From positions 992,001-1,056,000 of the forward strand of contig NZ_CP094974.1 of NCBI RefSeq assembly GCF_022869805.1: a stretch of DNA of 64,000 bases. The letters are read 5' to 3'. How positions within the stretch are numbered: position 1 is the first letter of the stretch; every line of letters starts with the position of its first letter. Shown one piece after another: positions 1-64,000 of the stretch. The position numbers were made by a program, and so were the translations under genes. Below the pieces are notes generated by a model that saw nothing but the letters and a program-made list of their open reading frames with translations, did no database searches and was not told the origin of the DNA. The DNA is from Halosolutus halophilus (GTDB lineage: Archaea > Halobacteriota > Halobacteria > Halobacteriales > Natrialbaceae).

Positions 1-14
1 CCTACGGCGCTACC

Positions 15-1289
15 ATGACAACAGCTGAACCACCACTGGAAGCGGAAGAAGAGAGTGCCGTCGAGACAGCCCGCCGCCAACTCGAGCGGGCAGCCACCCA
101 CCTCGACGTCGACGAGGGGATCGTCGAACGACTGCGACACCCGCGGGACGTCTACCGGGTGACCATCCCGCTCGAGCGCGACGACGGCAGTCGTGAGATG
201 TTCACGGGGTATCGCGCCCACCACGACAGCGTTCGCGGCCCCTACAAGGGCGGGTTGCGCTACCACCCCGGCGTGAGCGAGGACGAGTGCGTCGGCCTCT
301 CGATGTGGATGACCTGGAAGTGTGCCGTGATGGACCTCCCCTTTGGCGGCGCGAAAGGTGGCGTCGTCGTCGACCCGAAAGATCTCAGCGACGAGGAGAC
401 CGAACGGCTCACCCGCCGGTTCGCGGAGGAACTTCGACCCGTCATCGGACCGATGAAAGACATCCCTGCGCCGGACATGGGGACCGGGCCCCAGACGATG
501 GCGTGGTTCATGGACGCCTACTCGATGCAGGAAGGCGAGACCGAACCCGGCGTCGTCACCGGCAAGCCACCCGTCATCGGGGGCTCCTACGGCCGGGAGA
601 AAGCGCCCGGACGGAGCGTCGGCATCGTCACGCGGGAGGCGATCAACTACTACGACTGGGATCCCGCAGAGACGACCGTCGCCGTCCAGGGGTTCGGCAG
701 CGTCGGGGCCAACGCGGCTCGCTATCTCGACGACATCGGGGCCACCATCGTCGCCGTGTCGGACGTCGAGGGGGCGATCTACGATCCCGACGGACTCGAC
801 ACGACCGACGTCGAAGATCACGACGAGACGCCGGGGATGGTCTCCGGCTACGACGCGCCCCGATCGCTCACGAACGACGAACTGCTCGAACTCGACGTCG
901 ACGTGCTCATCCCGGCAGCGGTCGGGAACGTCCTGACCGGCGAGAACGCCCGCGAGGTCGAGGCCGACCTGATCGTCGAGGGCGCGAACGGGCCGACGAC
1001 CTCGACGGCCGATCGAATCTTCGAGGAGCGCGGGATTCCGGTGCTCCCCGACATCCTCGCGAACGCCGGCGGCGTGACGGTGAGTTACTTCGAGTGGCTC
1101 CAGGACATCAACCGCCGCGCGTGGCCGCTGGAGCGGGTTCACGAGGAACTCGAGACGGAGATGCTCCAGGCGTGGGATGCCGTCCGCGAGGAGTACGACG
1201 CACGCGACGTCACGTGGCGCGACGCGACCTACATCGTCGCGCTCTCACGGATCGCCGCGGCCCACGAGGCCCGCGGACTGTGGCCGTAG
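15..1289 (+). CDS. Glutamate dehydrogenase (Glu/Leu/Phe/Val family), paralog 1
   Basis: This 424-residue protein should catalyse reversible oxidative deamination of glutamate to 2-oxoglutarate in the cytoplasm. The N-terminal substrate domain shows [11 protein letters not shown] (K78), the catalytic-lysine block LPFGGAKGG (K114) and PAPDMGTG (D154). A Rossmann motif [10 protein letters not shown] near residue 222 binds NAD(P). Length is normal for the family. The ATG at 15 is the first start available and only 14 nt of upstream sequence is visible, so promoter and true start cannot be judged. A second full-length paralog lies 1.4 kb downstream with a lyase gene between them. NAD versus NADP use cannot be read from the motif with confidence. 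Confidence 0.95.
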
Positions 1290-1623
1290 CGCCTCGAACC
1301 GGGTGAAACAACCGTATTCAGCACTGGCTCTCCTCACACCCCTCGTTCAGCGTAAACGCACCGTCCGGACATCGAGAACCGTCCGGCGTCTCCTCGGTAC
1401 CGTTTCGCTCTGAACGACGGACCTCTTCCCTCAACTGTCCGAATCGATCGGGTCGTCGCCAGCCGTCGTCTGGAGAGTGGAAACCGCAACATCCGAAGAT
1501 TCCGGCGAGCGCGTTCGAATTTTCACGCTGAACGAGGGGCGTCCGTCGCGCCACCGATCGATCGGAATCCCCACACTCCACTGGCAAGCGTAGCTCTTTG
1601 GTCGTGGATTGTGGAGACAACGT
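1290..1623. other. Intergenic region without a gene
   Basis: No credible coding frame is seen in this 334-nt gap. It contains a 14-bp perfect inverted repeat (listed separately). The promoter of the downstream lyase presumably lies at its right end. Confidence 0.6.
1339..1539. repeat. Inverted-repeat pair bounding about 170 bp
   Basis: The 14-mer CCCCTCGTTCAGCG at 1339-1352 recurs as its exact reverse complement at 1526-1539. Nothing coding lies between. It could be a small non-autonomous element, a large stem-loop or chance; no target duplication is evident. Confidence 0.4.
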
Positions 1624-2484
1624 ATGGTCCGCAGAAGTGTCATGTTCACGCCCGGCGATCGACCCGAGATGCTCCGGAAGGCACCCGGTGCGGGGGCCGA
1701 CGTGATCGTCTTCGATCTCGAGGACGCCGTCGCCCCGGCGCGCAAGGACGAGGCACGCGAGGCCGTTCGCGAGGTCCTCGCCGATCCCGATTTCGACCCC
1801 GACTGCGAGGTCTGCGTGCGCGTCAACGCGACTCCGGACGCGATCGCGGCCGATCTCGACGCCGTGCTCGGGTCGTCCGCCGACGTTCGGCTGGACAGCG
1901 TGATGCTCCCGAAGGCGGGACACGCCGACGACGTTCGCGACCTCGCCGATCGACTCGCCACCTACGACGCCGCCGTCCCGGTACTGGCCCTGATCGAGAG
2001 CGCGCGCGGCGTCCTCGCAGCACCGGAGATCGCGGCCCAGCCCGCGACCGAGGCGCTGGTTTTCGGTGCCGAGGACCTCTCGGCGGACGTGGGCGCGACG
2101 CGAACCCCCGAGGGGACGGAGGTCCTATACGCACGCGAGCGCGTCGTCGTCGCGGCCGCGGCACACGACTGCGACGCGATCGACACGCTCGTCACAGACT
2201 TCGACGACGAGGCGCACCTGCGCGAGGACACCGAGCGATCGATTCGGCTCGGCTACGACGGTAAACTGGCGATCCATCCCGCACAGGTCGGCCCGATCAA
2301 CGCGGCTTACACCCCGGACGAGGACGAGATCGAGTGGGCCCACGCGGTCCTCACGGCGAAACGAGCGGCCGACGCCGAGGGCCGGGGCGTCTTCGAGGTC
2401 GACGGCGAGATGATCGACGCCCCCCTGATCGCCCAGGCCGATCGGATCCGCGACCGCGCCGAGGCAGCGGACGAATGGCAGTGA
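1624..2484 (+). CDS. HpcH/HpaI aldolase / citrate lyase beta (CitE)-family acyl-CoA lyase
   Basis: This 286-residue protein belongs to the CitE/malyl-CoA lyase family, which cleaves or forms C-C bonds of malyl-CoA, methylmalyl-CoA or citryl-CoA with Mg2+. Visible hallmarks are the N-terminal SVMFTPGDRPEML, the metal-region VFDLEDAV (about 29-36), CVRVN (64-68), ALIES (E125), FGAEDL (147-152) and a C-terminal HPAQVGPIN. I chose the ATG at 1624 because an upstream TTG adds only five unconserved residues. Haloarchaeal members include beta-methylmalyl-CoA lyase and malyl-CoA thioesterase of the methylaspartate cycle. Sitting between two glutamate dehydrogenases fits that glutamate-linked pathway, but substrate is an inference. 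Confidence 0.88.
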   Translation: MVRRSVMFTPGDRPEMLRKAPGAGADVIVFDLEDAVAPARKDEAREAVREVLADPDFDPDCEVCVRVNATPDAIAADLDAVLGSSADVRLDSVMLPKAGHADDVRDLADRLATYDAAVPVLALIESARGVLAAPEIAAQPATEALVFGAEDLSADVGATRTPEGTEVLYARERVVVAAAAHDCDAIDTLVTDFDDEAHLREDTERSIRLGYDGKLAIHPAQVGPINAAYTPDEDEIEWAHAVLTAKRAADAEGRGVFEVDGEMIDAPLIAQADRIRDRAEAADEWQ

Positions 2485-2696
2485 ACCGGTGGCGTCCGTC
2501 TCGACGAGCGCCACCGAACCGCTGACCGTCTCCCGTCGTCGGCGACGTCCCCCCCGATCGGTGCTGCGACACCCGGAACGAACGGGTTCGAGACCGAGGA
2601 GTTAGCCGGTCGACTCACCGGTGACAGACGCCGAATATATAATGGTCTCAGAATACCTTATATTGCGACTTATGTACTATGAGGGGCATTCGTCAC

Positions 2697-2704
2697 GTTT
2701 ATTT
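2697..2704 (+). promoter_or_regulatory. TATA-like box for the second glutamate dehydrogenase
   Basis: GTTTATTT is centred 29 nt before the ATG at 2729, the spacing expected for a leaderless haloarchaeal transcript. It supports the 2729 start over an in-frame start 36 codons upstream. Confidence 0.5.
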
Positions 2705-2728
2705 CGGTTTCCTCGGAAGCTACAGTCA

Positions 2729-3985
2729 ATGGCAGACGAAGCAAACCCGTTCGAAAGTCTGCAGTCCCAGATCGACGAGGCTGCAGACTACCTCGACATC
2801 GGCGACGACGTGATCGAGCGGCTCAAACACCCCGAGCGCGTGCTCGAGACCAACCTCACCGTCGAGCGCGACGACGGTGACCTCGAGCGGTTCAAAGCGT
2901 TCCGATCGCAGTTCAACGGCGACCGGGGCCCCTACAAGGGTGGCATCCGCTACCACCCGGGTGTCACCCGCGACGAGGTCAAGGCGCTGTCGGGCTGGAT
3001 GACCTACAAGACCGCGATCGTCGGGATCCCCTACGGCGGCGGCAAGGGCGGCATCGTCATCGAGCCGAGTGACTACTCCGAGAGCGAGATCGAGCGGCTC
3101 ACCCGCGCTTTCGCGAAAGAACTCCGTCCGCTGATCGGCGAGGACCGCGACATCCCCGCGCCCGACGTGAACACGGGCCAGCGGGAGATGAACTGGATCA
3201 AGGACACCTACGAGACCCTCGAGAACACCACCGAACCCGGCGTCATCACGGGGAAGAACATCGCCAGCGGCGGCAGCGAGGGCCGCGTCGAGGCGACCGG
3301 CCGATCGACGGTCATCGCCGCCCGCGAGGCGTTCGACTACCTCGACAAGGACCTCGAGGGCGCGACCGTCGCCGTCCAGGGCTACGGCAACGCCGGCTGG
3401 ATCGCCGCGAAGTTGATCGACGAAATGGGCGCGACCGTCGTCGCGGCCAGCGACTCCAGCGGCGGTATCTACAACTCCGACGGCTTCGATCCCGTCGCCG
3501 CGAAAGAGCACAAGAACGAGACCGGCAGCGTCGTCGGCTTCCACGACGCCGACGAGGAGATCACCAACGAGGACGTCCTCACGATGGACGTCGACCTGCT
3601 GATCCCCGCCGCACTCGAGAACGCGATCGACGGCGACCTCGCCGCGGACGTGGCCGCGGACGTCATCTCCGAAGCCGCCAACGGGCCACTGACGCCCGAG
3701 GCCGACGCCGTCCTCGAGGAGGAGGACGTCTTCGTGATTCCGGACATCCTCGCGAACGCCGGCGGCGTGACGGTGAGTTACTTCGAGTGGGTCCAGAACC
3801 GCCAGCGCTTCTACTGGACCGAGGAGAAGGTCAACGAGGAACTCGAGGCCATCATCGTCGACGCCTTCGACGCGCTCGTCGAGACGCTCGAGACTCACGA
3901 CCTCGACAACCCGCGGACCGCCGCCTACGTCGTCGCGATCCAGCGCGTCGCCGACGCCTACGAGGAAGCCGGTAGCTTCCCGTGA
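2729..3985 (+). CDS. Glutamate dehydrogenase, paralog 2
   Basis: A 418-residue paralog of the gene at 15-1289, with the same order of motifs: [22 protein letters not shown] with the catalytic lysine, PAPDVNTG, and the Rossmann motif [10 protein letters not shown]. The frame is open 36 codons further upstream, but that extension is unlike the family and the TATA-like box points to the ATG at 2729. The two paralogs share a perfectly identical 48-nt block (1050-1097 and 3743-3790), which includes silent positions and suggests gene conversion or strong codon constraint. The pair probably differs in cofactor or catabolic/anabolic direction; the sequence does not decide which. Confidence 0.95.
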
Positions 3986-4060
3986 CTCGCTGACCGGTCA
4001 CCGCACGTGTCGATCCGAGGACGATATCTTTTTGCTGGTCGGCGGCTATCGATAACCTGA

Positions 4061-4561
4061 GTGATTCGCGAGCGGCTGGCCCGGTATCGCGATCGAGCCC
4101 GCCGGGCGCTGATGGAAGCGTTCCGGGAGGAACACACGCCTCATCAGGTCGGCGTGAGCTTCGGGATCGGGATCTTCATCACGACGCTTCCCACGGGCGG
4201 GCTTGGCGTCGGGCTCTTCTTCGTATTCGCCGCGCTGTGGTCGTGGATCAGCAAACCCGCGATCTTCGCCAGCGTCGCCGTGCTCAATCCGTTCGTCAAA
4301 CCGGTCGTCTACGTCGCGAGCTTCCAGGTCGGTAGCCTCCTGCTCGGATCACGATCGATCAGATCGGGCCAGACGGCCGCCGAATCGGCCGGGATCGCCG
4401 CCCAGAAGTTGCTGATCGGAAACCTGCTGGTCGCCGTCTGTCTCTCCGTCGTGGGATACGTCCTCGTCGCCTACCTAACTCGCGCCTACCGGCGGCGCAA
4501 GCGTCGTCGGTCGGGGACGTCACTGGTGTCGACCCTGTTCGGGCCGTTCCGTCGCCAGTGA
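4061..4561 (+). CDS. DUF2062 family membrane protein
   Basis: This 166-residue protein starts at GTG and has the DUF2062 pattern: a basic N-terminus, a short helix, the HTPHQVGVSFGIGIF segment around residues 26-41, and hydrophobic spans near 38-60, 65-88 and 118-145 followed by a basic tail. It is predicted to be an inner-membrane protein with unknown biochemical role. An AT-rich box near 4027 sits about 34 nt upstream of the GTG, consistent with a short or absent leader. It stands alone between the glutamate dehydrogenase and a convergent acyl-CoA dehydrogenase. Confidence 0.82.
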   Translation: MIRERLARYRDRARRALMEAFREEHTPHQVGVSFGIGIFITTLPTGGLGVGLFFVFAALWSWISKPAIFASVAVLNPFVKPVVYVASFQVGSLLLGSRSIRSGQTAAESAGIAAQKLLIGNLLVAVCLSVVGYVLVAYLTRAYRRRKRRRSGTSLVSTLFGPFRRQ

Positions 4562-4761
4562 CGAACGTTCGATCGGATCGTCGCCGCGAACCGATCGCAA
4601 CCAGCCGGCCGCGTCGACGGAACCGCCGGGCAGCTACGTCCGGTGTTGGACGCGTACGGCGAAACCGACGCCGTCACGCCGTTCGGTCGTCGCCCTCGTA
4701 GTGGCGCGGTGAATCGGGGAACCGCCGAACGGGGTACGTCGTCGGCGGCGAGGAACACGCT

Positions 4762-5904
4762 CTAGAGGCCGAGTTCGCGGCCGATGACGAGATGCTGGAT
4801 CTCGCTGGTCCCCTCGCCGATCTCCATCAGTTTGGCGTCGCGGTAGAACCGCTGTGGGGCGAAGTCGGTGGTGTAACCGTAGCCGCCCAGGACCTGGACG
4901 GCGTCCTCGGCGACCTCGCGGGCGGCCTCGCTGGCGTCGAGTTTCGCCAGTGCGGACTCCTGAGTAACCGACTGGCCCTCGTCGTACCGTGTTGCCGCCT
5001 TGTGAGTTAGCAGGCGCGCCCGCTCGGTCTTGCGGTGCATGTCGACGATCTTGTCGCGGATCGCGTCGAACTGCGAGATCGGCTGACCGAACTGCTCGCG
5101 TTCGGTACTGTACTCCTTCGCGTGGTCGTACGCGCCCTGAGCCAGCCCCGTCGAGAGCGCGGCGATCGAGATCCGCCCGCCGTCGAGGGTCTTTTTCGTC
5201 TGGTCCCAGCCGTCGCCTTCCTCGCCAAGCAGGCGGTCCTCCGGCAGCCGCACGTCGTCGAGCGTGATTTCGCAGGTCGGGGAGGCGTTCAGCCCCATCT
5301 TGTCCCAGATCGTCGTCACCTCGAAGCCGTCGTCCGCGTCGGGGTCGACGATGAACGTCGAGATGCCGTCGTAGCCCGCGCCGGGGTCGGTGACGGCCTT
5401 GACGAGGACGGAGCCGGCCTCGGAGGCGTTCGTGATGAACTGCTTCGTGCCGTTGATGACCCACTCGTCGCCCTCTTTCCGCGCCATCGTGTCCATGTCC
5501 GAGGCGTCGGAGCCGCTGCCCGGCTCCGTCAGCGCCCAGCCGCCGAGGTACTCGCCCTCGGCGAGCGGGCGGAGCCAGCGTTCTTTCTGGTCTTCCGTGC
5601 CGAAAAGTTCGATCGGCTTCGAGGCGAGCGACGTGTGCGCGACGTAGGAGAGCCCGATCGAGCCGGAGACGCGGCCAATCTCCTCGGCAACGAGCGCGTA
5701 CATGAGGGTGTCGCCGCCGAGCCCGCCGTACGCGTCGTCGATCGGCACGCCCATCATGTCGAGGTCGGCGAGCTGGTCGAAAATCTCCGCGGGGAACCGG
5801 TGCTCGTCCTCGATCTCCTGTGCGATCGGTTCGATCTCGCGCTGACAGAAATCTCGAACGGTCTCCCGGACCATCCGGTGTTCGTCGGGCAGGTCGAAGT
5901 CCAT
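4762..5904 (-). CDS. Acyl-CoA dehydrogenase
   Basis: A 380-residue flavoprotein of the acyl-CoA dehydrogenase family, which introduces the alpha,beta double bond in acyl-CoA during fatty-acid or branched-chain breakdown and passes electrons to ETF. Family signatures include ALTEPGSGSDAS (substrate/FAD region), GLNASPTCEITLDDVRLP, and the C-terminal QVLGGYGYT followed by EIGEGTSEIQ, where E364 occupies the catalytic-base position. Start is the ATG at 5904; the open frame upstream begins with TTG two codons earlier. No ETF or enoyl-CoA hydratase gene is adjacent, so chain-length preference is unknown. Confidence 0.93.
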   Translation of the reverse strand: MDFDLPDEHRMVRETVRDFCQREIEPIAQEIEDEHRFPAEIFDQLADLDMMGVPIDDAYGGLGGDTLMYALVAEEIGRVSGSIGLSYVAHTSLASKPIELFGTEDQKERWLRPLAEGEYLGGWALTEPGSGSDASDMDTMARKEGDEWVINGTKQFITNASEAGSVLVKAVTDPGAGYDGISTFIVDPDADDGFEVTTIWDKMGLNASPTCEITLDDVRLPEDRLLGEEGDGWDQTKKTLDGGRISIAALSTGLAQGAYDHAKEYSTEREQFGQPISQFDAIRDKIVDMHRKTERARLLTHKAATRYDEGQSVTQESALAKLDASEAAREVAEDAVQVLGGYGYTTDFAPQRFYRDAKLMEIGEGTSEIQHLVIGRELGL

Positions 5905-5989
5905 ACGCAATACTTGCCAGGGCGGAGGTTAAACGCACCGACGTGTTCCCGGCCGAAACGGTCGTCGAGTCCGCCGGCGATCGAGCGCG

Positions 5990-7153
5990 TTACCAGCCGC
6001 GATCGGTGTCGTCGCGTTCGTTCGACTCGTCGTCGTCCCACGGGTCGTCACGGCGGTCGTCGTCGGGGACGTCGGACCCGGTATCGCGATCCCACGCGTC
6101 CGACTCGTCCCGATCGTCGCTCCCCCAGCGCCCGTCGGCGCCATTCCGGTCGTCGGGGGCACGGCCTGCGAGGTCACCGCCGTCCGATCGGATCGCAGCG
6201 CGTTGCTCGGGGATCAGATCGAGTTCGTCGTTCGTATCGCCGAGCAAGAGCAGCGCGTAGTACTGGAAGTACGATCGGACGGGCATCCAGACGAGCCCGT
6301 AGAAGAGGATGTAGGTGACCAACGCGACGATAGCGATCGGGATCGCGAGAACGATGCCGACGTCTCCGAGCGCGAGCGTCAGGAGAAAGAGGACGGCGAA
6401 GGGGATCGCGAGCAGCAGGCCGCCGAAGATCAACACGAAGCCGATGGCGATCTGGATCACGGCGAGGAGGATCCAGGCGAGCAGCAGGTAGACGACGTAC
6501 TCGGTCCAGTTCGCCGTAACCGTCCCCCAGAAGCGCCGCCATCCGCCGAGGACGCCGCGGTTCTCGAGCAGCATAATCGGGGCGACGAACTCGGAGGTAA
6601 AGCGCATCACGACCGCGTAGAGTCCGTAGACGAGAAATCCGAGCAGGGCGATCGCGATCACCCATCCGGCGACGGCGTCGAGAGTGCCCCGCACCAGGAA
6701 CGCGTACGCGATCGGCCCCAGCACGATCGACGCCGCGAGGAGGGTGAGGACGACGCGGAAGACGAACAACTGTGCGCCGCGGCCGACGTTCTGTCGGACG
6801 TACCGCCGAACGTGGACCTCCGTCGTTCGGAGCGACTCGATGAAGGCGAACTCCATAATCGCGGCGACGAACGCGAACAGCAGCCAGAGGATCAGCAAGA
6901 CGCCGGCCGCGATCGCCAGGAAGAGAAAGAAGTCCTCCGGGAGATCTTCGACGGTTGGCTCGGGTCCGGGCCCGGGAGCGGGATCCTCGGCGAACGACCC
7001 GACGTCGCCGCCGGGCAGCGTCGGACCGCCCGCGCCGAATCCGACGACGAACACGACGATGATCGCGAGTTTGAGCCACGTCCCCGCCTGGATCGGCGTC
7101 AGCAGGTTCCGCGTCGCGTCGATCGCGTCACTGAGGTCGTCGACAGCGTCCAT
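5990..7153 (-). CDS. Multi-pass membrane protein of unknown function
   Basis: A 387-residue protein with an amphipathic start (MDAVDDLSDAIDATRNLL), about five to six hydrophobic segments between residues 28 and 300, and a highly acidic, Asp/Arg-rich disordered tail from about 310 to 387. This resembles large haloarchaeal glycerophosphodiester-phosphodiesterase-like or DUF membrane families, but I do not recognise a diagnostic motif. The ATG at 7153 is preceded on the minus strand by an A/T-rich tract (7160-7195), a plausible promoter. It is divergent from the kinase gene at 7339. Confidence 0.75.
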   Translation of the reverse strand: MDAVDDLSDAIDATRNLLTPIQAGTWLKLAIIVVFVVGFGAGGPTLPGGDVGSFAEDPAPGPGPEPTVEDLPEDFFLFLAIAAGVLLILWLLFAFVAAIMEFAFIESLRTTEVHVRRYVRQNVGRGAQLFVFRVVLTLLAASIVLGPIAYAFLVRGTLDAVAGWVIAIALLGFLVYGLYAVVMRFTSEFVAPIMLLENRGVLGGWRRFWGTVTANWTEYVVYLLLAWILLAVIQIAIGFVLIFGGLLLAIPFAVLFLLTLALGDVGIVLAIPIAIVALVTYILFYGLVWMPVRSYFQYYALLLLGDTNDELDLIPEQRAAIRSDGGDLAGRAPDDRNGADGRWGSDDRDESDAWDRDTGSDVPDDDRRDDPWDDDESNERDDTDRGW

Positions 7154-7308
7154 GTTAGATCGACAATAGTTTTCGACGGGGAAAAATAATACTGTTCCGC
7201 GGATCGATCGGTTCCGGCCCCGTAACCGCTGCCCCTTCCCAGTTCCGGGCCAGGGTCCCGGCCCGGACGGTCGACGGAATCCCTCTCGGCCGCGACAGTT
7301 CGAGAGGC

Positions 7309-7316
7309 ATTTAACC
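7309..7316 (+). promoter_or_regulatory. TATA-like box of the RIO-like kinase gene
   Basis: CATTTAAC is centred 27 nt before the ATG at 7339, consistent with leaderless initiation. Confidence 0.45.
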
Positions 7317-7338
7317 CCGAGCGCCCACTGTCTCCGGT

Positions 7339-8148
7339 ATGAACATCCGCCAGCTCGCTCGAGGCAGCGTCGAGTGGGGCCGCATCGAGCGCGTCGTCCG
7401 GACGCTGGCGGACCGTCACGACCGCGAGACCGTCCGCGTCGAGTTCCTCGACGCCGACAACTGGCTCTCGACCCCGTGTGTCATCGACGACGAGTGGTTC
7501 GTCAAGATCGTCTCCCGGCAGAACGCGCTCGTCCACGCCGTCCTGACGACCGGCCGGAACGTCGGTGCCTTCACGTCGGGCACGGGCGGCTTCTTCGGCC
7601 GGTTCGACACGCCCCGCGAGATGGTCGAACACGAGTACGAGGCGACCAAACGGATGCGCGAGATCGGCGTCAACGCCCCACGCCCGATCGAGGCCTTCGA
7701 GGTCAACGGGCTCGGCGTCCTCGTCCTGGAGTACCTTCCGGAATTCGAGTCCCTCGAAGACGTCCCGACGAGCGTCGTCGAGGACCGGGCCCCCGAACTG
7801 TTCGCCATGCTCGCCCAGCTCCACGACCACGGGCTGGCCCACGGCGACCTCCGGGCCGAGAACGTCCTCATCTGCGACGACGAACTCTACTTCATCGACG
7901 CGACCAACGTCCACGAGGATCGCGTCGCCGAGACGACTGCGTACGACCTCGCCTGTGCCCTCGCCATGCTCGAGCCCCGCATCGGCCCTCGCGCGGCCGT
8001 CGACGCGGCCGCGACGGTATACGACCCGGCAACGCTACTCCGGGCCCGACGGTTTATCGATTTCGTCCGGTTGCGCCCCGACCACGAGTTCGATTCGACG
8101 ACGCTCCGCAGCGAAGTCGAGAAGGCCGCCGACCTCGGCGAGCAGTGA
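7339..8148 (+). CDS. RIO-type atypical protein kinase-like protein
   Basis: This 269-residue protein has a minimal kinase fold of the RIO/ABC1-like type. K56 (FVKIVS) is the likely ATP lysine, HGDLRAEN at 168-175 is the catalytic loop (D170, N175), and FIDAT with D187 replaces the DFG metal-binding aspartate. The N-terminal 45 residues show no clear RIO2-type winged helix. An insert rich in glycine (GTGGFFGRF, about 81-89) precedes the helix with HEYEATKRM, probably carrying the conserved glutamate. It likely phosphorylates a protein or acts as an ATPase. The next gene overlaps its stop codon, implying co-translation. Confidence 0.82.
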   Translation: MNIRQLARGSVEWGRIERVVRTLADRHDRETVRVEFLDADNWLSTPCVIDDEWFVKIVSRQNALVHAVLTTGRNVGAFTSGTGGFFGRFDTPREMVEHEYEATKRMREIGVNAPRPIEAFEVNGLGVLVLEYLPEFESLEDVPTSVVEDRAPELFAMLAQLHDHGLAHGDLRAENVLICDDELYFIDATNVHEDRVAETTAYDLACALAMLEPRIGPRAAVDAAATVYDPATLLRARRFIDFVRLRPDHEFDSTTLRSEVEKAADLGEQ

Positions 8149-8624
8149 GTCGACAATCCGGTCCGAGCGACGGTGATCGACCGTCGGCGGCGGACGACAC
8201 GGTGTACGTCGACGCGTCGGAGGGGGCTATCGACGCGATCAGGGCCGTCCTCGATTGGGAAGCCGACACGGACGAGATCGTCCCGATCGACGCGAGCGAC
8301 GTCGGCGAGGTCTCGTCGGCGGCGATCCGTCTCCATCCCGACGCCGGGACGCAGGGCGGCACGGTCCCCGTCATCGAGCGGGACGAGCGCACCGAAGACG
8401 AGTTCGCGGACGTCAAACGGCGCGACGTCGGGACGGGCGCTGGCGAACCCGACGCTGACGAACCTCCGGAAGGCGAGGGCCGATCGGGCAAGGGGGTCCA
8501 GCCGGAGGCGGAGTCCATGACCGAGTCGGGAACCGAGCGCCACCCCGCCGAAGAAGCGGGCCAGGAACCGGACGACGGCGAACGAACGGTGACGAAAGAC
8601 CGCGGACGGGAAGACGATCGGTGA
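8145..8624 (+). CDS. Acidic hypothetical protein overlapping the kinase gene
   Basis: A 159-residue product beginning at GTG, whose last two bases overlap the kinase stop (GTGA). Residues 20-100 look folded (TVYVDASEGAIDAIRAVLDW, then VPIDASDVGEVSSAAIRLHP); residues 100-159 are low-complexity, rich in Glu, Asp, Gly and Pro. No family is recognised. The overlap makes it a likely partner or substrate of the upstream kinase. The acidic composition is typical haloarchaeal coding sequence and argues that the frame is real. Confidence 0.7.
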   Translation: MSRQSGPSDGDRPSAADDTVYVDASEGAIDAIRAVLDWEADTDEIVPIDASDVGEVSSAAIRLHPDAGTQGGTVPVIERDERTEDEFADVKRRDVGTGAGEPDADEPPEGEGRSGKGVQPEAESMTESGTERHPAEEAGQEPDDGERTVTKDRGREDDR

Positions 8625-8858
8625 TCGTCGCTCCCGCGAGCAGAACCGGGTTCGTTCGAACGAGGCGGCCGTACGGTCGAACGGGGCAGCCGAACGTTCG
8701 GCGGGGGATTCGAGCGTTCAATAACGGCGGTAACTGTCCGGCGAGGCAAACACGTGTGCGATATCGCGGCCAGATCGGCGACGGTGTGCAGAATCGAACG
8801 CGGATACGACGGACGAATTACCATCAATATTTTCACGTCGCTCGTCGTCGATACGGAT

Positions 8859-10394
8859 ATGAGTCAGCAAGCCACTGCGCAGGTACACGGCCACTACATC
8901 GGCGGCGAGTGGACCGACGGTAACGGCACCGAGACGTTCGAGAGCGAGAACCCGGCGACCGGCGAGACGCTGGCGACGTTCCGGCGCGGGACGGCCGACG
9001 ACGTGGACGAGGCGCTCGCGGCCGCCGAGGACGCCTTCGAGGAGTGGCGCGAACTGTCGTACATCGATCGAGCGGAGTACCTCTGGGACATCTACCACGA
9101 ACTCCGTGACCGCCACGAGGAACTGGGCGCGATCGTCACGAAGGAGTGTGGCAAGGAGATCTCGGAGGGCAAAGCCGACGTGACGGAGGCCTGGCACATG
9201 GTCGAGTGGGCGGCGGGCAACGCTCGCCACCCTCACGGCGACGTGGTTCCGAGCGAAATCCCAAGTAAGGACGCCTACATGCGGCGCAAGCCCCGCGGCG
9301 TCGTCGGCTGCATCACGCCGTGGAACTTCCCGGTCGCGATCCCGTTCTGGCACATGGCGATCGCGCTCGTCGAGGGGAACACGGTCGTCTGGAAGCCGGC
9401 CGAGCAGACGCCGTGGTGTGGCCAAATCATCGCCGAGATGTTCGAGGAAGCCGGGATCCCCGACGGCGTGTTCAACATGGTTCAGGGCTTCGGCGACGCC
9501 GGCGCGGCCATTACGGACGACGGACGCGTCGACACGGTGCTCTTCACGGGCTCCGCCGAAGTCGGTCACGAGATCGCGAGCAAGGTCGGCGGCGAACCCG
9601 GCAAACTCGCCGCCTGCGAGATGGGCGGCAAGAACGGCATCGTCGTCACGGAAGAAGCGGATCTGGACGTCGCCGTCCACTCGGCGATCATGTCCTCGTT
9701 CAAGACGACCGGCCAGCGCTGCGTCTCCAGCGAACGGCTGATCGTTCACACCGACGTCTACGACGAGTTCAAAGACCGGTACGTCGAGGTCGCAGAAGCC
9801 ATCGCCGTCGGAGACCCCCTGCAGGAGGACACGTTCATGGGGCCGGCGATCGAACCCGAGCACGTCGAGAAGATCCGCCGGCACAACGAACTCGCCCAGC
9901 AGGAGGGTGCCGAGGTGCTCGTCGATCGATTCGAACTCCGAGACGACGAGATTCCGGACGGGCACGCCGAAGGTCACTGGGTCGGCCCGTTCGTCTACGA
10001 GATCGACTACGATCCGGACCTGCGCTGTCTCAAAGAGGAGTGTTTCGGCCCCCACGTCGCGCTCGTCGAGTACGAGGGCGACATCGATCGGGCGATCGAA
10101 ATCCACAACGACACGCCCTACGGGCTGGCGGGCGCGATCATCTCCGAGGACTACCGTCAGATCAATCGGTTCCGCGATCGGGCCGATCTGGGGCTCGCGT
10201 ACGCGAACCTGCCCTGCATCGGGGCCGAGGTCCAGTTGCCCTTCGGCGGCGTCAAGAAGTCCGGCAACGGCTACCCGAGCGCCCGCGAGGCGATCGAGGC
10301 CGTCACCGAGCGCACCGCCTGGACGATGAACAACTCGAAAGAGATCGAGATGGCACAGGGCCTCTCGGCCGATATCGTCACGCGCGACGACTGA
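8859..10394 (+). CDS. NAD(P)-dependent aldehyde dehydrogenase
   Basis: This 511-residue enzyme oxidises an aldehyde to its acid. Conserved positions are N156 in TPWNF, K179 in VVWKP, the cofactor loop FTGSAEVG near 229-236, the general-base E254 in CEMGGKN and the nucleophile C288 in TTGQRCVSS. The C-terminal FGGVKKSGNGYPS is also typical. I chose the ATG at 8859; the frame is open 35 codons upstream but that stretch lacks the acidic composition of the protein. It resembles succinate-semialdehyde or 2-oxoglutarate-semialdehyde dehydrogenases; substrate is unresolved and no pathway genes lie beside it. Confidence 0.93.
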   Translation: MSQQATAQVHGHYIGGEWTDGNGTETFESENPATGETLATFRRGTADDVDEALAAAEDAFEEWRELSYIDRAEYLWDIYHELRDRHEELGAIVTKECGKEISEGKADVTEAWHMVEWAAGNARHPHGDVVPSEIPSKDAYMRRKPRGVVGCITPWNFPVAIPFWHMAIALVEGNTVVWKPAEQTPWCGQIIAEMFEEAGIPDGVFNMVQGFGDAGAAITDDGRVDTVLFTGSAEVGHEIASKVGGEPGKLAACEMGGKNGIVVTEEADLDVAVHSAIMSSFKTTGQRCVSSERLIVHTDVYDEFKDRYVEVAEAIAVGDPLQEDTFMGPAIEPEHVEKIRRHNELAQQEGAEVLVDRFELRDDEIPDGHAEGHWVGPFVYEIDYDPDLRCLKEECFGPHVALVEYEGDIDRAIEIHNDTPYGLAGAIISEDYRQINRFRDRADLGLAYANLPCIGAEVQLPFGGVKKSGNGYPSAREAIEAVTERTAWTMNNSKEIEMAQGLSADIVTRDD

Positions 10395-10493
10395 AACCGA
10401 TCGGCACCGCGTCGATCCGGATCGGACTCCGGGCCGGCATCGCGTCCGTTCCGGATCGACTCGCGAGCGTCACCGCCAAGCGCGACGCGAGCG

Positions 10494-10985
10494 TCACCGG
10501 CCGTCGACGGCGGTGCGAATCAGCGGATACCACGTTCCGAGGACGGCGCCGTAGGCGATGAGCGCCATCAGGCTCGCGCCGTGCTGGCACGGTAGCGACA
10601 GGGTCCCGCCGGTCAGTTCGATCCAGAGGGGGACGCCGTAGGCGACGCCGACGAGCCAGCAGACGGTGCCGTAGGCGACGCCGAGACAGCCCCCGAGGAA
10701 CGGTGTGTACGGCGCGGCCGCGAGCGGGGCCGGTGCGAACCGGTGGTTCGCGGCGCGGGTCAGCCCCGCGACGAACGCCAGGGCGGCGACGAATCCGTGC
10801 GCGACGACGAACGCCCAGTCGTTGACGGCGCTCTCGACGCCATACAGCGCGGGGATGGCCTCGAGGTGCCCGGTCGCAGCTACCAGTTCGCCGAACGTCA
10901 GACTGGCGAGGAGGGCCGCGATGACCGCACCGGAAATCGTTCCGTCCGAGGGAATTTCGTATCGGCTGGAACGTCCGTATGACAT
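10494..10985 (-). CDS. Small membrane protein, duplicated family copy A
   Basis: A 163-residue protein with four predicted membrane spans (about 18-36, 55-76, 92-116, 135-155) and a conserved central LGGCLGVAYGTVCWLVGVAY. A near-twin lies at 21630-22145; they share the MSYGRS start, the TGHLE motif, the central block and the C-terminal GTWYPLIRTAV/GAWYPLVRTAV. The start at 10985 is fixed by that alignment and by a TATA-like box 27 nt upstream. The frame stays open 39 codons upstream but is not shared. Function is unknown. Confidence 0.78.
   Translation of the reverse strand: MSYGRSSRYEIPSDGTISGAVIAALLASLTFGELVAATGHLEAIPALYGVESAVNDWAFVVAHGFVAALAFVAGLTRAANHRFAPAPLAAAPYTPFLGGCLGVAYGTVCWLVGVAYGVPLWIELTGGTLSLPCQHGASLMALIAYGAVLGTWYPLIRTAVDGR
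10618..10703. repeat. 86-nt block identical to 21778-21863
   Basis: Every base of this block recurs inside the paralogous membrane-protein gene, including third codon positions, while flanking coding sequence differs at many sites. This is the footprint of recent gene conversion or an unusually constrained segment. Confidence 0.85.
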
Positions 10986-11409
10986 GACTGTTCGATCTAC
11001 GGCGAGAATATAAATAAGTAGGTCAATCGCCTCGGGCACGGTGGCCGTAGCTCGTCGATCGGTAGTTCGTGGTTCGTCACCAGGTGGCTCGTGAGCTGTC
11101 ACTAGGTAGCCCGTGGCCCGTCAGTGGACGCACCGCGTCGTACCAGCGGTGTGGTGAGTGTTCGCGGATCGACGTTTCCGCCTTCGGGGGCCGGGTGCGG
11201 CCCGACGCCGACGACAGCCGCCACGGTCGTTCGACGGGATGCCCGTTCTGAGCGGAATACGGTCGATACAGCGAGGGACGGCTTTTTCCCCGCCCACGGT
11301 GAGGAGGGCTCCGCCCGACACTACCCGGAGCGAAGCGATCGGAGCGGCGGATAGGGGCGCAGCCACCGCGGGAAGACGGCGAACAGCGGCCAGACCGGGT
11401 GGAACCGGG
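10986..11409. other. Intergenic region with one promoter
   Basis: A TATA-like ATATTTATA-type element (minus strand, 11008-11017) lies 27 nt upstream of the gene starting at 10985. An iterated phrase built on GTAGTTCGTGGTTCGTCAC, GTGGCTCGTGAG and GTAGCCCGTGG occurs at 11061-11120, a short imperfect tandem. No coding frame is credible in the remaining sequence. Confidence 0.5.
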
Positions 11410-11826
11410 TTACCGATCGGCCGTCGTGGCGGGGACGTCGAGTGACGCGGCGAGGATCGCGGTCTGGACCGTTCGCAGGTCCGTCTCCTGGATCGTCGCG
11501 GCGGCCTGGAACAGTTCACGGGCCCGCGTCACGTGCGTCGCGCTGGCGGCGAGGTGCACGAGCAGGAACGCGTCGGGATCGACCCGTCTGGCCGCGTCGA
11601 AATCCGCGGCGTCGTACAGCGCGTCGAACTCCGCGACGACGTCGCGGAGGAGCGCGTCGCTCGCTTCGGCGCCGGGATCGCCCGCGGGGACCGATCCCGC
11701 CGCCTCGTCGAAGTAGTCGTCGAGGTCGACGATTCCGGCCGTTTCGTACAACGAATCGGCGAGTGCGTCGAAGACCGGTTCGGTCACGTACACGCCGAAA
11801 ATCGTGAAGTCATCGCTACCAGTCAT
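11410..11826 (-). CDS. Hypothetical acidic protein
   Basis: A 138-residue, soluble, helix-rich acidic protein with no recognised motif. Composition (Asp/Ala rich, no low-complexity run) and an ATG at 11826 support a real gene. It is followed by no operon partner; upstream on the same strand lies the zinc-ribbon gene at 11935-12117, 108 bp away. Confidence 0.6.
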   Translation of the reverse strand: MTGSDDFTIFGVYVTEPVFDALADSLYETAGIVDLDDYFDEAAGSVPAGDPGAEASDALLRDVVAEFDALYDAADFDAARRVDPDAFLLVHLAASATHVTRARELFQAAATIQETDLRTVQTAILAASLDVPATTADR

Positions 11827-11934
11827 CTGTCCGTGCTTCGTCGCCGCGGCACAAATACGTCCGAGTGGGCGGCATCCGGCCCGTCGACGGCCCCGTTCGA
11901 TCGGTCCGTGGACGTCGCGTCCGCATCCGCGGCG

Positions 11935-12117
11935 TCATCCGAGGGTGAAGGTGTGCTCGCGGCTCGCAGCACAGCTGGGACAGACGTGCCGGTACACGAT
12001 CCGTCCGCCGTCCGTCCGACTCTCCCAGTTACCCTCCTCGTCCACGTATCCGCACTCCGGACACTTCTTGTCGGTGTTCTCGTACCGCCGTCGAATCCGT
12101 TCGAGGGGTGTTGTCAT
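11935..12117 (-). CDS. HVO_0649-type small zinc-ribbon protein
   Basis: This 60-residue protein carries two zinc knuckles, CPECG near 19-23 and CPSC near 47-50, separated by a beta-hairpin sequence with RIVYRHV. The layout matches the HVO_0649 family of haloarchaeal CPxCG microproteins as I remember it. On the minus strand a T-rich TATA-like box at 12139-12149 is about 28 nt upstream of the ATG. Such proteins are thought to act in regulation or protein interactions; the role here is unknown. Confidence 0.8.
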   Translation of the reverse strand: MTTPLERIRRRYENTDKKCPECGYVDEEGNWESRTDGGRIVYRHVCPSCAASREHTFTLG

Positions 12118-12385
12118 ATGACAATCTACGATCTCCGCACATAAAAATCGAGTCGGTCGCCCGCACGACGTAGCGCGTGGCCGATTCGACCGGATTGGCG
12201 GCGGATCTCACGACCCGAGACGACCGCTTTCGGACGTCGATCGTCTCGGTCCCGGACTCAATAGCGACGGCGACGCCAGTATCGTCTCGACGCGATCGAG
12301 TTCACGGTGTTCGGTAGCGGTTCCGTCCACTGGGACTATCCGTCGTGTGATCGCTACGATGTCGGTCCCCCGAGCCGATCACGGG

Positions 12386-13648
12386 TCAGAGATCCTCCAG
12401 AATCGGTCGGCGGCCGAGTCGCCAGCCGGCAATCGCTGCGGCGATCGTCCCGATGACGACTGCAATCGTGATCCCGCTGGCGTAGATGAAGTCGGCCGTC
12501 CGGACGAGGTCGTCGAAGCCCACGACGGCTGCGGCGAGCTGATTGAGCACCCCGATCCCCGGAGGCGTGAGTGCGAGGCCGACGAGTCCGCCGAGAAGAC
12601 CGATCGTCAGCCCCTGTCCGATCACCGTCGCGATCAGTAGCGGTGCCGAGATGCCCTGTGCTCGCAGTGCGGCGAACTCGCGCCGTTGCTGGAACACCAC
12701 GAGTGACAGCAGCGACACCGTCAGCGCGACGCCAGCGCCGACTGCGAGCAAGACGAGCGCTCCGCCGGCCGCGAGGACGAGCACCTGTTCCTGCAGGACC
12801 GCTTCGAGTTGTTCCTGATTCGATCGAATCTCGTACTCCGGGTACGCCGTCGCAAGGTCCCGGTGGACGGCGTCGACGGCTGCGTCGTCCTCGACGGTGA
12901 TCGTGATGAACGTCGCGGGCTCAGTCCGGGTCGTTCCGGTCACCTGGTGGAGTTCGCTCAGCGGCATCGTCACGGTCGGAGCGCCGAGCATGCGTTCGAA
13001 GGTCGGTGAGATGCCGACGACGGTGAACTCGGTGTTCCTGGCGACCGCGAGCGACCCGCCGACGTGTAACGTATCGCCGACGGAGACGTTCAGGGCTCGT
13101 GCCGTTTCCTCGTCGAGCAGGAGTTCGTTCGTCATGGTCCCCTCGTACGTCCCGTTCGCGTAGTGGGGATCACCGCTGAGCCCCTCGCCTGACGTTACCT
13201 GGACGGCCGAGCCGCCGCCTGGGACGCCGGTGCCGACGAACGTCTCGAACTCGCCATCGTCAGTTCCGACGTACACCGTTTCGAACGCCAGCGGTGCTGC
13301 ATTCGCGACACCGTCGTACGTTTCCATCTCCCGGGCGACCGTTCGTGAGTCGTGCAGCGAATTTTCGAAGCCGCCGCCACCGGTGGTCGTCAACCGCGTT
13401 TCGCCCGCCGTCACCCACAGGTCTCGATCGGCGGCTTCGAACTGCCGTTCGCCGGTTTCGAGGACCCCGACGCCGGCACCAGCGAGCAGCGTCGTCGCCA
13501 ACACGGCCAGCGCGACGCCGATGATCGCCAGTCCCAGCCGGAGGCGGTGATGGCGGAGCTGGGCGAGGGTCAATCCGCCAGCGGTCCGGAGGAGTCCGCC
13601 CCACCGGGCCGGACGACTCGAACCGGTATCGGAGCGCGACTCCTGCAT
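12386..13648 (-). CDS. ABC transporter permease, FtsX-like (second permease)
   Basis: A 420-residue permease of the FtsX/MacB/LolC type: an N-terminal membrane span (about 28-50), an extracytoplasmic domain of some 220 residues (MacB periplasmic-core-like), then three spans near 285-400. Its ATG at 13648 overlaps the stop of the preceding permease as ATGA. Together with the permease at 13648-14862 and the ATPase at 14859-15635 it forms a complete three-gene exporter operon. These systems extrude lipoproteins, peptides or act mechanically on the envelope; no substrate-binding partner is present. Confidence 0.9.
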   Translation of the reverse strand: MQESRSDTGSSRPARWGGLLRTAGGLTLAQLRHHRLRLGLAIIGVALAVLATTLLAGAGVGVLETGERQFEAADRDLWVTAGETRLTTTGGGGFENSLHDSRTVAREMETYDGVANAAPLAFETVYVGTDDGEFETFVGTGVPGGGSAVQVTSGEGLSGDPHYANGTYEGTMTNELLLDEETARALNVSVGDTLHVGGSLAVARNTEFTVVGISPTFERMLGAPTVTMPLSELHQVTGTTRTEPATFITITVEDDAAVDAVHRDLATAYPEYEIRSNQEQLEAVLQEQVLVLAAGGALVLLAVGAGVALTVSLLSLVVFQQRREFAALRAQGISAPLLIATVIGQGLTIGLLGGLVGLALTPPGIGVLNQLAAAVVGFDDLVRTADFIYASGITIAVVIGTIAAAIAGWRLGRRPILEDL

Positions 13649-14862
13649 CAGGGAACACCCCCCGTCAGGCGACGGGTCGCCACGAGCAACCACGGAACCG
13701 ACAGCAGCCCGATCACGACGCCGACGACGAGCCCGTAGGGAACGAACAGCGGGGACGACGCGGCGATCGGCTCCGTCGTTATCGTCCGCGTGGCGAGTTC
13801 GTTGACGACTCGAACGGTAACGAGCCCGCCGATCCCGCCCAGCAGACCGCCCAGAGCCGTCGTCACCAGCGTCTGGACGCTCACGAAGGTGAGCTGGCTC
13901 CGGACCGAGACGCCGAGCGCGCTCATCGTCGCCAGTTGCTGTCGATCCGCGACCAGTTCGAGTCCGGACGTCGTGACGACGAACAGCGTCCCGATCGTCA
14001 CCGCGACGACGATCGCTGCGAAGCCGAGCGCCACCGGCAACTCGGCATCGATCGTCTGCGTCGCCGTCAGTTCACTCCGGGTGAGCACGGCGGACTGTTC
14101 GTACACCCCGGCAAGCTCGTCTTCGACCGCCGGCGAGTTCGTCGCCACGATGAACTGATCGGCCTGATCGTGCCTGTCTGCCCCCGTCACCGACTGGAGC
14201 TCGCTCAACTGAACGACCGCGGTCGGGACGTCACCGATGCGCTCGGCGGACTCGTCGACGCCGGCGACGGTGAACGAGCCGTTCCCCCCGACGGTTACCG
14301 AGTCGCCAGCAGACGCCTCGAGAACGGCCGCGGCGCTGTCGGAGAGGACGACCTCGCCGGTCCACTGGCCGTCGTACCCACCGTCGGCGTAGTACGGATC
14401 GCCCGGCGTCAGGGGCGTGGTAGAAACGCCAGCGACCCGATCGACGTCCGGGTGGTCAACGACGCCGACGACCAGGACGTACTCCGTCGACGACCCACCC
14501 TCGACCCGCAGTACCTGTATCAGGACGGGCGTTGCCGAGGTAACGTCCTCGATCTCGTTGATCCGATCGGTCGTCTCGTGGACCGAGCCGAACTGTGGCC
14601 CGTCCGTTGCGACCAGCGGCGAGTTGATGCCGTCGCTCTCCGGAACGATCCAGTAGTCGACGTCGTCGTCGTAGACGGTCGTTCCCGTCGCGAGGCCAAT
14701 GCCGATTCCCGTGACGGCGACCAGTAACGTGATGGCGATCGCCACGCCCAGGACGCTGAACAGGACGCGCTGTTGGGCGGTGTGGGTCGCTCGCGAGACC
14801 GCCCGGCGAACCGCGACACCGACGAGTCCGACCCATCGTCGCACGACGGTGTGGATGCTCAT
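13648..14862 (-). CDS. ABC transporter permease, FtsX-like (first permease)
   Basis: A 404-residue paralog of the neighbouring permease, with a span at about 31-53, a large external domain to about residue 270 and three C-terminal spans. The start ATG at 14862 overlaps the stop of the ATPase gene (ATGA), so translation is probably coupled. The two permeases share topology and motifs such as the [16 protein letters not shown] phrase in the external domain, indicating an old tandem duplication and a heterodimeric membrane unit. Confidence 0.9.
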
Positions 14863-15635
14863 GGGGAAACCGTGGGTCGATCCGTCCCGTCGATTCGCGT
14901 GCCGTCTTGCAACCGGATCACCCGGTCGCACACCGCGAGCGTCTCTCGGTCGTGCGAGGCGAGCACGACGGCGTGGTCGTCCGCAACGCGCGCGAACTCT
15001 TCGAGGATCCCCCTACCGGTCTCGGTGTCGAGTTCGCCCGTCGGCTCGTCGGCGATCACGAGCGTCGGATCGGTCACGAGTGCGCGAGCGATCGCGACGC
15101 GCTGTTGTTCGCCGCCGCTCAACTCCCGCGGGCGATGGGTGATGCGATCCTCGAGACCGACCCGCTCGAGGAGGGCCGTCGCCCGTCGTCGGCGCTCCCG
15201 TTTGCGAACGCCGAGTTCGACGAGCGGCAAGGCGACGTTCGCGCGAGCCGACAGTGCATCGAGCAGATGGAAGTGCTGAAAGACGATGCCGACGTGCTCG
15301 AGTCGGTACCGCGTCCGGTCCCGCGTCGACAGCTCCGCGAGATCCGTGCCCCGGAACGAGATCCGTCCCTCGGTCGGCCGGTCGAGGCCGGCGACGAGAT
15401 GCAACAGCGTGGACTTCCCGCTCCCGCTCGGGCCGGCGAGACCGACGATCTCCCCGTCGCCGACGGTAAGCGAAACCGAGTCGAGGGCGCGGACGGTCGG
15501 TGGGTCCGATCGGCCGAGAGCGGCACCCAATCGGCCCGGTTCCGCGCCTCTGGTGTATCGTTTCGTCACGTCGTCCGCTTCGACGACCGGTGGAGGCGTG
15601 TCGACACCGTCCGGGGAAACAGCGGGGGCAGCCAT
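14859..15635 (-). CDS. ABC transporter ATP-binding protein (LolD/MacB type)
   Basis: A 258-residue ATPase with Walker [10 protein letters not shown] near 68-76, a Q-loop at about 120, signature LSGGEQQ at 172-178, Walker [10 protein letters not shown] at 192-200 and H-loop ASHD near 226-229. The sequence following the signature is typical of LolD/MacB exporters. Start is the ATG at 15635: the open frame continues 60 codons upstream but that part is basic and unlike the family. It leads the three-gene exporter operon. Confidence 0.92.
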
Positions 15636-15806
15636 TACCGGGTGACTATCGTACGGACAATTAATTCTCTCGGTTCGACCAGTCCGTTTGCTGAAACGTA
15701 TCGGCGGTCGCCGGACGCGTCGGCCCGACCCGCCGTGCCGGATCGTCCCGGTTTCCGGCCGCGCCGTCGCCGCCGGTCCGATCGGACGTCGGATCACGAA
15801 CGAATC

Positions 15807-15815
15807 GCTTATCAA
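15807..15815 (+). promoter_or_regulatory. TATA-like box before the nucleotidyltransferase
   Basis: GCTTATCAA is centred 31 nt upstream of the ATG at 15842. Spacing fits a short-leader or leaderless transcript. Confidence 0.4.
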
Positions 15816-15841
15816 GCAAATACCGCAATCGGACCCTATTC

Positions 15842-17029
15842 ATGAAAGCGATCGTACTCGCCGCTGGTGAGGGCACCCGAATTCGCCCGCTGTCCCGGTC
15901 GGTACCGAAGCCGATGCTGCCCGTCGCCGATCGGCCGCTCGTCGCCCACACCGTCGACGCGGCGATCGACGCCGGCGTCGACGAGGTCGTCCTCGTGGTC
16001 GGCTACGAAGCCGCGACCGTTCGCGACTATTTCGGGTCCGAATACCGCGGTGTCACCGTCTCCTATGCCGTCCAGGACGAACAGGCCGGGACGGCCCACG
16101 CCGTCGACGCGGCCAGCGCCCACCTCGACGGCCCCTTCGCGGTGCTCAACGGCGACAACCTGTACGATCCGGCTGCGATCGAGGCCCTGATCACGGCGTG
16201 TCCGGCCGTCTGCGCCGTCGAGGTCGACGAGCCGCGCAACTACGGCGTGTTGAGTACGGACGCCAGCGGGGAGACCGTCACGGGGATCGTCGAGAAACCG
16301 GCTGAGCCGCCGACGAACCTCGCGAACGCCGGCGCGTACGCCTTTCCCGAACGGGCGACGGAGTGGCTCGCGGTTCCGACGAGCGAACGCGGCGAGCGCG
16401 AGATTACGGACGTACTCGCCCGGGTGATCGACCACCACGACGTGACGCCGGTCCCGGTCGATCGATGGCTCGACGTGGGTCGCCCGTGGGAACTGCTGGA
16501 AGCGAACGAGTGGAAACTCGGCGCGCTCGATCGACGGCTCGACGGCGACGTCAGCGACGATGCGACGCTGAACGGGGACGTCGTCGTCGAAGCGGGGGCA
16601 ACGGTGAAGGCCGGCGTCGTGATCGAGGGCCCGGTCCTGGTCCGATCGGGCGCGACGATCGGCCCGAACGCCTACGTTCGCGGCGCGACGCTGGTCGGGG
16701 AGCACGCGAAAGTCGGCCACGCTGCCGAGGTGAAAAACAGCGTGCTCTCGGCCGGTGCGTCGGTGAGTCACCTCTCGTACGTCGGCGACAGCGTTCTCGG
16801 GCGCGACGTCAACTTCGGTGCCGGCACGAACGTCGCCAATCTCCGCCACGACGAGGCCGACGTTCGGGTTACGGTCAAGGGCGATCGGGTTTCCACCGGG
16901 CGCCGGAAGTTCGGCGTCGTCGCCGGCGACGGCGTCAAGACCGGCATCAACACGAGCCTGACCCCGGGGCTGAAACTGTCCGGCGGGACGACGACCCGGC
17001 CCGGCGAAACGGTCGATCGGGACCGCTAA
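15842..17029 (+). CDS. Bifunctional sugar-1-phosphate nucleotidyltransferase / acetyltransferase (GlmU-like)
   Basis: A 395-residue protein with an N-terminal nucleotidyltransferase domain (LAAGEGTRIRPLSRSVPKPM, residues 5-24; metal aspartate in LNGDNLYD near 103) and a C-terminal left-handed beta-helix (about 235-390) of hexapeptide repeats. This is the archaeal GlmU-like layout that makes UDP-N-acetylglucosamine from glucosamine-1-phosphate. The glmM-like gene 94 bp downstream supports the amino-sugar assignment. A plain glucose- or mannose-1-phosphate specificity cannot be excluded. Confidence 0.88.
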   Translation: MKAIVLAAGEGTRIRPLSRSVPKPMLPVADRPLVAHTVDAAIDAGVDEVVLVVGYEAATVRDYFGSEYRGVTVSYAVQDEQAGTAHAVDAASAHLDGPFAVLNGDNLYDPAAIEALITACPAVCAVEVDEPRNYGVLSTDASGETVTGIVEKPAEPPTNLANAGAYAFPERATEWLAVPTSERGEREITDVLARVIDHHDVTPVPVDRWLDVGRPWELLEANEWKLGALDRRLDGDVSDDATLNGDVVVEAGATVKAGVVIEGPVLVRSGATIGPNAYVRGATLVGEHAKVGHAAEVKNSVLSAGASVSHLSYVGDSVLGRDVNFGAGTNVANLRHDEADVRVTVKGDRVSTGRRKFGVVAGDGVKTGINTSLTPGLKLSGGTTTRPGETVDRDR

Positions 17030-17123
17030 ACTGCGTCGCTGCGAAGCGAGAGCGTCATCCGCCCGCTTGCGACCGGACCAGATATCCGGTAGTACTAACA
17101 GTCACTCGAGCCGAATCGCCGCT

Positions 17124-18440
17124 ATGTTTGGAACGAGCGGCATTCGGGGTACCGTCGGGGAGGACGTCACCGCGTCGCTGGCGCTCTCCGTCGGGCGTGC
17201 AGTCGCGTCGGAGGGCCACGATCGGGTCGTCGTCGGCCGTGACCCGCGCGACAGCGGTTCACTCCTGCTCGATGCGCTTGCGGCGGGCCTCGGAGAGTGT
17301 GGCGCCGACGTCATCGAGGTCGGCGTCGAGGCAACGCCGACGATCGCCCGCGCGGTGAGCGCGTACGATGCCGACGCGGGCGCCGTTATAACGGCCTCGC
17401 ACAATCCGGCCCCGGACAACGGCATCAAACTCTGGACGCCCTCGGGAAAGGCGTTCGGCCCCGCGAAGCGAGAGGCGATCGAGAAGCGCCTCGAAACGGC
17501 GACGTACGAGCTTCAGCCGTGGGACGGGATCGGCACGCGGCGACAGCGGACGGACGCTGCCGACCAACACGCCGCGGCGTTGCGCGAGGCTGTCTCGATC
17601 GACGACCCCCCGCACGTCGTCGTCGACGTCGGCAACGGTGCCGGTGCGATTACCGCTCGCGTGCTCGCCGACGTCGGCTGTCACGTCGAAACGCTGAACG
17701 GCAACCCCGACGGTTCGTTCCCCGGCCGACCGAGCGAACCGAATTGCGAAACGCTGAGTACGCTCATGACTGTGCTCGAGACCACCGACGCGGCGGTGGG
17801 GATCGCTCACGACGGCGACGCCGATCGCATGGTCGCCGTCGACGACACCGGTGCGTTCGTCCCGAAGGACGTCTTACTGGCGCTGTTCGCCCGTACCGCT
17901 GCCGGCGAGGGCGATCGGGTCGCCGCCCCCGTCGATACGAGTCTCGCCGTCGACGACGCACTGGCCGAGGAGGGGGCGACGGTGACCCGGACGCGGGTCG
18001 GCGACGTCTACGTCGCCGAACGGACGACCGCGGACGACGTCGTCTTCGGCGGCGAACCCAGCGGCGCGTGGATCTGGCCCGACGAGACGCTGTGCCCCGA
18101 CGCACCGCTGGCCGCGTGCAAACTCGTCGAACTGGTCGCCGAGCGCGGCCCGCTGTCCGAACTCGTCGAGTCGATCCCGACGCATCCGATCGAACGGACG
18201 TCGATAACGGTCGACGACAAATCCGGCGCGATGGACCGGGTCGAGGAGCGCGTGGCCGATCGATACGACGACGTCGAGACGATGGACGGCGTCCGCGTCG
18301 AATCGAGCGACGGCTGGTTCCTGATCCGGGCGAGCGGGACCGAACCGGTGGTTCGGGTGACAGCAGAGGCGCGCGACGGCGCTCGAGCCGACGAACTGGC
18401 CGACGAAGCCATCGAGTTCGTTACGGGGGCAACGAAGTGA
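17124..18440 (+). CDS. glmM: Phosphoglucosamine/phosphohexomutase (GlmM-like)
   Basis: A 438-residue alpha-D-phosphohexomutase. The phosphoserine loop TASHNP places S92 as the phospho-acceptor, the metal loop DGDADR is at 230-235, the sugar loop GGEPSG follows near 311-316, and the C-terminal phosphate loop is RASGTEP. It would convert glucosamine-6-phosphate to glucosamine-1-phosphate, feeding the upstream GlmU-like enzyme. Start is the ATG at 17124, giving the family N-terminus MFGTSGIRG; 19 in-frame upstream codons are not conserved. Confidence 0.92.
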   Translation: MFGTSGIRGTVGEDVTASLALSVGRAVASEGHDRVVVGRDPRDSGSLLLDALAAGLGECGADVIEVGVEATPTIARAVSAYDADAGAVITASHNPAPDNGIKLWTPSGKAFGPAKREAIEKRLETATYELQPWDGIGTRRQRTDAADQHAAALREAVSIDDPPHVVVDVGNGAGAITARVLADVGCHVETLNGNPDGSFPGRPSEPNCETLSTLMTVLETTDAAVGIAHDGDADRMVAVDDTGAFVPKDVLLALFARTAAGEGDRVAAPVDTSLAVDDALAEEGATVTRTRVGDVYVAERTTADDVVFGGEPSGAWIWPDETLCPDAPLAACKLVELVAERGPLSELVESIPTHPIERTSITVDDKSGAMDRVEERVADRYDDVETMDGVRVESSDGWFLIRASGTEPVVRVTAEARDGARADELADEAIEFVTGATK

Positions 18441-18641
18441 CCTTCCGCACCGGGCAGCGGTGGCCGCGACGGTCGTGTCCCGCGCTGCAGGCCATGGGCC
18501 GCTGCGTTTCCACCGGAACCGGCCCCAGCGGTCGATCAGCGACCACCGGGCCCGGGCCGCGAATCTAACTGTCGTCGTTCACTTCACCAATGCTATCACT
18601 AGAAGGGGAAAATACAAGTTAGAATACTTCCCAGAGCAGTC

Positions 18642-19361
18642 ATGGGATCGGTTCACTGGCTGTCGTGGGTCCTCGCTGGCGGAGCCATCGTCGCTGCGTT
18701 CACACTCTATCCCTATATCGCCACAGCCATCGGCTATCGAGGGAGCGACAACGGGCTGGCATACATCCTTCTCGTGATGGGCGTTGCCCTCTGGAACGCC
18801 ATGTTCGCCGCGCAACTCCTCGATCCGCACGCGCTCGTGAAGGGGTTCTTTCTCTCCCTGAGCCTCGTCGGGGCCTCCCTGGCGGGCCTCGGCTGGTTCC
18901 TGTTCGCGGGAACTGCCAGCAGCACGAGATCCGTCCCGAGACGTCGGTTGGCCTACGGGCTCGCCGCGATCGGTGTGGGAATCAACATTTCGCTGGTGAT
19001 TACCAATCCAACGCACGAACTCTACTGGGTGCTTCCGGTCGAGCAGTCCACGTCGACGGTGTTCGTCGAGATCGCTCCAAACCTCCTCTACTGGCTCCAC
19101 ACGTTGCAACTGGTCGTGCTGTTCAGTGCGGGGACGGCCCTCTTCTTCGAAGCCTGGCGAACCGGGGTCGCCTCGCGCTATTCCCGCCTCTACACCATCG
19201 CCGGCACCGGAACGGTGCTCGCAATCGTCGGGAGTAACACCCTGATCCACGGCGGTCTGTCGATCGCCCCGCTCTCCGCGGCGTCGCTCACGACGGTGGG
19301 CTGGATCCAGGCAAATCGCGGCCATCCCCTCGACAAATATCGATCGTATCTGCCATCGTGA
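18642..19361 (+). CDS. Seven-span membrane sensor-like protein without a kinase domain
   Basis: A 239-residue protein with seven predicted spans. The pattern, including ELYW after NPTH in the middle and a WxxxxL-rich fourth segment, resembles the 7TM N-terminal region (HisKA_7TM) of haloarchaeal histidine kinases. The protein stops after the last span with a short tail, so no PAS, HisKA or ATPase domain is present. It could be a stand-alone sensor or a truncated kinase; no kinase frame follows in the next kilobase. Confidence 0.7.
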   Translation: MGSVHWLSWVLAGGAIVAAFTLYPYIATAIGYRGSDNGLAYILLVMGVALWNAMFAAQLLDPHALVKGFFLSLSLVGASLAGLGWFLFAGTASSTRSVPRRRLAYGLAAIGVGINISLVITNPTHELYWVLPVEQSTSTVFVEIAPNLLYWLHTLQLVVLFSAGTALFFEAWRTGVASRYSRLYTIAGTGTVLAIVGSNTLIHGGLSIAPLSAASLTTVGWIQANRGHPLDKYRSYLPS

Positions 19362-19558
19362 CGCCCCACCCTGAAGGGACGCTTTCTCCTCGAACGTTCG
19401 CAATCTGTCGTACCTCCCGATCTACCAGACCGCCGCGCACCGTCTCGATCGCCCGCGACGGCAGGTCGCGGGACTCGGCGATCGCACCGCTGTGCGCTTC
19501 GCCGGCGGCGTGATCGTGACTGCTGGACCGAGAGCGACGCCAGGAGATCTGAACGTTC
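19362..19558. other. Intergenic region
   Basis: No coding frame or clear regulatory element is evident. Confidence 0.4.
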
Positions 19559-20017
19559 ATGGTATACCTATCAGAACCCACATCTATGCAGCCGTATCGG
19601 CCGCCGCCGATGCCGCCCGGCCATCCGAACGAGCGTCTCCAGTGTGAGAACGACATCGATGGGGACGAGGTCGAGGGATTCTGGCTCGAGCGGGAAAACT
19701 GGCAGTCGCCGAACACCCACGAACTCTACTGTCTGGCGTGTCGTATCGAGAAACTGAACGAGTGGGCGAACCAGCCGGACGTCGCCGACGAGGCCGACGT
19801 GAAAGCGCACCTCTCCCGACGGCGCGCTCGTCCTGATCCGCAACGCGGCCGCTGGCACGTCGCTCCGGTCCTCCCAGGTCGCTTCGACCTCGACGGTCTA
19901 GCAGTCCCTGTTCTGGCCGAAGTGGGTCTCAACGCTCGGGTCCGCGGAATCGTATCGGCCGACGCGGGGGCAGGTTCGCGAGGACGGCTGTCGATGCGGG
20001 AAAGCAGCGGCTGTTGA
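19559..20017 (+). CDS. Hypothetical protein, probably frameshifted near its middle
   Basis: The frame gives 152 residues. The first 90 have haloarchaeal composition (for example GFWLERENWQSPNTHE and LACRIEKLNEW), with a CxxxxxxxC arrangement. After AHLS at about 19812 this frame becomes Arg-rich, while the +1 frame reads PDGALVLIRNAAAGTS and ends at 19901, with far better composition. The likely original protein is therefore the N-terminal frame joined to the +1 frame, about 114 residues. No family is recognised; an ATG at 19586 is an alternative start. Confidence 0.4.
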   Translation: MVYLSEPTSMQPYRPPPMPPGHPNERLQCENDIDGDEVEGFWLERENWQSPNTHELYCLACRIEKLNEWANQPDVADEADVKAHLSRRRARPDPQRGRWHVAPVLPGRFDLDGLAVPVLAEVGLNARVRGIVSADAGAGSRGRLSMRESSGC

Positions 20018-20145
20018 ACACGGAGATGCGATCGCTTCAATTAATTTCTATTGGTGATACCCTTGGCACGCCGACTTCGTAATTATCGGAAACCCGAATA
20101 GTTTAGTTTCTTGATACCAATGTGTACGTGGGAGGGGATGTTTGG

Positions 20146-21312
20146 ATGCCAGACCTATTCACCACCGAAGAAGCCGGCGTCACGGTGACGAAGCACGTCG
20201 ATGCGGACGGCGACGAGGTTCGGATCGGACTGCGGCTGGAATCGTCGCGGGACCGTCCGCTGACGGTTCGCGTGCTGGACGCGGTCCCGGCGGAGACGAC
20301 CGTGGAGATTCCGACGACGAATCCACCGCGCTGGTCGACAGTCGACGACACGGTCGAGTACGAACGAACGCTCGAGTCGGAGGAATCGGTCACGACGGGG
20401 TACAAATACACTCGCGGCGGGACCGGGGCCGAGGCCGGGAGTCACTACCCGCCGACGCTGGTCATCGACGAGGCCGCGCGAGGCGGTGCTGACGCCGTGG
20501 CGACGTCCGACGAAGGCGCCCGCGGGCAGAAGCCGACCGCCGCGACGCGGGGGAGCGAGGCGACTCCGGGTACCGACGGCGAGCAGGAGTCGGCGGCCCA
20601 CGGGGGCACCGACGTGGACGACTTCGAGATGCCGGAGGACGAAGTCTCCGTCGCGGATATCGTGGACGACTCTGCGACTGACTCGGCCACGCCTTCAACC
20701 GGACCCCGAACGCCAGCGGATGGCGGCACCGCGACGGTCGACACCCGGACGACGGCAGCGACCGGCGCGGCTGACGGGGCTGTCGACGACGGCGAGACGA
20801 TCGACGACCTGGTCGACACGGTGCTCCGGACGCTGGACGCGGACGCGACGCCGGCGCAGCGCGATCGATTGGCGCGAGAACTCGGCGATATCGACGGCTC
20901 CCGCTCGAGCCTCGAACTGCGGGTGACGTACTTGCAGTCGCGGTTTCAGGACCTCGCGGCCTATCTCGACGCCATGGAGGAGTTCCTCGACGACCACGGG
21001 TCCGGAGAGGACGTCCTCACCGAGGTACTGGACGACCTGCACGCGGTTCGCGAGCAACTCGACCGGGTTCGCGACGAGCAGGTCGCCCTGGAAACGCGCC
21101 TCGACACCGTCGAGGACCGGACCGGCCAACTCGAGTCGGCGTTCGAGAGCCGGCACGACGCCGTCGAAGGCGAACTCCGTCGACTCGAAGACGCAGTCGC
21201 GGACGTCGAAGAGACACAGCGGACGGTCCGGGATGAGGTGGAGCAGTTCACGGCGTTTCGAGACGCCATTCAGGACGCCTTCCGGGGGGAGGCGCTGCCC
21301 ACCGACGACTGA
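20146..21312 (+). CDS. Acidic coiled-coil protein
   Basis: A 388-residue protein. Residues 1-105 form a compact acidic domain (FTTEEAGVTVTKHVDADGDE, VRIGLRLES), 110-220 are a disordered Thr/Ala/Asp linker, and 225-380 contain heptad-rich helices (for example LRFLQSRFQDLAAYLDAMEE-like and RLDTVEDRTGQLESAFE) ending in RGEALPTDD. The ATG at 20146 was chosen over a GTG eight codons upstream. The coiled coil suggests oligomerisation or a scaffold. A TATA-like TTTAGTTT near 20101 fits a short leader. Function is unknown. Confidence 0.72.
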   Translation: MPDLFTTEEAGVTVTKHVDADGDEVRIGLRLESSRDRPLTVRVLDAVPAETTVEIPTTNPPRWSTVDDTVEYERTLESEESVTTGYKYTRGGTGAEAGSHYPPTLVIDEAARGGADAVATSDEGARGQKPTAATRGSEATPGTDGEQESAAHGGTDVDDFEMPEDEVSVADIVDDSATDSATPSTGPRTPADGGTATVDTRTTAATGAADGAVDDGETIDDLVDTVLRTLDADATPAQRDRLARELGDIDGSRSSLELRVTYLQSRFQDLAAYLDAMEEFLDDHGSGEDVLTEVLDDLHAVREQLDRVRDEQVALETRLDTVEDRTGQLESAFESRHDAVEGELRRLEDAVADVEETQRTVRDEVEQFTAFRDAIQDAFRGEALPTDD

Positions 21313-21422
21313 TGTTCCGGCCACGTCGCCGTGATTCACACGGCAGCGGGCGGTTCTCGCCGGCTGGGATAGCACTCCGATAACGTGTACACGGCTGACG
21401 GGATTTCCACTCAGAATCAGTG

Positions 21423-21572
21423 ATGAAAGACCTCATAACGTCGATGCTCTTCCGGGGGCCCGACGCGACCGTCGTCCGGGAGTGCCGGCAGTGTGGGACG
21501 GGGGTGTCGCCGTCGGTCACGACCTGTCCGGTGTGCGAGGCCGACCGGATCGTCGAATACGTGATCGAGTAA
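21423..21572 (+). CDS. Small CPxCG-type zinc-ribbon protein (49 aa)
   Basis: A 49-residue frame from ATG 21423 to TAA. It contains two knuckles, CRQCG (21-25) and CPVC (35-38), with a hydrophobic N-terminus and an acidic C-terminus. Such two-knuckle microproteins are numerous in haloarchaea and are often missed by length filters. It lies 110 nt downstream of the coiled-coil gene and could share its transcript. Confidence 0.7.
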   Translation: MKDLITSMLFRGPDATVVRECRQCGTGVSPSVTTCPVCEADRIVEYVIE

Positions 21573-21629
21573 CGCCGGCGCTTGTCGAGTTCGGGTCGGA
21601 ATCGCAGCCCCGATACCGGTTCGCGAGTG

Positions 21630-22145
21630 TCACGGCCGCGAGCGACGCGCCCGACCACGGTCGTCGACGGCGGTTCGAACCAGCGGATACCACGCCCCGA
21701 GGACGGCACCGTACCCGATGAGTGCCACCAGACTCGCGCTGTGGTGGTACGGCAGCGGAAGGGACCCGCCGGTCAGGTCGATCCAGAGGGGGACGCCGTA
21801 GGCGACGCCGACGAGCCAGCAGACGGTGCCGTAGGCGACGCCGAGACAGCCCCCGAGGAACGGCGATCGGAGCGCGGCCGCGAGCGGGGCCGGTGCGAAC
21901 CGGTGCTTTGCGGCGCGGGTCAGCCCCGCGACGAAGGGCACGGCACCGACGAGGCCGTGTGCGACGACGACCGCCCAGTCGCTGGAAACGTCCTCGAGAC
22001 CGTACAGCGCAGCGACGCTCTCGAGGTGTCCGGTCGACGATAGCAACCCGGCGAACGAGAGACTGGCGACCAGGGCTGCGACGAGAGTGCCGAAGATCGT
22101 CCCGACTGACGGACTGTCATATCTTCGGGACCGTCCGTATGACAT
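21630..22145 (-). CDS. Small membrane protein, duplicated family copy B
   Basis: A 171-residue paralog of the protein at 10494-10985, with the same four spans, MSYGRS start, TGHLE motif and central LGGCLGVAYGTVCWLVGVAY. It differs in the region after MSYGRS and has a basic C-terminal extension (DDRGRARRSRP). The start at ATG 22145 matches copy A exactly, as does the promoter spacing. Function unknown; whether the copies are co-expressed or alternative cannot be told. Confidence 0.78.
   Translation of the reverse strand: MSYGRSRRYDSPSVGTIFGTLVAALVASLSFAGLLSSTGHLESVAALYGLEDVSSDWAVVVAHGLVGAVPFVAGLTRAAKHRFAPAPLAAALRSPFLGGCLGVAYGTVCWLVGVAYGVPLWIDLTGGSLPLPYHHSASLVALIGYGAVLGAWYPLVRTAVDDRGRARRSRP
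21778..21863. repeat. 86-nt block identical to 10618-10703
   Basis: Second copy of the perfectly conserved segment, in the same orientation and same reading frame of the paralogous gene. Confidence 0.85.
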
Positions 22146-22164
22146 ACGTGTTCGATGCGACCGG

Positions 22165-22175
22165 TCATATAAATA
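22165..22175 (-). promoter_or_regulatory. TATA-like box of membrane protein copy B
   Basis: On the minus strand ATTTATATG is centred about 25 nt before the ATG at 22145. The equivalent box in copy A (11008-11017) has nearly the same sequence and spacing, so the promoter was duplicated with the gene. Confidence 0.5.
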
Positions 22176-22585
22176 ATTAGTTATATATTGACTAAATGTC
22201 TAGAAATAAAACAGGATTGGATGCAAGCGTTCATGCTATCGGCGCATAAACGGTGGGAAAACTGGACAAACGGGGGTCCCGATCGAGCGTTCTCGGCGGC
22301 GACGCCGCGTACGGGCGAACTGGTTCGCCGTCCCGCGATCGCGGGCGGGGTCTCACACGCCGCTGGCGTCGCCGCCCGCGTCCCGATCGATACCCGCCCC
22401 GTCCTGGATCACGGTCGGTCGCACAGCGAGGCAGCCGCGGCCCGCGCCGACGCTGCCAAAGCCTCGAACGACACAGCGCGTCACGAACTCGTCACAGGTG
22501 CCGCGGGTCGGCATCCCTCGTCTCGACGGTGAGGGTCCACTCACTGGCCGTCTGTCAGAGCCGCTGCGGGCTGGGCCCCAGTCGC
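22176..22585. other. Intergenic region with an A/T-rich left part
   Basis: The left 60 nt are A/T-rich, unlike the surroundings. Competing frames on both strands (for example an open plus frame to 22532) have non-haloarchaeal composition, so I call no gene. Confidence 0.4.
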
Positions 22586-23830
22586 CTACTGACCCGACAC
22601 GAGCGAGACCGCGAGAACGGCCCCTATCGCCGAAAAGCCCGCGAGCACGACGAACACGACCGACACCGACGCGTAGGTGAGTACCGTCCCGACGATCGCC
22701 GCACCGAGGGCCCCGATCCCGAAGATAGCGAGGTACGTGTAGCCGAACGAGAACCCCCGAGATCCCACGAGCGAGTACTTCGCGATCGTCGCCTGCGTGA
22801 GCGGTTGCATAGCGAACAGGACGAAGCCGAGCACGAAACTGACGAGGAGCAGTCCCCAGAGACCCGCCCGGGCGGCGGGAACGAACAGCAACGCGATGAC
22901 GGTAAGGGCGGTCAGCATCCCGACCAGCCCGCGGTCGGGTTCGATCGCGTCCGTGAGCCGGCCCCCCAGATACTGCCCGCCGATGCCGACCGTCAACAGC
23001 CCGGCGTAGAGATACCGGGAGACGTCGAACTCCGTAGCGAGCCGGCTGTCAGGATCGAACACGCCGGGCCGGACGTCGCCGATGGCCGCCGTGAGGAAGT
23101 CGCCGAGGAGATCCGGGAGGAACGTCAGAACACCGCGGTAGTACAGCCCGTTGAACGCGACGATGACGAAGACCAGCAGAAAGCCGAAGGAGAACAGGCG
23201 TCGCGTCTCGCTGACGAACTCGGCGAGCGACGTCGGTATCCGTCGCTGGTGACCGCCGTCGGCGAACTCGACCGCCGCGGTCGGATCGAACTCGATAGTC
23301 ATGCCGACGCCAGTGGCAACCAGGGCCGGGATCGCGAGGCCGGCCGCCACGAGCCGCCAGTCGAACGCGAGCAGCAGGACGGCGGTCAGAAGCGGGCCGC
23401 CAGCGATGCCGACGTTCCCGGCCATCCCGTGATAGGCGAACCCCCGGCCGCGTTCCTCGACGCCGTTGCTGATGAGCGTGAGGCCTGCGGGATGGTAGAC
23501 ACTCGCTGTGGCTCCCCAGAGCGCCAACGCGACCGCCACACCGACGACCCCCGGCGCGAGGCTCAAGGCCATAAACGAGAGCCCCATCCCGGCGAGACAG
23601 GCGGTGATCAACGCCCGCGCGCCGAACCGGTCGACCAGCAGTCCGCCCGGGAGTGCGCCGATGCCGAACAGCCCGTAGCCGATCGCGGCCGCGACGCCCA
23701 GCACCGCCTCGGTGGACGAGAACTCCAGCAGCCAGATCGTCATCAAAATCGGAATCGACAGCTCGTAGGTGTGGACCATCGCGTGGCCGACCATGACGAA
23801 CCCGACGATAGACCGATCGTTGTCGTCCAC
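22586..23830 (-). CDS. MFS transporter
   Basis: A 414-residue major facilitator with 12 predicted spans in two halves of six, separated by a loop around residues 185-215 (VEFADGGHQRRIPTSLAE). The loop between spans 2 and 3 has the MFS pattern GALPGGLLVDRFGARAL. Start is a GTG at 23830; the next ATG is 12 codons in and would clip the first span. The C-terminal half has GGQYLGGRLTD, the repeated loop motif. Substrate unknown; sugar-phosphate/drug subfamilies are possible. Confidence 0.88.
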   Translation of the reverse strand: MDDNDRSIVGFVMVGHAMVHTYELSIPILMTIWLLEFSSTEAVLGVAAAIGYGLFGIGALPGGLLVDRFGARALITACLAGMGLSFMALSLAPGVVGVAVALALWGATASVYHPAGLTLISNGVEERGRGFAYHGMAGNVGIAGGPLLTAVLLLAFDWRLVAAGLAIPALVATGVGMTIEFDPTAAVEFADGGHQRRIPTSLAEFVSETRRLFSFGFLLVFVIVAFNGLYYRGVLTFLPDLLGDFLTAAIGDVRPGVFDPDSRLATEFDVSRYLYAGLLTVGIGGQYLGGRLTDAIEPDRGLVGMLTALTVIALLFVPAARAGLWGLLLVSFVLGFVLFAMQPLTQATIAKYSLVGSRGFSFGYTYLAIFGIGALGAAIVGTVLTYASVSVVFVVLAGFSAIGAVLAVSLVSGQ

Positions 23831-23918
23831 AGGATCTGCTACTCGAAGTCGTCAGTTAATGCGTTCCGTTTTCGTCCGCCTGGTTCGGGTGCCGACGGAG
23901 CGGTGCTCGCAGTCCCGT

Positions 23919-25025
23919 TCACCGCCGCGAGCCGTCGGTCGACTCGTCGACGGACACCCAGAGGTGGACGTAATACTCGGTATCGTCGATCGACGGGTCG
24001 GCCGGCACGTCCCCGCCGGGGAACAGGAGCCAGACGATGCGGATATCGTCGCCCGTCAGCGTCGGTTCGATTTCGTGAGAGCGGTGCCAGGACTCGTTGT
24101 GCGCGAGTTGCGTTTCGAATCGATCGAGTTCGCGCTGCTCGGTGACGATCGTCTCGTTGACCGCCGAGTCGTTCCCGCCGGGCCCGGTTGTGGCCGTTTC
24201 GTTAGGTCGCTGTTCGGTGGCCTGCTCCAGGACGACGACCGTGTATTCCGTCGGGTCGTGCTCGTGATTGTCGACCCCGACGACGATCTCGGCGCTCTCG
24301 CCCTGGACGAATTCGGTCGGATACCCGTCGGCGACGAGGTCGCCGTCGTCGTCTTCGGTCAGGATGTAGATCGCCGAGAACTGCTCGCCCGCCGGCGGGG
24401 CGACGATCGCGAACGTGACCGTCCCGACGGCGAGGACGATCGACGCCACGAGCACCACGTTCAGGGCGGCGTCGAGGCGCGATTCGGGTTCGAGCAGTTC
24501 CGCACGGCCCGCGCGGTACCACTCGCGGTACGGGACGGCGAACCGCTCGTCGGCGGGGAGTTGCCACCGACGGTGGGCGGCGATCGCCGTCGCGACCAGC
24601 GTAAACACCGTCATCGCGACCATGATCGGGGACAGCCGGATGCCCCACGGGGTGAAGTTGAGGACGAGACCGATCAGCGGCGTGATCGCGATACTCAGAC
24701 CGAACGCCAGCGCGACGCGCTCGATGCCGTCGATTCCCGAGCGCAACGACGTGAGTACGGTCGCGTCCGATTCGTGGCGGGGTTGCTCCGGGTCGGCAGT
24801 CGGCGACTCTCCCGCTTCGGGAAACAGGGCCGCGATGAAGACGTAGCCCGGCACGAACAACACGAACGCGAGGCCGAGTGGCACGCGGAACGGCGTCTCG
24901 CGAACCCCCGGTGTGAAGACGGCGACGTTGACGAGCGCCGTCACGAGGAGCATCGCCACGAGATCCGCCGGGAGCGCCCGGAGCGGTCGGGGGAGAAGCA
25001 ACCGGAGCGACCGTCGATCGACCAT
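23919..25025 (-). CDS. DUF1616 family membrane protein
   Basis: A 368-residue protein. Two spans at about 23-45 and 50-70 (FVLFVPGYVFIAALFP) are followed by a third and fourth at about 100-150, a fifth near 200-222, then an external domain of about 145 residues that contains the DUF1616 features YILTEDDDGDLVADGYP and the later WLLFPGGDVP. DUF1616 proteins are common next to haloarchaeal surface-glycan or envelope genes. It is followed by none on its strand except the MFS gene 88 bp downstream, and preceded by the DUF4129-tailed protein. Confidence 0.85.
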   Translation of the reverse strand: MVDRRSLRLLLPRPLRALPADLVAMLLVTALVNVAVFTPGVRETPFRVPLGLAFVLFVPGYVFIAALFPEAGESPTADPEQPRHESDATVLTSLRSGIDGIERVALAFGLSIAITPLIGLVLNFTPWGIRLSPIMVAMTVFTLVATAIAAHRRWQLPADERFAVPYREWYRAGRAELLEPESRLDAALNVVLVASIVLAVGTVTFAIVAPPAGEQFSAIYILTEDDDGDLVADGYPTEFVQGESAEIVVGVDNHEHDPTEYTVVVLEQATEQRPNETATTGPGGNDSAVNETIVTEQRELDRFETQLAHNESWHRSHEIEPTLTGDDIRIVWLLFPGGDVPADPSIDDTEYYVHLWVSVDESTDGSRR

Positions 25026-25107
25026 TCACTCAGTTATCTGCAAGACGGTGGTAAAAGTCGCTCGGTCGACGTATGTGGGGCCCGTCTCTGCCACCGCTCG
25101 ATGACCG

Positions 25108-27222
25108 TTACTCGGCGCTCGATCGCGTCTCAGTGGCGCACACCTGGCGAGTGCGCTCGAGGACGCGCTGGGCCGCCGAGGCGGAGACCCGATCGGGTGC
25201 AAAGGCCGCCCGTTCGTATTCCGTGATGACGGCCCGGAGTTGCTCGATCGTCTCGCCCTCCGCGTCGAGGTCGTCGCCGAGCCGGTGGTAAAACTCCCAG
25301 TGCGTGCGCGCGGCCGGGGTCTCCGCATCGTCCCGATACTCGTGTCGAACCGCGGCATAGCTGGCTCGCACCGCGGCCTCCGGTCGGCCGTTCGCCAGGT
25401 GCTCTCGCGCCCGTGACAGCAACGCGTCGACCAGTTCGGGCGTGGTCGCGCGGTCGCCCGTTCCCGGCGGATCGGCGACCGGGTCGGGGTCGGCGTCGTC
25501 GACGGCCCCGCCAGCAGCGGGCCGTCGTCTCCACCACCAGAGACCCCCACCCGCCGCGATCACGACGATCCCCACGAGGACGGCCCACGTCGGTCTCGAC
25601 GACGAGGGGCCGCGGTCCGTCCCCGACAGCGAGACCGTCGTCTCGGTCGCCGTCGGCGCGAGATTCGTTTCCGCCCCGTCGTACTCGGCCGCCACGTGGA
25701 CGTCGGAGGCGGCCGACGATGGCACAGCCAGCGTCGTGACGAACTCGCCGGCGGAATCCGTGGTCACCGTCGCGACGGTCTCCCCGTCGCGGTGGATCTC
25801 GACGGGCTGGTCGCCGACGCCGTCACCGGCAGCCGTCTCGAGGGTGCCGGCGACCTGGAGTTCGTTCTCGTCGGTCGCCGACGCGTCGATCGTCAGATCG
25901 GTTTCCGTTTCCGCGACCGTCACCGGCGTTTCGGCTATCGTGCCGGCCAGCGCCCGGTCGTCGAACGGCAGGGCGACACGGAGCGTGTGGCCCCCGTCGC
26001 GGACCGCCGCTGGGACTGGCACCGCGCCGGCGATCCGCCCATCGGTGACCGGCACCTCGCCGAGGAGTTCGCCGTCGAGTCGCACCTCGAGACCCACGCC
26101 ATCGACCGGGACGCCCCCCGCTGCCACGTCGCCCTCGATCGCGAGTGTGTCACCGTAGGCGACCGTCTCGGTGCTATCGAGATTCGCGATCGTGGGCTCG
26201 ACTTGCTCCACCGAGACGTTCAGCGTCGTTTCGCTCCCGAGATACGGCGATTGCTCCGCGGGGACGTACTCGACCGTCACCGTCTCCGCCGAGAGGGGCT
26301 GCGTCGTCGGGCGGTACTCGAACGCAACCGAGCCGTTCGCCCCCGTCTCGACGGCAACGGGATCCCCATCGATCACGAATCGCGCGTCGTCGCCGTCGAT
26401 CGGCGAGCCGTCCGCCGTTCGTATCTCGCCGCGAGCGACGAGCGGCTCGAGAAACGAGACGGTCTCGTCGTCGGCGTCGAGGCGCAGCTTCGTCTCGACG
26501 AACTGCTCGTCGCGGACGACGGCCTGCTCGCCCCGGATGTCGCGTCGCGTCTCGTCGATCGCGTCGGCGGCGTCCGAGAGATCGTCGTCGGTCTCGAACG
26601 TGATGAGCTCGTAATTCGTGATCAGGCTCTCGCTCGTCTCGTCGATGTCCGCCGCGATCTCTTCGAGGTCGCGGGCCAGCTCGCGGGCGCGTTCGTCGTC
26701 GCCCTCCGCAACCGCGGTTTCGTATTCGTCTTTCGTCGTTCGATACTCCTCGAGACGATCGATCAGGCGCTCCTGTTCGTCCGCGGCCTCCTCGAATGCC
26801 GCCTCGGGATCGTTCCGGTCGTCACGCCCGGCACCCGTTCCACCCTCGCCCGTGTCACCGGCCACCTCGACGTACTGGCCGAGCCGGTCGCGATACTCCT
26901 CGCCGACGAAGTTCCGCGCCCGATCGTATTCGCCCTCGCTCAGCGAGACCGTGCTCCCCGCCAACCGCGACGAGAGCCGATTCGACAGCCAGGCTTCGAT
27001 GCGTTCGGAATCGCCGTCGGCGTCGTACTCGTCCGGATTCTGGTGCCGAACGGTTTCGTTCGCGCCGTCGTCCGCGTCGAGTGTCGCGATCGGGGTGGCT
27101 GCTCCGTCCGCGGCTGAAACGCTTGCTCCAGTGGTCGCTGCTATCGGCGAACAGAGGAGCAGTACCGCGAGTACGAGCGCGCGGCCGGCGTCGTTCACGA
27201 CCGGTGATTGCTCGCTCAGCAC
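25108..27222 (-). CDS. Large exported, membrane-anchored protein with Ig-like domains and DUF4129-like cytoplasmic tail
   Basis: About 704 residues from the chosen GTG at 27222 (an AGG sits 5 nt upstream; GTGs at 27285 and 27198 are alternatives). After a signal peptide (LVLAVLLLCSP), residues 50-230 are charged helix/coiled coil with many Glu/Arg. Residues 235-535 look like successive Ig-like beta domains (for example QPVEIHRDGETVATVTTDS and AVEYDGAETNL-like ends). One span (VLVGIVVIAAGGGLWWW) follows, then a cytoplasmic domain with the DUF4129 pattern RAREHLANGRPEAAVRASY. DUF4129 domains occur beside DUF58 and MoxR genes, which is exactly the context here. Confidence 0.82.
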   Translation of the reverse strand: MLSEQSPVVNDAGRALVLAVLLLCSPIAATTGASVSAADGAATPIATLDADDGANETVRHQNPDEYDADGDSERIEAWLSNRLSSRLAGSTVSLSEGEYDRARNFVGEEYRDRLGQYVEVAGDTGEGGTGAGRDDRNDPEAAFEEAADEQERLIDRLEEYRTTKDEYETAVAEGDDERARELARDLEEIAADIDETSESLITNYELITFETDDDLSDAADAIDETRRDIRGEQAVVRDEQFVETKLRLDADDETVSFLEPLVARGEIRTADGSPIDGDDARFVIDGDPVAVETGANGSVAFEYRPTTQPLSAETVTVEYVPAEQSPYLGSETTLNVSVEQVEPTIANLDSTETVAYGDTLAIEGDVAAGGVPVDGVGLEVRLDGELLGEVPVTDGRIAGAVPVPAAVRDGGHTLRVALPFDDRALAGTIAETPVTVAETETDLTIDASATDENELQVAGTLETAAGDGVGDQPVEIHRDGETVATVTTDSAGEFVTTLAVPSSAASDVHVAAEYDGAETNLAPTATETTVSLSGTDRGPSSSRPTWAVLVGIVVIAAGGGLWWWRRRPAAGGAVDDADPDPVADPPGTGDRATTPELVDALLSRAREHLANGRPEAAVRASYAAVRHEYRDDAETPAARTHWEFYHRLGDDLDAEGETIEQLRAVITEYERAAFAPDRVSASAAQRVLERTRQVCATETRSSAE

Positions 27223-27307
27223 AAAAACCTGTCTGCTCGAGTCCCCGTCCGAGCGGCGCGAATCGCCAACCAGTAAGTTCAACACGCCGCCGCAAAGTCA
27301 CTGGGAT

Positions 27308-28822
27308 ATGCGTCCGACGCGTCACCTCTGGGCGACTGGCGTCCTCGCCGTGCTCCTCGCCGCGTGTGCGGTCGTCTTCGCCCGCCCGCTGTTGCTCGTC
27401 GCGACGGCGCTGATCGGCGCGTGGACCCTGAGCCGCCAGTACCTGTTTCTCGCGGCGGTGACCGAGACGGTGGCTGGAGTAGACGTGCTCCAGGCACCCG
27501 ACACGACGGGAATTCGGACGAACGAAACGACCCCGGTCACGCTCGCGGCGACGCTCGAGGCGCCGTGTTCGCTACGGCTCGCCCTCGAGGCCGGCGTGCC
27601 ACCGGGAGGGAGGGTTACCGAGCCGCTGGCCCTCTCACTGGCACCCGGTGACGCTCGCGCACAGCGAACGACGGACGTCACCTGGCCGATCGCGGGCCGC
27701 CACCGGTTCGAGCACGCGTCACTCACGGCGACCGACGGGCTCTTCGAGACGACCGTCGCCGTCGGCCCCACGCCGACGGTCACCGTCGAACCGCGTGGCC
27801 CGCGAACCGTCCACGTCGGCGAGGGTGGGGAACGCGTGGCCACCACGCAGGGCGACCACGAGAGCGGGCGCCTCGGCCCCGGACTCGAGCCGGCTGAACT
27901 CCGCGAATACGTGCCGGGGGACCGGGCCGATCGAATCGACTGGAACGCCACCGCCAGACTCGGGACGCTCTACGTGCGTGAGCGCGACGCGGAGACGGAG
28001 CGCCCGACCGTGCTGTGTCTCGATCATCGGGACGCCCTCTCGACGGGACCGCCCGGTGAGACGAAACTCGATTACCTCCGGACCGTCGCACTCGCACTGA
28101 CGGCGGGCGCCCGCAACGCCGGTGATCCGATCGGGTTGGTGACGGTCGCCGAAACGGGACTGACCACCCAGATCGCCCCCGAGCGAGGGCCAACACACTA
28201 CACGACGATCCGCCGTCGATTGCTCGATCTGGCCCCCGCTGTGACCCCCCAGCAGTCCCGGCCGCCGGAGCCGAGTCCCACCCCCGGAAACGCGGCCACG
28301 ACCACCGGCGCGGCTGGCGACGCGGTCGGTGTCGGTGGGGGAGCCCACGCGCTCGCTCACGGGCCCGCAGTCACGCAGCCCCGGGCGGCGCTGTCGCACC
28401 TCGATCGCGGCGACGCGTTCTCGCGAACCCTCGAGCCGTTTTATGCGGCCCGTCACGCCGTCAGCACGGAACTCGAGTCGGATCCATTACTCGGGGCAAT
28501 CCAGGCGGCAGCAGCCCACCGCGGCCGTGGGGGAACGGTTCTCTGTACGGACGACTCGGACCCGGCCGCCCTCCGTACGGCGATTCGGCAGGCGCGAGAC
28601 CAGGGCCGGGACGTGTTGGTCCTGCTCGCGCCGACGGTCCTCTTCGAGTCGGGTGGCCTGGCGGACCTCGAAGGGGCGTACGAGCGATACGTGGCCTTCG
28701 AGGACTTCCGTCGCGACCTCGATCGAATGGCGCAGGTCACCGCGCTCGAGGTCGCGCCCGGTGATCGACTGTCGAGCGTCCTCGCCGCCGGCCGGGATCG
28801 ACCGCGAGGTGGACGTCGATGA
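27308..28822 (+). CDS. DUF58 domain-containing protein
   Basis: A 504-residue protein with two N-terminal spans (about 10-28 and 32-50), a beta-rich extracytoplasmic-like domain (60-200) and the diagnostic DUF58 motif LREYVPGDRADRIDW near 200-214 followed by a von Willebrand-like fold with LCLDH. DUF58 proteins partner MoxR AAA+ ATPases. Start is the ATG at 27308, the first after the divergent gene. An unusually Gly/Pro-rich linker (about 318-360) interrupts the domain. It overlaps the next gene by ATGA, giving a three-gene operon. Confidence 0.88.
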   Translation: MRPTRHLWATGVLAVLLAACAVVFARPLLLVATALIGAWTLSRQYLFLAAVTETVAGVDVLQAPDTTGIRTNETTPVTLAATLEAPCSLRLALEAGVPPGGRVTEPLALSLAPGDARAQRTTDVTWPIAGRHRFEHASLTATDGLFETTVAVGPTPTVTVEPRGPRTVHVGEGGERVATTQGDHESGRLGPGLEPAELREYVPGDRADRIDWNATARLGTLYVRERDAETERPTVLCLDHRDALSTGPPGETKLDYLRTVALALTAGARNAGDPIGLVTVAETGLTTQIAPERGPTHYTTIRRRLLDLAPAVTPQQSRPPEPSPTPGNAATTTGAAGDAVGVGGGAHALAHGPAVTQPRAALSHLDRGDAFSRTLEPFYAARHAVSTELESDPLLGAIQAAAAHRGRGGTVLCTDDSDPAALRTAIRQARDQGRDVLVLLAPTVLFESGGLADLEGAYERYVAFEDFRRDLDRMAQVTALEVAPGDRLSSVLAAGRDRPRGGRR

Positions 28823-29364
28823 GCGATCGGACCGACGTGACCCGATCGCGGTCCCGTCCGGAATCGCTACTCGCCACCGCTTCACAGCCGCGGGCGCGAT
28901 GGCCGGAGATGGGGGCGATCCTGGGGCTTCTGCTCGTGGTCGGGCTGCGTGCGGGCCCCCCGGGAGTCCTCGCGGGGAGTGGCACCATCGTCGTCTGGTA
29001 CGCACTCGGGACGCCGTACGCGCTTGCGATCGGACATCTTCTCCTCGTCCCCCTGTTTCCGGCCGGCATCGATCCGGTCTCGCTGGCGCTCGTCGAGGCC
29101 GGCTTCCTCGCACTCCTGGTCGCGCCGGCCGTTCGGACCCGATCGCCGGTGGGGGTCGCCACTGTCACCGTCGGCACCGCGGTCTCCGTGGCCGGACTGG
29201 CGTGGCTTGCCCTCCGCTGGCACCCGCTCTGGGTGGCTGCAGCGACGACCGTCGGCCTCCTCGCACTCGCCCACTACGGCCTGTACCGGTACGCACTGGT
29301 CAGTCTCGGCCTCGTCGACGACGACCCGACTCGGGATGTAACAGCAGACAGTGACGAGCTATGA
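28819..29364 (+). CDS. Membrane protein of the MoxR/DUF58 cluster
   Basis: A 181-residue protein with about five hydrophobic spans between residues 31 and 165 and a charged tail. Start ATG 28819 overlaps the DUF58 stop and its own stop overlaps the next start, so the three genes are translationally coupled. No family motif is recognised; position in the cluster implies a membrane component. Confidence 0.8.
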   Translation: MSDRTDVTRSRSRPESLLATASQPRARWPEMGAILGLLLVVGLRAGPPGVLAGSGTIVVWYALGTPYALAIGHLLLVPLFPAGIDPVSLALVEAGFLALLVAPAVRTRSPVGVATVTVGTAVSVAGLAWLALRWHPLWVAAATTVGLLALAHYGLYRYALVSLGLVDDDPTRDVTADSDEL

Positions 29365-30284
29365 GCAAGGAATCGTTCAGCGACACCGCCGATAGTACCG
29401 AATCCGCACCCCCGTCCCAGATGCAAGCATTGAACACCGAGACGGCCGATACTGCGGCTCTCGAAGAGACCGCACAGCTAGAACTGCTCGCCGAAGAGAA
29501 CCGCCGGCTTCGAGAAGAGTACGCCCGCGCTCGGCAATCCCGGTATCGCCGGACGGCGATCGGACTGGCTGCGGTCGGGGTAGTCGCGCTCGCTGGCGGC
29601 CTGCTGTTTCCCGATACTCGGGCGGTATTCGTCGCACTGGGCGCGACGGGGGTGTTCGGCGCCGTGCTCACGTACTCACTCACCCCTGGGCAGTTCGTTG
29701 CGGCTGCCGTCGGCGAACGCGTCTACGCCGCCAGCGCCGCCAACGGGGCGGCTATCGCAGCCGAACTCGGGCTCAGTGACGAGCGTCTCTACCTCCCACC
29801 GACGCAAGCGCGGGCCGTCCAGCTGTACGTGCCATTGCACCGCGAGTCCGACGCGCCCGCAGCCCGTGATGGCCCCTTCGTGCTCGAAGAGCCGGGGCGG
29901 GGGCTCCTCCTCGACCCGACCGGTGGCACGCTCTTTGCGGAGTTCGAGCGCGCGCTGGCCGGCGACCTCGCGTCGACGCCGGAACCGCTGGCGCGCCAGC
30001 TCTGTGACGGGCTCGTCGAACAGTTCGAACTGGCGGCCGGCGCCGAGCCCGACGTCGACGCAGACGCCGGGCGGGTGACAGTCGCGGTGTCGAACAGTGC
30101 CTTCGGCGCCGTCGATCGATTCGATCATCCGATCGGGTCGTTTCTCGCCGTCGGCCTGGCACAGGGGCTCGACCGCTCGGTCGAGCTCGAGGTCGACGTC
30201 GGCGACGAGCGCGCAGACTGGTTGGTCACCTGTCGGTACGACGGGGATCCCGGCGCACAAAGCGAGTTCGAGTGGGGCGAGTAG
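29361..30284 (+). CDS. Coiled-coil membrane protein of the MoxR/DUF58 cluster
   Basis: A 307-residue protein. Residues 30-58 are a coiled coil (LELLAEENRRLREEYARARQ), two adjacent spans follow (about 64-84 and 87-108), then an approximately 200-residue cytoplasmic or external mixed alpha/beta domain ending in an acidic tail. The start overlaps the upstream stop as ATGA. I recognise no named family. The gene converges with the MoxR gene across 97 bp. Confidence 0.78.
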   Translation: MSKESFSDTADSTESAPPSQMQALNTETADTAALEETAQLELLAEENRRLREEYARARQSRYRRTAIGLAAVGVVALAGGLLFPDTRAVFVALGATGVFGAVLTYSLTPGQFVAAAVGERVYAASAANGAAIAAELGLSDERLYLPPTQARAVQLYVPLHRESDAPAARDGPFVLEEPGRGLLLDPTGGTLFAEFERALAGDLASTPEPLARQLCDGLVEQFELAAGAEPDVDADAGRVTVAVSNSAFGAVDRFDHPIGSFLAVGLAQGLDRSVELEVDVGDERADWLVTCRYDGDPGAQSEFEWGE

Positions 30285-30381
30285 CGCGCGACGATCGCTG
30301 CCACGCCACCGGTCGAGGACGAGCACCGTGATCGCGGCCCGGAACGGAGATGAGGGGGAGAACGCGAGTTGCCGTCCCGGG

Positions 30382-31383
30382 TCACGCCGCGTCGGGCACG
30401 TTCACATCCGGCAGCTCGACGCCGTCGACGATCTTCGAGATGATCTCGTCGGGGGTCACGTGCCCGAGATCGGCGTCGGTGGTTAACACGAGCCGATGGG
30501 CCAGGATCGGGTGTGCGAGCGCTTTGACGTCGTCCGGAATCGCGTACTCGCGGCCCCGAATCGCCGCCCGGGCCTTCGCGCCGTCGAGAAATGCGAGACT
30601 CGCTCGGGGCGACGCACCATACTCGACGTCCGGATGCTCGCGGGTCGCGTCGACGAGATCGAGGATGTACTCCTTGACCGGCTCGGCGACGTAGACGTCC
30701 ATCGCCGTCGCGCGTGCAGCGCGGATCGCCTCGGGACCGATCGCCGACTCGATGTCCGCTGGCCCGAGGTCCGGCCGGTCGTCGAACCGATCGAGGACCT
30801 CGCGTTCGGTCGCGCGGGCGGGCAACTCGACCGTGAGCTTGAACACGAAGCGATCGCGCTGGGCCTCCGGCAGCTCGAAGACGCCCTCCATCTCGATCGG
30901 GTTCTGCGTCGCGACGACCATGAACGGCTCCGGCAGCGAGAGCGTCTCCCCTTCGATCGTGACGCTCCGCTCTTCCATCGCCTCGAGCAACGCGCTCTGG
31001 GTTTTCGGCGTCGCCCGATTGATCTCGTCGGCGACGACCAGATTCGAAAAGATGGGGCCCCGCTGGAGCTGGAATTCGCCGGTGTTTTCGCGGTAGATGT
31101 GCGTGCCGGTGATGTCCGCCGGGAGGACGTCCGGCGTCATCTGGATGCGGCGGTAGTCCAGGCCGGACGCCCGCGCAAACAGATTGGCGAGCGTCGTCTT
31201 CGCAACCCCCGGGACGCCCTCGAATAAGAGATGCCCCCGAGTCAACAGGGCGATCGTGAGGTGTTCGACCGCGTCCTCGTTGCCGACCAGGACGCGGTCG
31301 ACTTCCGTGTGGATCGCCGTGAACACGTTCTGTGGGTCGCCTGCCGCGGCCCCGGGCTCGTTCGTCGGCTCCATCTCGCTCAT
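30382..31383 (-). CDS. MoxR-family AAA+ ATPase
   Basis: A 333-residue MoxR-type chaperone ATPase: Walker A GVPGVAKTT at 56-64, Walker B VVADEINR at 116-123, sensor 1 VATQNP near 157-162, and C-terminal lid helices with SPRASLAFLDGAKARA. MoxR ATPases are thought to help assemble or activate partner proteins, typically DUF58/vWA proteins. Its start overlaps the stop of the DUF4350 gene (ATGA), and the DUF58 arm converges on it, so the two arms probably make one system. Confidence 0.95.
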   Translation of the reverse strand: MSEMEPTNEPGAAAGDPQNVFTAIHTEVDRVLVGNEDAVEHLTIALLTRGHLLFEGVPGVAKTTLANLFARASGLDYRRIQMTPDVLPADITGTHIYRENTGEFQLQRGPIFSNLVVADEINRATPKTQSALLEAMEERSVTIEGETLSLPEPFMVVATQNPIEMEGVFELPEAQRDRFVFKLTVELPARATEREVLDRFDDRPDLGPADIESAIGPEAIRAARATAMDVYVAEPVKEYILDLVDATREHPDVEYGASPRASLAFLDGAKARAAIRGREYAIPDDVKALAHPILAHRLVLTTDADLGHVTPDEIISKIVDGVELPDVNVPDAA

Positions 31384-32489
31384 TGCTCCTCCCGTTTCGA
31401 CCGGGTGCGGTTAAGCGCTTTGACCACGCGCTCGATGCGTTCGTCATCCCACTCGGGATGGCGCTCGCGAAGGGCGGCCGCGCGGTCTTCTGCCGCCGGG
31501 CCCCGTTGCTCAGCAGTGTCCTGGATCGGTGCCGTCGACCAGATGCGCGTTCGAACGGCGTCGACGATGGGTGTGGTCCGTCGACGCGAGACCACTGCGA
31601 CGGTGGCGACGCCGAGGCCACCCAGGACGGCCTGGACCAGCGGCAGCTCACGGATCGTCAGGAGCGCGCCAACGAGCGGTGGGACTCCCCCGGCGTGGGA
31701 CCGATCAAAGAGCACCCGCTCCTCGTCCGCATACTGTGCGCGGAGGAACGCGGCGTTGTCCGGTCTGTCGTACATCGCGTTGATCGTGAGACTGGGATCA
31801 CCGACCAGGATCACTTCGCCCGTACCGACGTTCTCGACGGTCGCAACCGGATAGGACCCGAGCACGGTCTCGTCGTCGAGTTCCGCGTCCGGTGTGTCGC
31901 CGAGATACGCGTACTCGCTCGTGGCGACCAGCACCGTCGCGTCGTTCGGCTCGATCGCCGTCGCGTGATTCAGCGTGAGCCGGTCGACGCCGGCAGTCCG
32001 CGAGTGATTCGCGACGGCTGTTGCGACGGGCATCGCCGGTCCCCGATCGTAGTGGCGCTCGTCGAGAACCAGCCGCCCGTCCGTCCGCGCGTCGGCCCCG
32101 ACGGCAGCGAGCAGTTCGTTGCCGCCCGATTCGACGTTCTCGAACACGACTAGCGTGCCACCGCGTTCGACGAATCGTCTGACACGAGCCGCGTCCTCGT
32201 CGCCGTAGGGTTCCTCGGGTGCGATAACGAACGCGACGGTCTCGTTCGCCCGGACCTCGTCGTAGCGACTCGGCTCCCGGAGGACGTCGGTCTCGACGCC
32301 GGCGTCGCCGGCGACCCCCTCGCGGAAGTCCGCGGCGCCGTCCCAGGCGGGATTGTAGAGCCCGAACGCCGCGGACGAGGTGCTGGCCGCGACGAGCAGC
32401 GCGACGAGGACGACACCCGTGAGTGCGACGAGGAGGACGGTCGGCCAGTCGATCCCCGTGCCGTCCCGGACCCACTCGCGTGACGTCAT
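31380..32489 (-). CDS. DUF4350 domain-containing membrane protein
   Basis: A 369-residue protein: span at about 17-40, then an external/lumenal domain with the DUF4350 features SRYDEVRANETVAFVIAPEE and RRFVERGGTLVVFENVESGG, which resembles a degenerate class I glutamine-amidotransferase-like fold, then a C-terminal span near 290-312. Genes of this family regularly sit between DUF4129 and MoxR genes. It overlaps the MoxR start and follows the small membrane gene by 67 bp. Confidence 0.85.
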   Translation of the reverse strand: MTSREWVRDGTGIDWPTVLLVALTGVVLVALLVAASTSSAAFGLYNPAWDGAADFREGVAGDAGVETDVLREPSRYDEVRANETVAFVIAPEEPYGDEDAARVRRFVERGGTLVVFENVESGGNELLAAVGADARTDGRLVLDERHYDRGPAMPVATAVANHSRTAGVDRLTLNHATAIEPNDATVLVATSEYAYLGDTPDAELDDETVLGSYPVATVENVGTGEVILVGDPSLTINAMYDRPDNAAFLRAQYADEERVLFDRSHAGGVPPLVGALLTIRELPLVQAVLGGLGVATVAVVSRRRTTPIVDAVRTRIWSTAPIQDTAEQRGPAAEDRAAALRERHPEWDDERIERVVKALNRTRSKREEQ

Positions 32490-32556
32490 GGCGGTGCCCC
32501 CCGGACGCGTCGGCCCGGCGGTTCGGCCGCCACCCGAGCCGCGTCCATCGGAGTGG

Positions 32557-32838
32557 TCACCACGGCAGCACCTCCGGCGGCAGGATTTCGAGAATCCGTC
32601 TGATCACGACGACGGCGAAGCCGCCCAGCCCGAGCGCGATGAGCCACGTGAGACGGCGTCGCCAGGCCGGGGTGAGAGTGACCGGCGCCGTGAGTTCCGT
32701 CACGATCAGGAAGCCGATCAGCGAGCAAACGAAAAACAGCTCGTACGACAGCGCCCCGAGCACCGTCAAGACGACGATAGTCGCGACCATCCACGCGATC
32801 TGGCCGTGAACGAACCGCATCCGGCGTCGTGTCGGCAT
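32557..32838 (-). CDS. Small two- to three-span membrane protein heading the MoxR arm
   Basis: A 93-residue protein with basic N-terminus and spans near 14-32, 33-52 and 60-82. It is the first gene of the minus-strand arm (this gene, DUF4350, MoxR). Composition and operon position support it; no family name is known to me. Confidence 0.75.
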   Translation of the reverse strand: MPTRRRMRFVHGQIAWMVATIVVLTVLGALSYELFFVCSLIGFLIVTELTAPVTLTPAWRRRLTWLIALGLGGFAVVVIRRILEILPPEVLPW

Positions 32839-33213
32839 CTACTCGAGTGAGTGTCTGGCGGGACCGTAAATGCCTCGGCTGCCCGGCGCCCGAGACAGCG
32901 TCCAGCCCCGCGCGTTCACGGGCGGGGATGGGGATTCGGCCCGGCCTGGCGTCCCGGACGTCGATTACGGCCGGTCGCTCGGCGTCCTCGGTACCGATCG
33001 GAACACACCGGAGCCGAGAGGCGAGTCCAGACGCGAGGCGGGGCGCTGGCCGAGCCGGGAGCCAGCGGGTGAGGAAAGTGGCCCTTCGGCGGCGACCCGT
33101 TACGAGCAGGCGACTGTCGAAGTCGGCGCCAGCCGCGCCGGCCAGAGCCGGCGATGCAGCGTTCGCTCACCAATATTTATATAAGAGAACGTTGCCGTGA
33201 CACCTGAGCACGA
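32839..33213. other. Intergenic region with a TATA box at its right end
   Basis: TTTATATA at 33175-33182 lies 34 nt before the ATG at 33214. The rest shows no credible frame; it must also hold the promoter of the MoxR arm, which is not obvious. Confidence 0.45.
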
Positions 33214-33333
33214 ATGGGATCGAAGGGGGAATCGCGGGCGTACTGTCCGACCTGCGACGCCGAGCAACGAGTCCAGACGACGGTGCCGTGGCAGGCGGAT
33301 TTCTGTGCCACGTGCGGGACGGATCTCGACTGA
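33214..33333 (+). CDS. Small CPxC-type zinc-ribbon protein (39 aa)
   Basis: A 39-residue frame, ATG to TGA, with CPTCD at 11-15 and CATCG at 31-35 joined by a stretch containing VPWQADF. Two CxxC knuckles at this spacing are a zinc ribbon. The TATA box at 33175-33182 supports independent transcription. Confidence 0.7.
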   Translation: MGSKGESRAYCPTCDAEQRVQTTVPWQADFCATCGTDLD

Positions 33334-33717
33334 CGGGTCTCGGGGTCGACCCGCCGCTCGGCTGGGGGCAGTTCGGTCGCGCTCCGATCGGCTCCACCAG
33401 GGCCGGAGCGACGCATCTCGCTGCCGTTGGTAGGCAGTCGGCGGGAACCGACCGCGACGTTCGAGGAGTCTCGCGTGAGGGAATCGACGATAACACCGTG
33501 GTACGAACGCGCGCTGCCGCCGGCGTCCCTGCTCGCGACCGGTGCGTTCGCGAACTTCCGCCGTCGATCGAGATGCAACGCGGGATTACCGCGTCGGATG
33601 CGGCGAGACCTGCGAGCCGGTGATCGCAACCGACACGACCGCCGTCCGCGATCCGATGATCGTGTGTGGTATTGACTAGCACAACCTATTTGCCGTCTCC
33701 GAGAGTAACAGGGACCA
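33334..33717. other. Mostly non-coding gap with one possible 45-residue frame
   Basis: Apart from a short frame at 33542-33679, no frame has haloarchaeal composition. ACCTATTTG at 33684-33692 is a TATA-like box 30 nt upstream of the next gene. Confidence 0.4.
33542..33679 (+). CDS. Possible 45-residue Cys-containing protein
   Basis: The frame from a GTG at 33542 ends at TAG and reads DYRVGCGETCEPVIATD near its middle and RDPMIVCGID at its end. Three cysteines and acidic composition are reminiscent of the zinc microproteins in this window, but the start is weak and it may be a fragment of a longer decayed gene. Confidence 0.3.
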   Translation: MRSRTSAVDRDATRDYRVGCGETCEPVIATDTTAVRDPMIVCGID

Positions 33718-33894
33718 ATGAACGGGGATCATCTCTATTGCCCCTGTTGTGAGCGGGCCATACGGACCGAATCGAACCTCCGGTACCATCTGCTGACCAA
33801 ACATCGCCGGAGCGAACTGAGCGCTAGCATCATCGACCTTCTCCGGGCACAGCAGGACCGGCGCCGTGAGGAACGAGCGCTCGTGCCGCGGTGA
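33718..33894 (+). CDS. Small C2H2-like zinc-finger protein (58 aa)
   Basis: A 58-residue frame with CPCC at 8-11 and HLLTKH at 24-29, i.e. a C-x2-C-x12-H-x4-H arrangement, followed by a basic/helical tail (DLLRAQQDRRREERAL). This is a classic single zinc finger plus helix, possibly nucleic-acid binding. The box at 33684-33692 fits a leaderless start at 33718. Confidence 0.7.
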   Translation: MNGDHLYCPCCERAIRTESNLRYHLLTKHRRSELSASIIDLLRAQQDRRREERALVPR

Positions 33895-34197
33895 TCGACG
33901 GTTTTCAGTTCGGTCAGAACCGCTGCGAAACGGAGCAGTGGCCGCTCGGGACTCGAATCGGCGTGCGCTCCCGACACTCTCAGCACCCGCGGTGCCGCCC
34001 CACGACCCAATGACCGGGGCGGGGCATCGCGGACGGGGGCAGATTAGGCCGTGTTCGGGGCCCGGGGCGTGACACCGCGCTGGCGCAGGTTCGTCGCCAG
34101 CCGCGGCGTAGCGCTGGCTTGCACACCAGCGGCGCGGGATCAATCTTCGATGACGTCCGTGAAACGATTGGACCTGTTAATTGCTATCGATACGCAT

Positions 34198-34797
34198 ATG
34201 GCGCGTATGTTCGTGGACGCCTGGACCGAGATGACCAAATCGATGCTCCGGAGTTCCAGGGCACTGAATCGGGCAGCGCTCTCCCTCTTTCGCAACGAGG
34301 CAACACGGGAACCCCTGCTTCCGGCCGTCGACTCCGTCGCGTTCGACCAGCACAGCTGGGAGTTCGAGCGATCCGTCGACACTTCCGACGAAATCACGAT
34401 CGGCGACACGGTCTCGTTTTCGAAAGTCCTCCACGAGGACGACATCCGGGCGTTCGCTCAGATCACCGGCGATACCAATCGTCTCCACCTCGACGACGAG
34501 TTCGCCGAGAAGACGCGATTCGGCGGCCGCATCAGCCACGGGGCGCTGGTCGCCGGGATCATCAGTGCCGCCCTCGCCCGCCTTCCCGGACTGACGATCT
34601 ATCTCTCCCAGGATCTGAACTTCCTCCATCCCGTCCGGATCGGCGATCGCGTCCGCGGGCGCGTCGACGTCATCGAGGCGCTCGCCCCCGACCGGTACCG
34701 ACTCTCGACGGTCATCGAGACCGAGACCGCGGGCCAAGCGACGACGGTCGTCGACGGCGAGGCCGTCGTACTGATCGACGAGCTTCCGGACCCGTAG
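34198..34797 (+). CDS. MaoC-family (R)-enoyl-CoA hydratase-like protein
   Basis: A 199-residue protein with a hot-dog fold hydratase domain: the catalytic segment FAQITGDTNRLHLDDEFA (D and H dyad), the GGRISHGAL loop and the late TTVVDGEAVVL strand. Residues 1-45 (FVDAWTEMTKSMLRSS) resemble an N-terminal helix seen in PHA-associated haloarchaeal PhaJ-like proteins. In-frame starts exist at 34051, 34150 and 34207; I chose 34198 by composition. PHA or acyl-CoA metabolism is inferred. Directly downstream, in the same frame, lies an E1-beta pseudogene. Confidence 0.85.
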   Translation: MARMFVDAWTEMTKSMLRSSRALNRAALSLFRNEATREPLLPAVDSVAFDQHSWEFERSVDTSDEITIGDTVSFSKVLHEDDIRAFAQITGDTNRLHLDDEFAEKTRFGGRISHGALVAGIISAALARLPGLTIYLSQDLNFLHPVRIGDRVRGRVDVIEALAPDRYRLSTVIETETAGQATTVVDGEAVVLIDELPDP

Positions 34798-35220
34798 GAG
34801 CAGCCGCCGGACGAGGAAATAGACCGGGACGACGACGTCATCCTCTTCGGCGAGGACGTCTAGGAGTTCGGCGGAAACTTCGGCGAAACGGCCTGCCTCC
34901 ACGAGAAGTACGACGCCGATCGGATGCGCAACACGCCGCTCGCGGAGATCGGAATCGCGGGGATGGCACTCGGCGCTGCCGTCGGCGGGATCCGGCCCGT
35001 CGCGGAACTGCAGTTCGCCGACTTCGTGGCGACCGCCGGCGACGAGATATTCAACCAGATCTCGAAACAACCGTACGTCAGCGGCGGCAGTCTCGAGGCA
35101 CCGCTGACGATCTTCGCTCCGTCCGGAGCGGGCATCGGGGCGGGCGCATAGCGCTCACAGTCGGTCCACTCCTGGCTCGGAAACGTTCCCGGATGGGGCG
35201 TCGTCACCGGACCCTTTCCG
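34798..35220 (+). pseudogene. Decayed 2-oxoacid dehydrogenase E1-beta gene fragment
   Basis: Translation in the MaoC frame gives an E1-beta-like series: VILFGEDV, EFGGNFGETACL, NTPLAEIGIAGMALG, GIRPVAELQFADF, FNQISKQPYVSGG, APSGAGIGAGA and SQSVHSWLGNVPGW. These follow the family order over about 140 residues. Two in-frame TAG codons interrupt it (34861, and 35149 where the family has Gln). There is no start codon of its own, and the C-terminal half is gone where the lipoprotein gene begins. An intact, clearly different E1-beta gene lies 2 kb away. Confidence 0.85.
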
Positions 35221-35231
35221 CTCCGGCCGAG

Positions 35232-36308
35232 TCAGTCGTCGTCCTCGGCCGCGACGCGCCACGTGCCGGTAACAGAGACCCGGGTTCCATCGATCTCGAC
35301 GTCACGTGTACTCGCGGAGGTCCCGACCTGGTTCTCGACGGCTGCTCGCTGCGGAGTTTTTCCCTCCGGAAAGACTGCGGCGATTGACCCGTTGCCCTCC
35401 TCGGGCCCCAGCGTGACGGAACTGACGAGGCCATCGGCGTCCGCGAAGACGTCCGCCGCGTCGACGAACTCGCGATCGACCTGCTCGTCAGCCGTGGCTT
35501 CGTCGGGTTCGACGCCCCAGGCGCCGATCGTGACGTGACCGTGCCCGGCCTCTGTGAGTGCCCAGCCCCCATCGTCGTCGTCGCCGAGGCGGTCCACGCC
35601 ACCGGTCGTCGCGTCCAGAACGCTATCGAGATCGGAATCCTCGTCGAGCGCCGTGACGAGCACGTCGTCCTTGACGGCGAACTGGCGGCCGTCGGTCCCG
35701 AAGAGGCCCTCCGCCGTCCCCTCGTAGACGTCGAACCCATCGCGCTCGTCTGCAGGTTCGAACCCGTCCGAGGCGGCGACGACGGTTCTGGCGTCGAACG
35801 CACCGCGAAAGACACCGACGCCGTCAACCAGTAACACGGAATCGATACGGACCGATCCGTCGACGTCGTCAGTTCCCTCGTCTGCGTCTCCGTTGCCCGA
35901 CTCGTTTTCGGGGACGGCGTCCTCGTCGAGGCCCTCCAGTACCACGTCGCCGAACCCGTACGGGTACAGGCCGAATCCGAGGCCCAGTGCGCCGATGACC
36001 AGTCCGGTTGTCGGGTACGCGACCAGCGGGTCGACGTCCACCGGCGGACTGTCGGAGTCGAGATCGAGGTCGACGGCGTCGGGGAGTTCGTCGGCGTACG
36101 GGAGTTCCTCCTCGCCGTCGAACGCCCGGAGCCAGGACGCGTCGATGTGGACGAAGAAGACGCCGTCGTCATCGTCGGCCCCACCTCGAGGCGTGTCCTC
36201 GCCGTAGGCGGGCTGTTCGCTGCCGGCGAAGACGCCGGTACAGCCCGCCATCGCCACGATCGGGAGGGCTGTCGCCGTCTTCAGAACGTCACGACGCTGG
36301 AGTGTCAT
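35232..36308 (-). CDS. Tat/lipobox exported protein of unknown function
   Basis: A 358-residue protein starting at ATG 36308 with a twin-arginine signal (LQRRDVLK), hydrophobic ALPIVAMAG and lipobox AGC, so it is probably a lipid-anchored surface protein. The mature part is very acidic. Residues 30-150 and 160-330 may be two domains, since VDGVGVFRGAFD and similar phrases read like a halophilic surface domain. The frame extends 78 codons upstream without matching a signal peptide, so the shorter start is preferred. No family identified. Confidence 0.75.
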   Translation of the reverse strand: MTLQRRDVLKTATALPIVAMAGCTGVFAGSEQPAYGEDTPRGGADDDDGVFFVHIDASWLRAFDGEEELPYADELPDAVDLDLDSDSPPVDVDPLVAYPTTGLVIGALGLGFGLYPYGFGDVVLEGLDEDAVPENESGNGDADEGTDDVDGSVRIDSVLLVDGVGVFRGAFDARTVVAASDGFEPADERDGFDVYEGTAEGLFGTDGRQFAVKDDVLVTALDEDSDLDSVLDATTGGVDRLGDDDDGGWALTEAGHGHVTIGAWGVEPDEATADEQVDREFVDAADVFADADGLVSSVTLGPEEGNGSIAAVFPEGKTPQRAAVENQVGTSASTRDVEIDGTRVSVTGTWRVAAEDDD

Positions 36309-36399
36309 CCTGACGGGAACACGTTCTCTGCGGGATATAAAAACTTTGGAGAGTCGCTGAACTGGTGTGGAATCATCACGTTCACCGACTGCAAAAAAC

Positions 36400-36508
36400 C
36401 CGAAGTCGATCGATTTCGTCGACGAGATCCCGAAAACGCCGTACGTCAAGATGGACGAGAAGACGCTTCGCGCCGTACTGGGACGACGAGGAGCGGGCCG
36501 TCGGCTGA
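36400..36508 (+). pseudogene. C-terminal remnant of an AMP-forming acyl-CoA synthetase
   Basis: One frame reads SIDFVDEIPKTPYVKMDEK then TLR, matching the C-terminal motif (EFVDELPKTxxGKIDKKALR) of acyl-CoA synthetases. The +2 frame then continues PYWDDEERAVG to a TGA at 36506-36508, the usual end of haloarchaeal members. The two pieces would join if two bases were missing near 36470. The glycine before the catalytic lysine region is valine here. Nothing of the N-terminal domain remains. Confidence 0.75.
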
Positions 36509-36655
36509 CCCTGTCCTCGTTCTTTCGGGCGAGAGGCGTCACTCTCGGAGGCGGCGATCACGCGCCCGGTCGTCGTCGGTTCGACAACGGCCCACACGCC
36601 GTCTCGTGGTCTGTCTCCGCGCCACCGACCACTGTCTTCCAGTACCTCCGAGGGG

Positions 36656-36862
36656 TCACCCGCGCCGCTGCTGTATTCCCTCTAGCGCGGCCGAGCGGGT
36701 CGTGTATCCGATCCCGATCGCATCACAAGCCACACACTCCCAGCGGTATTCGCCCCTGAATCCGCGGATCGAAACGGGAGCGTCGCAGTCGGGACAGCGC
36801 CTTCGCCGACGGGCCTCTCGGACTCGCTCGAGGATATCGACAACGGTCCTGTTCTCGTTCAT
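36656..36862 (-). CDS. Small zinc-ribbon protein (68 aa)
   Basis: A 68-residue protein with a helical basic N-terminus (VVDILERVREARRRRR), then CPDC and CVAC knuckles around a short hairpin, and a C-terminal helix. The start ATG at 36862 is six codons inside the open frame and follows an A/T-poor region. It belongs to the zinc-ribbon microproteins common in this window; role unknown. Confidence 0.7.
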   Translation of the reverse strand: MNENRTVVDILERVREARRRRRCPDCDAPVSIRGFRGEYRWECVACDAIGIGYTTRSAALEGIQQRRG

Positions 36863-37259
36863 GCCACCTCCTGCTGGCAATCGTTCTCATATAGGCTTTC
36901 CCGTTCGCGACAGCCCTCGACGGACAGTCCGCGGGAAGACGTTGAGGCGACTCGTCGCGACGCACCGTCCTCGCGATCGGTGGCCTGATCGACCGGTCGA
37001 CACCACCAGCGTTCCCCCGGCCCGTTGCGGAAACGTTTGCCAACAGCTGGTAGGTTTATATTCGTTTACTCGCTATGCTGAAGCGGGTTCGTAGCGATCC
37101 GGTACCCGACTACGAGTCCGAATTCCATACCAGTCTGAACTCGCGGAGTTCAGTTTCCTGTCAGGGCATCCATCCCTGACCTTCCTGCGACACGCATCTA
37201 CCGAGTGCACAACAGCGGCGAACTCGTCAGCGGCGCCACTCGCGATCGGCTGGGTCGAG
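36863..37259. other. Intergenic region, no gene seen
   Basis: The sequence includes an imperfect inverted repeat around CTGAACTCGCGGAGTTCAG (37135-37153; arms CTGAACTC/GAGTTCAG), which may form a hairpin downstream of the E1 operon end. No credible frame. Confidence 0.5.
37135..37153. terminator. Hairpin downstream of the E1-alpha/beta operon
   Basis: CTGAACTC GCG GAGTTCAG is a perfect 8-bp stem with a 3-nt loop, about 107 nt beyond the minus-strand E1-beta stop. A terminator or processing role is an inference; no strong T-tract follows on the minus strand. Confidence 0.35.
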
Positions 37260-38240
37260 TCAGACCTCGCTGACCTCCCGGATCGCCTCCGTGACCCGGG
37301 TCGCGTTCGGGAGCTGGAAGTCCTCGAGTTCGTACAGCGGGTAGACCGCGTCCCACCCGGTGACGCGCGCGATCGGCGCCTCCTGGTAGAACAGGGCCTC
37401 CTCCTGGAGGAGCGCCGTGATCTCGCCGGCCAGGCCGCCCGTCCGCGGCGCCTCGTGGACGACCACGGCCCGGCCGGTCTTTTTGAAGGAGTCGACGATC
37501 GTCGCTCTGTCCATCGGCGATAGCGTCCGGAGATCCACCACTTCGACGTCGATCTCCTCCGCCAGTTCGTCGGCCGCGTCGAGGGTTGGCCGGGTCATCG
37601 CGCCCCAGGTGAACGCGGAGACGTCCTCGCCCTCGCGCCGCACGCTCGCGTCGCCGATCGGCACCTCGTAGGTTCCTTCGGGGACCGCCTCGCGGAACGC
37701 GCGGTAGATCTTCTTCGGTTCGAAGAACAGGACCGGATCCGGGTCGCGAATCGCCGCCGTCAGCAGCCCTTTCGCGTCCCGTGGCGTACTCGGGACGATT
37801 ACCTTGAACCCAGGGTGGTGGACGAAAATCGCCTCCATCGATTCCCCGTGCAGGTCGGGCGCGCGAACCCCGCCGCCGAACGGCGCGCGCACGACCAGCT
37901 GGCCGGGAAACTGCCCCCGCGAGCGGGCGTTCATGCGGGCGGCCCGGGTGAACAGTTGCTCCAGCGCGGCGTAGGTGAAGCCCATGAACTGGATCTCCGC
38001 CACGGGCCGCAGTCCGGAGGCGGCCAATCCGATGGCCGCCCCCGCGATCCCCGTCTCCGTGAGCGGCGTGTCGACGACCCGATCGGGGCCGAACGCGTCG
38101 CGAAGGCCCTCGGTCGCACGGAAGACGCCCCCGGATCGACCGACGTCCTCGCCGAGGACGACGACCGACTCGTCGCGGGCCATCTCGTCGTGGAGTCCTT
38201 CGGCGACCGCCTCGACCAGCGTGAGCGTGTCGGCCGCCAT
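37260..38240 (-). CDS. 2-oxoacid dehydrogenase E1 component, beta subunit
   Basis: A 326-residue transketolase-type subunit that with E1-alpha decarboxylates a 2-oxoacid using thiamine diphosphate. The motifs VVLGEDVGRSGGVF, TPLTETGIAGAAIGLA, EIQFMGFTYAAL and a C-terminal VVHEAPRTGGLAGEI follow the family. Its ATG lies 2 nt after the E1-alpha stop. No E2 or E3 gene is present here, so the complex must be completed elsewhere. Pyruvate versus branched-chain substrate is not resolved. Confidence 0.93.
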   Translation of the reverse strand: MAADTLTLVEAVAEGLHDEMARDESVVVLGEDVGRSGGVFRATEGLRDAFGPDRVVDTPLTETGIAGAAIGLAASGLRPVAEIQFMGFTYAALEQLFTRAARMNARSRGQFPGQLVVRAPFGGGVRAPDLHGESMEAIFVHHPGFKVIVPSTPRDAKGLLTAAIRDPDPVLFFEPKKIYRAFREAVPEGTYEVPIGDASVRREGEDVSAFTWGAMTRPTLDAADELAEEIDVEVVDLRTLSPMDRATIVDSFKKTGRAVVVHEAPRTGGLAGEITALLQEEALFYQEAPIARVTGWDAVYPLYELEDFQLPNATRVTEAIREVSEV

Positions 38241-38242
38241 GG

Positions 38243-39358
38243 TTACCACCGGAACGCCTCCTCGCCGTGTCTCTCGTAGAGGTCCAGCAGCTCCGCCCGC
38301 TGGCTCTCGACGTAGTCCGGCGGGTTGGCGAACACCTCGTCGAACACGTCGCCGGGGCCCTGCTCCGCCGCCACCGCGAGCGCCTCGTCGGCCGCCTCCC
38401 GAGCTCGCTGCTCGGCGGCCTCGCGCACCGACGCGGCGTACTCCTCGTCCCAGAGCCCGCGGTCCTCGAGCACCCGCTCGTAGCGGTCGATCGGATCGCG
38501 CTCGCGCCACGGTTCGATCGCCTCCTCGGATCGGTAGCGCCCGTGGTCGTCGCTCGAGGAGTGGGCGCCGCGACGGTAGGTCAGCGCCTCGAGCAGCACC
38601 GGCTCGCCGTCCCGGGCACGCTCGACGGCGCACCGGGTTTCGCGGTAGGTCGCCAGCACGTCGTTTCCGTCGACCAGCACGCCGTCGAACCCGTAGCCGG
38701 CCGCCCGCTGGGCAAACGTGTCGGCGGCGGTCTGTTCCTCGACGGGGGTCGAGATGGCCCACTGGTTGTTGAGCACCAGGAACACGACCGGGAGCTCGAG
38801 CACGCCGGCGAAGTTGAGCCCGGCGTGGAAATCGCCCTTGCTCGCCCCGCCGTCGCCGACCGTGACGAGCCCGACCTCGTCGTATCCCTGCAGCTTGCGC
38901 CCCCACACGAGCCCGGCCGTCTGCGGGAGCTGCGTGCCGACAGCGACGATGTGGGGCAGCCGCCGTTCGTACGGGTCCATCCGGTCGATGTCGTCGGTTT
39001 CCCACGTCTCGTATCCGCGAAGCCAGAAGAGGAGGATGTCCTCGAGCGGCCGCCCGCGCTGGATGTGGGCCCCGTACTGGCGCCACTCGGTGTTGAGCCA
39101 GTCCCGATCGGCGAGCGCCGCCGCCGGCCCCACGTGGGCCGCCTCCAGGCCGCGACACTCCATCCAGAAGTGAAACTCCCCCCGCCGCTGCAAGGTCCGG
39201 CCCCGCTCTTCGAGGGCCCGCGCCTGTACCATCGACTCGTACAGCTCCCGGAACTCGTCGTCGTCGAGCTCGAGGGCCGCAACCTCGGCCGCGTCGTAGG
39301 AGCCGTCCGGGGCAACGATTCGCTTGCACTCGTCGTACTCCTCCGGAACCCTGGTCAT
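38243..39358 (-). CDS. 2-oxoacid dehydrogenase E1 component, alpha subunit
   Basis: A 371-residue thiamine-diphosphate-binding subunit. The TPP motif runs from GDGGASKGDFHAGLNFAG (about 168-185) to NNQWAIS at 197-203, and TLQRRGEFHFW near 55-65 is the substrate-side region. Start is ATG 39358, three codons inside the frame. It forms a two-gene operon with E1-beta, separated by 2 nt. Long frames in the alternate phase extend over this gene and are shadows. Confidence 0.93.
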   Translation of the reverse strand: MTRVPEEYDECKRIVAPDGSYDAAEVAALELDDDEFRELYESMVQARALEERGRTLQRRGEFHFWMECRGLEAAHVGPAAALADRDWLNTEWRQYGAHIQRGRPLEDILLFWLRGYETWETDDIDRMDPYERRLPHIVAVGTQLPQTAGLVWGRKLQGYDEVGLVTVGDGGASKGDFHAGLNFAGVLELPVVFLVLNNQWAISTPVEEQTAADTFAQRAAGYGFDGVLVDGNDVLATYRETRCAVERARDGEPVLLEALTYRRGAHSSSDDHGRYRSEEAIEPWRERDPIDRYERVLEDRGLWDEEYAASVREAAEQRAREAADEALAVAAEQGPGDVFDEVFANPPDYVESQRAELLDLYERHGEEAFRW

Positions 39359-39690
39359 GGATAGCACGTCTCGCTCGGCTGTGATATATGTTGACGCCTC
39401 TTGGGCCGGGGTCGCTCGTCGAGTTCACTGGTGCGATCGGTCTCGGGATCGATCGCCGGGCCGCGCCCGATCGCAACGCTCGTCTCGTGGGCACCACGTT
39501 CGAACGCATCCCCGAATTCTCGCTCACGACCGATGCGAACTTCCCGTTGAGAGTCCTAGCAATTCCGTTAGAATGACCGTCCTATTCGTCGAGGACCTGA
39601 CGGAATGTTCCATCAATCTCCGGTGATATCTAACTACGAGTGAGGACGTGCGGCCGAGTCACTTATCCCTCCCCATCGACAGATTCGATC
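39359..39690. other. Divergent intergenic region, no gene seen
   Basis: It separates the E1-alpha start (minus) from the response regulator (plus). Short open frames have mixed composition and no motif. Confidence 0.5.
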
Positions 39691-40146
39691 ATGGATAGCC
39701 GCCCCTCAAACCTCCCTGAGGCGCAAATATTATTGATCGAGGATAACCCTGGGGACGTACGTCTGATCGAAGAAGCCTTCCACGACGGCCAGATCAACAA
39801 TCACCTGCACACTGTCACTGATGGTCGAGAAGCACTGGACTTCGTTCACCGCCAGGACGAATACGTGGATGCACCCCGCCCAGACATCATCCTCTTAGAC
39901 CTCAACTTGCCGCGAGTGGACGGTGAAGACGTTCTTCATGAAATCAAACATCACCCGGAACTGGAACACGTCCCCGTCATTATTCTGTCTGGACTGGACG
40001 ACGAACTCATCGAATCACGCGACCTCGATCACGATGCAGACGAAGATGCAGTCCTCGAAAAACCGGTTGATCCCGGCGAGTTCGTTGACGTGATATGCGG
40101 ATTCGACGACTTCCGGTTGTCCATTGTTCGTACTCGGGACGAGTAG
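39691..40146 (+). CDS. Single-domain response regulator (CheY/Rcp1-like)
   Basis: A 151-residue receiver domain without output domain. Acidic residues E17-D18 of LLIEDNPGDV, phospho-acceptor D70 in ILLDLNLP, S100 in IILSG and K124 in LEKPVDP are all in place. This NPGDV-type receiver is the usual partner of haloarchaeal multi-PAS histidine kinases. No kinase is adjacent, but a kinase with a broken copy of the same receiver type lies 3 kb away. Start ATG 39691. Confidence 0.92.
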   Translation: MDSRPSNLPEAQILLIEDNPGDVRLIEEAFHDGQINNHLHTVTDGREALDFVHRQDEYVDAPRPDIILLDLNLPRVDGEDVLHEIKHHPELEHVPVIILSGLDDELIESRDLDHDADEDAVLEKPVDPGEFVDVICGFDDFRLSIVRTRDE

Positions 40147-40536
40147 GACCTCCACGTGGAATTTCGAGCGGTTGTGCCGGTCACCGATCGGAAGGACGAT
40201 AACCCGCTTTGGAACTGCCTCACCTGTACTTATCGCTGAGGGTGCCATCATCAGCTGTGGAATTCAACAGAGCCAATCAGCGCCGTCGATCGCAGCCCGT
40301 AATTCGACCACTCCTTTCGACCGTGGTAAGACACGGCGCGTACTATGAGCCGCTTCTGGACAATGCGTCGCCAACGGCTGATTGGAGGTATCGGAGTTCC
40401 TGAAAATTGAGCGGTGTGTCTCAGCAGCGTCTCGTGTGATGTCGAAGCTAGTCGCGCCGAGGTGGACTACGCCGATACGGCGATCGTCTGGGAACTCGAC
40501 CCTCCCTCGGTCGTCCGTAACGCGATCGACGTCCCG
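40147..40536. other. Region without a supported gene
   Basis: No frame shows convincing haloarchaeal composition; the minus strand continues a decayed gene from 40537. Confidence 0.4.
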
Positions 40537-40846
40537 ATGAAGTTCGTGGACTGACACTCGTCTGCTTCCCAACTCCGACACCTCGTCCCTCAGTTGCCGA
40601 ACGATGGCTTCACTTGGACGGCCGTACAGATCGATGGATTCGAGTTCGATGAACTCCCCGATCGGCGGAAACTTCGGACCCGCAACCTCCACGTGAAACT
40701 CCAACGACGCCTGATCACCGTGTATATGCACCGCGGTCATTCGCTGTCCATCGCCACTGATAGACGTTGACGGCCAGAATCTCTGGCTCATTGGCCTCGA
40801 CGAAGTTCACCAGTTCCGCCATCGCCGTCTCGAGTTGCAATTCGTC
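40537..40846 (-). pseudogene. Frameshifted monooxygenase/ABM-like gene remnant
   Basis: Minus-strand frame one reads DELQLETAMAELVNF, VEANEPEILAVNVY and then turns to nonsense. The next frame, starting within a base or two (about 40760), continues SGDGQRMTAVHIHGDQASLE, FHVEVAGPKFPPIGEF and IDLYGRPSEAIVRQLRDE. The joined protein resembles haloarchaeal antibiotic-biosynthesis-monooxygenase-like proteins, which share NVY, HVHPDSASLE and YGRPSE phrases. The join at NVY is what a one-base insertion would give. The N-terminus is missing or replaced by a Gly-rich stretch. Confidence 0.65.
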
Positions 40847-40929
40847 CGTCTTTGAGCCACCTCCACCCGAAGTTGGACCACCGCCCGAGAGGACCGAATA
40901 GCTATACCGCCGGGTCGCGTACGAGTGCC

Positions 40930-41739
40930 ATGTTATCAAGCACCACGGGGTCCCCCCTCGAAGACACTGAGTTTCTCGTGCGGTCAGAACACCGTGTTAA
41001 AGCGCTCGGCGCCCTGGCCAGGCGTCCCCAGAGCCGTGCCGACCTCCGGACACGCACCGAAGTTTCACGGTCTACGATAGGACGCACGTTGCGCGAGTTC
41101 GAAGAACGACAGTGGATCAGGAGGGACGGACACCAGTTCGAGGCCACGCAACTGGGTGCGTTCGTCGCGTCGGGAATGCAGGAGCTGATCGAACGGATCG
41201 AAATCGAGCACACGCTCCGAGACATCTGGGAATGGCTCCCGTCCGAGGCAAGCGGTTTCACCATCGAGATGGCGTCCGAGGCGGTCGTGACGGACGCCGG
41301 TGCCGACGACCCCTACGGCCCCGTGAACCGATTCGTGTCGCTGCTCCGGAAGACGGACCGGTTTCGGTTCGTCGGGTACGATGTCGCCCTGCTCGAGCCG
41401 TGTAAGGACGAACTCTCCCAGCGGATCCTCGACGGCATGCGGACGGAGATCATCGATCCGCCAAGCGTTGCGAAGTACGTCCTCGCAGCCCACAGGGACC
41501 ACTGTTCTGCGCCGTTGGAGAGCGGCAATCTGACGGTCCTGGTACACGACAACGTGCCTTCGTACGGGGTCAGTCTCTTCGACGACCGGATCGCAATCAG
41601 CGGCTACAACCCCGACAGCGGGACGGTCCAGGTATTGCTCGATACCGACGCCTCGGAGGCGCGTGAGTGGGCGGAATCGACCTACGAAGCCTACCGACGC
41701 GGGGCGCGACCGTTCACTCTCGAGCCGACCGTAGAGTGA
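40930..41739 (+). CDS. Winged-helix transcriptional regulator
   Basis: A 269-residue protein with an N-terminal HTH (SEHRVKALGALARRPQSRAD then TEVSRSTIGRTLREFEERQW, about 17-60) and a larger ligand-binding-like domain (80-260) with VLVHDNVPSYGVSLFDDRIA. This layout is widespread in haloarchaeal HTH regulators. Start ATG 40930 follows the TATA-like GCTATACC at about 40901, 27-30 nt upstream. Target unknown. The neighbouring decayed gene on the opposite strand may have been its former partner. Confidence 0.85.
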   Translation: MLSSTTGSPLEDTEFLVRSEHRVKALGALARRPQSRADLRTRTEVSRSTIGRTLREFEERQWIRRDGHQFEATQLGAFVASGMQELIERIEIEHTLRDIWEWLPSEASGFTIEMASEAVVTDAGADDPYGPVNRFVSLLRKTDRFRFVGYDVALLEPCKDELSQRILDGMRTEIIDPPSVAKYVLAAHRDHCSAPLESGNLTVLVHDNVPSYGVSLFDDRIAISGYNPDSGTVQVLLDTDASEAREWAESTYEAYRRGARPFTLEPTVE

Positions 41740-41995
41740 TTACAGCGTGGCATCAGCAGCCGGGTATCGTCCCGCTTGGTCAGTCGAGGGGGCAGGAATA
41801 CGCTGGCGGCTAATTTCCGTTGCTGTCTCACCGTCTGTCGGTGCTGGCGACTACCGTGGGCAACGAGGTGGTCCCCATATCGTGGCCGCCCTGCAGCAGG
41901 TGACCAGGTGTCGCCGACTGCATGGCAGTCAGTGGGGGCCGGAAGGTCACTAACTGCCTACATATTCCTCCGAACTGTAGCCTCTCTCGCCGACA
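41740..41995. other. Intergenic region, no gene seen
   Basis: About 255 nt with no credible frame; the promoter of the following membrane gene should lie at the right end. Confidence 0.4.
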
Positions 41996-42541
41996 ATGAG
42001 CGTAGAACAACCAACAGTTGACGGACACGGTACTGACACTAACTACGAACACGGACGTGGGTTACGACTCGGATCGTTCCTGATGGCGCTCGCGGGCGTC
42101 GCCTTCGTCGGGTACGGAGTCGTCTTCCTCGCCAGGACGTTCTCCGGTACCGGCTTCGAGCTCGGCGTCGCAAGCCTGAACGGGGCCACTCGGGCGGATC
42201 TCAACGCGATCGACCCGGCCATCGTCCACTACATCAACCATCTTCACGTTGCCACTGCGGCGTTTATCATCGCCACCGGGTTCGCCATCACGGCGCTGGC
42301 GTGGTATGGGGTTCGGAGTGGACAGCTGTGGGCGTGGACAACGGCGGTCGTCGCCGCCGTGGTCGCGCTGGGCATCGCACTCCCGATGCACTACATGGAT
42401 CTCTTCACCCACAACTGGGTGTCGCACCTCGGTCCCATCTACCTCGCAACGATCGTATTCGTGGTCGGTGCTGGACTCGCGTACCGGGGGGTGCGATTCG
42501 GGTCCCAGCCAGCAGACTCAAACGGGGAGACCGGAGCCTAA
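41996..42541 (+). CDS. Four-span membrane protein
   Basis: A 181-residue protein with spans near 27-48, 82-104, 113-133 and 146-166. A His-rich middle (YINHLHVATAAF) and HYMDLFTHNWVSHLG place several histidines near membrane interfaces. No named family is recognised. The GYD gene starts 28 nt downstream and may be co-transcribed. Confidence 0.75.
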   Translation: MSVEQPTVDGHGTDTNYEHGRGLRLGSFLMALAGVAFVGYGVVFLARTFSGTGFELGVASLNGATRADLNAIDPAIVHYINHLHVATAAFIIATGFAITALAWYGVRSGQLWAWTTAVVAAVVALGIALPMHYMDLFTHNWVSHLGPIYLATIVFVVGAGLAYRGVRFGSQPADSNGETGA

Positions 42542-42569
42542 CGGCTCTCTTCCGACGTTACCTTGACCA

Positions 42570-42863
42570 ATGCCAACATACGTATTCCTGACCACGTTCA
42601 CCCAACAGGGGATCGAACACGTCTCCGACAGCCCCGACCGGACCGAAGATGCGAAAGCCGAGGTCGAGTCGATGGGCGGGACGTGGAAGGCGTTTTTCGT
42701 CACGATGGGACGGTACGACGGCCTCGTTATCGCCGAGTTCCCGGACGATGAAACCGCTGCGCAAGCGGCTCTCACGCTCGCCAGCAGCGGCAACGTCACG
42801 ACCGAGACGCTTCGGGCCTTCACACTGGACGAGTTCCGCGACCTTGTCGACACCATGCCGTAA
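42570..42863 (+). CDS. GYD domain-containing protein
   Basis: A 97-residue ferredoxin-like fold protein of the GYD family. It starts YVFLTTFTQQGIEH and contains the family signature TMGRYDGLVIAEFPDDETAA. GYD proteins are small, often dimeric and of unknown function. Start ATG 42570; a 28-nt gap separates it from the membrane gene upstream. Confidence 0.88.
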   Translation: MPTYVFLTTFTQQGIEHVSDSPDRTEDAKAEVESMGGTWKAFFVTMGRYDGLVIAEFPDDETAAQAALTLASSGNVTTETLRAFTLDEFRDLVDTMP

Positions 42864-42999
42864 ATCGCTCCCCCTCCGTGAGGCATCGGATCTGTCCGTC
42901 CCACGTTGACGCGACGATGGATGCAGTCGCCGTCATCGGATTCGTAGACGGACAGGTGACGAAACCGAACGGGATGTCGTTACGGCAAACGTGCAGCCA

Positions 43000-43325
43000 T
43001 CACTGGAGGGCTGCGTCCGTGAATCGTTCCCGGGTCTGCTGCCCTCTCGGTTCGCACGACGGGCACAATCGGACGACCGAGAGCCAGCGCTGGTCGAGTG
43101 AGTGGCCGATGTCGATGAATTCGGCAGGACCGACCGGTTTCGGGAAATGGACGCTGTCTGGATGGGGCGCGTCGGCGTACGCGTTGCGCTGGAAGAGTGT
43201 GCTCCGCGCCTCGAGCCTGCCTTCCACGACGTAGAACGTATCGTCGATCCGTCCTTCCTTGAATGCCTCCTTCGTGAGGCGACGTCACCTGGAGTATCCC
43301 CGACCAACAGGATGTCCGCGGGTCG
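43000..43325 (-). pseudogene. Response-regulator remnant, frameshifted and internally deleted
   Basis: Just after the kinase stop (minus strand) the sequence reads ADILLVGDTPGDV, matching receiver N-termini (ILLVEDNPGDV). After a frame change it reads LTKEAFKEGRIDDTFYVVEG, then LFQRNAYADAPHPDSV, and jumps directly to FPKPVGPAEFIDI and LDQRWLSVVRLC, the receiver C-terminus. The stretch with the phospho-acceptor aspartate (LLDLNLP in the intact gene at 39691) is deleted. It was evidently the kinase partner in the same operon. Confidence 0.8.
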
Positions 43326-43337
43326 CAGTCCCGCCGC

Positions 43338-46300
43338 TCAGTCAGTGGCTCCTTCCTTATCTGCCGGCAGCGTGAACGAGAAGGTCGCGCCCTCGCCGGG
43401 GTCGGAGTCGACCCAGATGTCTCCGTCGTGTCGTTCGACGATCCGCTCGCAGAGTGCGAGTCCGATGCCGGTCCCGGAGTGGTCGCTAGCGTGGAGGCTC
43501 TGGAACACCTCGAAGACGCGCTCTCTGTCCTCGGGGTCGATGCCGATTCCCTCGTCGCTGACCGAGATCACCCATTCGTCGGTGTTCCGCTCGGCTGCGA
43601 CGTGGACTCGCGGCGGTTCGTCGCCGCTGTATTCGATCGCGTTGGACAGCAGGTTCTGGAACACCTGGTTGAGCTGGCCGCCGTCGCCGTAGACGCGGGG
43701 CAGTTCCTCGGCGATGATCTCGGCGTCGCTCTCCTCGATTTTTACCTGCAGGTCCTGCAGGACGTCCTCGAATACGGCGTCGAGGTCGACCGACTCGAAC
43801 GAGTCGCCTCTGGTGTCGACCCGGGAGTACTGGAGCAACCCCTCGATCATCTCGCGCATGCGATCGGCGCCGTCGACCGCGTACTCGAGGAACTCCTCGC
43901 CGTCCCCGTCGAGAACGTCTCCGTAGCGGCGCTCGAGCAACTGCAGATAGCTCGAGACCATCCGCAGCGGTTCTTGAAGATCGTGAGAGGCGGCGTACGC
44001 GAACTGCTCTAAGCGCTCGTTGGACTCCTGGAGCTTCTGCTCGTACTCCCGCCGTTCGGTGACGTCCTGGACGACGAGCATGCCCGCATACACCTCGTCG
44101 TCGGCGTTCCTGACGGGCAAGGTCTGATTGTACAGGTGCCGGCCGGAGTATTCGGTCTCGAAGGAGTTCGACTCCCCCTCGAGTGCGGCCTGGAAGTACG
44201 GCTCGACCTCCTCGAGGAGGTCATTCGGATAGAGTTCGCGAACGCTGACTCCGATCCGGTCCTCGGGATCGAGGCCTTCCGCTTGCAGGAGCTGGCCGCC
44301 CGCGGCCGTGTAACGCAGGTCTTCGTCGAACAGCGCCACCGCACCGTTGGGGAAGTCCTCCACGAGCGTCCGGTAGCGCCGTTCGGACTCCTCGAGGGCC
44401 CGCTCGTGCTCCTTGCGCTCGGTGATGTCCTCGGCGATACCGATGACGCGGTCCCGCCCGTCGGTGCGGACGGGACCGGCCCGAACCTTGAGCCACCGGA
44501 CTTCGCCGTCGGGACGGACGATACGGTATTCATCGTCGAACCCTTCGTCCGGTACGTCGGCGTATGTCTCCTCGACGCGCTGGCGGTCGTCCGGGTGGAC
44601 CGCCTCGATGAACGTAACGGGATCGTCGTACAGCGACTCTCGATCGCGGCCCCAGATCTCCTCGTAGGCCGGGTTGAGGTAGAGGATTTCCCGCGTGTCG
44701 GGGTCGGACATCCAGACCATCTCGTCGAGGTTCTCAGCGAGCATCCGAAACTTCGCCTCGCTCTCTTCGAGCGCCCGCTCGCGCTCCTTGCGCTCGGTGA
44801 TGTCTCGACCGATGCCCGCCAGCACCGGGTTCCCGTCGGGGTCGTCGAGCGTTGATGTGACGAACTCGTAGGGGACGGACTCGCCGTCCCTGGTGACCAG
44901 TTCCGCTTCGGCCTGCGCGCTCCCAGTCTCGAACCCCTCGGCGATGGCGTCCGCGATCGTCTCCTGGTCGTCCTCGTCGAAGGCTTCCAGGGCCTGCATC
45001 GACGCGATCTCCCTATCCGAGTAGCCGGTTACCTCGCAGACGCTCTCGTTCCACCGCTGTATGGTTCCGTCTGCGTCGAGGACGTAGAACATGTCGTCGA
45101 TGGCGTCCAGGATCCGGTCGGTGTACTCCCTGTACTGCTCGAGTTTGTGTTCGTACGCTCGGCGCTCGGTGACGTCCCGGACGACGAGCATGCCCGCGTC
45201 CACATCGTCGTTAGCGTTCCTGACCGGGAGGGCGTGGGCCGATAGATGTCGGCCGCGGTACTCGACCTCGAAGGAGTTTGCCTCGCCTGCGAGTGCGGCC
45301 TCGAAGTAGGGTTCGATCTCGTCGAGGAGGTCGTCCGGATGGAGTTCGCGGATGCTGCGCCCGATCCGGTCTTCCGGCTCCACGTCGAGTTCGTTCAGGA
45401 TCTGCCCGCCGACGGCGGTGTACTCGAGGTTCTCGTCGAACAGCCCCACCGAGCCGTTGGGAAAGTTCTCCACGAGCGTCCGGTAGCGCCGCTCGCTCTC
45501 CGCGAGCTTGCGCTGGGTCTCTACGTGTTCGGTGATGTCCTGAGACATCCCCAGCGCGGCGAAGACGTCGCCATCGCTGTCTCGGACGGGTGCGATCTGG
45601 AACTGATAGACCAGACCATCGGATTCGACTTCGAACGTGCTGGAGTCCCCATCGAGCGCGGCCTCGTAGCGGGGGACGAGTTCGTCGGCCAGTTCTGACG
45701 GTATGGCTTCCCTCACCGGCTTCCCTACCACCTCTTCGGCGGTAACGCCGGCCGCGTCGAGTGGGTCGCCGCCGCCGGTTCGGTAGTAAAGATCCTCGTC
45801 GACGAGCGCGACGGCGCCATTGGGGAAGTGTTCGACCAGCGCCCGGTAGCGCTGCTCGGACTCCTCGAGCGCTCGCTCGCGCTCCTTGCGCTCGGTGATG
45901 TCGCGATCGGAGACGATGATGGAGACGACGTCACCGTCGTCGTTCGTGACCGGCCGGACGTAGCCGCTGAGGGTGTACCGCTCGCCGTCGGGACGAGTGA
46001 GGTCAGCCTCGAAGTCGACGTACTCGCCGTCGGCTGCCCGCCTGACCCACTCCTTGACGTCATCCTGGACGCCATTCCCTCCCTCCCACCAGGGGGTCTC
46101 CCAGAACGGCTCTCCGGTCACTGCTTCGAGATCGGCATCGATGTACTCCAGAGCCGTCCCGTTGATGTCCAGCACCGTCCCGTCCGGTTCGAGTAGCCCG
46201 ACGAGGATGTTCGGGTCCTCGAAGATGGCCTCGTACCGGCGTTCCTTCCGCTGCAGGTCCCGCTCGCGCTCCTGGCGTGTGATGGCTGACGTGAGGACGT

Positions 46301-46793
46301 CCGCGACGTTCTGGACGAACGCGGCGTCGTGTTCGGTGAACTCGCGGCGTTCGGTGTTGTGGGCCCCCAGTACGCCCCATAGGTTTTCGGAAGAACCGAT
46401 AACGACGCTGATACTACTGACGACGTCGTGGCTGGTTAGCAACTCGGGGCCGAAGAAGCGCTCTTCGGTGCGGAGGTCGTCGACGACGACCGGTTCCTCG
46501 GTGCGAAGCATGTGCCCCGTCTGCGAGTTCGGATCGACGGGTATCGTTGCATTCCCGACGAGTCCGTCTCGCCAGCCGACTCCCTGACGCAGAACCCCCT
46601 CGTCTCCACCCGGCAGCAACTCGAGTACTGTGCAGTAGTCGGTGTTCAACGTTTCTGCGACTGCTACTGACGCGTCATACAGTACCTGGTCGAACTCGTC
46701 AGTTTCCAGGGCTTGCTTCCCAAGGTCGGCGACGACCTCCTGTTGCCGGATCCGCGTCTGAGCGGGTACCCCTGCCTCGGAAGTCGGGTCCAT
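43338..46793 (-). CDS. Soluble GAF/multi-PAS histidine kinase
   Basis: A 1151-residue sensor kinase without membrane spans. Order: GAF about 20-175, six PAS units (190-303, 315-425, 438-545, 556-670, 682-795, 808-916), HisKA with phospho-acceptor H937 in ASHDLQEPLRM, and HATPase_c (1037-1145) with N-box NLLSNAIEY, G1 DEGIGI and G2 GTGIGL. PAS units 3 and 6 are near duplicates (for example GMLVV[RQ]DVTERR). The gene starts at ATG 46793. It senses a cytoplasmic signal such as redox or light-linked metabolites (inference). Its downstream response regulator is broken. Confidence 0.93.
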   Translation of the reverse strand: MDPTSEAGVPAQTRIRQQEVVADLGKQALETDEFDQVLYDASVAVAETLNTDYCTVLELLPGGDEGVLRQGVGWRDGLVGNATIPVDPNSQTGHMLRTEEPVVVDDLRTEERFFGPELLTSHDVVSSISVVIGSSENLWGVLGAHNTERREFTEHDAAFVQNVADVLTSAITRQERERDLQRKERRYEAIFEDPNILVGLLEPDGTVLDINGTALEYIDADLEAVTGEPFWETPWWEGGNGVQDDVKEWVRRAADGEYVDFEADLTRPDGERYTLSGYVRPVTNDDGDVVSIIVSDRDITERKERERALEESEQRYRALVEHFPNGAVALVDEDLYYRTGGGDPLDAAGVTAEEVVGKPVREAIPSELADELVPRYEAALDGDSSTFEVESDGLVYQFQIAPVRDSDGDVFAALGMSQDITEHVETQRKLAESERRYRTLVENFPNGSVGLFDENLEYTAVGGQILNELDVEPEDRIGRSIRELHPDDLLDEIEPYFEAALAGEANSFEVEYRGRHLSAHALPVRNANDDVDAGMLVVRDVTERRAYEHKLEQYREYTDRILDAIDDMFYVLDADGTIQRWNESVCEVTGYSDREIASMQALEAFDEDDQETIADAIAEGFETGSAQAEAELVTRDGESVPYEFVTSTLDDPDGNPVLAGIGRDITERKERERALEESEAKFRMLAENLDEMVWMSDPDTREILYLNPAYEEIWGRDRESLYDDPVTFIEAVHPDDRQRVEETYADVPDEGFDDEYRIVRPDGEVRWLKVRAGPVRTDGRDRVIGIAEDITERKEHERALEESERRYRTLVEDFPNGAVALFDEDLRYTAAGGQLLQAEGLDPEDRIGVSVRELYPNDLLEEVEPYFQAALEGESNSFETEYSGRHLYNQTLPVRNADDEVYAGMLVVQDVTERREYEQKLQESNERLEQFAYAASHDLQEPLRMVSSYLQLLERRYGDVLDGDGEEFLEYAVDGADRMREMIEGLLQYSRVDTRGDSFESVDLDAVFEDVLQDLQVKIEESDAEIIAEELPRVYGDGGQLNQVFQNLLSNAIEYSGDEPPRVHVAAERNTDEWVISVSDEGIGIDPEDRERVFEVFQSLHASDHSGTGIGLALCERIVERHDGDIWVDSDPGEGATFSFTLPADKEGATD

Positions 46794-47090
46794 CTACGGA
46801 GGGACAGGCCGCGACAGATAAAGAGTTTTCTGTGAATCGGGTCCTTTTAACTGGGACCAGTCCTGCTGGTGTGGCGGTTCAGCGCGGATGATACGAACGA
46901 AACATGGTGGTTGTTGTGAACTCGTCCGCTGCGTCTTGCATTCCGTTACTGACAGCAGATCGGTAGTTCGGTCAGAGTCTGCTGAATAGAAGACGCGTAT
47001 TCAACAGACGCCGCCCTCGGCTACAGTCGGTTGCGAGCGATCTGTACGGAGAAGAGATCTACCAGCGCAGAAAATGCCTGGCGAGACGGA
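46794..47090. other. Gap carrying a dispersed structured repeat
   Basis: No gene. The repeat copy at 46926-47009 occupies its centre; the remainder is featureless. Confidence 0.5.
46926..47009. repeat. Dispersed hairpin repeat, copy 1
   Basis: The right end (46977-47009) is a hairpin with arms GTCTGCTGAATA and TATTCAACAGAC (11 of 12 paired) around the 9-nt loop GAAGACGCG. The left part (GCGTCTTGCATTCCGTTACTG) is a degenerate version of the other copies. Confidence 0.75.
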
Positions 47091-47717
47091 TTATTGCTCG
47101 GAGACGCGTGTATTGATCTGCTCGGCGACTCGCTCGCCAGGACGTCGGAGGGCATCGCTTTCCACTTCATAGATGTAGCCGTGGACAGTGACCTCATCAG
47201 GAACGAGCGGGTGATCCCGAAGATAGTCAACTTGAGCGTGGCACGCCTCATCGACGTCGTCGGTCATCCAGACCCAGTCAGCGATCGATGCGTCACCGAT
47301 GTCTAAATTCGAGAGGGCGGGGTGGAGATCGACGTCCTGAAGATCCCCGCCGGCGGTGGCCTCAAGCCCTTCAACGACAGCGTCATCGGGGGCGCTCATC
47401 ATTCCACAATCGGTGTGGTTGATGACGATTATTTCTGTCGTGTCGAAGAAGTTCGTACTCAACGCAGCGCTCCGGATGACGTCACTGGTTACTTTTCCCC
47501 CGGCGTTACGGAAGATGTGGGCGTCACCGAGAGACAGCCCTAACGCCTCTTCGACGGGAATCCGTTCATCCATGCACGCGACGACTAGCAACTGTTTGTC
47601 CGTCGGGATACCTTTTCGGCGCCGGCGCGCCCAGTTGTCGCGCTCCTCGATCTGCGCTTCGATCCGTTCGAACGCCTGTCTATCCGCTGGTTCGGACCGC
47701 TCAGTAGACTCCCCCAT
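47091..47717 (-). CDS. Beta-class carbonic anhydrase
   Basis: A 208-residue enzyme interconverting CO2 and bicarbonate. Zinc ligands C48, H101 and C104 and the Asp50-Arg52 dyad (CMDERIP, NHTDCGM) are in place; FRNAGGKVTSDVIRS is the usual core. I start at ATG 47717. The frame continues to 47852, but there it runs into a copy of the dispersed repeat, so longer starts are unlikely; an ATG at 47741 is possible. The gene is bracketed by repeat copies. Confidence 0.9.
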   Translation of the reverse strand: MGESTERSEPADRQAFERIEAQIEERDNWARRRRKGIPTDKQLLVVACMDERIPVEEALGLSLGDAHIFRNAGGKVTSDVIRSAALSTNFFDTTEIIVINHTDCGMMSAPDDAVVEGLEATAGGDLQDVDLHPALSNLDIGDASIADWVWMTDDVDEACHAQVDYLRDHPLVPDEVTVHGYIYEVESDALRRPGERVAEQINTRVSEQ

Positions 47718-47837
47718 ATGTGGGGCGTCAACACTGACCATACTCTCGATTGGCGTTGCGGCAACTACCGCCATTATCTGAGACGAAATTCCGTCCAAAC
47801 TGGCTGGAATAAACCAAGCCGATGTACCGAACTCAGC

Positions 47838-47920
47838 CTCCGTATGCAGCACGCCGTTTGTGACAGTGTTCAGGCAGAACGCTCAACCGCTGCTGAATAG
47901 AAGACACATATTCGGCACAC
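47838..47920. repeat. Dispersed hairpin repeat, copy 2
   Basis: Reads CCTCCGTATGCAGCACGCCG, then GTGACAGTGTTCAGG, then a hairpin at 47891-47917 with arms TGCTGAATA and TATTCGGCA (8 of 9 paired) around a 9-nt loop. Upstream TGGAATAAA at about 47804 is shared with copy 3. Confidence 0.75.
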
Positions 47921-48125
47921 ACTATTGCTCGATCAGAGCCGATAAAGAATCGGTAAGTACAAGAATATTCGCTTAGCAGGCTGCCCATTCCGGCCCCAGT
48001 TTTACCCCCCTGACTGGTGAAGCGTGTTTTGATGGTAGTAACTCAAATCGCCCACGTGACTTCCTGTTTTCACGAACAGCGGGTCGGGAGGCGATGTGGA
48101 CTTTCAAAAAATCCAGCGTGAAACT
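47921..48125. other. Intergenic region
   Basis: About 205 nt without a gene. The following gene could alternatively start at the GTG at 48096. Confidence 0.4.
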
Positions 48126-48464
48126 ATGAGTGGACGTGGTGAGCGACCCGAAGAAGAGGGAGAAGAACAGGCAGAGCAAGAAGCAGAGTCGATCGCTCTC
48201 GGAGAGAATATTTACGATAAAGACGGAGAGTTACTCGGGACTGTACGGGGATACGAGAAGGGAGGGTTCTTCGTATCGACGCGAGACGGCATGGAACAGC
48301 TCAGTATCGAACATGCCAGGTCGGGGCACGACTTCGGCGAGGCCCACCTCATGTGGCGATGCATGAACTGCGGTGAGATGGGCGAGATTGCCGACGGACT
48401 CCCAGAGCGATGTCCCAACTGCGGCACCGAAAAGGAGGACCTCATGTGGTGGACCGAAGATTGA
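48126..48464 (+). CDS. Rubredoxin-like zinc-ribbon protein (DUF7130-type)
   Basis: A 112-residue protein. The first 25 residues are Glu-rich; residues 26-66 hold a small beta domain (NIYDKDGELLGTVRGYEKGG); the C-terminus has CMNCG and CPNCG knuckles as in rubredoxin-like proteins. I recall the name DUF7130 for this family. Start ATG 48126, with a GTG ten codons upstream as an alternative. Electron transfer or structural zinc binding are both possible. Confidence 0.8.
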   Translation: MSGRGERPEEEGEEQAEQEAESIALGENIYDKDGELLGTVRGYEKGGFFVSTRDGMEQLSIEHARSGHDFGEAHLMWRCMNCGEMGEIADGLPERCPNCGTEKEDLMWWTED

Positions 48465-48518
48465 TCGAGTTTCCTCCGCGGGGGAAACGAGAGAGAGGGG
48501 ATGGGAGATTCGTAAGCT

Positions 48519-48839
48519 ATGGCTCGTGAACCAGCACCCTCCCGAGAGGAGATCAGAGAACGACTTCAGCAGGTCGGGAGATACTCCCGTGTCGTCCGCG
48601 CGGGATTCGCAGTCATTCTAACTGCGTTTCTGTTGGCCGTTGTCGGCGTGCTTCCCGCGAATCTCGAAAGTACATCACAGGCAATCGAGTCGGTCCTCAT
48701 GCCGCTCACGTTCGTCGGGTTGGGCCTGATCCTGTACGGAATCGGAATGCATCTGCACCTGATGCACTTGAATCTCGTCCGGCAGTTACAGCCGCAACCG
48801 GAGGAAGTCCCCCTATCGAATGCCGAGCAAGACGATTAA
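48519..48839 (+). CDS. Two-span membrane protein
   Basis: A 106-residue protein with spans near 30-50 and 62-84 and a Leu/His-rich loop (GMHLHLMHLNLV). It lies 54 nt downstream of the rubredoxin-like gene on the same strand, suggesting co-transcription. No family known to me. Confidence 0.7.
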   Translation: MAREPAPSREEIRERLQQVGRYSRVVRAGFAVILTAFLLAVVGVLPANLESTSQAIESVLMPLTFVGLGLILYGIGMHLHLMHLNLVRQLQPQPEEVPLSNAEQDD

Positions 48840-49197
48840 TTTTCACCACGACACAGTAGTCCGAGAGTGGCCAACTCACGTATCCATTGAACGGTAGCGT
48901 CACCAGAAATCGCTTGGAATAAATACAGTCGTCCTGATAAATGCGCCCTCGGTATTCATTACACCGCTTCTGATAGTTATTCGGGAGTTCGTTCAGTGGT
49001 TGCTGCACAAAGAGCACGTATTCATCAGTTATCGAACTGATAGTCGGCGATGCAATAGCTACGTATATGCTCCTGCGAGGCACTCGACCCGACGCAATTT
49101 TGAATAGATTTTGAACTAATCTTCAACGGAATCCTCACCGATCTTGTCCACTTCTTGAAAAATTTACTTCGATGGGGCTCGGGTTTGAGCTGGTTGC
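48840..49197. other. Gap with a dispersed-repeat copy
   Basis: Holds repeat copy 3 and, near 49157-49168, an A/T-rich element (AAAAATTTACTT) about 35 nt upstream of the next gene. Confidence 0.5.
48932..49030. repeat. Dispersed hairpin repeat, copy 3 (degenerate)
   Basis: Reads CCTCGGTATTCATTACACCG, TTCTGATAGTTATTCGGGAG and a decayed right hairpin (GTTGCTGCACA ... TATTCATCA). The TGGAATAAA about 25 nt upstream matches copy 2. Confidence 0.6.
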
Positions 49198-50178
49198 ATG
49201 ACGATCGATGAGACACGACGGAAGTTCGTCCAGACGGTAGGTGGAATCACGACCCTCGCACTGGCCGGTTGTACCGGCAACGGGAGCGAGGATTCGATGG
49301 ACAACGGTTCGACGGGTGACGATTCGATGGACGACAGGATGGAACCGTCCGACCCCGCGGACGCATCTCGGGTGACGATAGATCGATTCAGCGAAGAGGC
49401 AGGGATGCTGCACGTCCGCGGGCCGGACAACGACCTCCCAGATCCCGGCGAAGCGATCGATTTCGACCGAAACTTTCTCGCCCAGGGATTCGGACCGGAG
49501 GGGGAGGTCGTCCAGTACTACGATTTCGACGTCCAGCCGACGGCGCCGGCACCCATCTACGCGTTCTTCGACGAGAACGGTGATCCGGTAGAGGGCCAGC
49601 TCAACGTCGTCGGGGTTGTCCCGGGCGACGACGGGTACAACGATTTCTGGCAGGTCAACAAGGTCACGGTCCCCGACGGGTACGAAGCGAACACGATTAC
49701 TAGTGCCAGCAGCCTGATGGACGCCGAGTACGACGTCGAATCGACCGACGTGATAAAGAATTGCCCGGTCGTTCCCGAGGGCTCGACGGCGTCGATGCGA
49801 CACGGCGACGGCAGCACCGAACTAGTGGATGGATGGTACGACGGGCAGGTGGTGAGTTATTTCCTGTTCGAAGAAGCACCGATCAAGGCGTCGAACGGAT
49901 CCGTACTGCGTTCGCCCATTTACGTCACCTTCAACAAAAATCCGGACGAGGAGGGCGGCGGACCACCGTCCGGATTCAAGACCGAGACGGACAGCGCACA
50001 GACGCACAACGTGGTCGCGACACTGCCGGGCGACGCCAGGTACTCCCCGCTGTGGCTGGTCAGCATCTATGATAACACTGACTTCGAGAGCGTCTTGGAC
50101 CTCGAATCGGCCACGAGCGCCTCCATCCTGGCCTCGGACGCGACGAACGTCAACTGTCCAATCGTCTCCGTCCAGTAG
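49198..50178 (+). CDS. Tat-exported lipoprotein
   Basis: A 326-residue protein with twin-arginine signal TRRKFVQTVGG, hydrophobic core and lipobox LAGC, then a Ser/Asp linker. The mature part has two similar halves: DNDLPDPGEAIDFD and a later PIYVTFNKNPDEEGGGPPSG, with FLFEEAPI and PIYAFFDENGD phrases, suggesting an internal duplication of a beta domain. It is probably anchored outside the membrane. Function unknown. Confidence 0.8.
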   Translation: MTIDETRRKFVQTVGGITTLALAGCTGNGSEDSMDNGSTGDDSMDDRMEPSDPADASRVTIDRFSEEAGMLHVRGPDNDLPDPGEAIDFDRNFLAQGFGPEGEVVQYYDFDVQPTAPAPIYAFFDENGDPVEGQLNVVGVVPGDDGYNDFWQVNKVTVPDGYEANTITSASSLMDAEYDVESTDVIKNCPVVPEGSTASMRHGDGSTELVDGWYDGQVVSYFLFEEAPIKASNGSVLRSPIYVTFNKNPDEEGGGPPSGFKTETDSAQTHNVVATLPGDARYSPLWLVSIYDNTDFESVLDLESATSASILASDATNVNCPIVSVQ

Positions 50179-50502
50179 TTGCTCGACGAGGAAATGGACG
50201 GCCACTGGGAACAGCGCAGGTGGGATGCCACGGGTCCGCTGAACACTGTCGCCAAGCACTGGGCCGACACGCGCCTGGACGACGGCCGTCTCGAGATTAC
50301 CGGGCACGACTACGCCGGGATCCGAGGTGTCGAGCGTGTCGAGGTGTCCACAGACGGCGCCGCCACCCGGAATTGTGCTGAACTGTCGGAGCCGGTACCT
50401 GGCGACGACGTCTGGCGCCAGTGGCGGTATATCTTCGAGACGGACGGGAGGAGGTCGGCGATCAGGGCGATCGACTGGGTCACCGAGACGGTGGGGGGAT
50501 GA
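50179..50502 (+). pseudogene. Sulfite-oxidase-type C-terminal domain remnant
   Basis: The 107-residue frame beginning right after the lipoprotein stop contains GHDYAGIRGVERVEVSTDGA and AELSEPVPGDDVWRQWRY, which match the molybdenum-cofactor oxidoreductase dimerisation domain (usual form GHAYAGxRGVxRVEVSTDGG). The molybdopterin domain is absent, the usual TW after DGG is lost, and the end diverges. It has no good start codon. Confidence 0.7.
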
Positions 50503-50542
50503 ACGCCGAACTCATAACCCGCCGAGACGAGGATACGCACGG

Positions 50543-50815
50543 ATGGAGAAGGCACTCTGGTACCTCTTCGTTGGCATGCGTGGCGGCAAGAACCGCGCGC
50601 GCATCATCTCCGCTATCGACGAGCGACCCCGAAACGCCAATCAACTCGCTGAGTGCCTCAACGTCGACTACAATACGGTGAGACACCACCTCGACATGTT
50701 ACAGGAACACGACGTTATCGAATCCGGCGGCGACGATTACGGGAAGCTATATTTCCTGACCGACCGCTTCGAACGCCACCGCGAGGAGTTCGAAAGCGTT
50801 CTGGAGGCGATGTGA
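50543..50815 (+). CDS. Small winged-helix regulator (ArsR-like)
   Basis: A 90-residue HTH protein: NRARIISAIDERPRNANQLA, CLNVDYNTVRHHLDMLQEH (recognition helix) and a wing with DYGKLYFLTDRFE. Start ATG 50543. Its stop abuts the ATG of the membrane gene at 50816. Such HTH plus small-membrane-protein pairs recur in haloarchaea; a signal or envelope function is possible. Confidence 0.85.
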   Translation: MEKALWYLFVGMRGGKNRARIISAIDERPRNANQLAECLNVDYNTVRHHLDMLQEHDVIESGGDDYGKLYFLTDRFERHREEFESVLEAM

Positions 50816-51118
50816 ATGGTGGATGCTATGGGACCCTGGATGCTGGTAGCGACCGTCCTCTCTGGGGTGAACGTTCTCCTTTTGTCGATATTAACGGTCA
50901 TCTGGGTGCGCAATTACCGAACGTTCGGATCCGAGATGACCGCAGGACTAGCCGTGTTCGGCGTTGTTATGCTCCTCGAGAATGTCGTCGCAATTTACTT
51001 CTTTTTCAGCACCGGGATGCTCTACGCTAATTCCCCGGGCGTCCAGCAGTCCGTGGCCGCCCTCCGCGCGCTTCAGACCGTCGCTCTGGCCTTCCTCACC
51101 TACGTCACCGCTAAGTGA
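50816..51118 (+). CDS. Three-span small membrane protein paired with the HTH gene
   Basis: A 100-residue protein with spans near 7-28, 42-65 and 77-96. The ATG starts on the base after the HTH stop codon, so translation is likely coupled. It resembles the ~100-residue membrane partners (DUF7521-like, from memory) of haloarchaeal ArsR-type regulators. Confidence 0.75.
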   Translation: MVDAMGPWMLVATVLSGVNVLLLSILTVIWVRNYRTFGSEMTAGLAVFGVVMLLENVVAIYFFFSTGMLYANSPGVQQSVAALRALQTVALAFLTYVTAK

Positions 51119-51375
51119 CGTGACTTTGATCATACTCTCGAAAATCCATCATACGTTTGAAATTCCTCCTGAATACATCCTCTGTATGCAGCACGCCGTT
51201 TCTGACAGTGTTCAGGTAGAGCACTCAGCCGATGCTGAACAGGTGTCGCGTGTTCAGCATGCACTGACGTTCAATCGAAACAGAACGAATCGCTCAGTAT
51301 AGATGAGCGGATTACCGCTGCTAACCAAAAATCCTCCAGTCCCTGTCAAGAACAACGCGCTGGATGCAGAGGCGT
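51119..51375. other. Gap with the best-preserved repeat copy
   Basis: Holds copy 4 of the dispersed repeat; no gene. Confidence 0.5.
51169..51262. repeat. Dispersed hairpin repeat, copy 4 (best preserved)
   Basis: Left hairpin CTGAATAC ... GTATGCAG, then CACGCCGTTTCTGACAGTG and TTCAGGTAGAGCACTCAGC, then a perfect right hairpin: arms ATGCTGAACA (51232-51241) and TGTTCAGCAT (51251-51260) with the 9-nt loop GGTGTCGCG. Confidence 0.8.
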
Positions 51376-51813
51376 CTACGGACGGCGAATAGGCGCTCCG
51401 ATGAGCGGCGCGATCGACGCGCCCGTGACGAGAAGCCCACCGAGAAGGGTGACGTAGACGCCGATTTCGGGAGGCCACTGGCCAGTAAGTGGGGCAGAGA
51501 CTGTGATCAGAACCGTACCGACACCGATCGCGCCGAGGATCGGCCCGACGATGGACCACCGACCATGGGAGGTAAGACTCGCCAACACGAGGACGGTGCC
51601 GAGTACTGCCCCGAGCAAAAGCCGTTTCCCCCATTGTCGCTCGAAACCGGATTCCATTCCGAGGATGTAGACCCGTGGTTGGATTTCACCGACCCACGGG
51701 AGCAATATTCCGATTCCGATCAACGCAAAGCCAGAGAGGGCGATCACGTGGATGGCCGAAACCCGATTTGAGTCGTTCGCAACGATAGCCGGAGGCCGAT
51801 CCACACCGAGCAT
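51376..51813 (-). CDS. Membrane protein of unknown function
   Basis: A 145-residue protein with about four spans (21-41, 67-80, 87-108, 118-138) and the loop GEIQPRVYILGMESGFERQW, which faces outside or inside between the first two. ATG at 51813; the minus-strand upstream region is A/T-rich (AATAATAAT near 51840), a likely promoter. No family recognised. Confidence 0.65.
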   Translation of the reverse strand: MLGVDRPPAIVANDSNRVSAIHVIALSGFALIGIGILLPWVGEIQPRVYILGMESGFERQWGKRLLLGAVLGTVLVLASLTSHGRWSIVGPILGAIGVGTVLITVSAPLTGQWPPEIGVYVTLLGGLLVTGASIAPLIGAPIRRP

Positions 51814-52063
51814 AGGTGCAGTATAGACAAGAGGCGATTATTATTTTTGTGACGGTGTCTCAAACGATCGATCAGTGCAAGGAAGGTAACCCGCATCCAA
51901 CGATTTCTCGTTCACGGCCAGCATGACAGATGCTAAATACGTGTGGTGAAGTCAGTTCATCTGGACGAACACTTTCAGGATCCGAGAAATTCTTCGACGA
52001 TCGATACGCAACTGTAGTGTGCGCCGGATTCAGTATAGCCACCTCGAAAGAAACGGAACCCCT

Positions 52064-52162
52064 GTGTTGCATAGACCTTCTGTATTCAGCAGGTGGTTTC
52101 TGGTAATTCTTCTGCTCCCGCTGGCCGTGACGATCATCGCAGTAGTAGTCGATCTGCAGTAG
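52064..52162 (+). CDS. Possible 32-residue single-span peptide
   Basis: From GTG 52064 to TAG 52160-52162. Eighteen of 32 residues are hydrophobic and contiguous. It overlaps the repeat fragment, which lowers confidence; it may be the tail of a lost membrane gene. Confidence 0.2.
   Translation: MLHRPSVFSRWFLVILLLPLAVTIIAVVVDLQ
52066..52100. repeat. Dispersed hairpin repeat, copy 5 (left part only)
   Basis: TTCTGTATTCAGCA followed by GGTGGTTTCTGG aligns with the left half of copies 2 and 4; the right hairpin is absent. Confidence 0.5.
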
Positions 52163-52195
52163 GGTGGGCGAGAGGAAGCGGGGACCTGCCTTCGA

Positions 52196-52642
52196 TCAGT
52201 TCGTATTCCACTCCTCACCGAGTTCCTCAACCGAGGGGATGAGCCCGAGTTCCTGAAACAGTCCGAGTGCGTCGTAACTCGTCCACATTTCGGTGATCTT
52301 TCCATCGTCAACGCGATACATTTCCATCCCCGATACCGAAACGTGCTCACCGGTTGGGTCCAGGCCCATAAATTCGCCCTCGTGAGTGCCGCGTGCGGTG
52401 TATCGAACCACGACAGTCGCGCCCTCGGCAACTGCAGTTTCGACTTCGTATTCTACGTCGGGAAACGCCTCTCGATAGGTTTCGACGTATTCCCTGTAGT
52501 CGTCACGATCTTGCGGTTCGTCAGCCGAAGACGGGTCGTGCAGGACGAAATCCGTTGCAAAGATTTCATCGATGGCGTCGAGGTTCCCCTCGGTCCAAAT
52601 CTCCTCTGGATCGCGCCGAACTATCTCTTTATTAGTTGTCAT
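52196..52642 (-). CDS. SnoaL-like ester cyclase / NTF2-fold protein
   Basis: A 148-residue NTF2-like protein of the SnoaL polyketide-cyclase/ester-cyclase type: IFATDFVLHDPSS, YREYVETYREAFPDVEYEVE, the GTHEGEFMGLDPTGEHVSVS loop and a C-terminal FQELGLIP. In archaea these are usually small stress or unknown-function proteins rather than antibiotic enzymes. Start ATG 52642. Confidence 0.88.
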   Translation of the reverse strand: MTTNKEIVRRDPEEIWTEGNLDAIDEIFATDFVLHDPSSADEPQDRDDYREYVETYREAFPDVEYEVETAVAEGATVVVRYTARGTHEGEFMGLDPTGEHVSVSGMEMYRVDDGKITEMWTSYDALGLFQELGLIPSVEELGEEWNTN

Positions 52643-53197
52643 CTCATTGGATTATTGTGGCCTCGTCAATCTTGCCGAACCCGGTTGCACATTCGCATGG
52701 ACTCGGCGGACAGTCCCTCGAAACTGCTCGGGAACGTACCATCATTCGTTTTGTAAACCTAGCCCCCATTCGAACGTGGGACGTTCTTCCGGAGTTTGAT
52801 TCACGTATCGAGTACTGATCTAGCACTCGTAGCGCTGACCGGAGCGGTTCGATTTCTTCCGAAAAGGGCTATATATTAGGAGAGTGACCAAAGAGTTACT
52901 TACCAGGAATAGCTTGACTGAAGTGGCGAGGGATCGTGTAACTATTGTTGTCCGGGCAGACACCCCCACTACACGACTCCCTCGCTCTGATTCTACCGAG
53001 ACGGCTCTGTTGAAACCCCTCCTTCAGGGATGACGTCACCTGAAACGGCTGTTACGTAGCTGTGCTTATCAACCGCGGCGTCCAGTCCGAAACCGCCTGA
53101 AAATAAGACTGACGATCGATCAAAAGATGTGTGTAACTGCCAACGATAGTCGAAACGAGACGCGAGGAACGGTGGGCGGATTGGGACGTTCGCGCGC
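52643..53197. other. 555-nt gap with a decayed reading frame
   Basis: No gene called. On the minus strand the sequence at 53000-53100 reads FGLDAAVDKHSYVTAVSGDV and stops after STEPSR; it has coding-like composition and may be the tail of a lost gene. TGAAACCCCTCCTTCAGGG at 53015-53033 resembles sequences flanking haloarchaeal transposable elements. Confidence 0.35.
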
Positions 53198-53554
53198 TCA
53201 GTCGCCAGCGGCGGTTTGCACGTAGCCGTCGATACGGGCCATGTCGTCGAGGAACCGGTCAAGCCCATCCGTTTCTCTGAGTTCAACGGAGTCCATATTT
53301 GCGCCGAACATTATGATGCCTGCGTCTACCATTCTCGGGAGGTGCATGTGACGAAGACCGGTCTTGATGTCGTTGCTCCCGTTGTTCCGGTCAGTTCTGG
53401 TCTTGACTCCGTCCCATTTGGCGATCGCGGAACTGAGAGTGTCGATACTGACCACCTCGGATTCGTTGGCTAAATAATACAACACGTAGCGCCGGTACGG
53501 GTGAGTCAAGATATCGAGTGTTTCGGTCAGTCGTGACGTGTTCGGTTCTTCCAT
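53198..53554 (-). CDS. DUF7344-type HTH protein
   Basis: A 118-residue protein with the pattern of the haloarchaeal DUF7344 winged helix: LDILTHPYRRYVLYYLANES, then a helix pair and LRHMHLPRMVDAGIIMF, followed by an acidic end. Such proteins are small DNA-binding regulators linked with mobile or variable regions. ATG 53554; TTAAGAGG at about 27 nt upstream on the minus strand is a candidate TATA box. Confidence 0.82.
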   Translation of the reverse strand: MEEPNTSRLTETLDILTHPYRRYVLYYLANESEVVSIDTLSSAIAKWDGVKTRTDRNNGSNDIKTGLRHMHLPRMVDAGIIMFGANMDSVELRETDGLDRFLDDMARIDGYVQTAAGD

Positions 53555-53732
53555 CGTGTATCGATTGGGCTTGGGCCTCTTAACATCTTTTTTGCGATAA
53601 TTTTATGAATTTTACAATTCTGCGTGGAGATGGGTAGGTGATTGACTTTCCCAAGGGAAATGGGGGGTACGTCGGATGGGCATCGCTGGGAAAATTCAAT
53701 AGTCCAACTAGTGGTGCCGTTCCGGTGAGCGA

Positions 53733-54248
53733 CTATTCCTCGGAGGGGCCATTGTCCGATGGAGACTCGGCGTCTTCGCCGGCGATCTCCTGATGGAAGT
53801 GATTCCACGGTTGGATGTGTTCCTCCGCCAGAATATTGCTACTCACGATTCGCAGGCCCAACCTGTCTAACTGTTCGGTACTTTGCTTGACGTCGGACGT
53901 CGCTTCGGCCACGACTTCGACGTGAAGGTTCTCTTCGCCAGCCAGCATCTCCCGGACGTTGACGACTCCCCGCACATCGAGAGCCTTCTCTGCCATATCC
54001 GACCGTTGGGACAGGTCGGTCGAACAGATGAACAAGACGCGCATCGGATAGCCCGCCTGTTCGTAGTCGATTTCCGGATTGTAACCGAGAATGACTCCCT
54101 TCTCATCCAGTTTCTCGATCCGATTGTGGATCGTCGTCGCGGTGACGTCAGTTTCCTCGGCAATGTCCGTGTCGCTGGCACCACGGGCGTCCACCTGTAA
54201 CAGGTGCAGAATACGACGGTCGAGATTGTCGAGTGAATTATCGACCAT
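53733..54248 (-). CDS. Lrp/AsnC-family transcriptional regulator
   Basis: A 171-residue regulator with HTH (LDRRILHLLQVDARGASDTD, then ATTIHNRIEKLDEKGVILGY) and a RAM-like ligand domain (VVNVREMLAGEENLHVEVVA). The C-terminal 40 residues (ILAEEHIQPWNHFHQEIAGE) extend beyond a minimal AsnC. ATG at 54248; three extra upstream codons are possible. Amino-acid sensing is the family norm; target unknown. Confidence 0.88.
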   Translation of the reverse strand: MVDNSLDNLDRRILHLLQVDARGASDTDIAEETDVTATTIHNRIEKLDEKGVILGYNPEIDYEQAGYPMRVLFICSTDLSQRSDMAEKALDVRGVVNVREMLAGEENLHVEVVAEATSDVKQSTEQLDRLGLRIVSSNILAEEHIQPWNHFHQEIAGEDAESPSDNGPSEE

Positions 54249-54387
54249 GTCGTTCAATTCGTCGCCGAGCCAATTGAATCGTTAGCTTGAACCACTCACT
54301 CGGAGAATCCAGGAACGGAACCCGTCAATGGTACATCTACAGACTGTACTGACCGGTCCAAGCCGTCTCCATTTCGAGAGGGTGCCT

Positions 54388-54478
54388 TGCTCTATTCGCA
54401 CCCTGTATTCAGCACCGCCGAAACAACCTGACAGTGTTATTTCATGAGGGGCGTGTCGCATACAGACGCGCATCTATC
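54388..54478. repeat. Dispersed hairpin repeat, copy 6
   Basis: Reads CTCTATTCGCACCCTGTATT, CAGCACCGCC, then AACCTGACAGTG and a diverged right end. It shares the TGTATTCAGCA core with copies 4 and 5. Confidence 0.55.
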
Positions 54479-54537
54479 GTTCCGAGGAGTATCTGTCAGG
54501 TGGCTACTTTTTTGATACCGTGCCCGGATTACAGACT

Positions 54538-55059
54538 ATGGAGGTCCGCCATATCGAGGCGCAAGGTGACGTGAGGGGACTCATCAGGGTACACGGACTG
54601 GCATGGCGAGAAGCGTACGAGGGGTTTCTTCCGGCCGAAGTTCTACAGAAACAGACTATTACGCCGACTGCGGAAGAAGTACAGCGATGGCAGGACGAGC
54701 TCCGTGAACACCGAGAGGGCGTTCTGGTGGCTGTCGATGACGAGGGAGTCGTTCGGGGGTTTGCAGACGTTCGGTGGGGTGATGCAGAAACGAAAGCGTT
54801 TGTTGGTACGGACGAAGCCGGCCTGAAAGCGATCTACGTCGAACCGGGCTGGTGGAACCGAGGAATCGGTACAGCACTGCTCGAACGAGGGCTGGAAGTG
54901 CTTCCCGAGTCGGTCGATGCAGTGCGACTCGAAATGTTTGCAGAGAACGGGATTGCTGATCGGTTCTACGAAGCGAAGGGGTTCGAGCGCACAGATACGG
55001 GGGAATACGAGATCGCAGGACGTTCTTACCCGACGAATATCTACACGCTCCAGTTGTGA
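54538..55059 (+). CDS. GNAT-family N-acetyltransferase
   Basis: A 173-residue acetyltransferase. The acetyl-CoA loop is in YVEPGWWNRGIGTALLERGLE (R-G-I-G-T-A, about 108-113), the preceding strand is AGLKAIYV, and FYEAKGFER is motif B. Start ATG 54538, six codons inside the open frame. Substrate unknown; the first segment (LIRVHGLAWREAYEGFLP) resembles the general GNAT families that acetylate amines or aminoglycosides. Confidence 0.9.
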   Translation: MEVRHIEAQGDVRGLIRVHGLAWREAYEGFLPAEVLQKQTITPTAEEVQRWQDELREHREGVLVAVDDEGVVRGFADVRWGDAETKAFVGTDEAGLKAIYVEPGWWNRGIGTALLERGLEVLPESVDAVRLEMFAENGIADRFYEAKGFERTDTGEYEIAGRSYPTNIYTLQL

Positions 55060-55690
55060 TCGCTTGGTGGGTGAACCCCTCTACTTGTCGATATCTGAGC
55101 GGTCCGTGGCTCTGTTGACATCCTGGTGCGCAGACACGGACTGGACAAACCAGTGGTAAGAAGGTCTGCTTATTGACCGACGGGCATTCTCTCTGGTGTG
55201 AATCATATCCGTCGAAGCCTCCCGAATAGGGAGTCCGAATCGATCGGACACGCACGCTATTAATCACAGCCCCGAGACCGCGTGGGAAAACACTCGTTTC
55301 AGGACCGCAAATACCGTTCCATAGCTACTGAATCAGCCCCCACGCCAATTGCCCCTCAAGATCTGCTCCGAGAAGGAGGCCGAATTTGTGCTCTCATCCT
55401 TTTTTGAGGCATCCTCGCTGCCATCGGAAGATTTGGAATCGGAACCATCGGGTATGCCCGGCCGGGGAGTTTCTTCTTCGAACTGGGTACGCCATTGCGC
55501 GCTTCTGCATCGTTACGGGACTCGCTAGCGTCCTCATCTACGTTATCGCTCGTGGCATCCAACTCTCCCGCCGCAATCAGCGTATTCAACCCCGATGAAC
55601 GAGAGGCCCTCTACTCCGTTCCGTCTTTAGCGATACGTTTCGTTCACTCTGTGCGAAACTTTCTCGTGTTTCAAGTCCGTCGGTGTAGGT
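55060..55690. other. 630-nt gap with a broken membrane-gene fragment
   Basis: One plus frame reads GILAAIGRFGIGTIGYARPG, and the next frame continues LLRTGYAIARFCIVTGLASV and LIYVIARGIQLSRR to a stop at 55598. Joined, they look like a two-span membrane protein with a frameshift near 55470. The rest is featureless. Confidence 0.35.
55400..55598 (+). pseudogene. Possible frameshifted small membrane-protein gene
   Basis: The two frames described for this gap are each hydrophobic in adjacent halves and together form a plausible short membrane protein. The alternative is that the 55386-55598 frame is chance. No family match. Confidence 0.3.
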
Positions 55691-55897
55691 ATGTCAACAA
55701 CTGTGGAGCTCCCCGAGCCGGATGAAGCCTGTACGTACTGTGAGGCCCGTATTTTCGACCACGACCCCATCTGCGTACGTGATTGTACCGCAGATTGTGG
55801 CTCGCCCGCGTACTTCTGCAACTACGCCTGCCTATCAGCACACATCGATGCCCAGGACCTGACTGCGGGAAACGCGTGCGAATGGTCGCCCGACTGA
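55691..55897 (+). CDS. Small Cys/His-rich zinc-binding protein
   Basis: A 68-residue protein with CTYCEARIFDHDP, CVRDC, CGSPAYFCNYAC and AHID, i.e. many Cys plus His, in a pattern like haloarchaeal small zinc proteins (DUF7576-like from memory). Start ATG 55691. The frame reads on beyond its TGA for about 60 codons with coding-like composition to a stop at 56077, suggesting that this stretch once encoded more. Confidence 0.75.
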   Translation: MSTTVELPEPDEACTYCEARIFDHDPICVRDCTADCGSPAYFCNYACLSAHIDAQDLTAGNACEWSPD

Positions 55898-56073
55898 TTT
55901 CCGGTTCCCCCATCGAGGTCCAGAATCGATACTGGGCGGTCCGCAACTGGAGTGTACGGCCTTTTCGCGGAGGGGGAACCGAGTGAGGCTGCCTTCGGTC
56001 CCCCCGCATTAGCGGTTCCAGAACTGGTGGAACAGATGCAAGGGGAGGTCCACGGGAAAGACCCCTGTGACGC

Positions 56074-56547
56074 GTGAAAATTCTCCACGACGCCTTGTAT
56101 GAGGGTGCTATCGATCGAACAGTCCCGAGCCTCGGAGAACCGTTCATCACTGCGTACTTCCTCGAAAAGAATGGAATCATCTCTCCCGATGACGACCCGA
56201 CGGAAAGTGAATACCGTTCGATTGTCAAGCGCCGTCCTTCCAGTGAGCGACCCGGAGAACTATTTTGTGAGCGAGAACGGACCCTCTGGTGGATTGGCAT
56301 ACTGGCTGGTGTTCATCCGTCGCTGGTGACGTACTGGTTCTCTGAAGATCCAGGTTTTGCTGAACGCATAGCGCGTAATCAGCAGCGTAATTCATGTCGA
56401 AATGATTTTATTTGGTTCTTCAGTAGCTCATCCCATGTCGAAGAAGACGGTCGTCGAATTTATCGAGGAGTGGCAGACGGGCTTCTTTATCATGCTCAGC
56501 AGTCTTATTGCGGGCAGCATCGGGGGATTCCTCTTTGGTCAGGTTGA
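56074..56547 (+). CDS. Hypothetical protein, uncertain
   Basis: A GTG-started 157-residue frame. Its first 105 residues look coding (PSLGEPFITAYFLEKNGIIS, ERTLWWIGILAGVHPSLVTY), but the last 45 overlap the gene at 56435 in another frame and look random. The real product probably ends near 56400 through a frameshift or different stop. No family recognised. Confidence 0.35.
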   Translation: MKILHDALYEGAIDRTVPSLGEPFITAYFLEKNGIISPDDDPTESEYRSIVKRRPSSERPGELFCERERTLWWIGILAGVHPSLVTYWFSEDPGFAERIARNQQRNSCRNDFIWFFSSSSHVEEDGRRIYRGVADGLLYHAQQSYCGQHRGIPLWSG

Positions 56548-56626
56548 GTTAAACACGATCGTCGGATTCGGAGTGGGTTTTCTGCTCATGTTCCTCAGTG
56601 CTTCGTACGTCCTCTATGGCCGGTGA
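56435..56626 (+). CDS. Small two-span membrane protein
   Basis: A 63-residue protein, ATG 56435 to TGA. Residues 1-15 are a polar helix (SKKTVVEFIEEWQ), then two spans near 16-36 and 41-58 with GxxxG features (AGSIGGFLFG). It resembles the many small haloarchaeal membrane proteins of unknown role. Confidence 0.7.
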   Translation: MSKKTVVEFIEEWQTGFFIMLSSLIAGSIGGFLFGQVELNTIVGFGVGFLLMFLSASYVLYGR

Positions 56627-57264
56627 AAGAGACGGGCCCACGTGATCGATACGTCCCCTGTCTTTCGCCCGCATCTTCTCTCACTCGCTGCGGATTTTTA
56701 CCCGGGTCTTTCCGGTGCGCCGCCCGGCCGCTCGATTCGGGGCCAGTGAGGTGCGCGTGCGGCAGTAGGCTCGCTCATCGCCGTCTTCTCGTCGAGTGGG
56801 GGCGTCCTCACTGGATCCGTCTCTGGGCGATCGATGCTCACGCGGAATCCGCCGCATCGACCGTTCGAGGGTGCGAGGTTCGACAGCGGCACATCCGGGA
56901 GCTATCGCGTCGCCAACGCGCAGCAGTTGGACCGGAAGGCGCTCGTGGTCGAAAGCGCGACCTTCGCAGTCGCAACGATCGGCGAATAGTTATTTCAATC
57001 CTGTCGGAACCGTCTGTTGTTGATCGGTACTCAGCGGTCGTGTCACGTACAGAGCAGCAACCTGACGATGTGTTTCGCCCGAGTTGGACCCGGAAGCAGG
57101 CGACCGGCCCTCCCCGTTCAGAAGTATCCTACCGCCGCCCATCCCCGACGATGTCCGTGATCACCGCACGCTGCGCCGTCTCGTCGACGACGATATACGA
57201 ATCCCTCGACGCAGAGGCGAGGTGAACCAGAAAACTTTCGTTCTAACTGCCTGTCAAGAGTGGT
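56627..57264. other. Gap with one short coding-like frame
   Basis: At 56834-56989 a frame codes for 51 residues with good composition (for example FDSGTSGSYRVANAQQLDRK and ALVVESATFAVATIGE), open upstream without a start. A possible degenerate repeat copy lies near 57015-57075. Confidence 0.35.
56834..56989 (+). CDS. Possible 51-residue frame, perhaps a 5'-truncated gene
   Basis: ATG 56834 to TAG. Coding-like composition continues upstream in frame (AVGSLIAVFSSSGG) to a stop near 56750 without a standard start, which suggests that this is the tail of a truncated gene rather than a complete one. Confidence 0.3.
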   Translation: MLTRNPPHRPFEGARFDSGTSGSYRVANAQQLDRKALVVESATFAVATIGE

Positions 57265-58122
57265 ATGCGACGTCGCCAGTACCTCGCAAGCGGAACAGCC
57301 CTCCTCTCCGCCGCTGTCGCCGGATGCGCCCATCCATCTGTCGTCCTCGATATGGACGAAGCGACGGCAGACGATATCGCCAATGAAGTTTCGATGTCGG
57401 TTGATCCCGGTTCAGCCGAATATACTCTCGTCTTGTCGGCCCTCGAGAATGGATCGGCCAGACGGAGAGGACGGTACGAACTATTCGACCGCACTGACAC
57501 AGTCCGGGTCGAAGGCTCCTTCTACGAAGTCTCGGAGACTCGGCTCGAGAGTAGCGAGGTGACGGTCTATGAGGTTCTCATCGATTTCGATCCAGCCAAT
57601 TCAACGACCGAACTGGGCGAGATCGAATACGACGACCTGCCCGAGGCGGATCGCCAGCGCCTCGACCCGATCGTTTCAGAAGGCACCCCTCCCAGTCAGG
57701 ACGGATATGATCTCGGCGTCGATTACGGAACTGCTGAGGAAGTCGGGAACGAGTCGGTGTTCGTTCCGGATCGGCAGTACGATATTGTTCTCCACGACGG
57801 GAATCGGTATCGGGTTGCGGTCGATTCGCGAACCGCGCCTGAGGCCGAGTATCGATACGAAGTGACCGAAGTCGCGTCCAGCGTCGAAACAGTTGCCGAC
57901 CAAGTGCGAGAGCAGTACCTGTTCACACTCACAGACCTTTCCGACGCCGAACGCGCGGTCGTCGAGGAGGCGATCACCGATGGATACTTCCAAGACGACG
58001 ACGCCTTCCAGTCGGTGATCGATCGTATTCGAGAGCACGAGGGGATTACTGTGGACGATTTCTACGGAACGTGGCTCCTCGAGTACGAGAGTGTCGAGTA
58101 TCTCACCTATGCTGAATGGTAG
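57265..58122 (+). CDS. Lipobox/Tat-type exported protein
   Basis: A 285-residue protein with MRRRQYLASGTALLSA, AAVAGC lipobox and an acidic mature region. Residues 60-150 and 170-250 are rich in Glu/Arg with VDYGTAEEVGNESVFVPDRQ and a terminal helical part that ends EYLTYAEW. It is probably a surface lipoprotein. The Arg-rich start suggests the Tat pathway, but the strict second Arg spacing is RRRQYL. No family is recognised. Confidence 0.75.
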   Translation: MRRRQYLASGTALLSAAVAGCAHPSVVLDMDEATADDIANEVSMSVDPGSAEYTLVLSALENGSARRRGRYELFDRTDTVRVEGSFYEVSETRLESSEVTVYEVLIDFDPANSTTELGEIEYDDLPEADRQRLDPIVSEGTPPSQDGYDLGVDYGTAEEVGNESVFVPDRQYDIVLHDGNRYRVAVDSRTAPEAEYRYEVTEVASSVETVADQVREQYLFTLTDLSDAERAVVEEAITDGYFQDDDAFQSVIDRIREHEGITVDDFYGTWLLEYESVEYLTYAEW

Positions 58123-58249
58123 TCACCGTCGGGATTTCGAATTCGATCTACTGAGCGATCCATCTACTTCTCATTTGAGAGGAGTCTCGTACGAGATTTG
58201 CACCATCACTTCAGCAAAGGCTTAAGTAATTGTTTTCTTATATGTTCTG

Positions 58250-58310
58250 CAGCGATCAGTTCCACTCTGTATCTTGCACGCGCTTTCTGACAGTTGCCGG
58301 ATAGCGTGAG
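58250..58310. repeat. Dispersed hairpin repeat, copy 7
   Basis: CACTCTGTATCTTGCACGCG, CTTTCTGACAGTTGCCGGAT aligns to the left half and linker of copies 2 and 4; the right hairpin is not present. Confidence 0.5.
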
Positions 58311-58422
58311 CGAGGCGTGGAGAGACGGGTGTGTACGCAGCAGGGAACTGCCTTCAGCTCAGGACGATCGAGTTCACTAGGACAGCCGAGACCGTTCCTA
58401 CAGTGTAGGCTGGCAGACAGGT

Positions 58423-58655
58423 ATGATGCGCGCTCAGCGGTTTTCGTTCGTTCGCGATGCTGTCCTCGCCGCGGTGATCCTCACGGGCTTGTACGGGCTT
58501 CGATCCGTAGTTCAGCGCCGCCTTCGCCTGGTTCCGGATGCTCCCCTGTGTCGTCAGCGTGGGTTGTCCGAGGCCGTCACCGTGTCGAGTCGGTCGACGC
58601 GCTTCCCTCGAAACTGCGGCGTGTCTGGGATATGCATCTCGGGATGCGAGCATGA
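58423..58655 (+). pseudogene. Possible fragment of a membrane-protein gene
   Basis: ATG 58423 opens a frame with one hydrophobic stretch, then shifts to Arg/Cys-rich noise. An adjacent frame continues ALPSKLRRVWDMHLGMRA to a stop at 58655. Unassigned. Confidence 0.2.
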
Positions 58656-58846
58656 CCCTCGTGCTCGTCGGTCATCGAGTGGCAGCACGGAAGACAAGAT
58701 CCTCAGCGGGGGGTCCGCTGTACGGCCGGCGGACAGGCACGATCGATCTGCCACTGCTCGACCTCGCGGACGCCAAGCAGTGTTACCCGGCTGATGAGTC
58801 CGACGCGGTGATCTAGACGTGGGTCTTGTTCGAACGGACGCCGTAT

Positions 58847-58894
58847 GCGAGGAGAAAGCGCCGCCCTAAGGGGCGGGAAAGATGGTAAATTCAC
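58847..58894. mobile_element. Solo end resembling an IS200/IS605-IS1341 element
   Basis: GCGAGGAGAAAGCGCCGCCC with TAAG GGGCGGGAAAGATG is a near match to the motif at 63737-63783; in haloarchaea such sequences border the 3' ends of TnpB-type elements. It includes a CCGCCC/GGGCGG stem. No transposase frame is left. Confidence 0.45.
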
Positions 58895-58904
58895 TGACAT
58901 CGTG

Positions 58905-58929
58905 ACGCCCTCCACACCCGTCAGGGCGT
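58905..58929. repeat. Hairpin beside the solo element end
   Basis: ACGCCCT (58905-58911) and AGGGCGT (58923-58929) form a 7-bp stem around an 11-nt loop. Confidence 0.4.
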
Positions 58930-59039
58930 GGACTCCCGAGACACGCGAATCGAAGATTCGCGTCCCTCGCATGTATAGGAATCGACAACGTATCGGTCGT
59001 CTGTACGGCTTCGTTCCGTGATCTCTCGGTCTCGTTCTG

Positions 59040-60095
59040 CTACAGGTAATTGACGAGCCAGTACGCGATGTACAGCCCGAACAGGATCGCTCCGCCACCA
59101 CGCGTGACCCGACCCCGAGCGAGCATCGTCGTTACGACGAGTAGACAGCCTGCGAAAAACGGCCAGTGAACCGTCAGGACGTCTCCGCCGGTATTCACCG
59201 GATGAAGCAAGGCGATGATCCCGATGTTGGCCGTCATGTAGAACACCGTGCTGCCGACCACGTTCCCGACGGCGAGTTCCGGTCGGTTCTGCCGAACCGG
59301 TTCGACGGTGAGCGCCAGTTCCTCGATCGATGCGATGAAGCTCAGTACCGTCGCACCGAACGCCAGCCCCGAGATCCCGAGCGCGGTGAAAATTCCCTCG
59401 GCACTGACTACCGTGATTCCGGAGCCGAGAGTCATTCCGACCATTGCGAGGACGGCTACGCCTAGATTGAAGCCGCCGCTCCGATGCTCGAACGACGGCA
59501 CGAACTCGTCGATATCGAGGTCGTACTTCCGTTCCCGTTGCCCTTCTAGTTCACTGCCGCCATCCGGTGCTTCCGTGCTCGCGTCGCCCTCGATGTCGAC
59601 GACCTCCCGCACCTCGTCCGAGAGCAGATACGTCGTTTCGGAGCGGCGTTCGTGCCGGAACGTGTACGCCAGCAGCGGGACGAACAGGACGACGAGAACC
59701 GCCCCCTCGAGCGGACCGACCGTCCCCCTGATCGACAGCGCGAACGCGGGGACGGGTGCGAGAACGAGCATGAGCAGGTATACCCGGGGAACGTCCATCC
59801 GAAACGGGACGAGGATCGCGGCAAGTCCGACAGCGACGGTCAGGACGAACAGTGATTCCCCGAATACGGTCCCGAGCGCGAGGTCCGGTAACTCGACGAA
59901 CGCCGCGGTTACGCCGAGGACGGCATTTTCGAGGTCGACACCGGCCAACACGACCGCGAGAAAGAAGCCGGAAATCCCGAGCGAGACGGCGCTCTGGGCG
60001 ACGGCCTCGATGAAGACCTCGACGCACCAGATCACCAGCACCACGCCGACGAAAAAGAGGGAGACGAGGGCTACCGTCGAACTCGGAACGATCAT
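59040..60095 (-). CDS. CaCA-family cation antiporter (Na+/Ca2+ exchanger-like)
   Basis: A 351-residue membrane protein with about 10-11 spans. The alpha-2 region shows SFIASIEELALTVEPVRQN and GNVVGSTVFYMTANIGI, where the acidic residue in IEE and the GNVVGS stretch are the ion-binding hallmark. The first half has the weaker alpha-1 copy LAGVDLENAVLG and LALGTVFGES. It probably exchanges Na+ or H+ for Ca2+. A central acidic loop (about 150-200) may sense ions. Start ATG 60095, about 31 nt downstream of a TATA box. Confidence 0.88.
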   Translation of the reverse strand: MIVPSSTVALVSLFFVGVVLVIWCVEVFIEAVAQSAVSLGISGFFLAVVLAGVDLENAVLGVTAAFVELPDLALGTVFGESLFVLTVAVGLAAILVPFRMDVPRVYLLMLVLAPVPAFALSIRGTVGPLEGAVLVVLFVPLLAYTFRHERRSETTYLLSDEVREVVDIEGDASTEAPDGGSELEGQRERKYDLDIDEFVPSFEHRSGGFNLGVAVLAMVGMTLGSGITVVSAEGIFTALGISGLAFGATVLSFIASIEELALTVEPVRQNRPELAVGNVVGSTVFYMTANIGIIALLHPVNTGGDVLTVHWPFFAGCLLVVTTMLARGRVTRGGGAILFGLYIAYWLVNYL

Positions 60096-60120
60096 ATGTG
60101 AGATATGGTAGCACGGTCGT

Positions 60121-60130
60121 ACATATAGTA
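60121..60130 (-). promoter_or_regulatory. TATA box of the first antiporter
   Basis: TACTATATGT (minus strand) is centred 31 nt before ATG 60095, consistent with a near-leaderless transcript. Confidence 0.55.
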
Positions 60131-60132
60131 GT

Positions 60133-60147
60133 CACTGACAGTCAGTG
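60133..60147. promoter_or_regulatory. Palindrome beside the TATA box (candidate operator)
   Basis: CACTGAC A GTCAGTG is a perfect 7-bp inverted repeat with one central base, immediately upstream of the TATA box of the antiporter, where BRE and regulators bind. A repressor or activator site is an inference. Confidence 0.5.
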
Positions 60148-60342
60148 TGCACCCGATCGCACGAGGGCTCTTCGAGCGGTGTGGAAACCGTCACTGTCGC
60201 TACTGACTGCGGTCACGACGGAACGTGACGGATCGACGAGAAAGGGCAATGCGCCGCCGACCGCCGTTGCCAGCGTCTCCCGATCCGCTCGTCGACGCGC
60301 ACAGATCTGTCAGCGAGACCAGTTCCTTGGACTCACCGCCGT

Positions 60343-61689
60343 TCAGCCACTGATCGGAACGCCGCCAAAGACGACGATCGCGATCAGCCAGTAGACGACG
60401 TAGAGGCCGCCGAGGAGGAAGCCGTGCCAGCGCTTCAGTTCGCCCTCGGAGAGGAAGTACGCGGCGAGGGCGGTCACGACGATCACCGTCGGGAGATGGA
60501 AGGTGAGTACGGACCGAGAGATTTCGAGGTCGCTGAGGAGCATGATGACGCCGACGTTTCCGGTCACCGAGAAGAGGACGCTCCCGATGACGTTGCCGAC
60601 GCCGATCTCGGGGACGCCCCGCCGAACCGGTTCGATCGTCAGCATGACGTCCTCGAACGTGAGGAGTACCGTCAGGACGGTCGCCCCGAAGACGGTCTCC
60701 TCGAGGCCGAATCCGTCGACCACGACCTCCGAACCCGCCTCGAGCAGCATCGACGCGAACACGATGCCGATCAGCGCGAAGACGGCGAGAGAGAGCCATA
60801 TCCAGCCGGGATCGGAGCGGCCGCCGACGATCTGATCCTCGGAAATTTCCGAGAGCGCCTCCGGGACGGTGATGCCGCCGTCGGCCTGAATCTCCTCGCC
60901 AAGTTCGGTGTTCCGGAAGACCGGCGTGTCACGCTGGTATTCCCGCGCGATGAGGTAGCCGAATGTGAGGACGAACGCGCCGACGAGTGCGAGTCCGTGG
61001 ACGAACGTCAGCGTCCCGACGAGGACGAACGGGAGCAACAGCAGCGGTGCCAGCGCGAAGAGGGCGACGTAGTCGGGTGGGATGTCGACCGGGAACGGCT
61101 TGATGATCGCGGCGAGCGCGAGCGTCACGCCGATAATAGCCAGTCCGGTCCCGAGCGCGGTCCCGAGGGCGGCACCCTCGAGGTCACCGGCGGACAGAAC
61201 GAGCGCAAGGACCGTATCGTCGAACTCGAACCCGGTGAAAACGATCGCGAGCGCGAACAACGAAATTTTCAGTTCCAGCGCCGCGCGGGTGAGATAACTG
61301 ATGAGCTTTTCGACGCAAACCGTCAGTAATACCCCGCCCGCGACGAGGACGAGTATCGCCCCCGTTACACCCTGCGCTTCGACGAATCCGTGGATCACGC
61401 CCTCGATACCGCCCTCGCCTTCCTCGCTCGTACCGCCGTCGTCGCTCTGGGCGAGCGCTGGCGCGACCGGGACCGCGACAAGCACTGCAACTACCAGGAA
61501 CCCGATGAGGAGCCGTCGGCCAGATGGGCGGGACGCACAGAACGTCGGCGGACGGATCGACGGCACCGAACTGTCCCCCAGATAGCTGCTCGTCCTACTC
61601 ACCAGGAGGTCCGCACCGAGCAAGCGCACCGTGTACGCGAGCCACGGTCGCTGGGACGTGATAACAGACTCGGTGAGTGTCTCGAGCAC
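60343..61689 (-). CDS. CaCA-family cation antiporter with N-terminal extension
   Basis: A 448-residue paralog of the gene at 59040. The GTG start at 61689 sits 29 nt after a TATA box. A 58-residue leader (LSRTSSYLGDSS region) precedes a signal-like segment, then an acidic stretch and about 10 spans. Hallmarks: FTGFEFDDTVLALVL and EGAALGTALGTG in the alpha-1 copy, LLTFEDVMLTIEPVRRG and VGNVIGSVLFSVTGNVGVI in alpha-2. It lies 247 bp upstream of the first antiporter on the same strand. A start further downstream is possible. Confidence 0.85.
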   Translation of the reverse strand: MLETLTESVITSQRPWLAYTVRLLGADLLVSRTSSYLGDSSVPSIRPPTFCASRPSGRRLLIGFLVVAVLVAVPVAPALAQSDDGGTSEEGEGGIEGVIHGFVEAQGVTGAILVLVAGGVLLTVCVEKLISYLTRAALELKISLFALAIVFTGFEFDDTVLALVLSAGDLEGAALGTALGTGLAIIGVTLALAAIIKPFPVDIPPDYVALFALAPLLLLPFVLVGTLTFVHGLALVGAFVLTFGYLIAREYQRDTPVFRNTELGEEIQADGGITVPEALSEISEDQIVGGRSDPGWIWLSLAVFALIGIVFASMLLEAGSEVVVDGFGLEETVFGATVLTVLLTFEDVMLTIEPVRRGVPEIGVGNVIGSVLFSVTGNVGVIMLLSDLEISRSVLTFHLPTVIVVTALAAYFLSEGELKRWHGFLLGGLYVVYWLIAIVVFGGVPISG

Positions 61690-61713
61690 GTGAGTCTCGC
61701 ATGCGAATCGAGG

Positions 61714-61723
61714 ACATATATCT
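61714..61723 (-). promoter_or_regulatory. TATA box of the second antiporter
   Basis: AGATATATGT on the minus strand, centred about 29 nt before GTG 61689, supports that start. Confidence 0.5.
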
Positions 61724-61735
61724 AACTAGCCGGGG

Positions 61736-61758
61736 AGAGTATTCCATGGGAAATCTCT
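61736..61758. promoter_or_regulatory. Imperfect palindrome upstream of the second antiporter
   Basis: GAGAGTATTCCATGGGAAAT and the following CTC form an imperfect inverted repeat centred on CCATGG, just upstream of the TATA box. The adjacent ArsR-type gene makes it a candidate operator. Confidence 0.35.
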
Positions 61759-61818
61759 ACACGGACCCCGTGAAACAGCGCTATCCGCACTGCGTTCGGA
61801 GACGGGACCGGTCGTCGG

Positions 61819-62130
61819 TTACCGTTCGTCCTGATCGTCGTCGAGCGGATCGGCCTGCAGAACGAAGGTGCGCTCCGGCGTCGGGGCGATCCGTAACTCG
61901 ATCCGTCGAGTGAGTTCGTAGTATTTCCGATTGCCTCGCCTGTAGTGGTCGACCAGTCCGTTTTCTTCCAGCGTCGAAAGGTGGTGGACGGCGGTTTTTC
62001 CGTCCATTCCGATTTTCTCCGCGAGTTCCGAGACGTACATCGGTTCCCGCGAAAGCTCTCTGAGAATGGCCAGCCGCGTTCCGTTTCCCAGGGCGTCAAT
62101 TAGTGTCACGCGAGTTCGTTCGATACCCAC
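61819..62130 (-). CDS. ArsR-type winged-helix regulator
   Basis: A 103-residue HTH: NGTRLAILRELSREPMYVSE, LAEKIGMDGKTAVHHLSTLEE and a wing with YRRGNRKYYELTRR, then an acidic tail (ADPLDDDQDER). GTG start at 62130. It has no CxC metal motif, so metal sensing is not shown. Placed just upstream of the antiporter pair on the same strand and divergent from the amphi-Trp gene, it may control either. Confidence 0.85.
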   Translation of the reverse strand: MGIERTRVTLIDALGNGTRLAILRELSREPMYVSELAEKIGMDGKTAVHHLSTLEENGLVDHYRRGNRKYYELTRRIELRIAPTPERTFVLQADPLDDDQDER

Positions 62131-62205
62131 CTCAAGAAGAGTTTCGCCGATCCCGACCGGTCGCGAGTTCGGATTTCGGTTAATATATCATAATTCAACA
62201 AGGTA

Positions 62206-62213
62206 GTTTTATC
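62206..62213 (+). promoter_or_regulatory. TATA-like box of the amphi-Trp gene
   Basis: GTTTTATC is centred 28 nt before ATG 62238. The rest of this divergent region is A/T-rich (TTAATATATCATAATTC at 62179-62195). Confidence 0.5.
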
Positions 62214-62237
62214 CCCGTTGTCGTGTCAGGTCTTCGC

Positions 62238-62540
62238 ATGAGTGACCATGTCAACCTGCCCGACGACCGAACCAGCGACCGGCAGACGATCACGAGTGGG
62301 TTCTTCGAACAGGAGGTGTACCTCTCCCGCGAGGAGACGGCAACGTTCCTGCACGATCTCGCCGACCAACTCGAGGCCGATTCGTCGTTTACGATCTCCA
62401 CGTCGGAGTGGGAGATCCCCTTCAACTACAGCGACCCCGTCGAAGTCGAGATCGAGTTCTCCGAGCAGCGAGAGCGGGAACTCGAGATCGAACTCGAGTT
62501 CACGGGATCGAAGGGAGGCGACGATCTATCGGTTCGGTAG
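62238..62540 (+). CDS. amphi-Trp domain-containing protein
   Basis: A 100-residue protein of the amphi-Trp family. Typical features are the opening strand FFEQEVYLSREETATFLHDL, a centrally placed SEWEIPFNY and a last strand ELEIELEFTG. These proteins have a small beta-sandwich with alternating hydrophobic residues; role unknown. Start ATG 62238 fits a TATA-like box 28 nt upstream. A GC-rich gap of 358 nt follows without a gene. Confidence 0.88.
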   Translation: MSDHVNLPDDRTSDRQTITSGFFEQEVYLSREETATFLHDLADQLEADSSFTISTSEWEIPFNYSDPVEVEIEFSEQRERELEIELEFTGSKGGDDLSVR

Positions 62541-62898
62541 GGGGTGGCGCGAACCGCCGCCATCGGCCGAGGACGTTCTGTTCGCTCGAGCGGTCTCGAC
62601 GGGCGATCGTCCCTCACGACGCCGAGCGACGCGTCGGCGATAGTTGCGACGGGTGGCTGTCTCGGAATCGGAAGCGATGGCGCCAGTGAATCGTTCGCCC
62701 CGGAGCGACGAACAGTCTCTCCCCCTCAACTGACAGTGCCAAGCGGAAGCCCGCTCTTTCTGGGGTGGGCGGATGGCAAGTCCGATCGATCTCCACGTCA
62801 CGTCGTCCGCGTCATTCGAGCGTGGCTCCTAGTATAAGATCTCGATTGTATGTTAACCCTCATTACAGGGGGAGTGGAATGTGTGGGTAGTGACACCG
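62541..62898. other. Intergenic region, no gene seen
   Basis: No frame with a motif or haloarchaeal composition. An A/T-rich stretch (TATAAGATCTCGATTGTATG near 62833-62852) may be the promoter region of the following gene. Confidence 0.45.
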
Positions 62899-63198
62899 AT
62901 GGACAATCAAGAATTGACGGATTTCTTGATACTGCGCTCGCTCGACGAACCGATCACGACGGACGAACTCGAGGCCGCGGGTGAGCAATCCGGCGAGGCC
63001 CTGCAGGAGCTGCGGGACGAGGGGATCGGGATCCGCTGGGTCGAATCCGAAGTGATGACGAACGAAGCGGGGAACGTGACGGGCACGTTCTGTCACTACC
63101 GGGCAGAAAGCGAGGAGGCAATCCGCGAACACGCCGACCGAGCCGGCCTACCCGCGACGCGAATCGATCGCCGGGGAGAACCCCTCGAGGGCGAGTAG
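62899..63198 (+). CDS. DUF4242-like protein
   Basis: A 99-residue protein with the DUF4242 pattern: DFLILRSLDEPITTDELEAA, a middle with GIRWVESEVM and FCHYRAESEEAIREHADRAG, and RIDRRGE at the end. Family members are small ferredoxin-fold proteins, some binding nickel. ATG 62899 is preferred; a GTG six codons upstream is possible. Confidence 0.82.
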   Translation: MDNQELTDFLILRSLDEPITTDELEAAGEQSGEALQELRDEGIGIRWVESEVMTNEAGNVTGTFCHYRAESEEAIREHADRAGLPATRIDRRGEPLEGE

Positions 63199-63341
63199 CG
63201 GCACAAACGGAGAATCGGTAAGCGACTCGGTGTCTCTTGCCGACCGCATCGCGTTGTGACTGGGTAGGGGACGCCCAGATCCGCTTCAGCAACGATCTTG
63301 CCAGATGCGCTTCCGGTACGTATCCACGGTGGTCACAGCCG

Positions 63342-63632
63342 TCACTGGCGTTCCGGTGCGCCAACCGTCTCGATATCCGTCGACCCGCATCTGGGACACG
63401 CCAGGATCCCCTTCGTTTCTGTAACCGCCTCGTGACGCGGGAAGCGTAACTCGCAGCCGAGACACTCCGTGGTAACTTGGTCGCGTTGCGTAGCACGAAC
63501 AGTCGGAACCCCGCGGATAACGCTGTGACCGCACTCCGGACACTCGAGTTCGTTCTCTCGACCCGTTACCGCCGTCTGTCGCTGGAAGGTCGCCCCGCAC
63601 CCGACGCACTCGGCGGTCGAAGGTGATGTCAT
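63342..63632 (-). CDS. Double zinc-ribbon protein
   Basis: A 96-residue protein with two zinc ribbons in tandem: CVGCG ... CPECG in the first half and CLGCE ... CPRCG in the second, each around a helical/strand linker. The repeat is clearly an internal duplication. Start ATG 63632 (five codons inside the frame). It converges with the DUF4242 gene. Confidence 0.8.
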   Translation of the reverse strand: MTSPSTAECVGCGATFQRQTAVTGRENELECPECGHSVIRGVPTVRATQRDQVTTECLGCELRFPRHEAVTETKGILACPRCGSTDIETVGAPERQ

Positions 63633-63736
63633 TCGGTACCAATACACGGGTTCGATAGTTGAGTCTATCGGAGCGGACGATCGGCGTCATCGTGTATCGT
63701 AGCGATCACTGTCTCTCGAGGTCCGTCCTGCCAGTG

Positions 63737-63783
63737 GCGAGCGGAAACCCCCTCTCAAGGGCGGAAAGATGTCAATTTCCACC
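63737..63783. mobile_element. Second solo element-end motif
   Basis: GCGAGCGGAAACCCCCTCTC with AAGGGCGGAAAGATG, matching the copy at 58847-58894 in order and spacing. No transposase remains nearby. Confidence 0.4.
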
Positions 63784-63840
63784 TCCCGGCAGTCCCTAGT
63801 ATTTTGGTAACAAATGACGTACCTGGTCGTGGATCCGGAT

Positions 63841-64000
63841 ATGTCCGAGAACGACTTACAAGCGGAGCAGAAACCACTCAAAGAAACGTACGAAGAAGAC
63901 CCCGAGAAGGCACAAATCAGCCTGTCGGCGAAGGGAGAAGAGCAGTCCGACGTTCGCTCCTGTAGCGTCGATATCGGGCGAGCGATGTACGAAGCAGAAC
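63841..64000 (+). CDS. OsmC-family protein, N-terminal part (cut by window end)
   Basis: The frame opens at ATG 63841 with MSENDLQAEQKPLKETYEED and continues through ISLSAKGEEQSDVRSC and SVDIGRAMYEAE to the window edge. This matches the start of haloarchaeal OsmC-like peroxiredoxins, which reduce organic peroxides with two cysteines. Only 53 codons are present, so catalytic residues cannot be checked. Confidence 0.8.
   Translation, partial: MSENDLQAEQKPLKETYEEDPEKAQISLSAKGEEQSDVRSCSVDIGRAMYEAE

Follow-up and report, generated by a model that had tools for sequence, protein, structure and literature searches.

A dispersed palindromic repeat as the probable recombination site of integron-like gene-cassette arrays in haloarchaea

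The repeats dispersed over one part of the window analysed here (64,000 nt, G000:C1:992001-1056000; the haloarchaeal genome is a single contig of 5.06 Mb) probably serve as recombination sites in a haloarchaeal gene-cassette system that resembles integrons. This reading, drawn from sequence comparison, is based on their occurrence in arrays, their constant orientation, the turnover of genes between fixed flanks, breakpoints that fall within short spacers and a recombinase gene nested within the repeat.

The repeat element is about 203 nt long rather than ca. 100 nt, and thus longer than first described, with a second hairpin upstream of its 3' hairpin. Each element has two palindromic core sites, in which 9-bp inverted arms such as TGCTGAATA / TATTCAGCA surround a 9-nt spacer, and a linker of ca. 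57 nt lies between the two spacers. An earlier, sequence-only reading of the window had noted a loop of exactly 9 nt in the 3' hairpin of the three best copies; this is exact and extends to both hairpins of each good copy. It had also listed about seven copies, of which copies 1 to 5 (47-104 bits) and copy 6 were recovered with a profile HMM built from full-length element copies (Table 1), while the one at 58250 is a composite of the two weak pieces given there and a possible eighth near 57015 has no HMM match. A common orientation, also proposed, is found for the first five copies, all on the plus strand, but not for the copy at 54388, which is read on the minus strand (54466-54344). Finally, the copies had been described as absent from the first 46 kb and confined to the accessory stretch. 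Indeed none occurs in window positions 1-46000 at E<=1e-3, but the confinement does not extend beyond the window, as a core-model search detected at least 150 copies in the same genome, with arrays at 0.56, 0.78-0.89, 1.04-1.10, 1.92, 3.0, 3.7, 4.06 and 4.92-4.96 Mb. Of 195 genomes of the order, 157 contain the element, which is also found on 65 haloarchaeal plasmids representing ca. 24 genera; no match was found in 50,697 phage records. A shared flank, GGCCGTGTTTAGACGC, was rejected as part of the element because it belongs to an IS5-type insertion sequence located in the second spacer, and half-elements were rejected as array ends, many being interrupted by an IS (TIR GGCTCTGTTGAAACCCTC) or corresponding to head-to-head composites.

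Table 1. Elements, core sites and cassette genes in the window, and common flanks of two Haloprofundus plasmids
Feature	Position	Strand	Remarks
Element copy 1	46875..47047	+	profile HMM 25-198, 88 bits
Copy 1, core site 1	46914-46940	+	spacer 46923-46931
Copy 1, core site 2	46980-47006	+	spacer GAAGACGCG, 46989-46997
Beta-carbonic anhydrase (longest ORF), cassette gene	47091..47852	-	Pfam PF00484, E 3.9e-14
Element copy 2	47800..47961	+	HMM 39-199, 104 bits
Copy 2, core site 1	47825-47851	+	spacer CAGCCTCCG
Copy 2, core site 2	47891-47917	+	spacer GAAGACACA
Cassette block	48096..48839	+	two genes between copies 2 and 3
DUF7130/rubredoxin-like protein	48096-48464	+	in cassette 48096..48839
Small membrane protein	48519-48839	+	in cassette 48096..48839
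Element copy 3	48876..49027	+	HMM 5-156, 87 bits
Copy 3, core site 1	48935-48961	+	spacer CGCCCTCGG
Copy 3, core site 2	49001-49027	+	spacer AAGAGCACG
Block of four genes, one of them for lipoprotein DUF7482	49198..51118	+	
Element copy 4	51166..51302	+	HMM 63-200, 84 bits
Copy 4, core site 1	51167-51193	+	spacer CATCCTCTG
Copy 4, core site 2	51233-51259	+	spacer GGTGTCGCG
145-aa membrane protein, cassette gene	51376..51813	-	no Pfam match
Element copy 5, left half only	52004..52107	+	HMM 3-106, 47 bits
Element copy 6, opposite orientation	54344..54466	-	HMM 78-200, 58 bits, E 1.7e-16
Weak right-half element piece	58149..58224	-	HMM 122-197, 26 bits
Weak element piece	58264..58369	+	HMM 76-183, 27 bits
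Common flanks, plasmid L108	11946-13532 and 21266-24473		
Common flanks, plasmid L109	17809-19408 and 23912-27117		

In the window, the copies flank short gene blocks, and the organization of the arrays was analysed in the own genome on 143 copies from the examined regions. Neighbouring copies at most 3 kb apart share their orientation in 109 of 121 cases and differ in 12 (p 5e-21), and arrays of six other genomes display the same trend, with 74 neighbours in the same orientation and one in the other. The median gap between elements of the own genome is 702 bp, and gaps that hold genes mostly contain a single one, often encoding a lipoprotein. Cassette ORFs are short, with a median of 184 aa, and their direction is random, with 45 oriented as the element and 40 against it. 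Based on a crude lipobox rule of our own, lipoproteins account for 19 of 75 cassette ORFs versus 4 of 145 ORFs away from arrays (p 6e-7). Other products, which beyond the Pfam matches of the window were assigned by eye from sequence, include PQQ propellers, GNAT and NUDIX proteins and hydrolases, while in the window a beta-carbonic anhydrase is found; because its annotated 5' end overlaps element copy 2, its true start is probably located downstream. The block at 48096-48839 recurs with ca. 90% identity at a different location in another genome (G002), and positions 50182-51120 correspond to a conserved gene block that in other genomes is followed by an element in some cases but not in others. 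The earlier suggestion that the copies mark modular insertions proved correct and is the central point, in that they bound exchangeable single-gene blocks.

Covariation was assessed on 76 core copies. Hairpin 1 covaries weakly and the 3' hairpin, noted in the sequence-only reading, not at all; the strong signal is instead long-range and links the right arm of hairpin 1 with the left arm of hairpin 2, the outer TCGTGC/GCACGA pair belonging to the same signal. At the linker ends, 71 two-sided cells were counted versus 42.9 +/- 5.3. RNAalifold returned no consensus RNA structure for the element, and single-strand DNA folding was weak and did not clearly exceed that of shuffled sequences (mean z -0.6 over 43 copies), so that an attC-like route through folded single strands was set aside as unsupported. 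Since the linker-end covariation is strong, the RNA fold absent and the single-strand fold weak, the arms are read as protein-binding inverted repeats in DNA, which would form two tyrosine-recombinase core sites with 9-nt spacers. That the element is a structured RNA, as had also been considered, or a cis-regulatory element of neighbouring genes would agree with its hairpins and intergenic position, but the lack of any Rfam match, of a consensus RNA structure and of covariation in the 3' hairpin, together with the random direction of the adjacent genes, makes this exceedingly improbable.

Gene turnover is seen on two Haloprofundus plasmids (L108 and L109) whose common flanks are 84-86% identical. 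Between these flanks, one plasmid carries about nine elements and the other five, with no cassette in common, and homology between L108 and L109 ends inside elements on both sides. When the flanks are joined, the left and the right arm make a perfect palindrome in each species, even though the arms differ (TGCTGAACT/AGTTCAGCA in L109, TGCTGAATA/TATTCAGCA in L108), which is suggestive only. The arrays of Natribaculum breve and longum are near-identical and carry no breakpoint information.

Cassettes found in different contexts further located the breaks. Base-level comparisons involved the own genome versus a genome that is probably Halorussus salinisoli, which belongs to another family, and versus Natronorubrum aibiense, as well as the Haloprofundus genomes. 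For the same cassette in different contexts, the alignment begins with GCGCGAAT in the second spacer and ends with CCTCT in the first; such breaks were located at base level for four cassettes, one of which is common to different families. In an automated set, drawn from collections that mostly hold one genome per species, 10 of 21 starts fell within HMM positions 128-149 (second spacer window, p 4e-5) and 11 of 19 ends within 66-84 (first spacer window, p 7e-8), these windows having been placed at the palindromes with the data already in view. Simulated chimaeras with random breaks, used as a control, were recovered without such a spacer bias. About half of the 40 breakpoints occur elsewhere, mostly at the outer element ends (HMM 7-20 and 183-199), and these could also be explained by homologous recombination or gene conversion. 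Linkers flanking a common cassette usually differ between contexts. Neither an empty site with one intact core site nor a linker-free junction was found in the DNA examined, and looser pattern matches for the latter only re-found core sites.

Shuffling of cassettes exclusively by homologous recombination or gene conversion between divergent repeats, with no dedicated enzyme acting at present, would account for the breaks at outer ends, for the mosaic nature of the elements and for the many array-bearing genomes in which the recombinase described below is missing or broken. We nevertheless regard it as unlikely: similarity among the repeats is only 70-80%, breakpoints are concentrated in the two 9-nt spacers when compared to the unbiased simulation, four of them are exact to a few bases, and the gene of one recombinase clade resides within the element. 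Somewhat less likely still is a transposable element, in which the recombinase-bearing form would be autonomous and the 203-nt form a MITE-like internal deletion inserted between genes. The recombinase is indeed nested between left and right halves, the ends are sharp and inverted repeats occur at the linker ends, but orientation ratios of 109:12 and 74:1, and gaps that typically hold a single gene, speak against a transposon. Moreover, it is the gene blocks and not the elements that vary between fixed flanks, and breaks are located inside the element, with no linker-free junction in the DNA examined. Both mobile-element origins proposed from the sequence alone, MITEs and the ends of a lost insertion sequence, failed in that no transposase was found with the same ends; the IS5-type copies present in hairpin loops carry ends of their own and are later guests.

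The best candidate for an enzyme of the cassette system is a short tyrosine recombinase (clade A, ca. 234 aa) whose gene is, in many haloarchaea, nested in the linker of the element, with one half of the element on each side, and occurs in either orientation. In the named genomes, an element is found near 21 of 23 clade-A genes versus 1 of 27 genes of the related clade B; it directly adjoins the gene in 17 of 23 versus 0 of 27 cases (p 1e-8); a separate survey, overlapping in species, gave 12 of 14 versus 0 of 16. Clade-A proteins fall within PF00589 and have conserved the catalytic R, K, HxxR, H/W and Y. An AlphaFold2 model has a mean pLDDT of 83, with a short and poorly predicted N-terminal region, and XerA (5hxy) and an integron integrase (2a3v) are among its best matches in solved structures. 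The only clade-A copy of the own genome (3706313-3706963) is broken by an in-frame stop, many element-rich genomes have no clade-A recombinase, and the protein could be a passenger of the element. An intact Xer-like recombinase sits beside one array of the own genome. When compared to archaeal Xer-like and phage-type recombinases (PMC8371274), clade A has the same catalytic fold and residues and the same layout of inverted arms around a short overlap region, but it is short and would serve cassette arrays, whereas the others function in dimer resolution or provirus integration.

The presence of a tyrosine recombinase also bears on a further rival, namely that the elements are palindrome-associated elements (PATE) or IS605-related small mobile repeats (SMR) such as those of Haloquadratum (PMC3119063). 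These are palindromic non-coding repeats of about 100-200 nt with palindromes near their ends, no transposase and many copies; other mobile elements have inserted in their palindromes, as IS copies have here in the loops, and unrelated DNA occurs at the same position in two strains. This origin is nonetheless very unlikely, given that the genome has no Y1 TnpA, all nine TnpB matches are more than 1 kb away from any listed element and the encoded protein is a tyrosine recombinase. The present elements, set apart from PATE by description, have no IS605/TnpB link and combine a recombinase with defined crossover spacers.

In the proposed cassette system, each 203-nt element would be the junction of two adjacent cassettes, a cassette beginning in the spacer of core site 2 (from GCGCGAATGTNGCACG onwards), usually containing one gene and ending in the core site 1 spacer (up to TGCTGAACTCATCCTCT). 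The recombinase most likely binds the arms as monomers, with strand exchange taking place in the spacers. Since common cassettes begin in spacer 2, end in spacer 1 and do not include the linkers, two routes may be envisaged: either the sites on the two sides of a gene give rise to a cassette circle that is excised or inserted, in which case the predicted joint is CATCCTCT followed by GCGCG, or the sites of two linkers recombine in one cassette exchange. As the sole clade-A copy of the own genome carries an in-frame stop, its arrays would either depend on the intact Xer-like recombinase acting in trans or be resting.

Several of these features recall integrons and superintegrons, namely long arrays of mostly single-gene cassettes with related palindromic recombination sites in one orientation, a tyrosine recombinase, the common occurrence of arrays devoid of recombinase, lateral cassette exchange and precise exchange at a fixed crossover, here with two points instead of one. 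Differences are that IntI is absent (TIGR02249, 20.7 bits versus a cut-off of 265), that the site, ca. 200 nt long, comprises two core sites plus a linker, and that the attC core GTTRRRY / RYYYAAC was not found, the outer element ends being GTTCAGT / ACTGAAC and CTCAGTACAG. In addition, cassette genes occur in either orientation, the recombinase gene is located within the site, pointing either way, rather than beside attI at the array end, and haloarchaeal linkers do not travel with the cassette. Judged by sequence features, the system would thus be integron-like in its working, yet it fails four of the six integron features tested. Archaeal integrons have so far been described from 75 MAGs with IntI and attC searches (Ghaly 2022, PMC9668308), a study in which Halobacteria are unmentioned and the longest array has 12 sites. 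Within the open-access papers to which the literature search was confined, haloarchaeal cassette arrays are undescribed. A broader reading, which we hold to be an even prospect, is that of a cassette exchange of haloarchaea with an origin independent of integrons, in which a short tyrosine recombinase with paired core sites would swap single genes between linkers; as part of the same joint reading, hundreds of accessory genes, many of them for surface lipoproteins, would thereby make up a common pool.

Haloarchaea trade genes heavily, and the mechanism is a standing question. In 2011, two Haloquadratum strains were found on comparison to carry unrelated DNA at the same position in 64 places, for which no mechanism was given (PMC3119063); together with PATE/SMR, these deletion-coupled insertions are the nearest prior observations. 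If the proposed reading is true, cassette exchange may explain some of the cases in which haloarchaeal genomes have unrelated sequences at the same position, and would represent a second cassette system beside integrons, differently built. The arrays would mark a pool of accessory genes for surface proteins, one that probably escapes standard integron searches. Given defined sites and a recombinase that can be named, gene exchange would become testable in a genetically tractable group, and the system could become a gene-insertion tool for archaea.

The core sites of the repeat element are the target of a 1.1-kb IS5-type insertion sequence, which encodes a transposase of about 285 aa; six copies of it in the H. 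halophilus genome are each located within the second 9-nt spacer of an element, this spacer being duplicated at most of the six copies. The linker, for its part, is repeatedly broken at TATCAG by another IS with ends GGCTCTGTTGAAACCCTCAGTA, which we take to be IS6-like. Composite copies, in which the left half is followed c. 25 nt further on by an inverted right half, form a recurring subtype with the motif GGTAACNCCTTCRCCTGTACTGAGCG.

In the window, positions 50182-51120 correspond to a three-gene block that is conserved across genomes. An element is found at the same place behind this block in three other genomes (G262, G279 and G275), with homology ending inside the element, while G012, G249, G241 and G153 have the block without the element.

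In Natribaculum longum, a 4-kb insertion relative to N. breve is flanked by a 588-bp direct duplication. Genes encoding transcription factor B (TFB) paralogues recurrently adjoin arrays or the clade-A recombinase. Finally, an intact 311-aa Xer-like recombinase (G000:C1 3713835-3714770) adjoins the head of the array at 3.705-3.7135 Mb and is a possible second driver of the arrays.

Coordinates of features (G000:C1, H. halophilus; L108 and L109, Haloprofundus plasmids; other L handles, further records compared)
Feature	Location
IS5-type copy	G000:C1 846976-848103
IS5-type copy	G000:C1 872662-873763
IS5-type copy	G000:C1 884633-885728
IS5-type copy	G000:C1 1096254-1097352
IS5-type copy	G000:C1 1920519-1921609
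IS5-type copy	G000:C1 3709969-3711070
IS in linker (examples; further sites occur)	L098:10248; L100:15690; H. halophilus 3012791, 4694706
Composite copies (examples)	G000:C1 780532-780808; 843628-843806; 872563-872720
588-bp duplication, N. longum	L107:20688-21275 and 25194-25781
TFB paralogue genes	L108:21400-22356; L109:24046-25002; L097:9025; L099:6014
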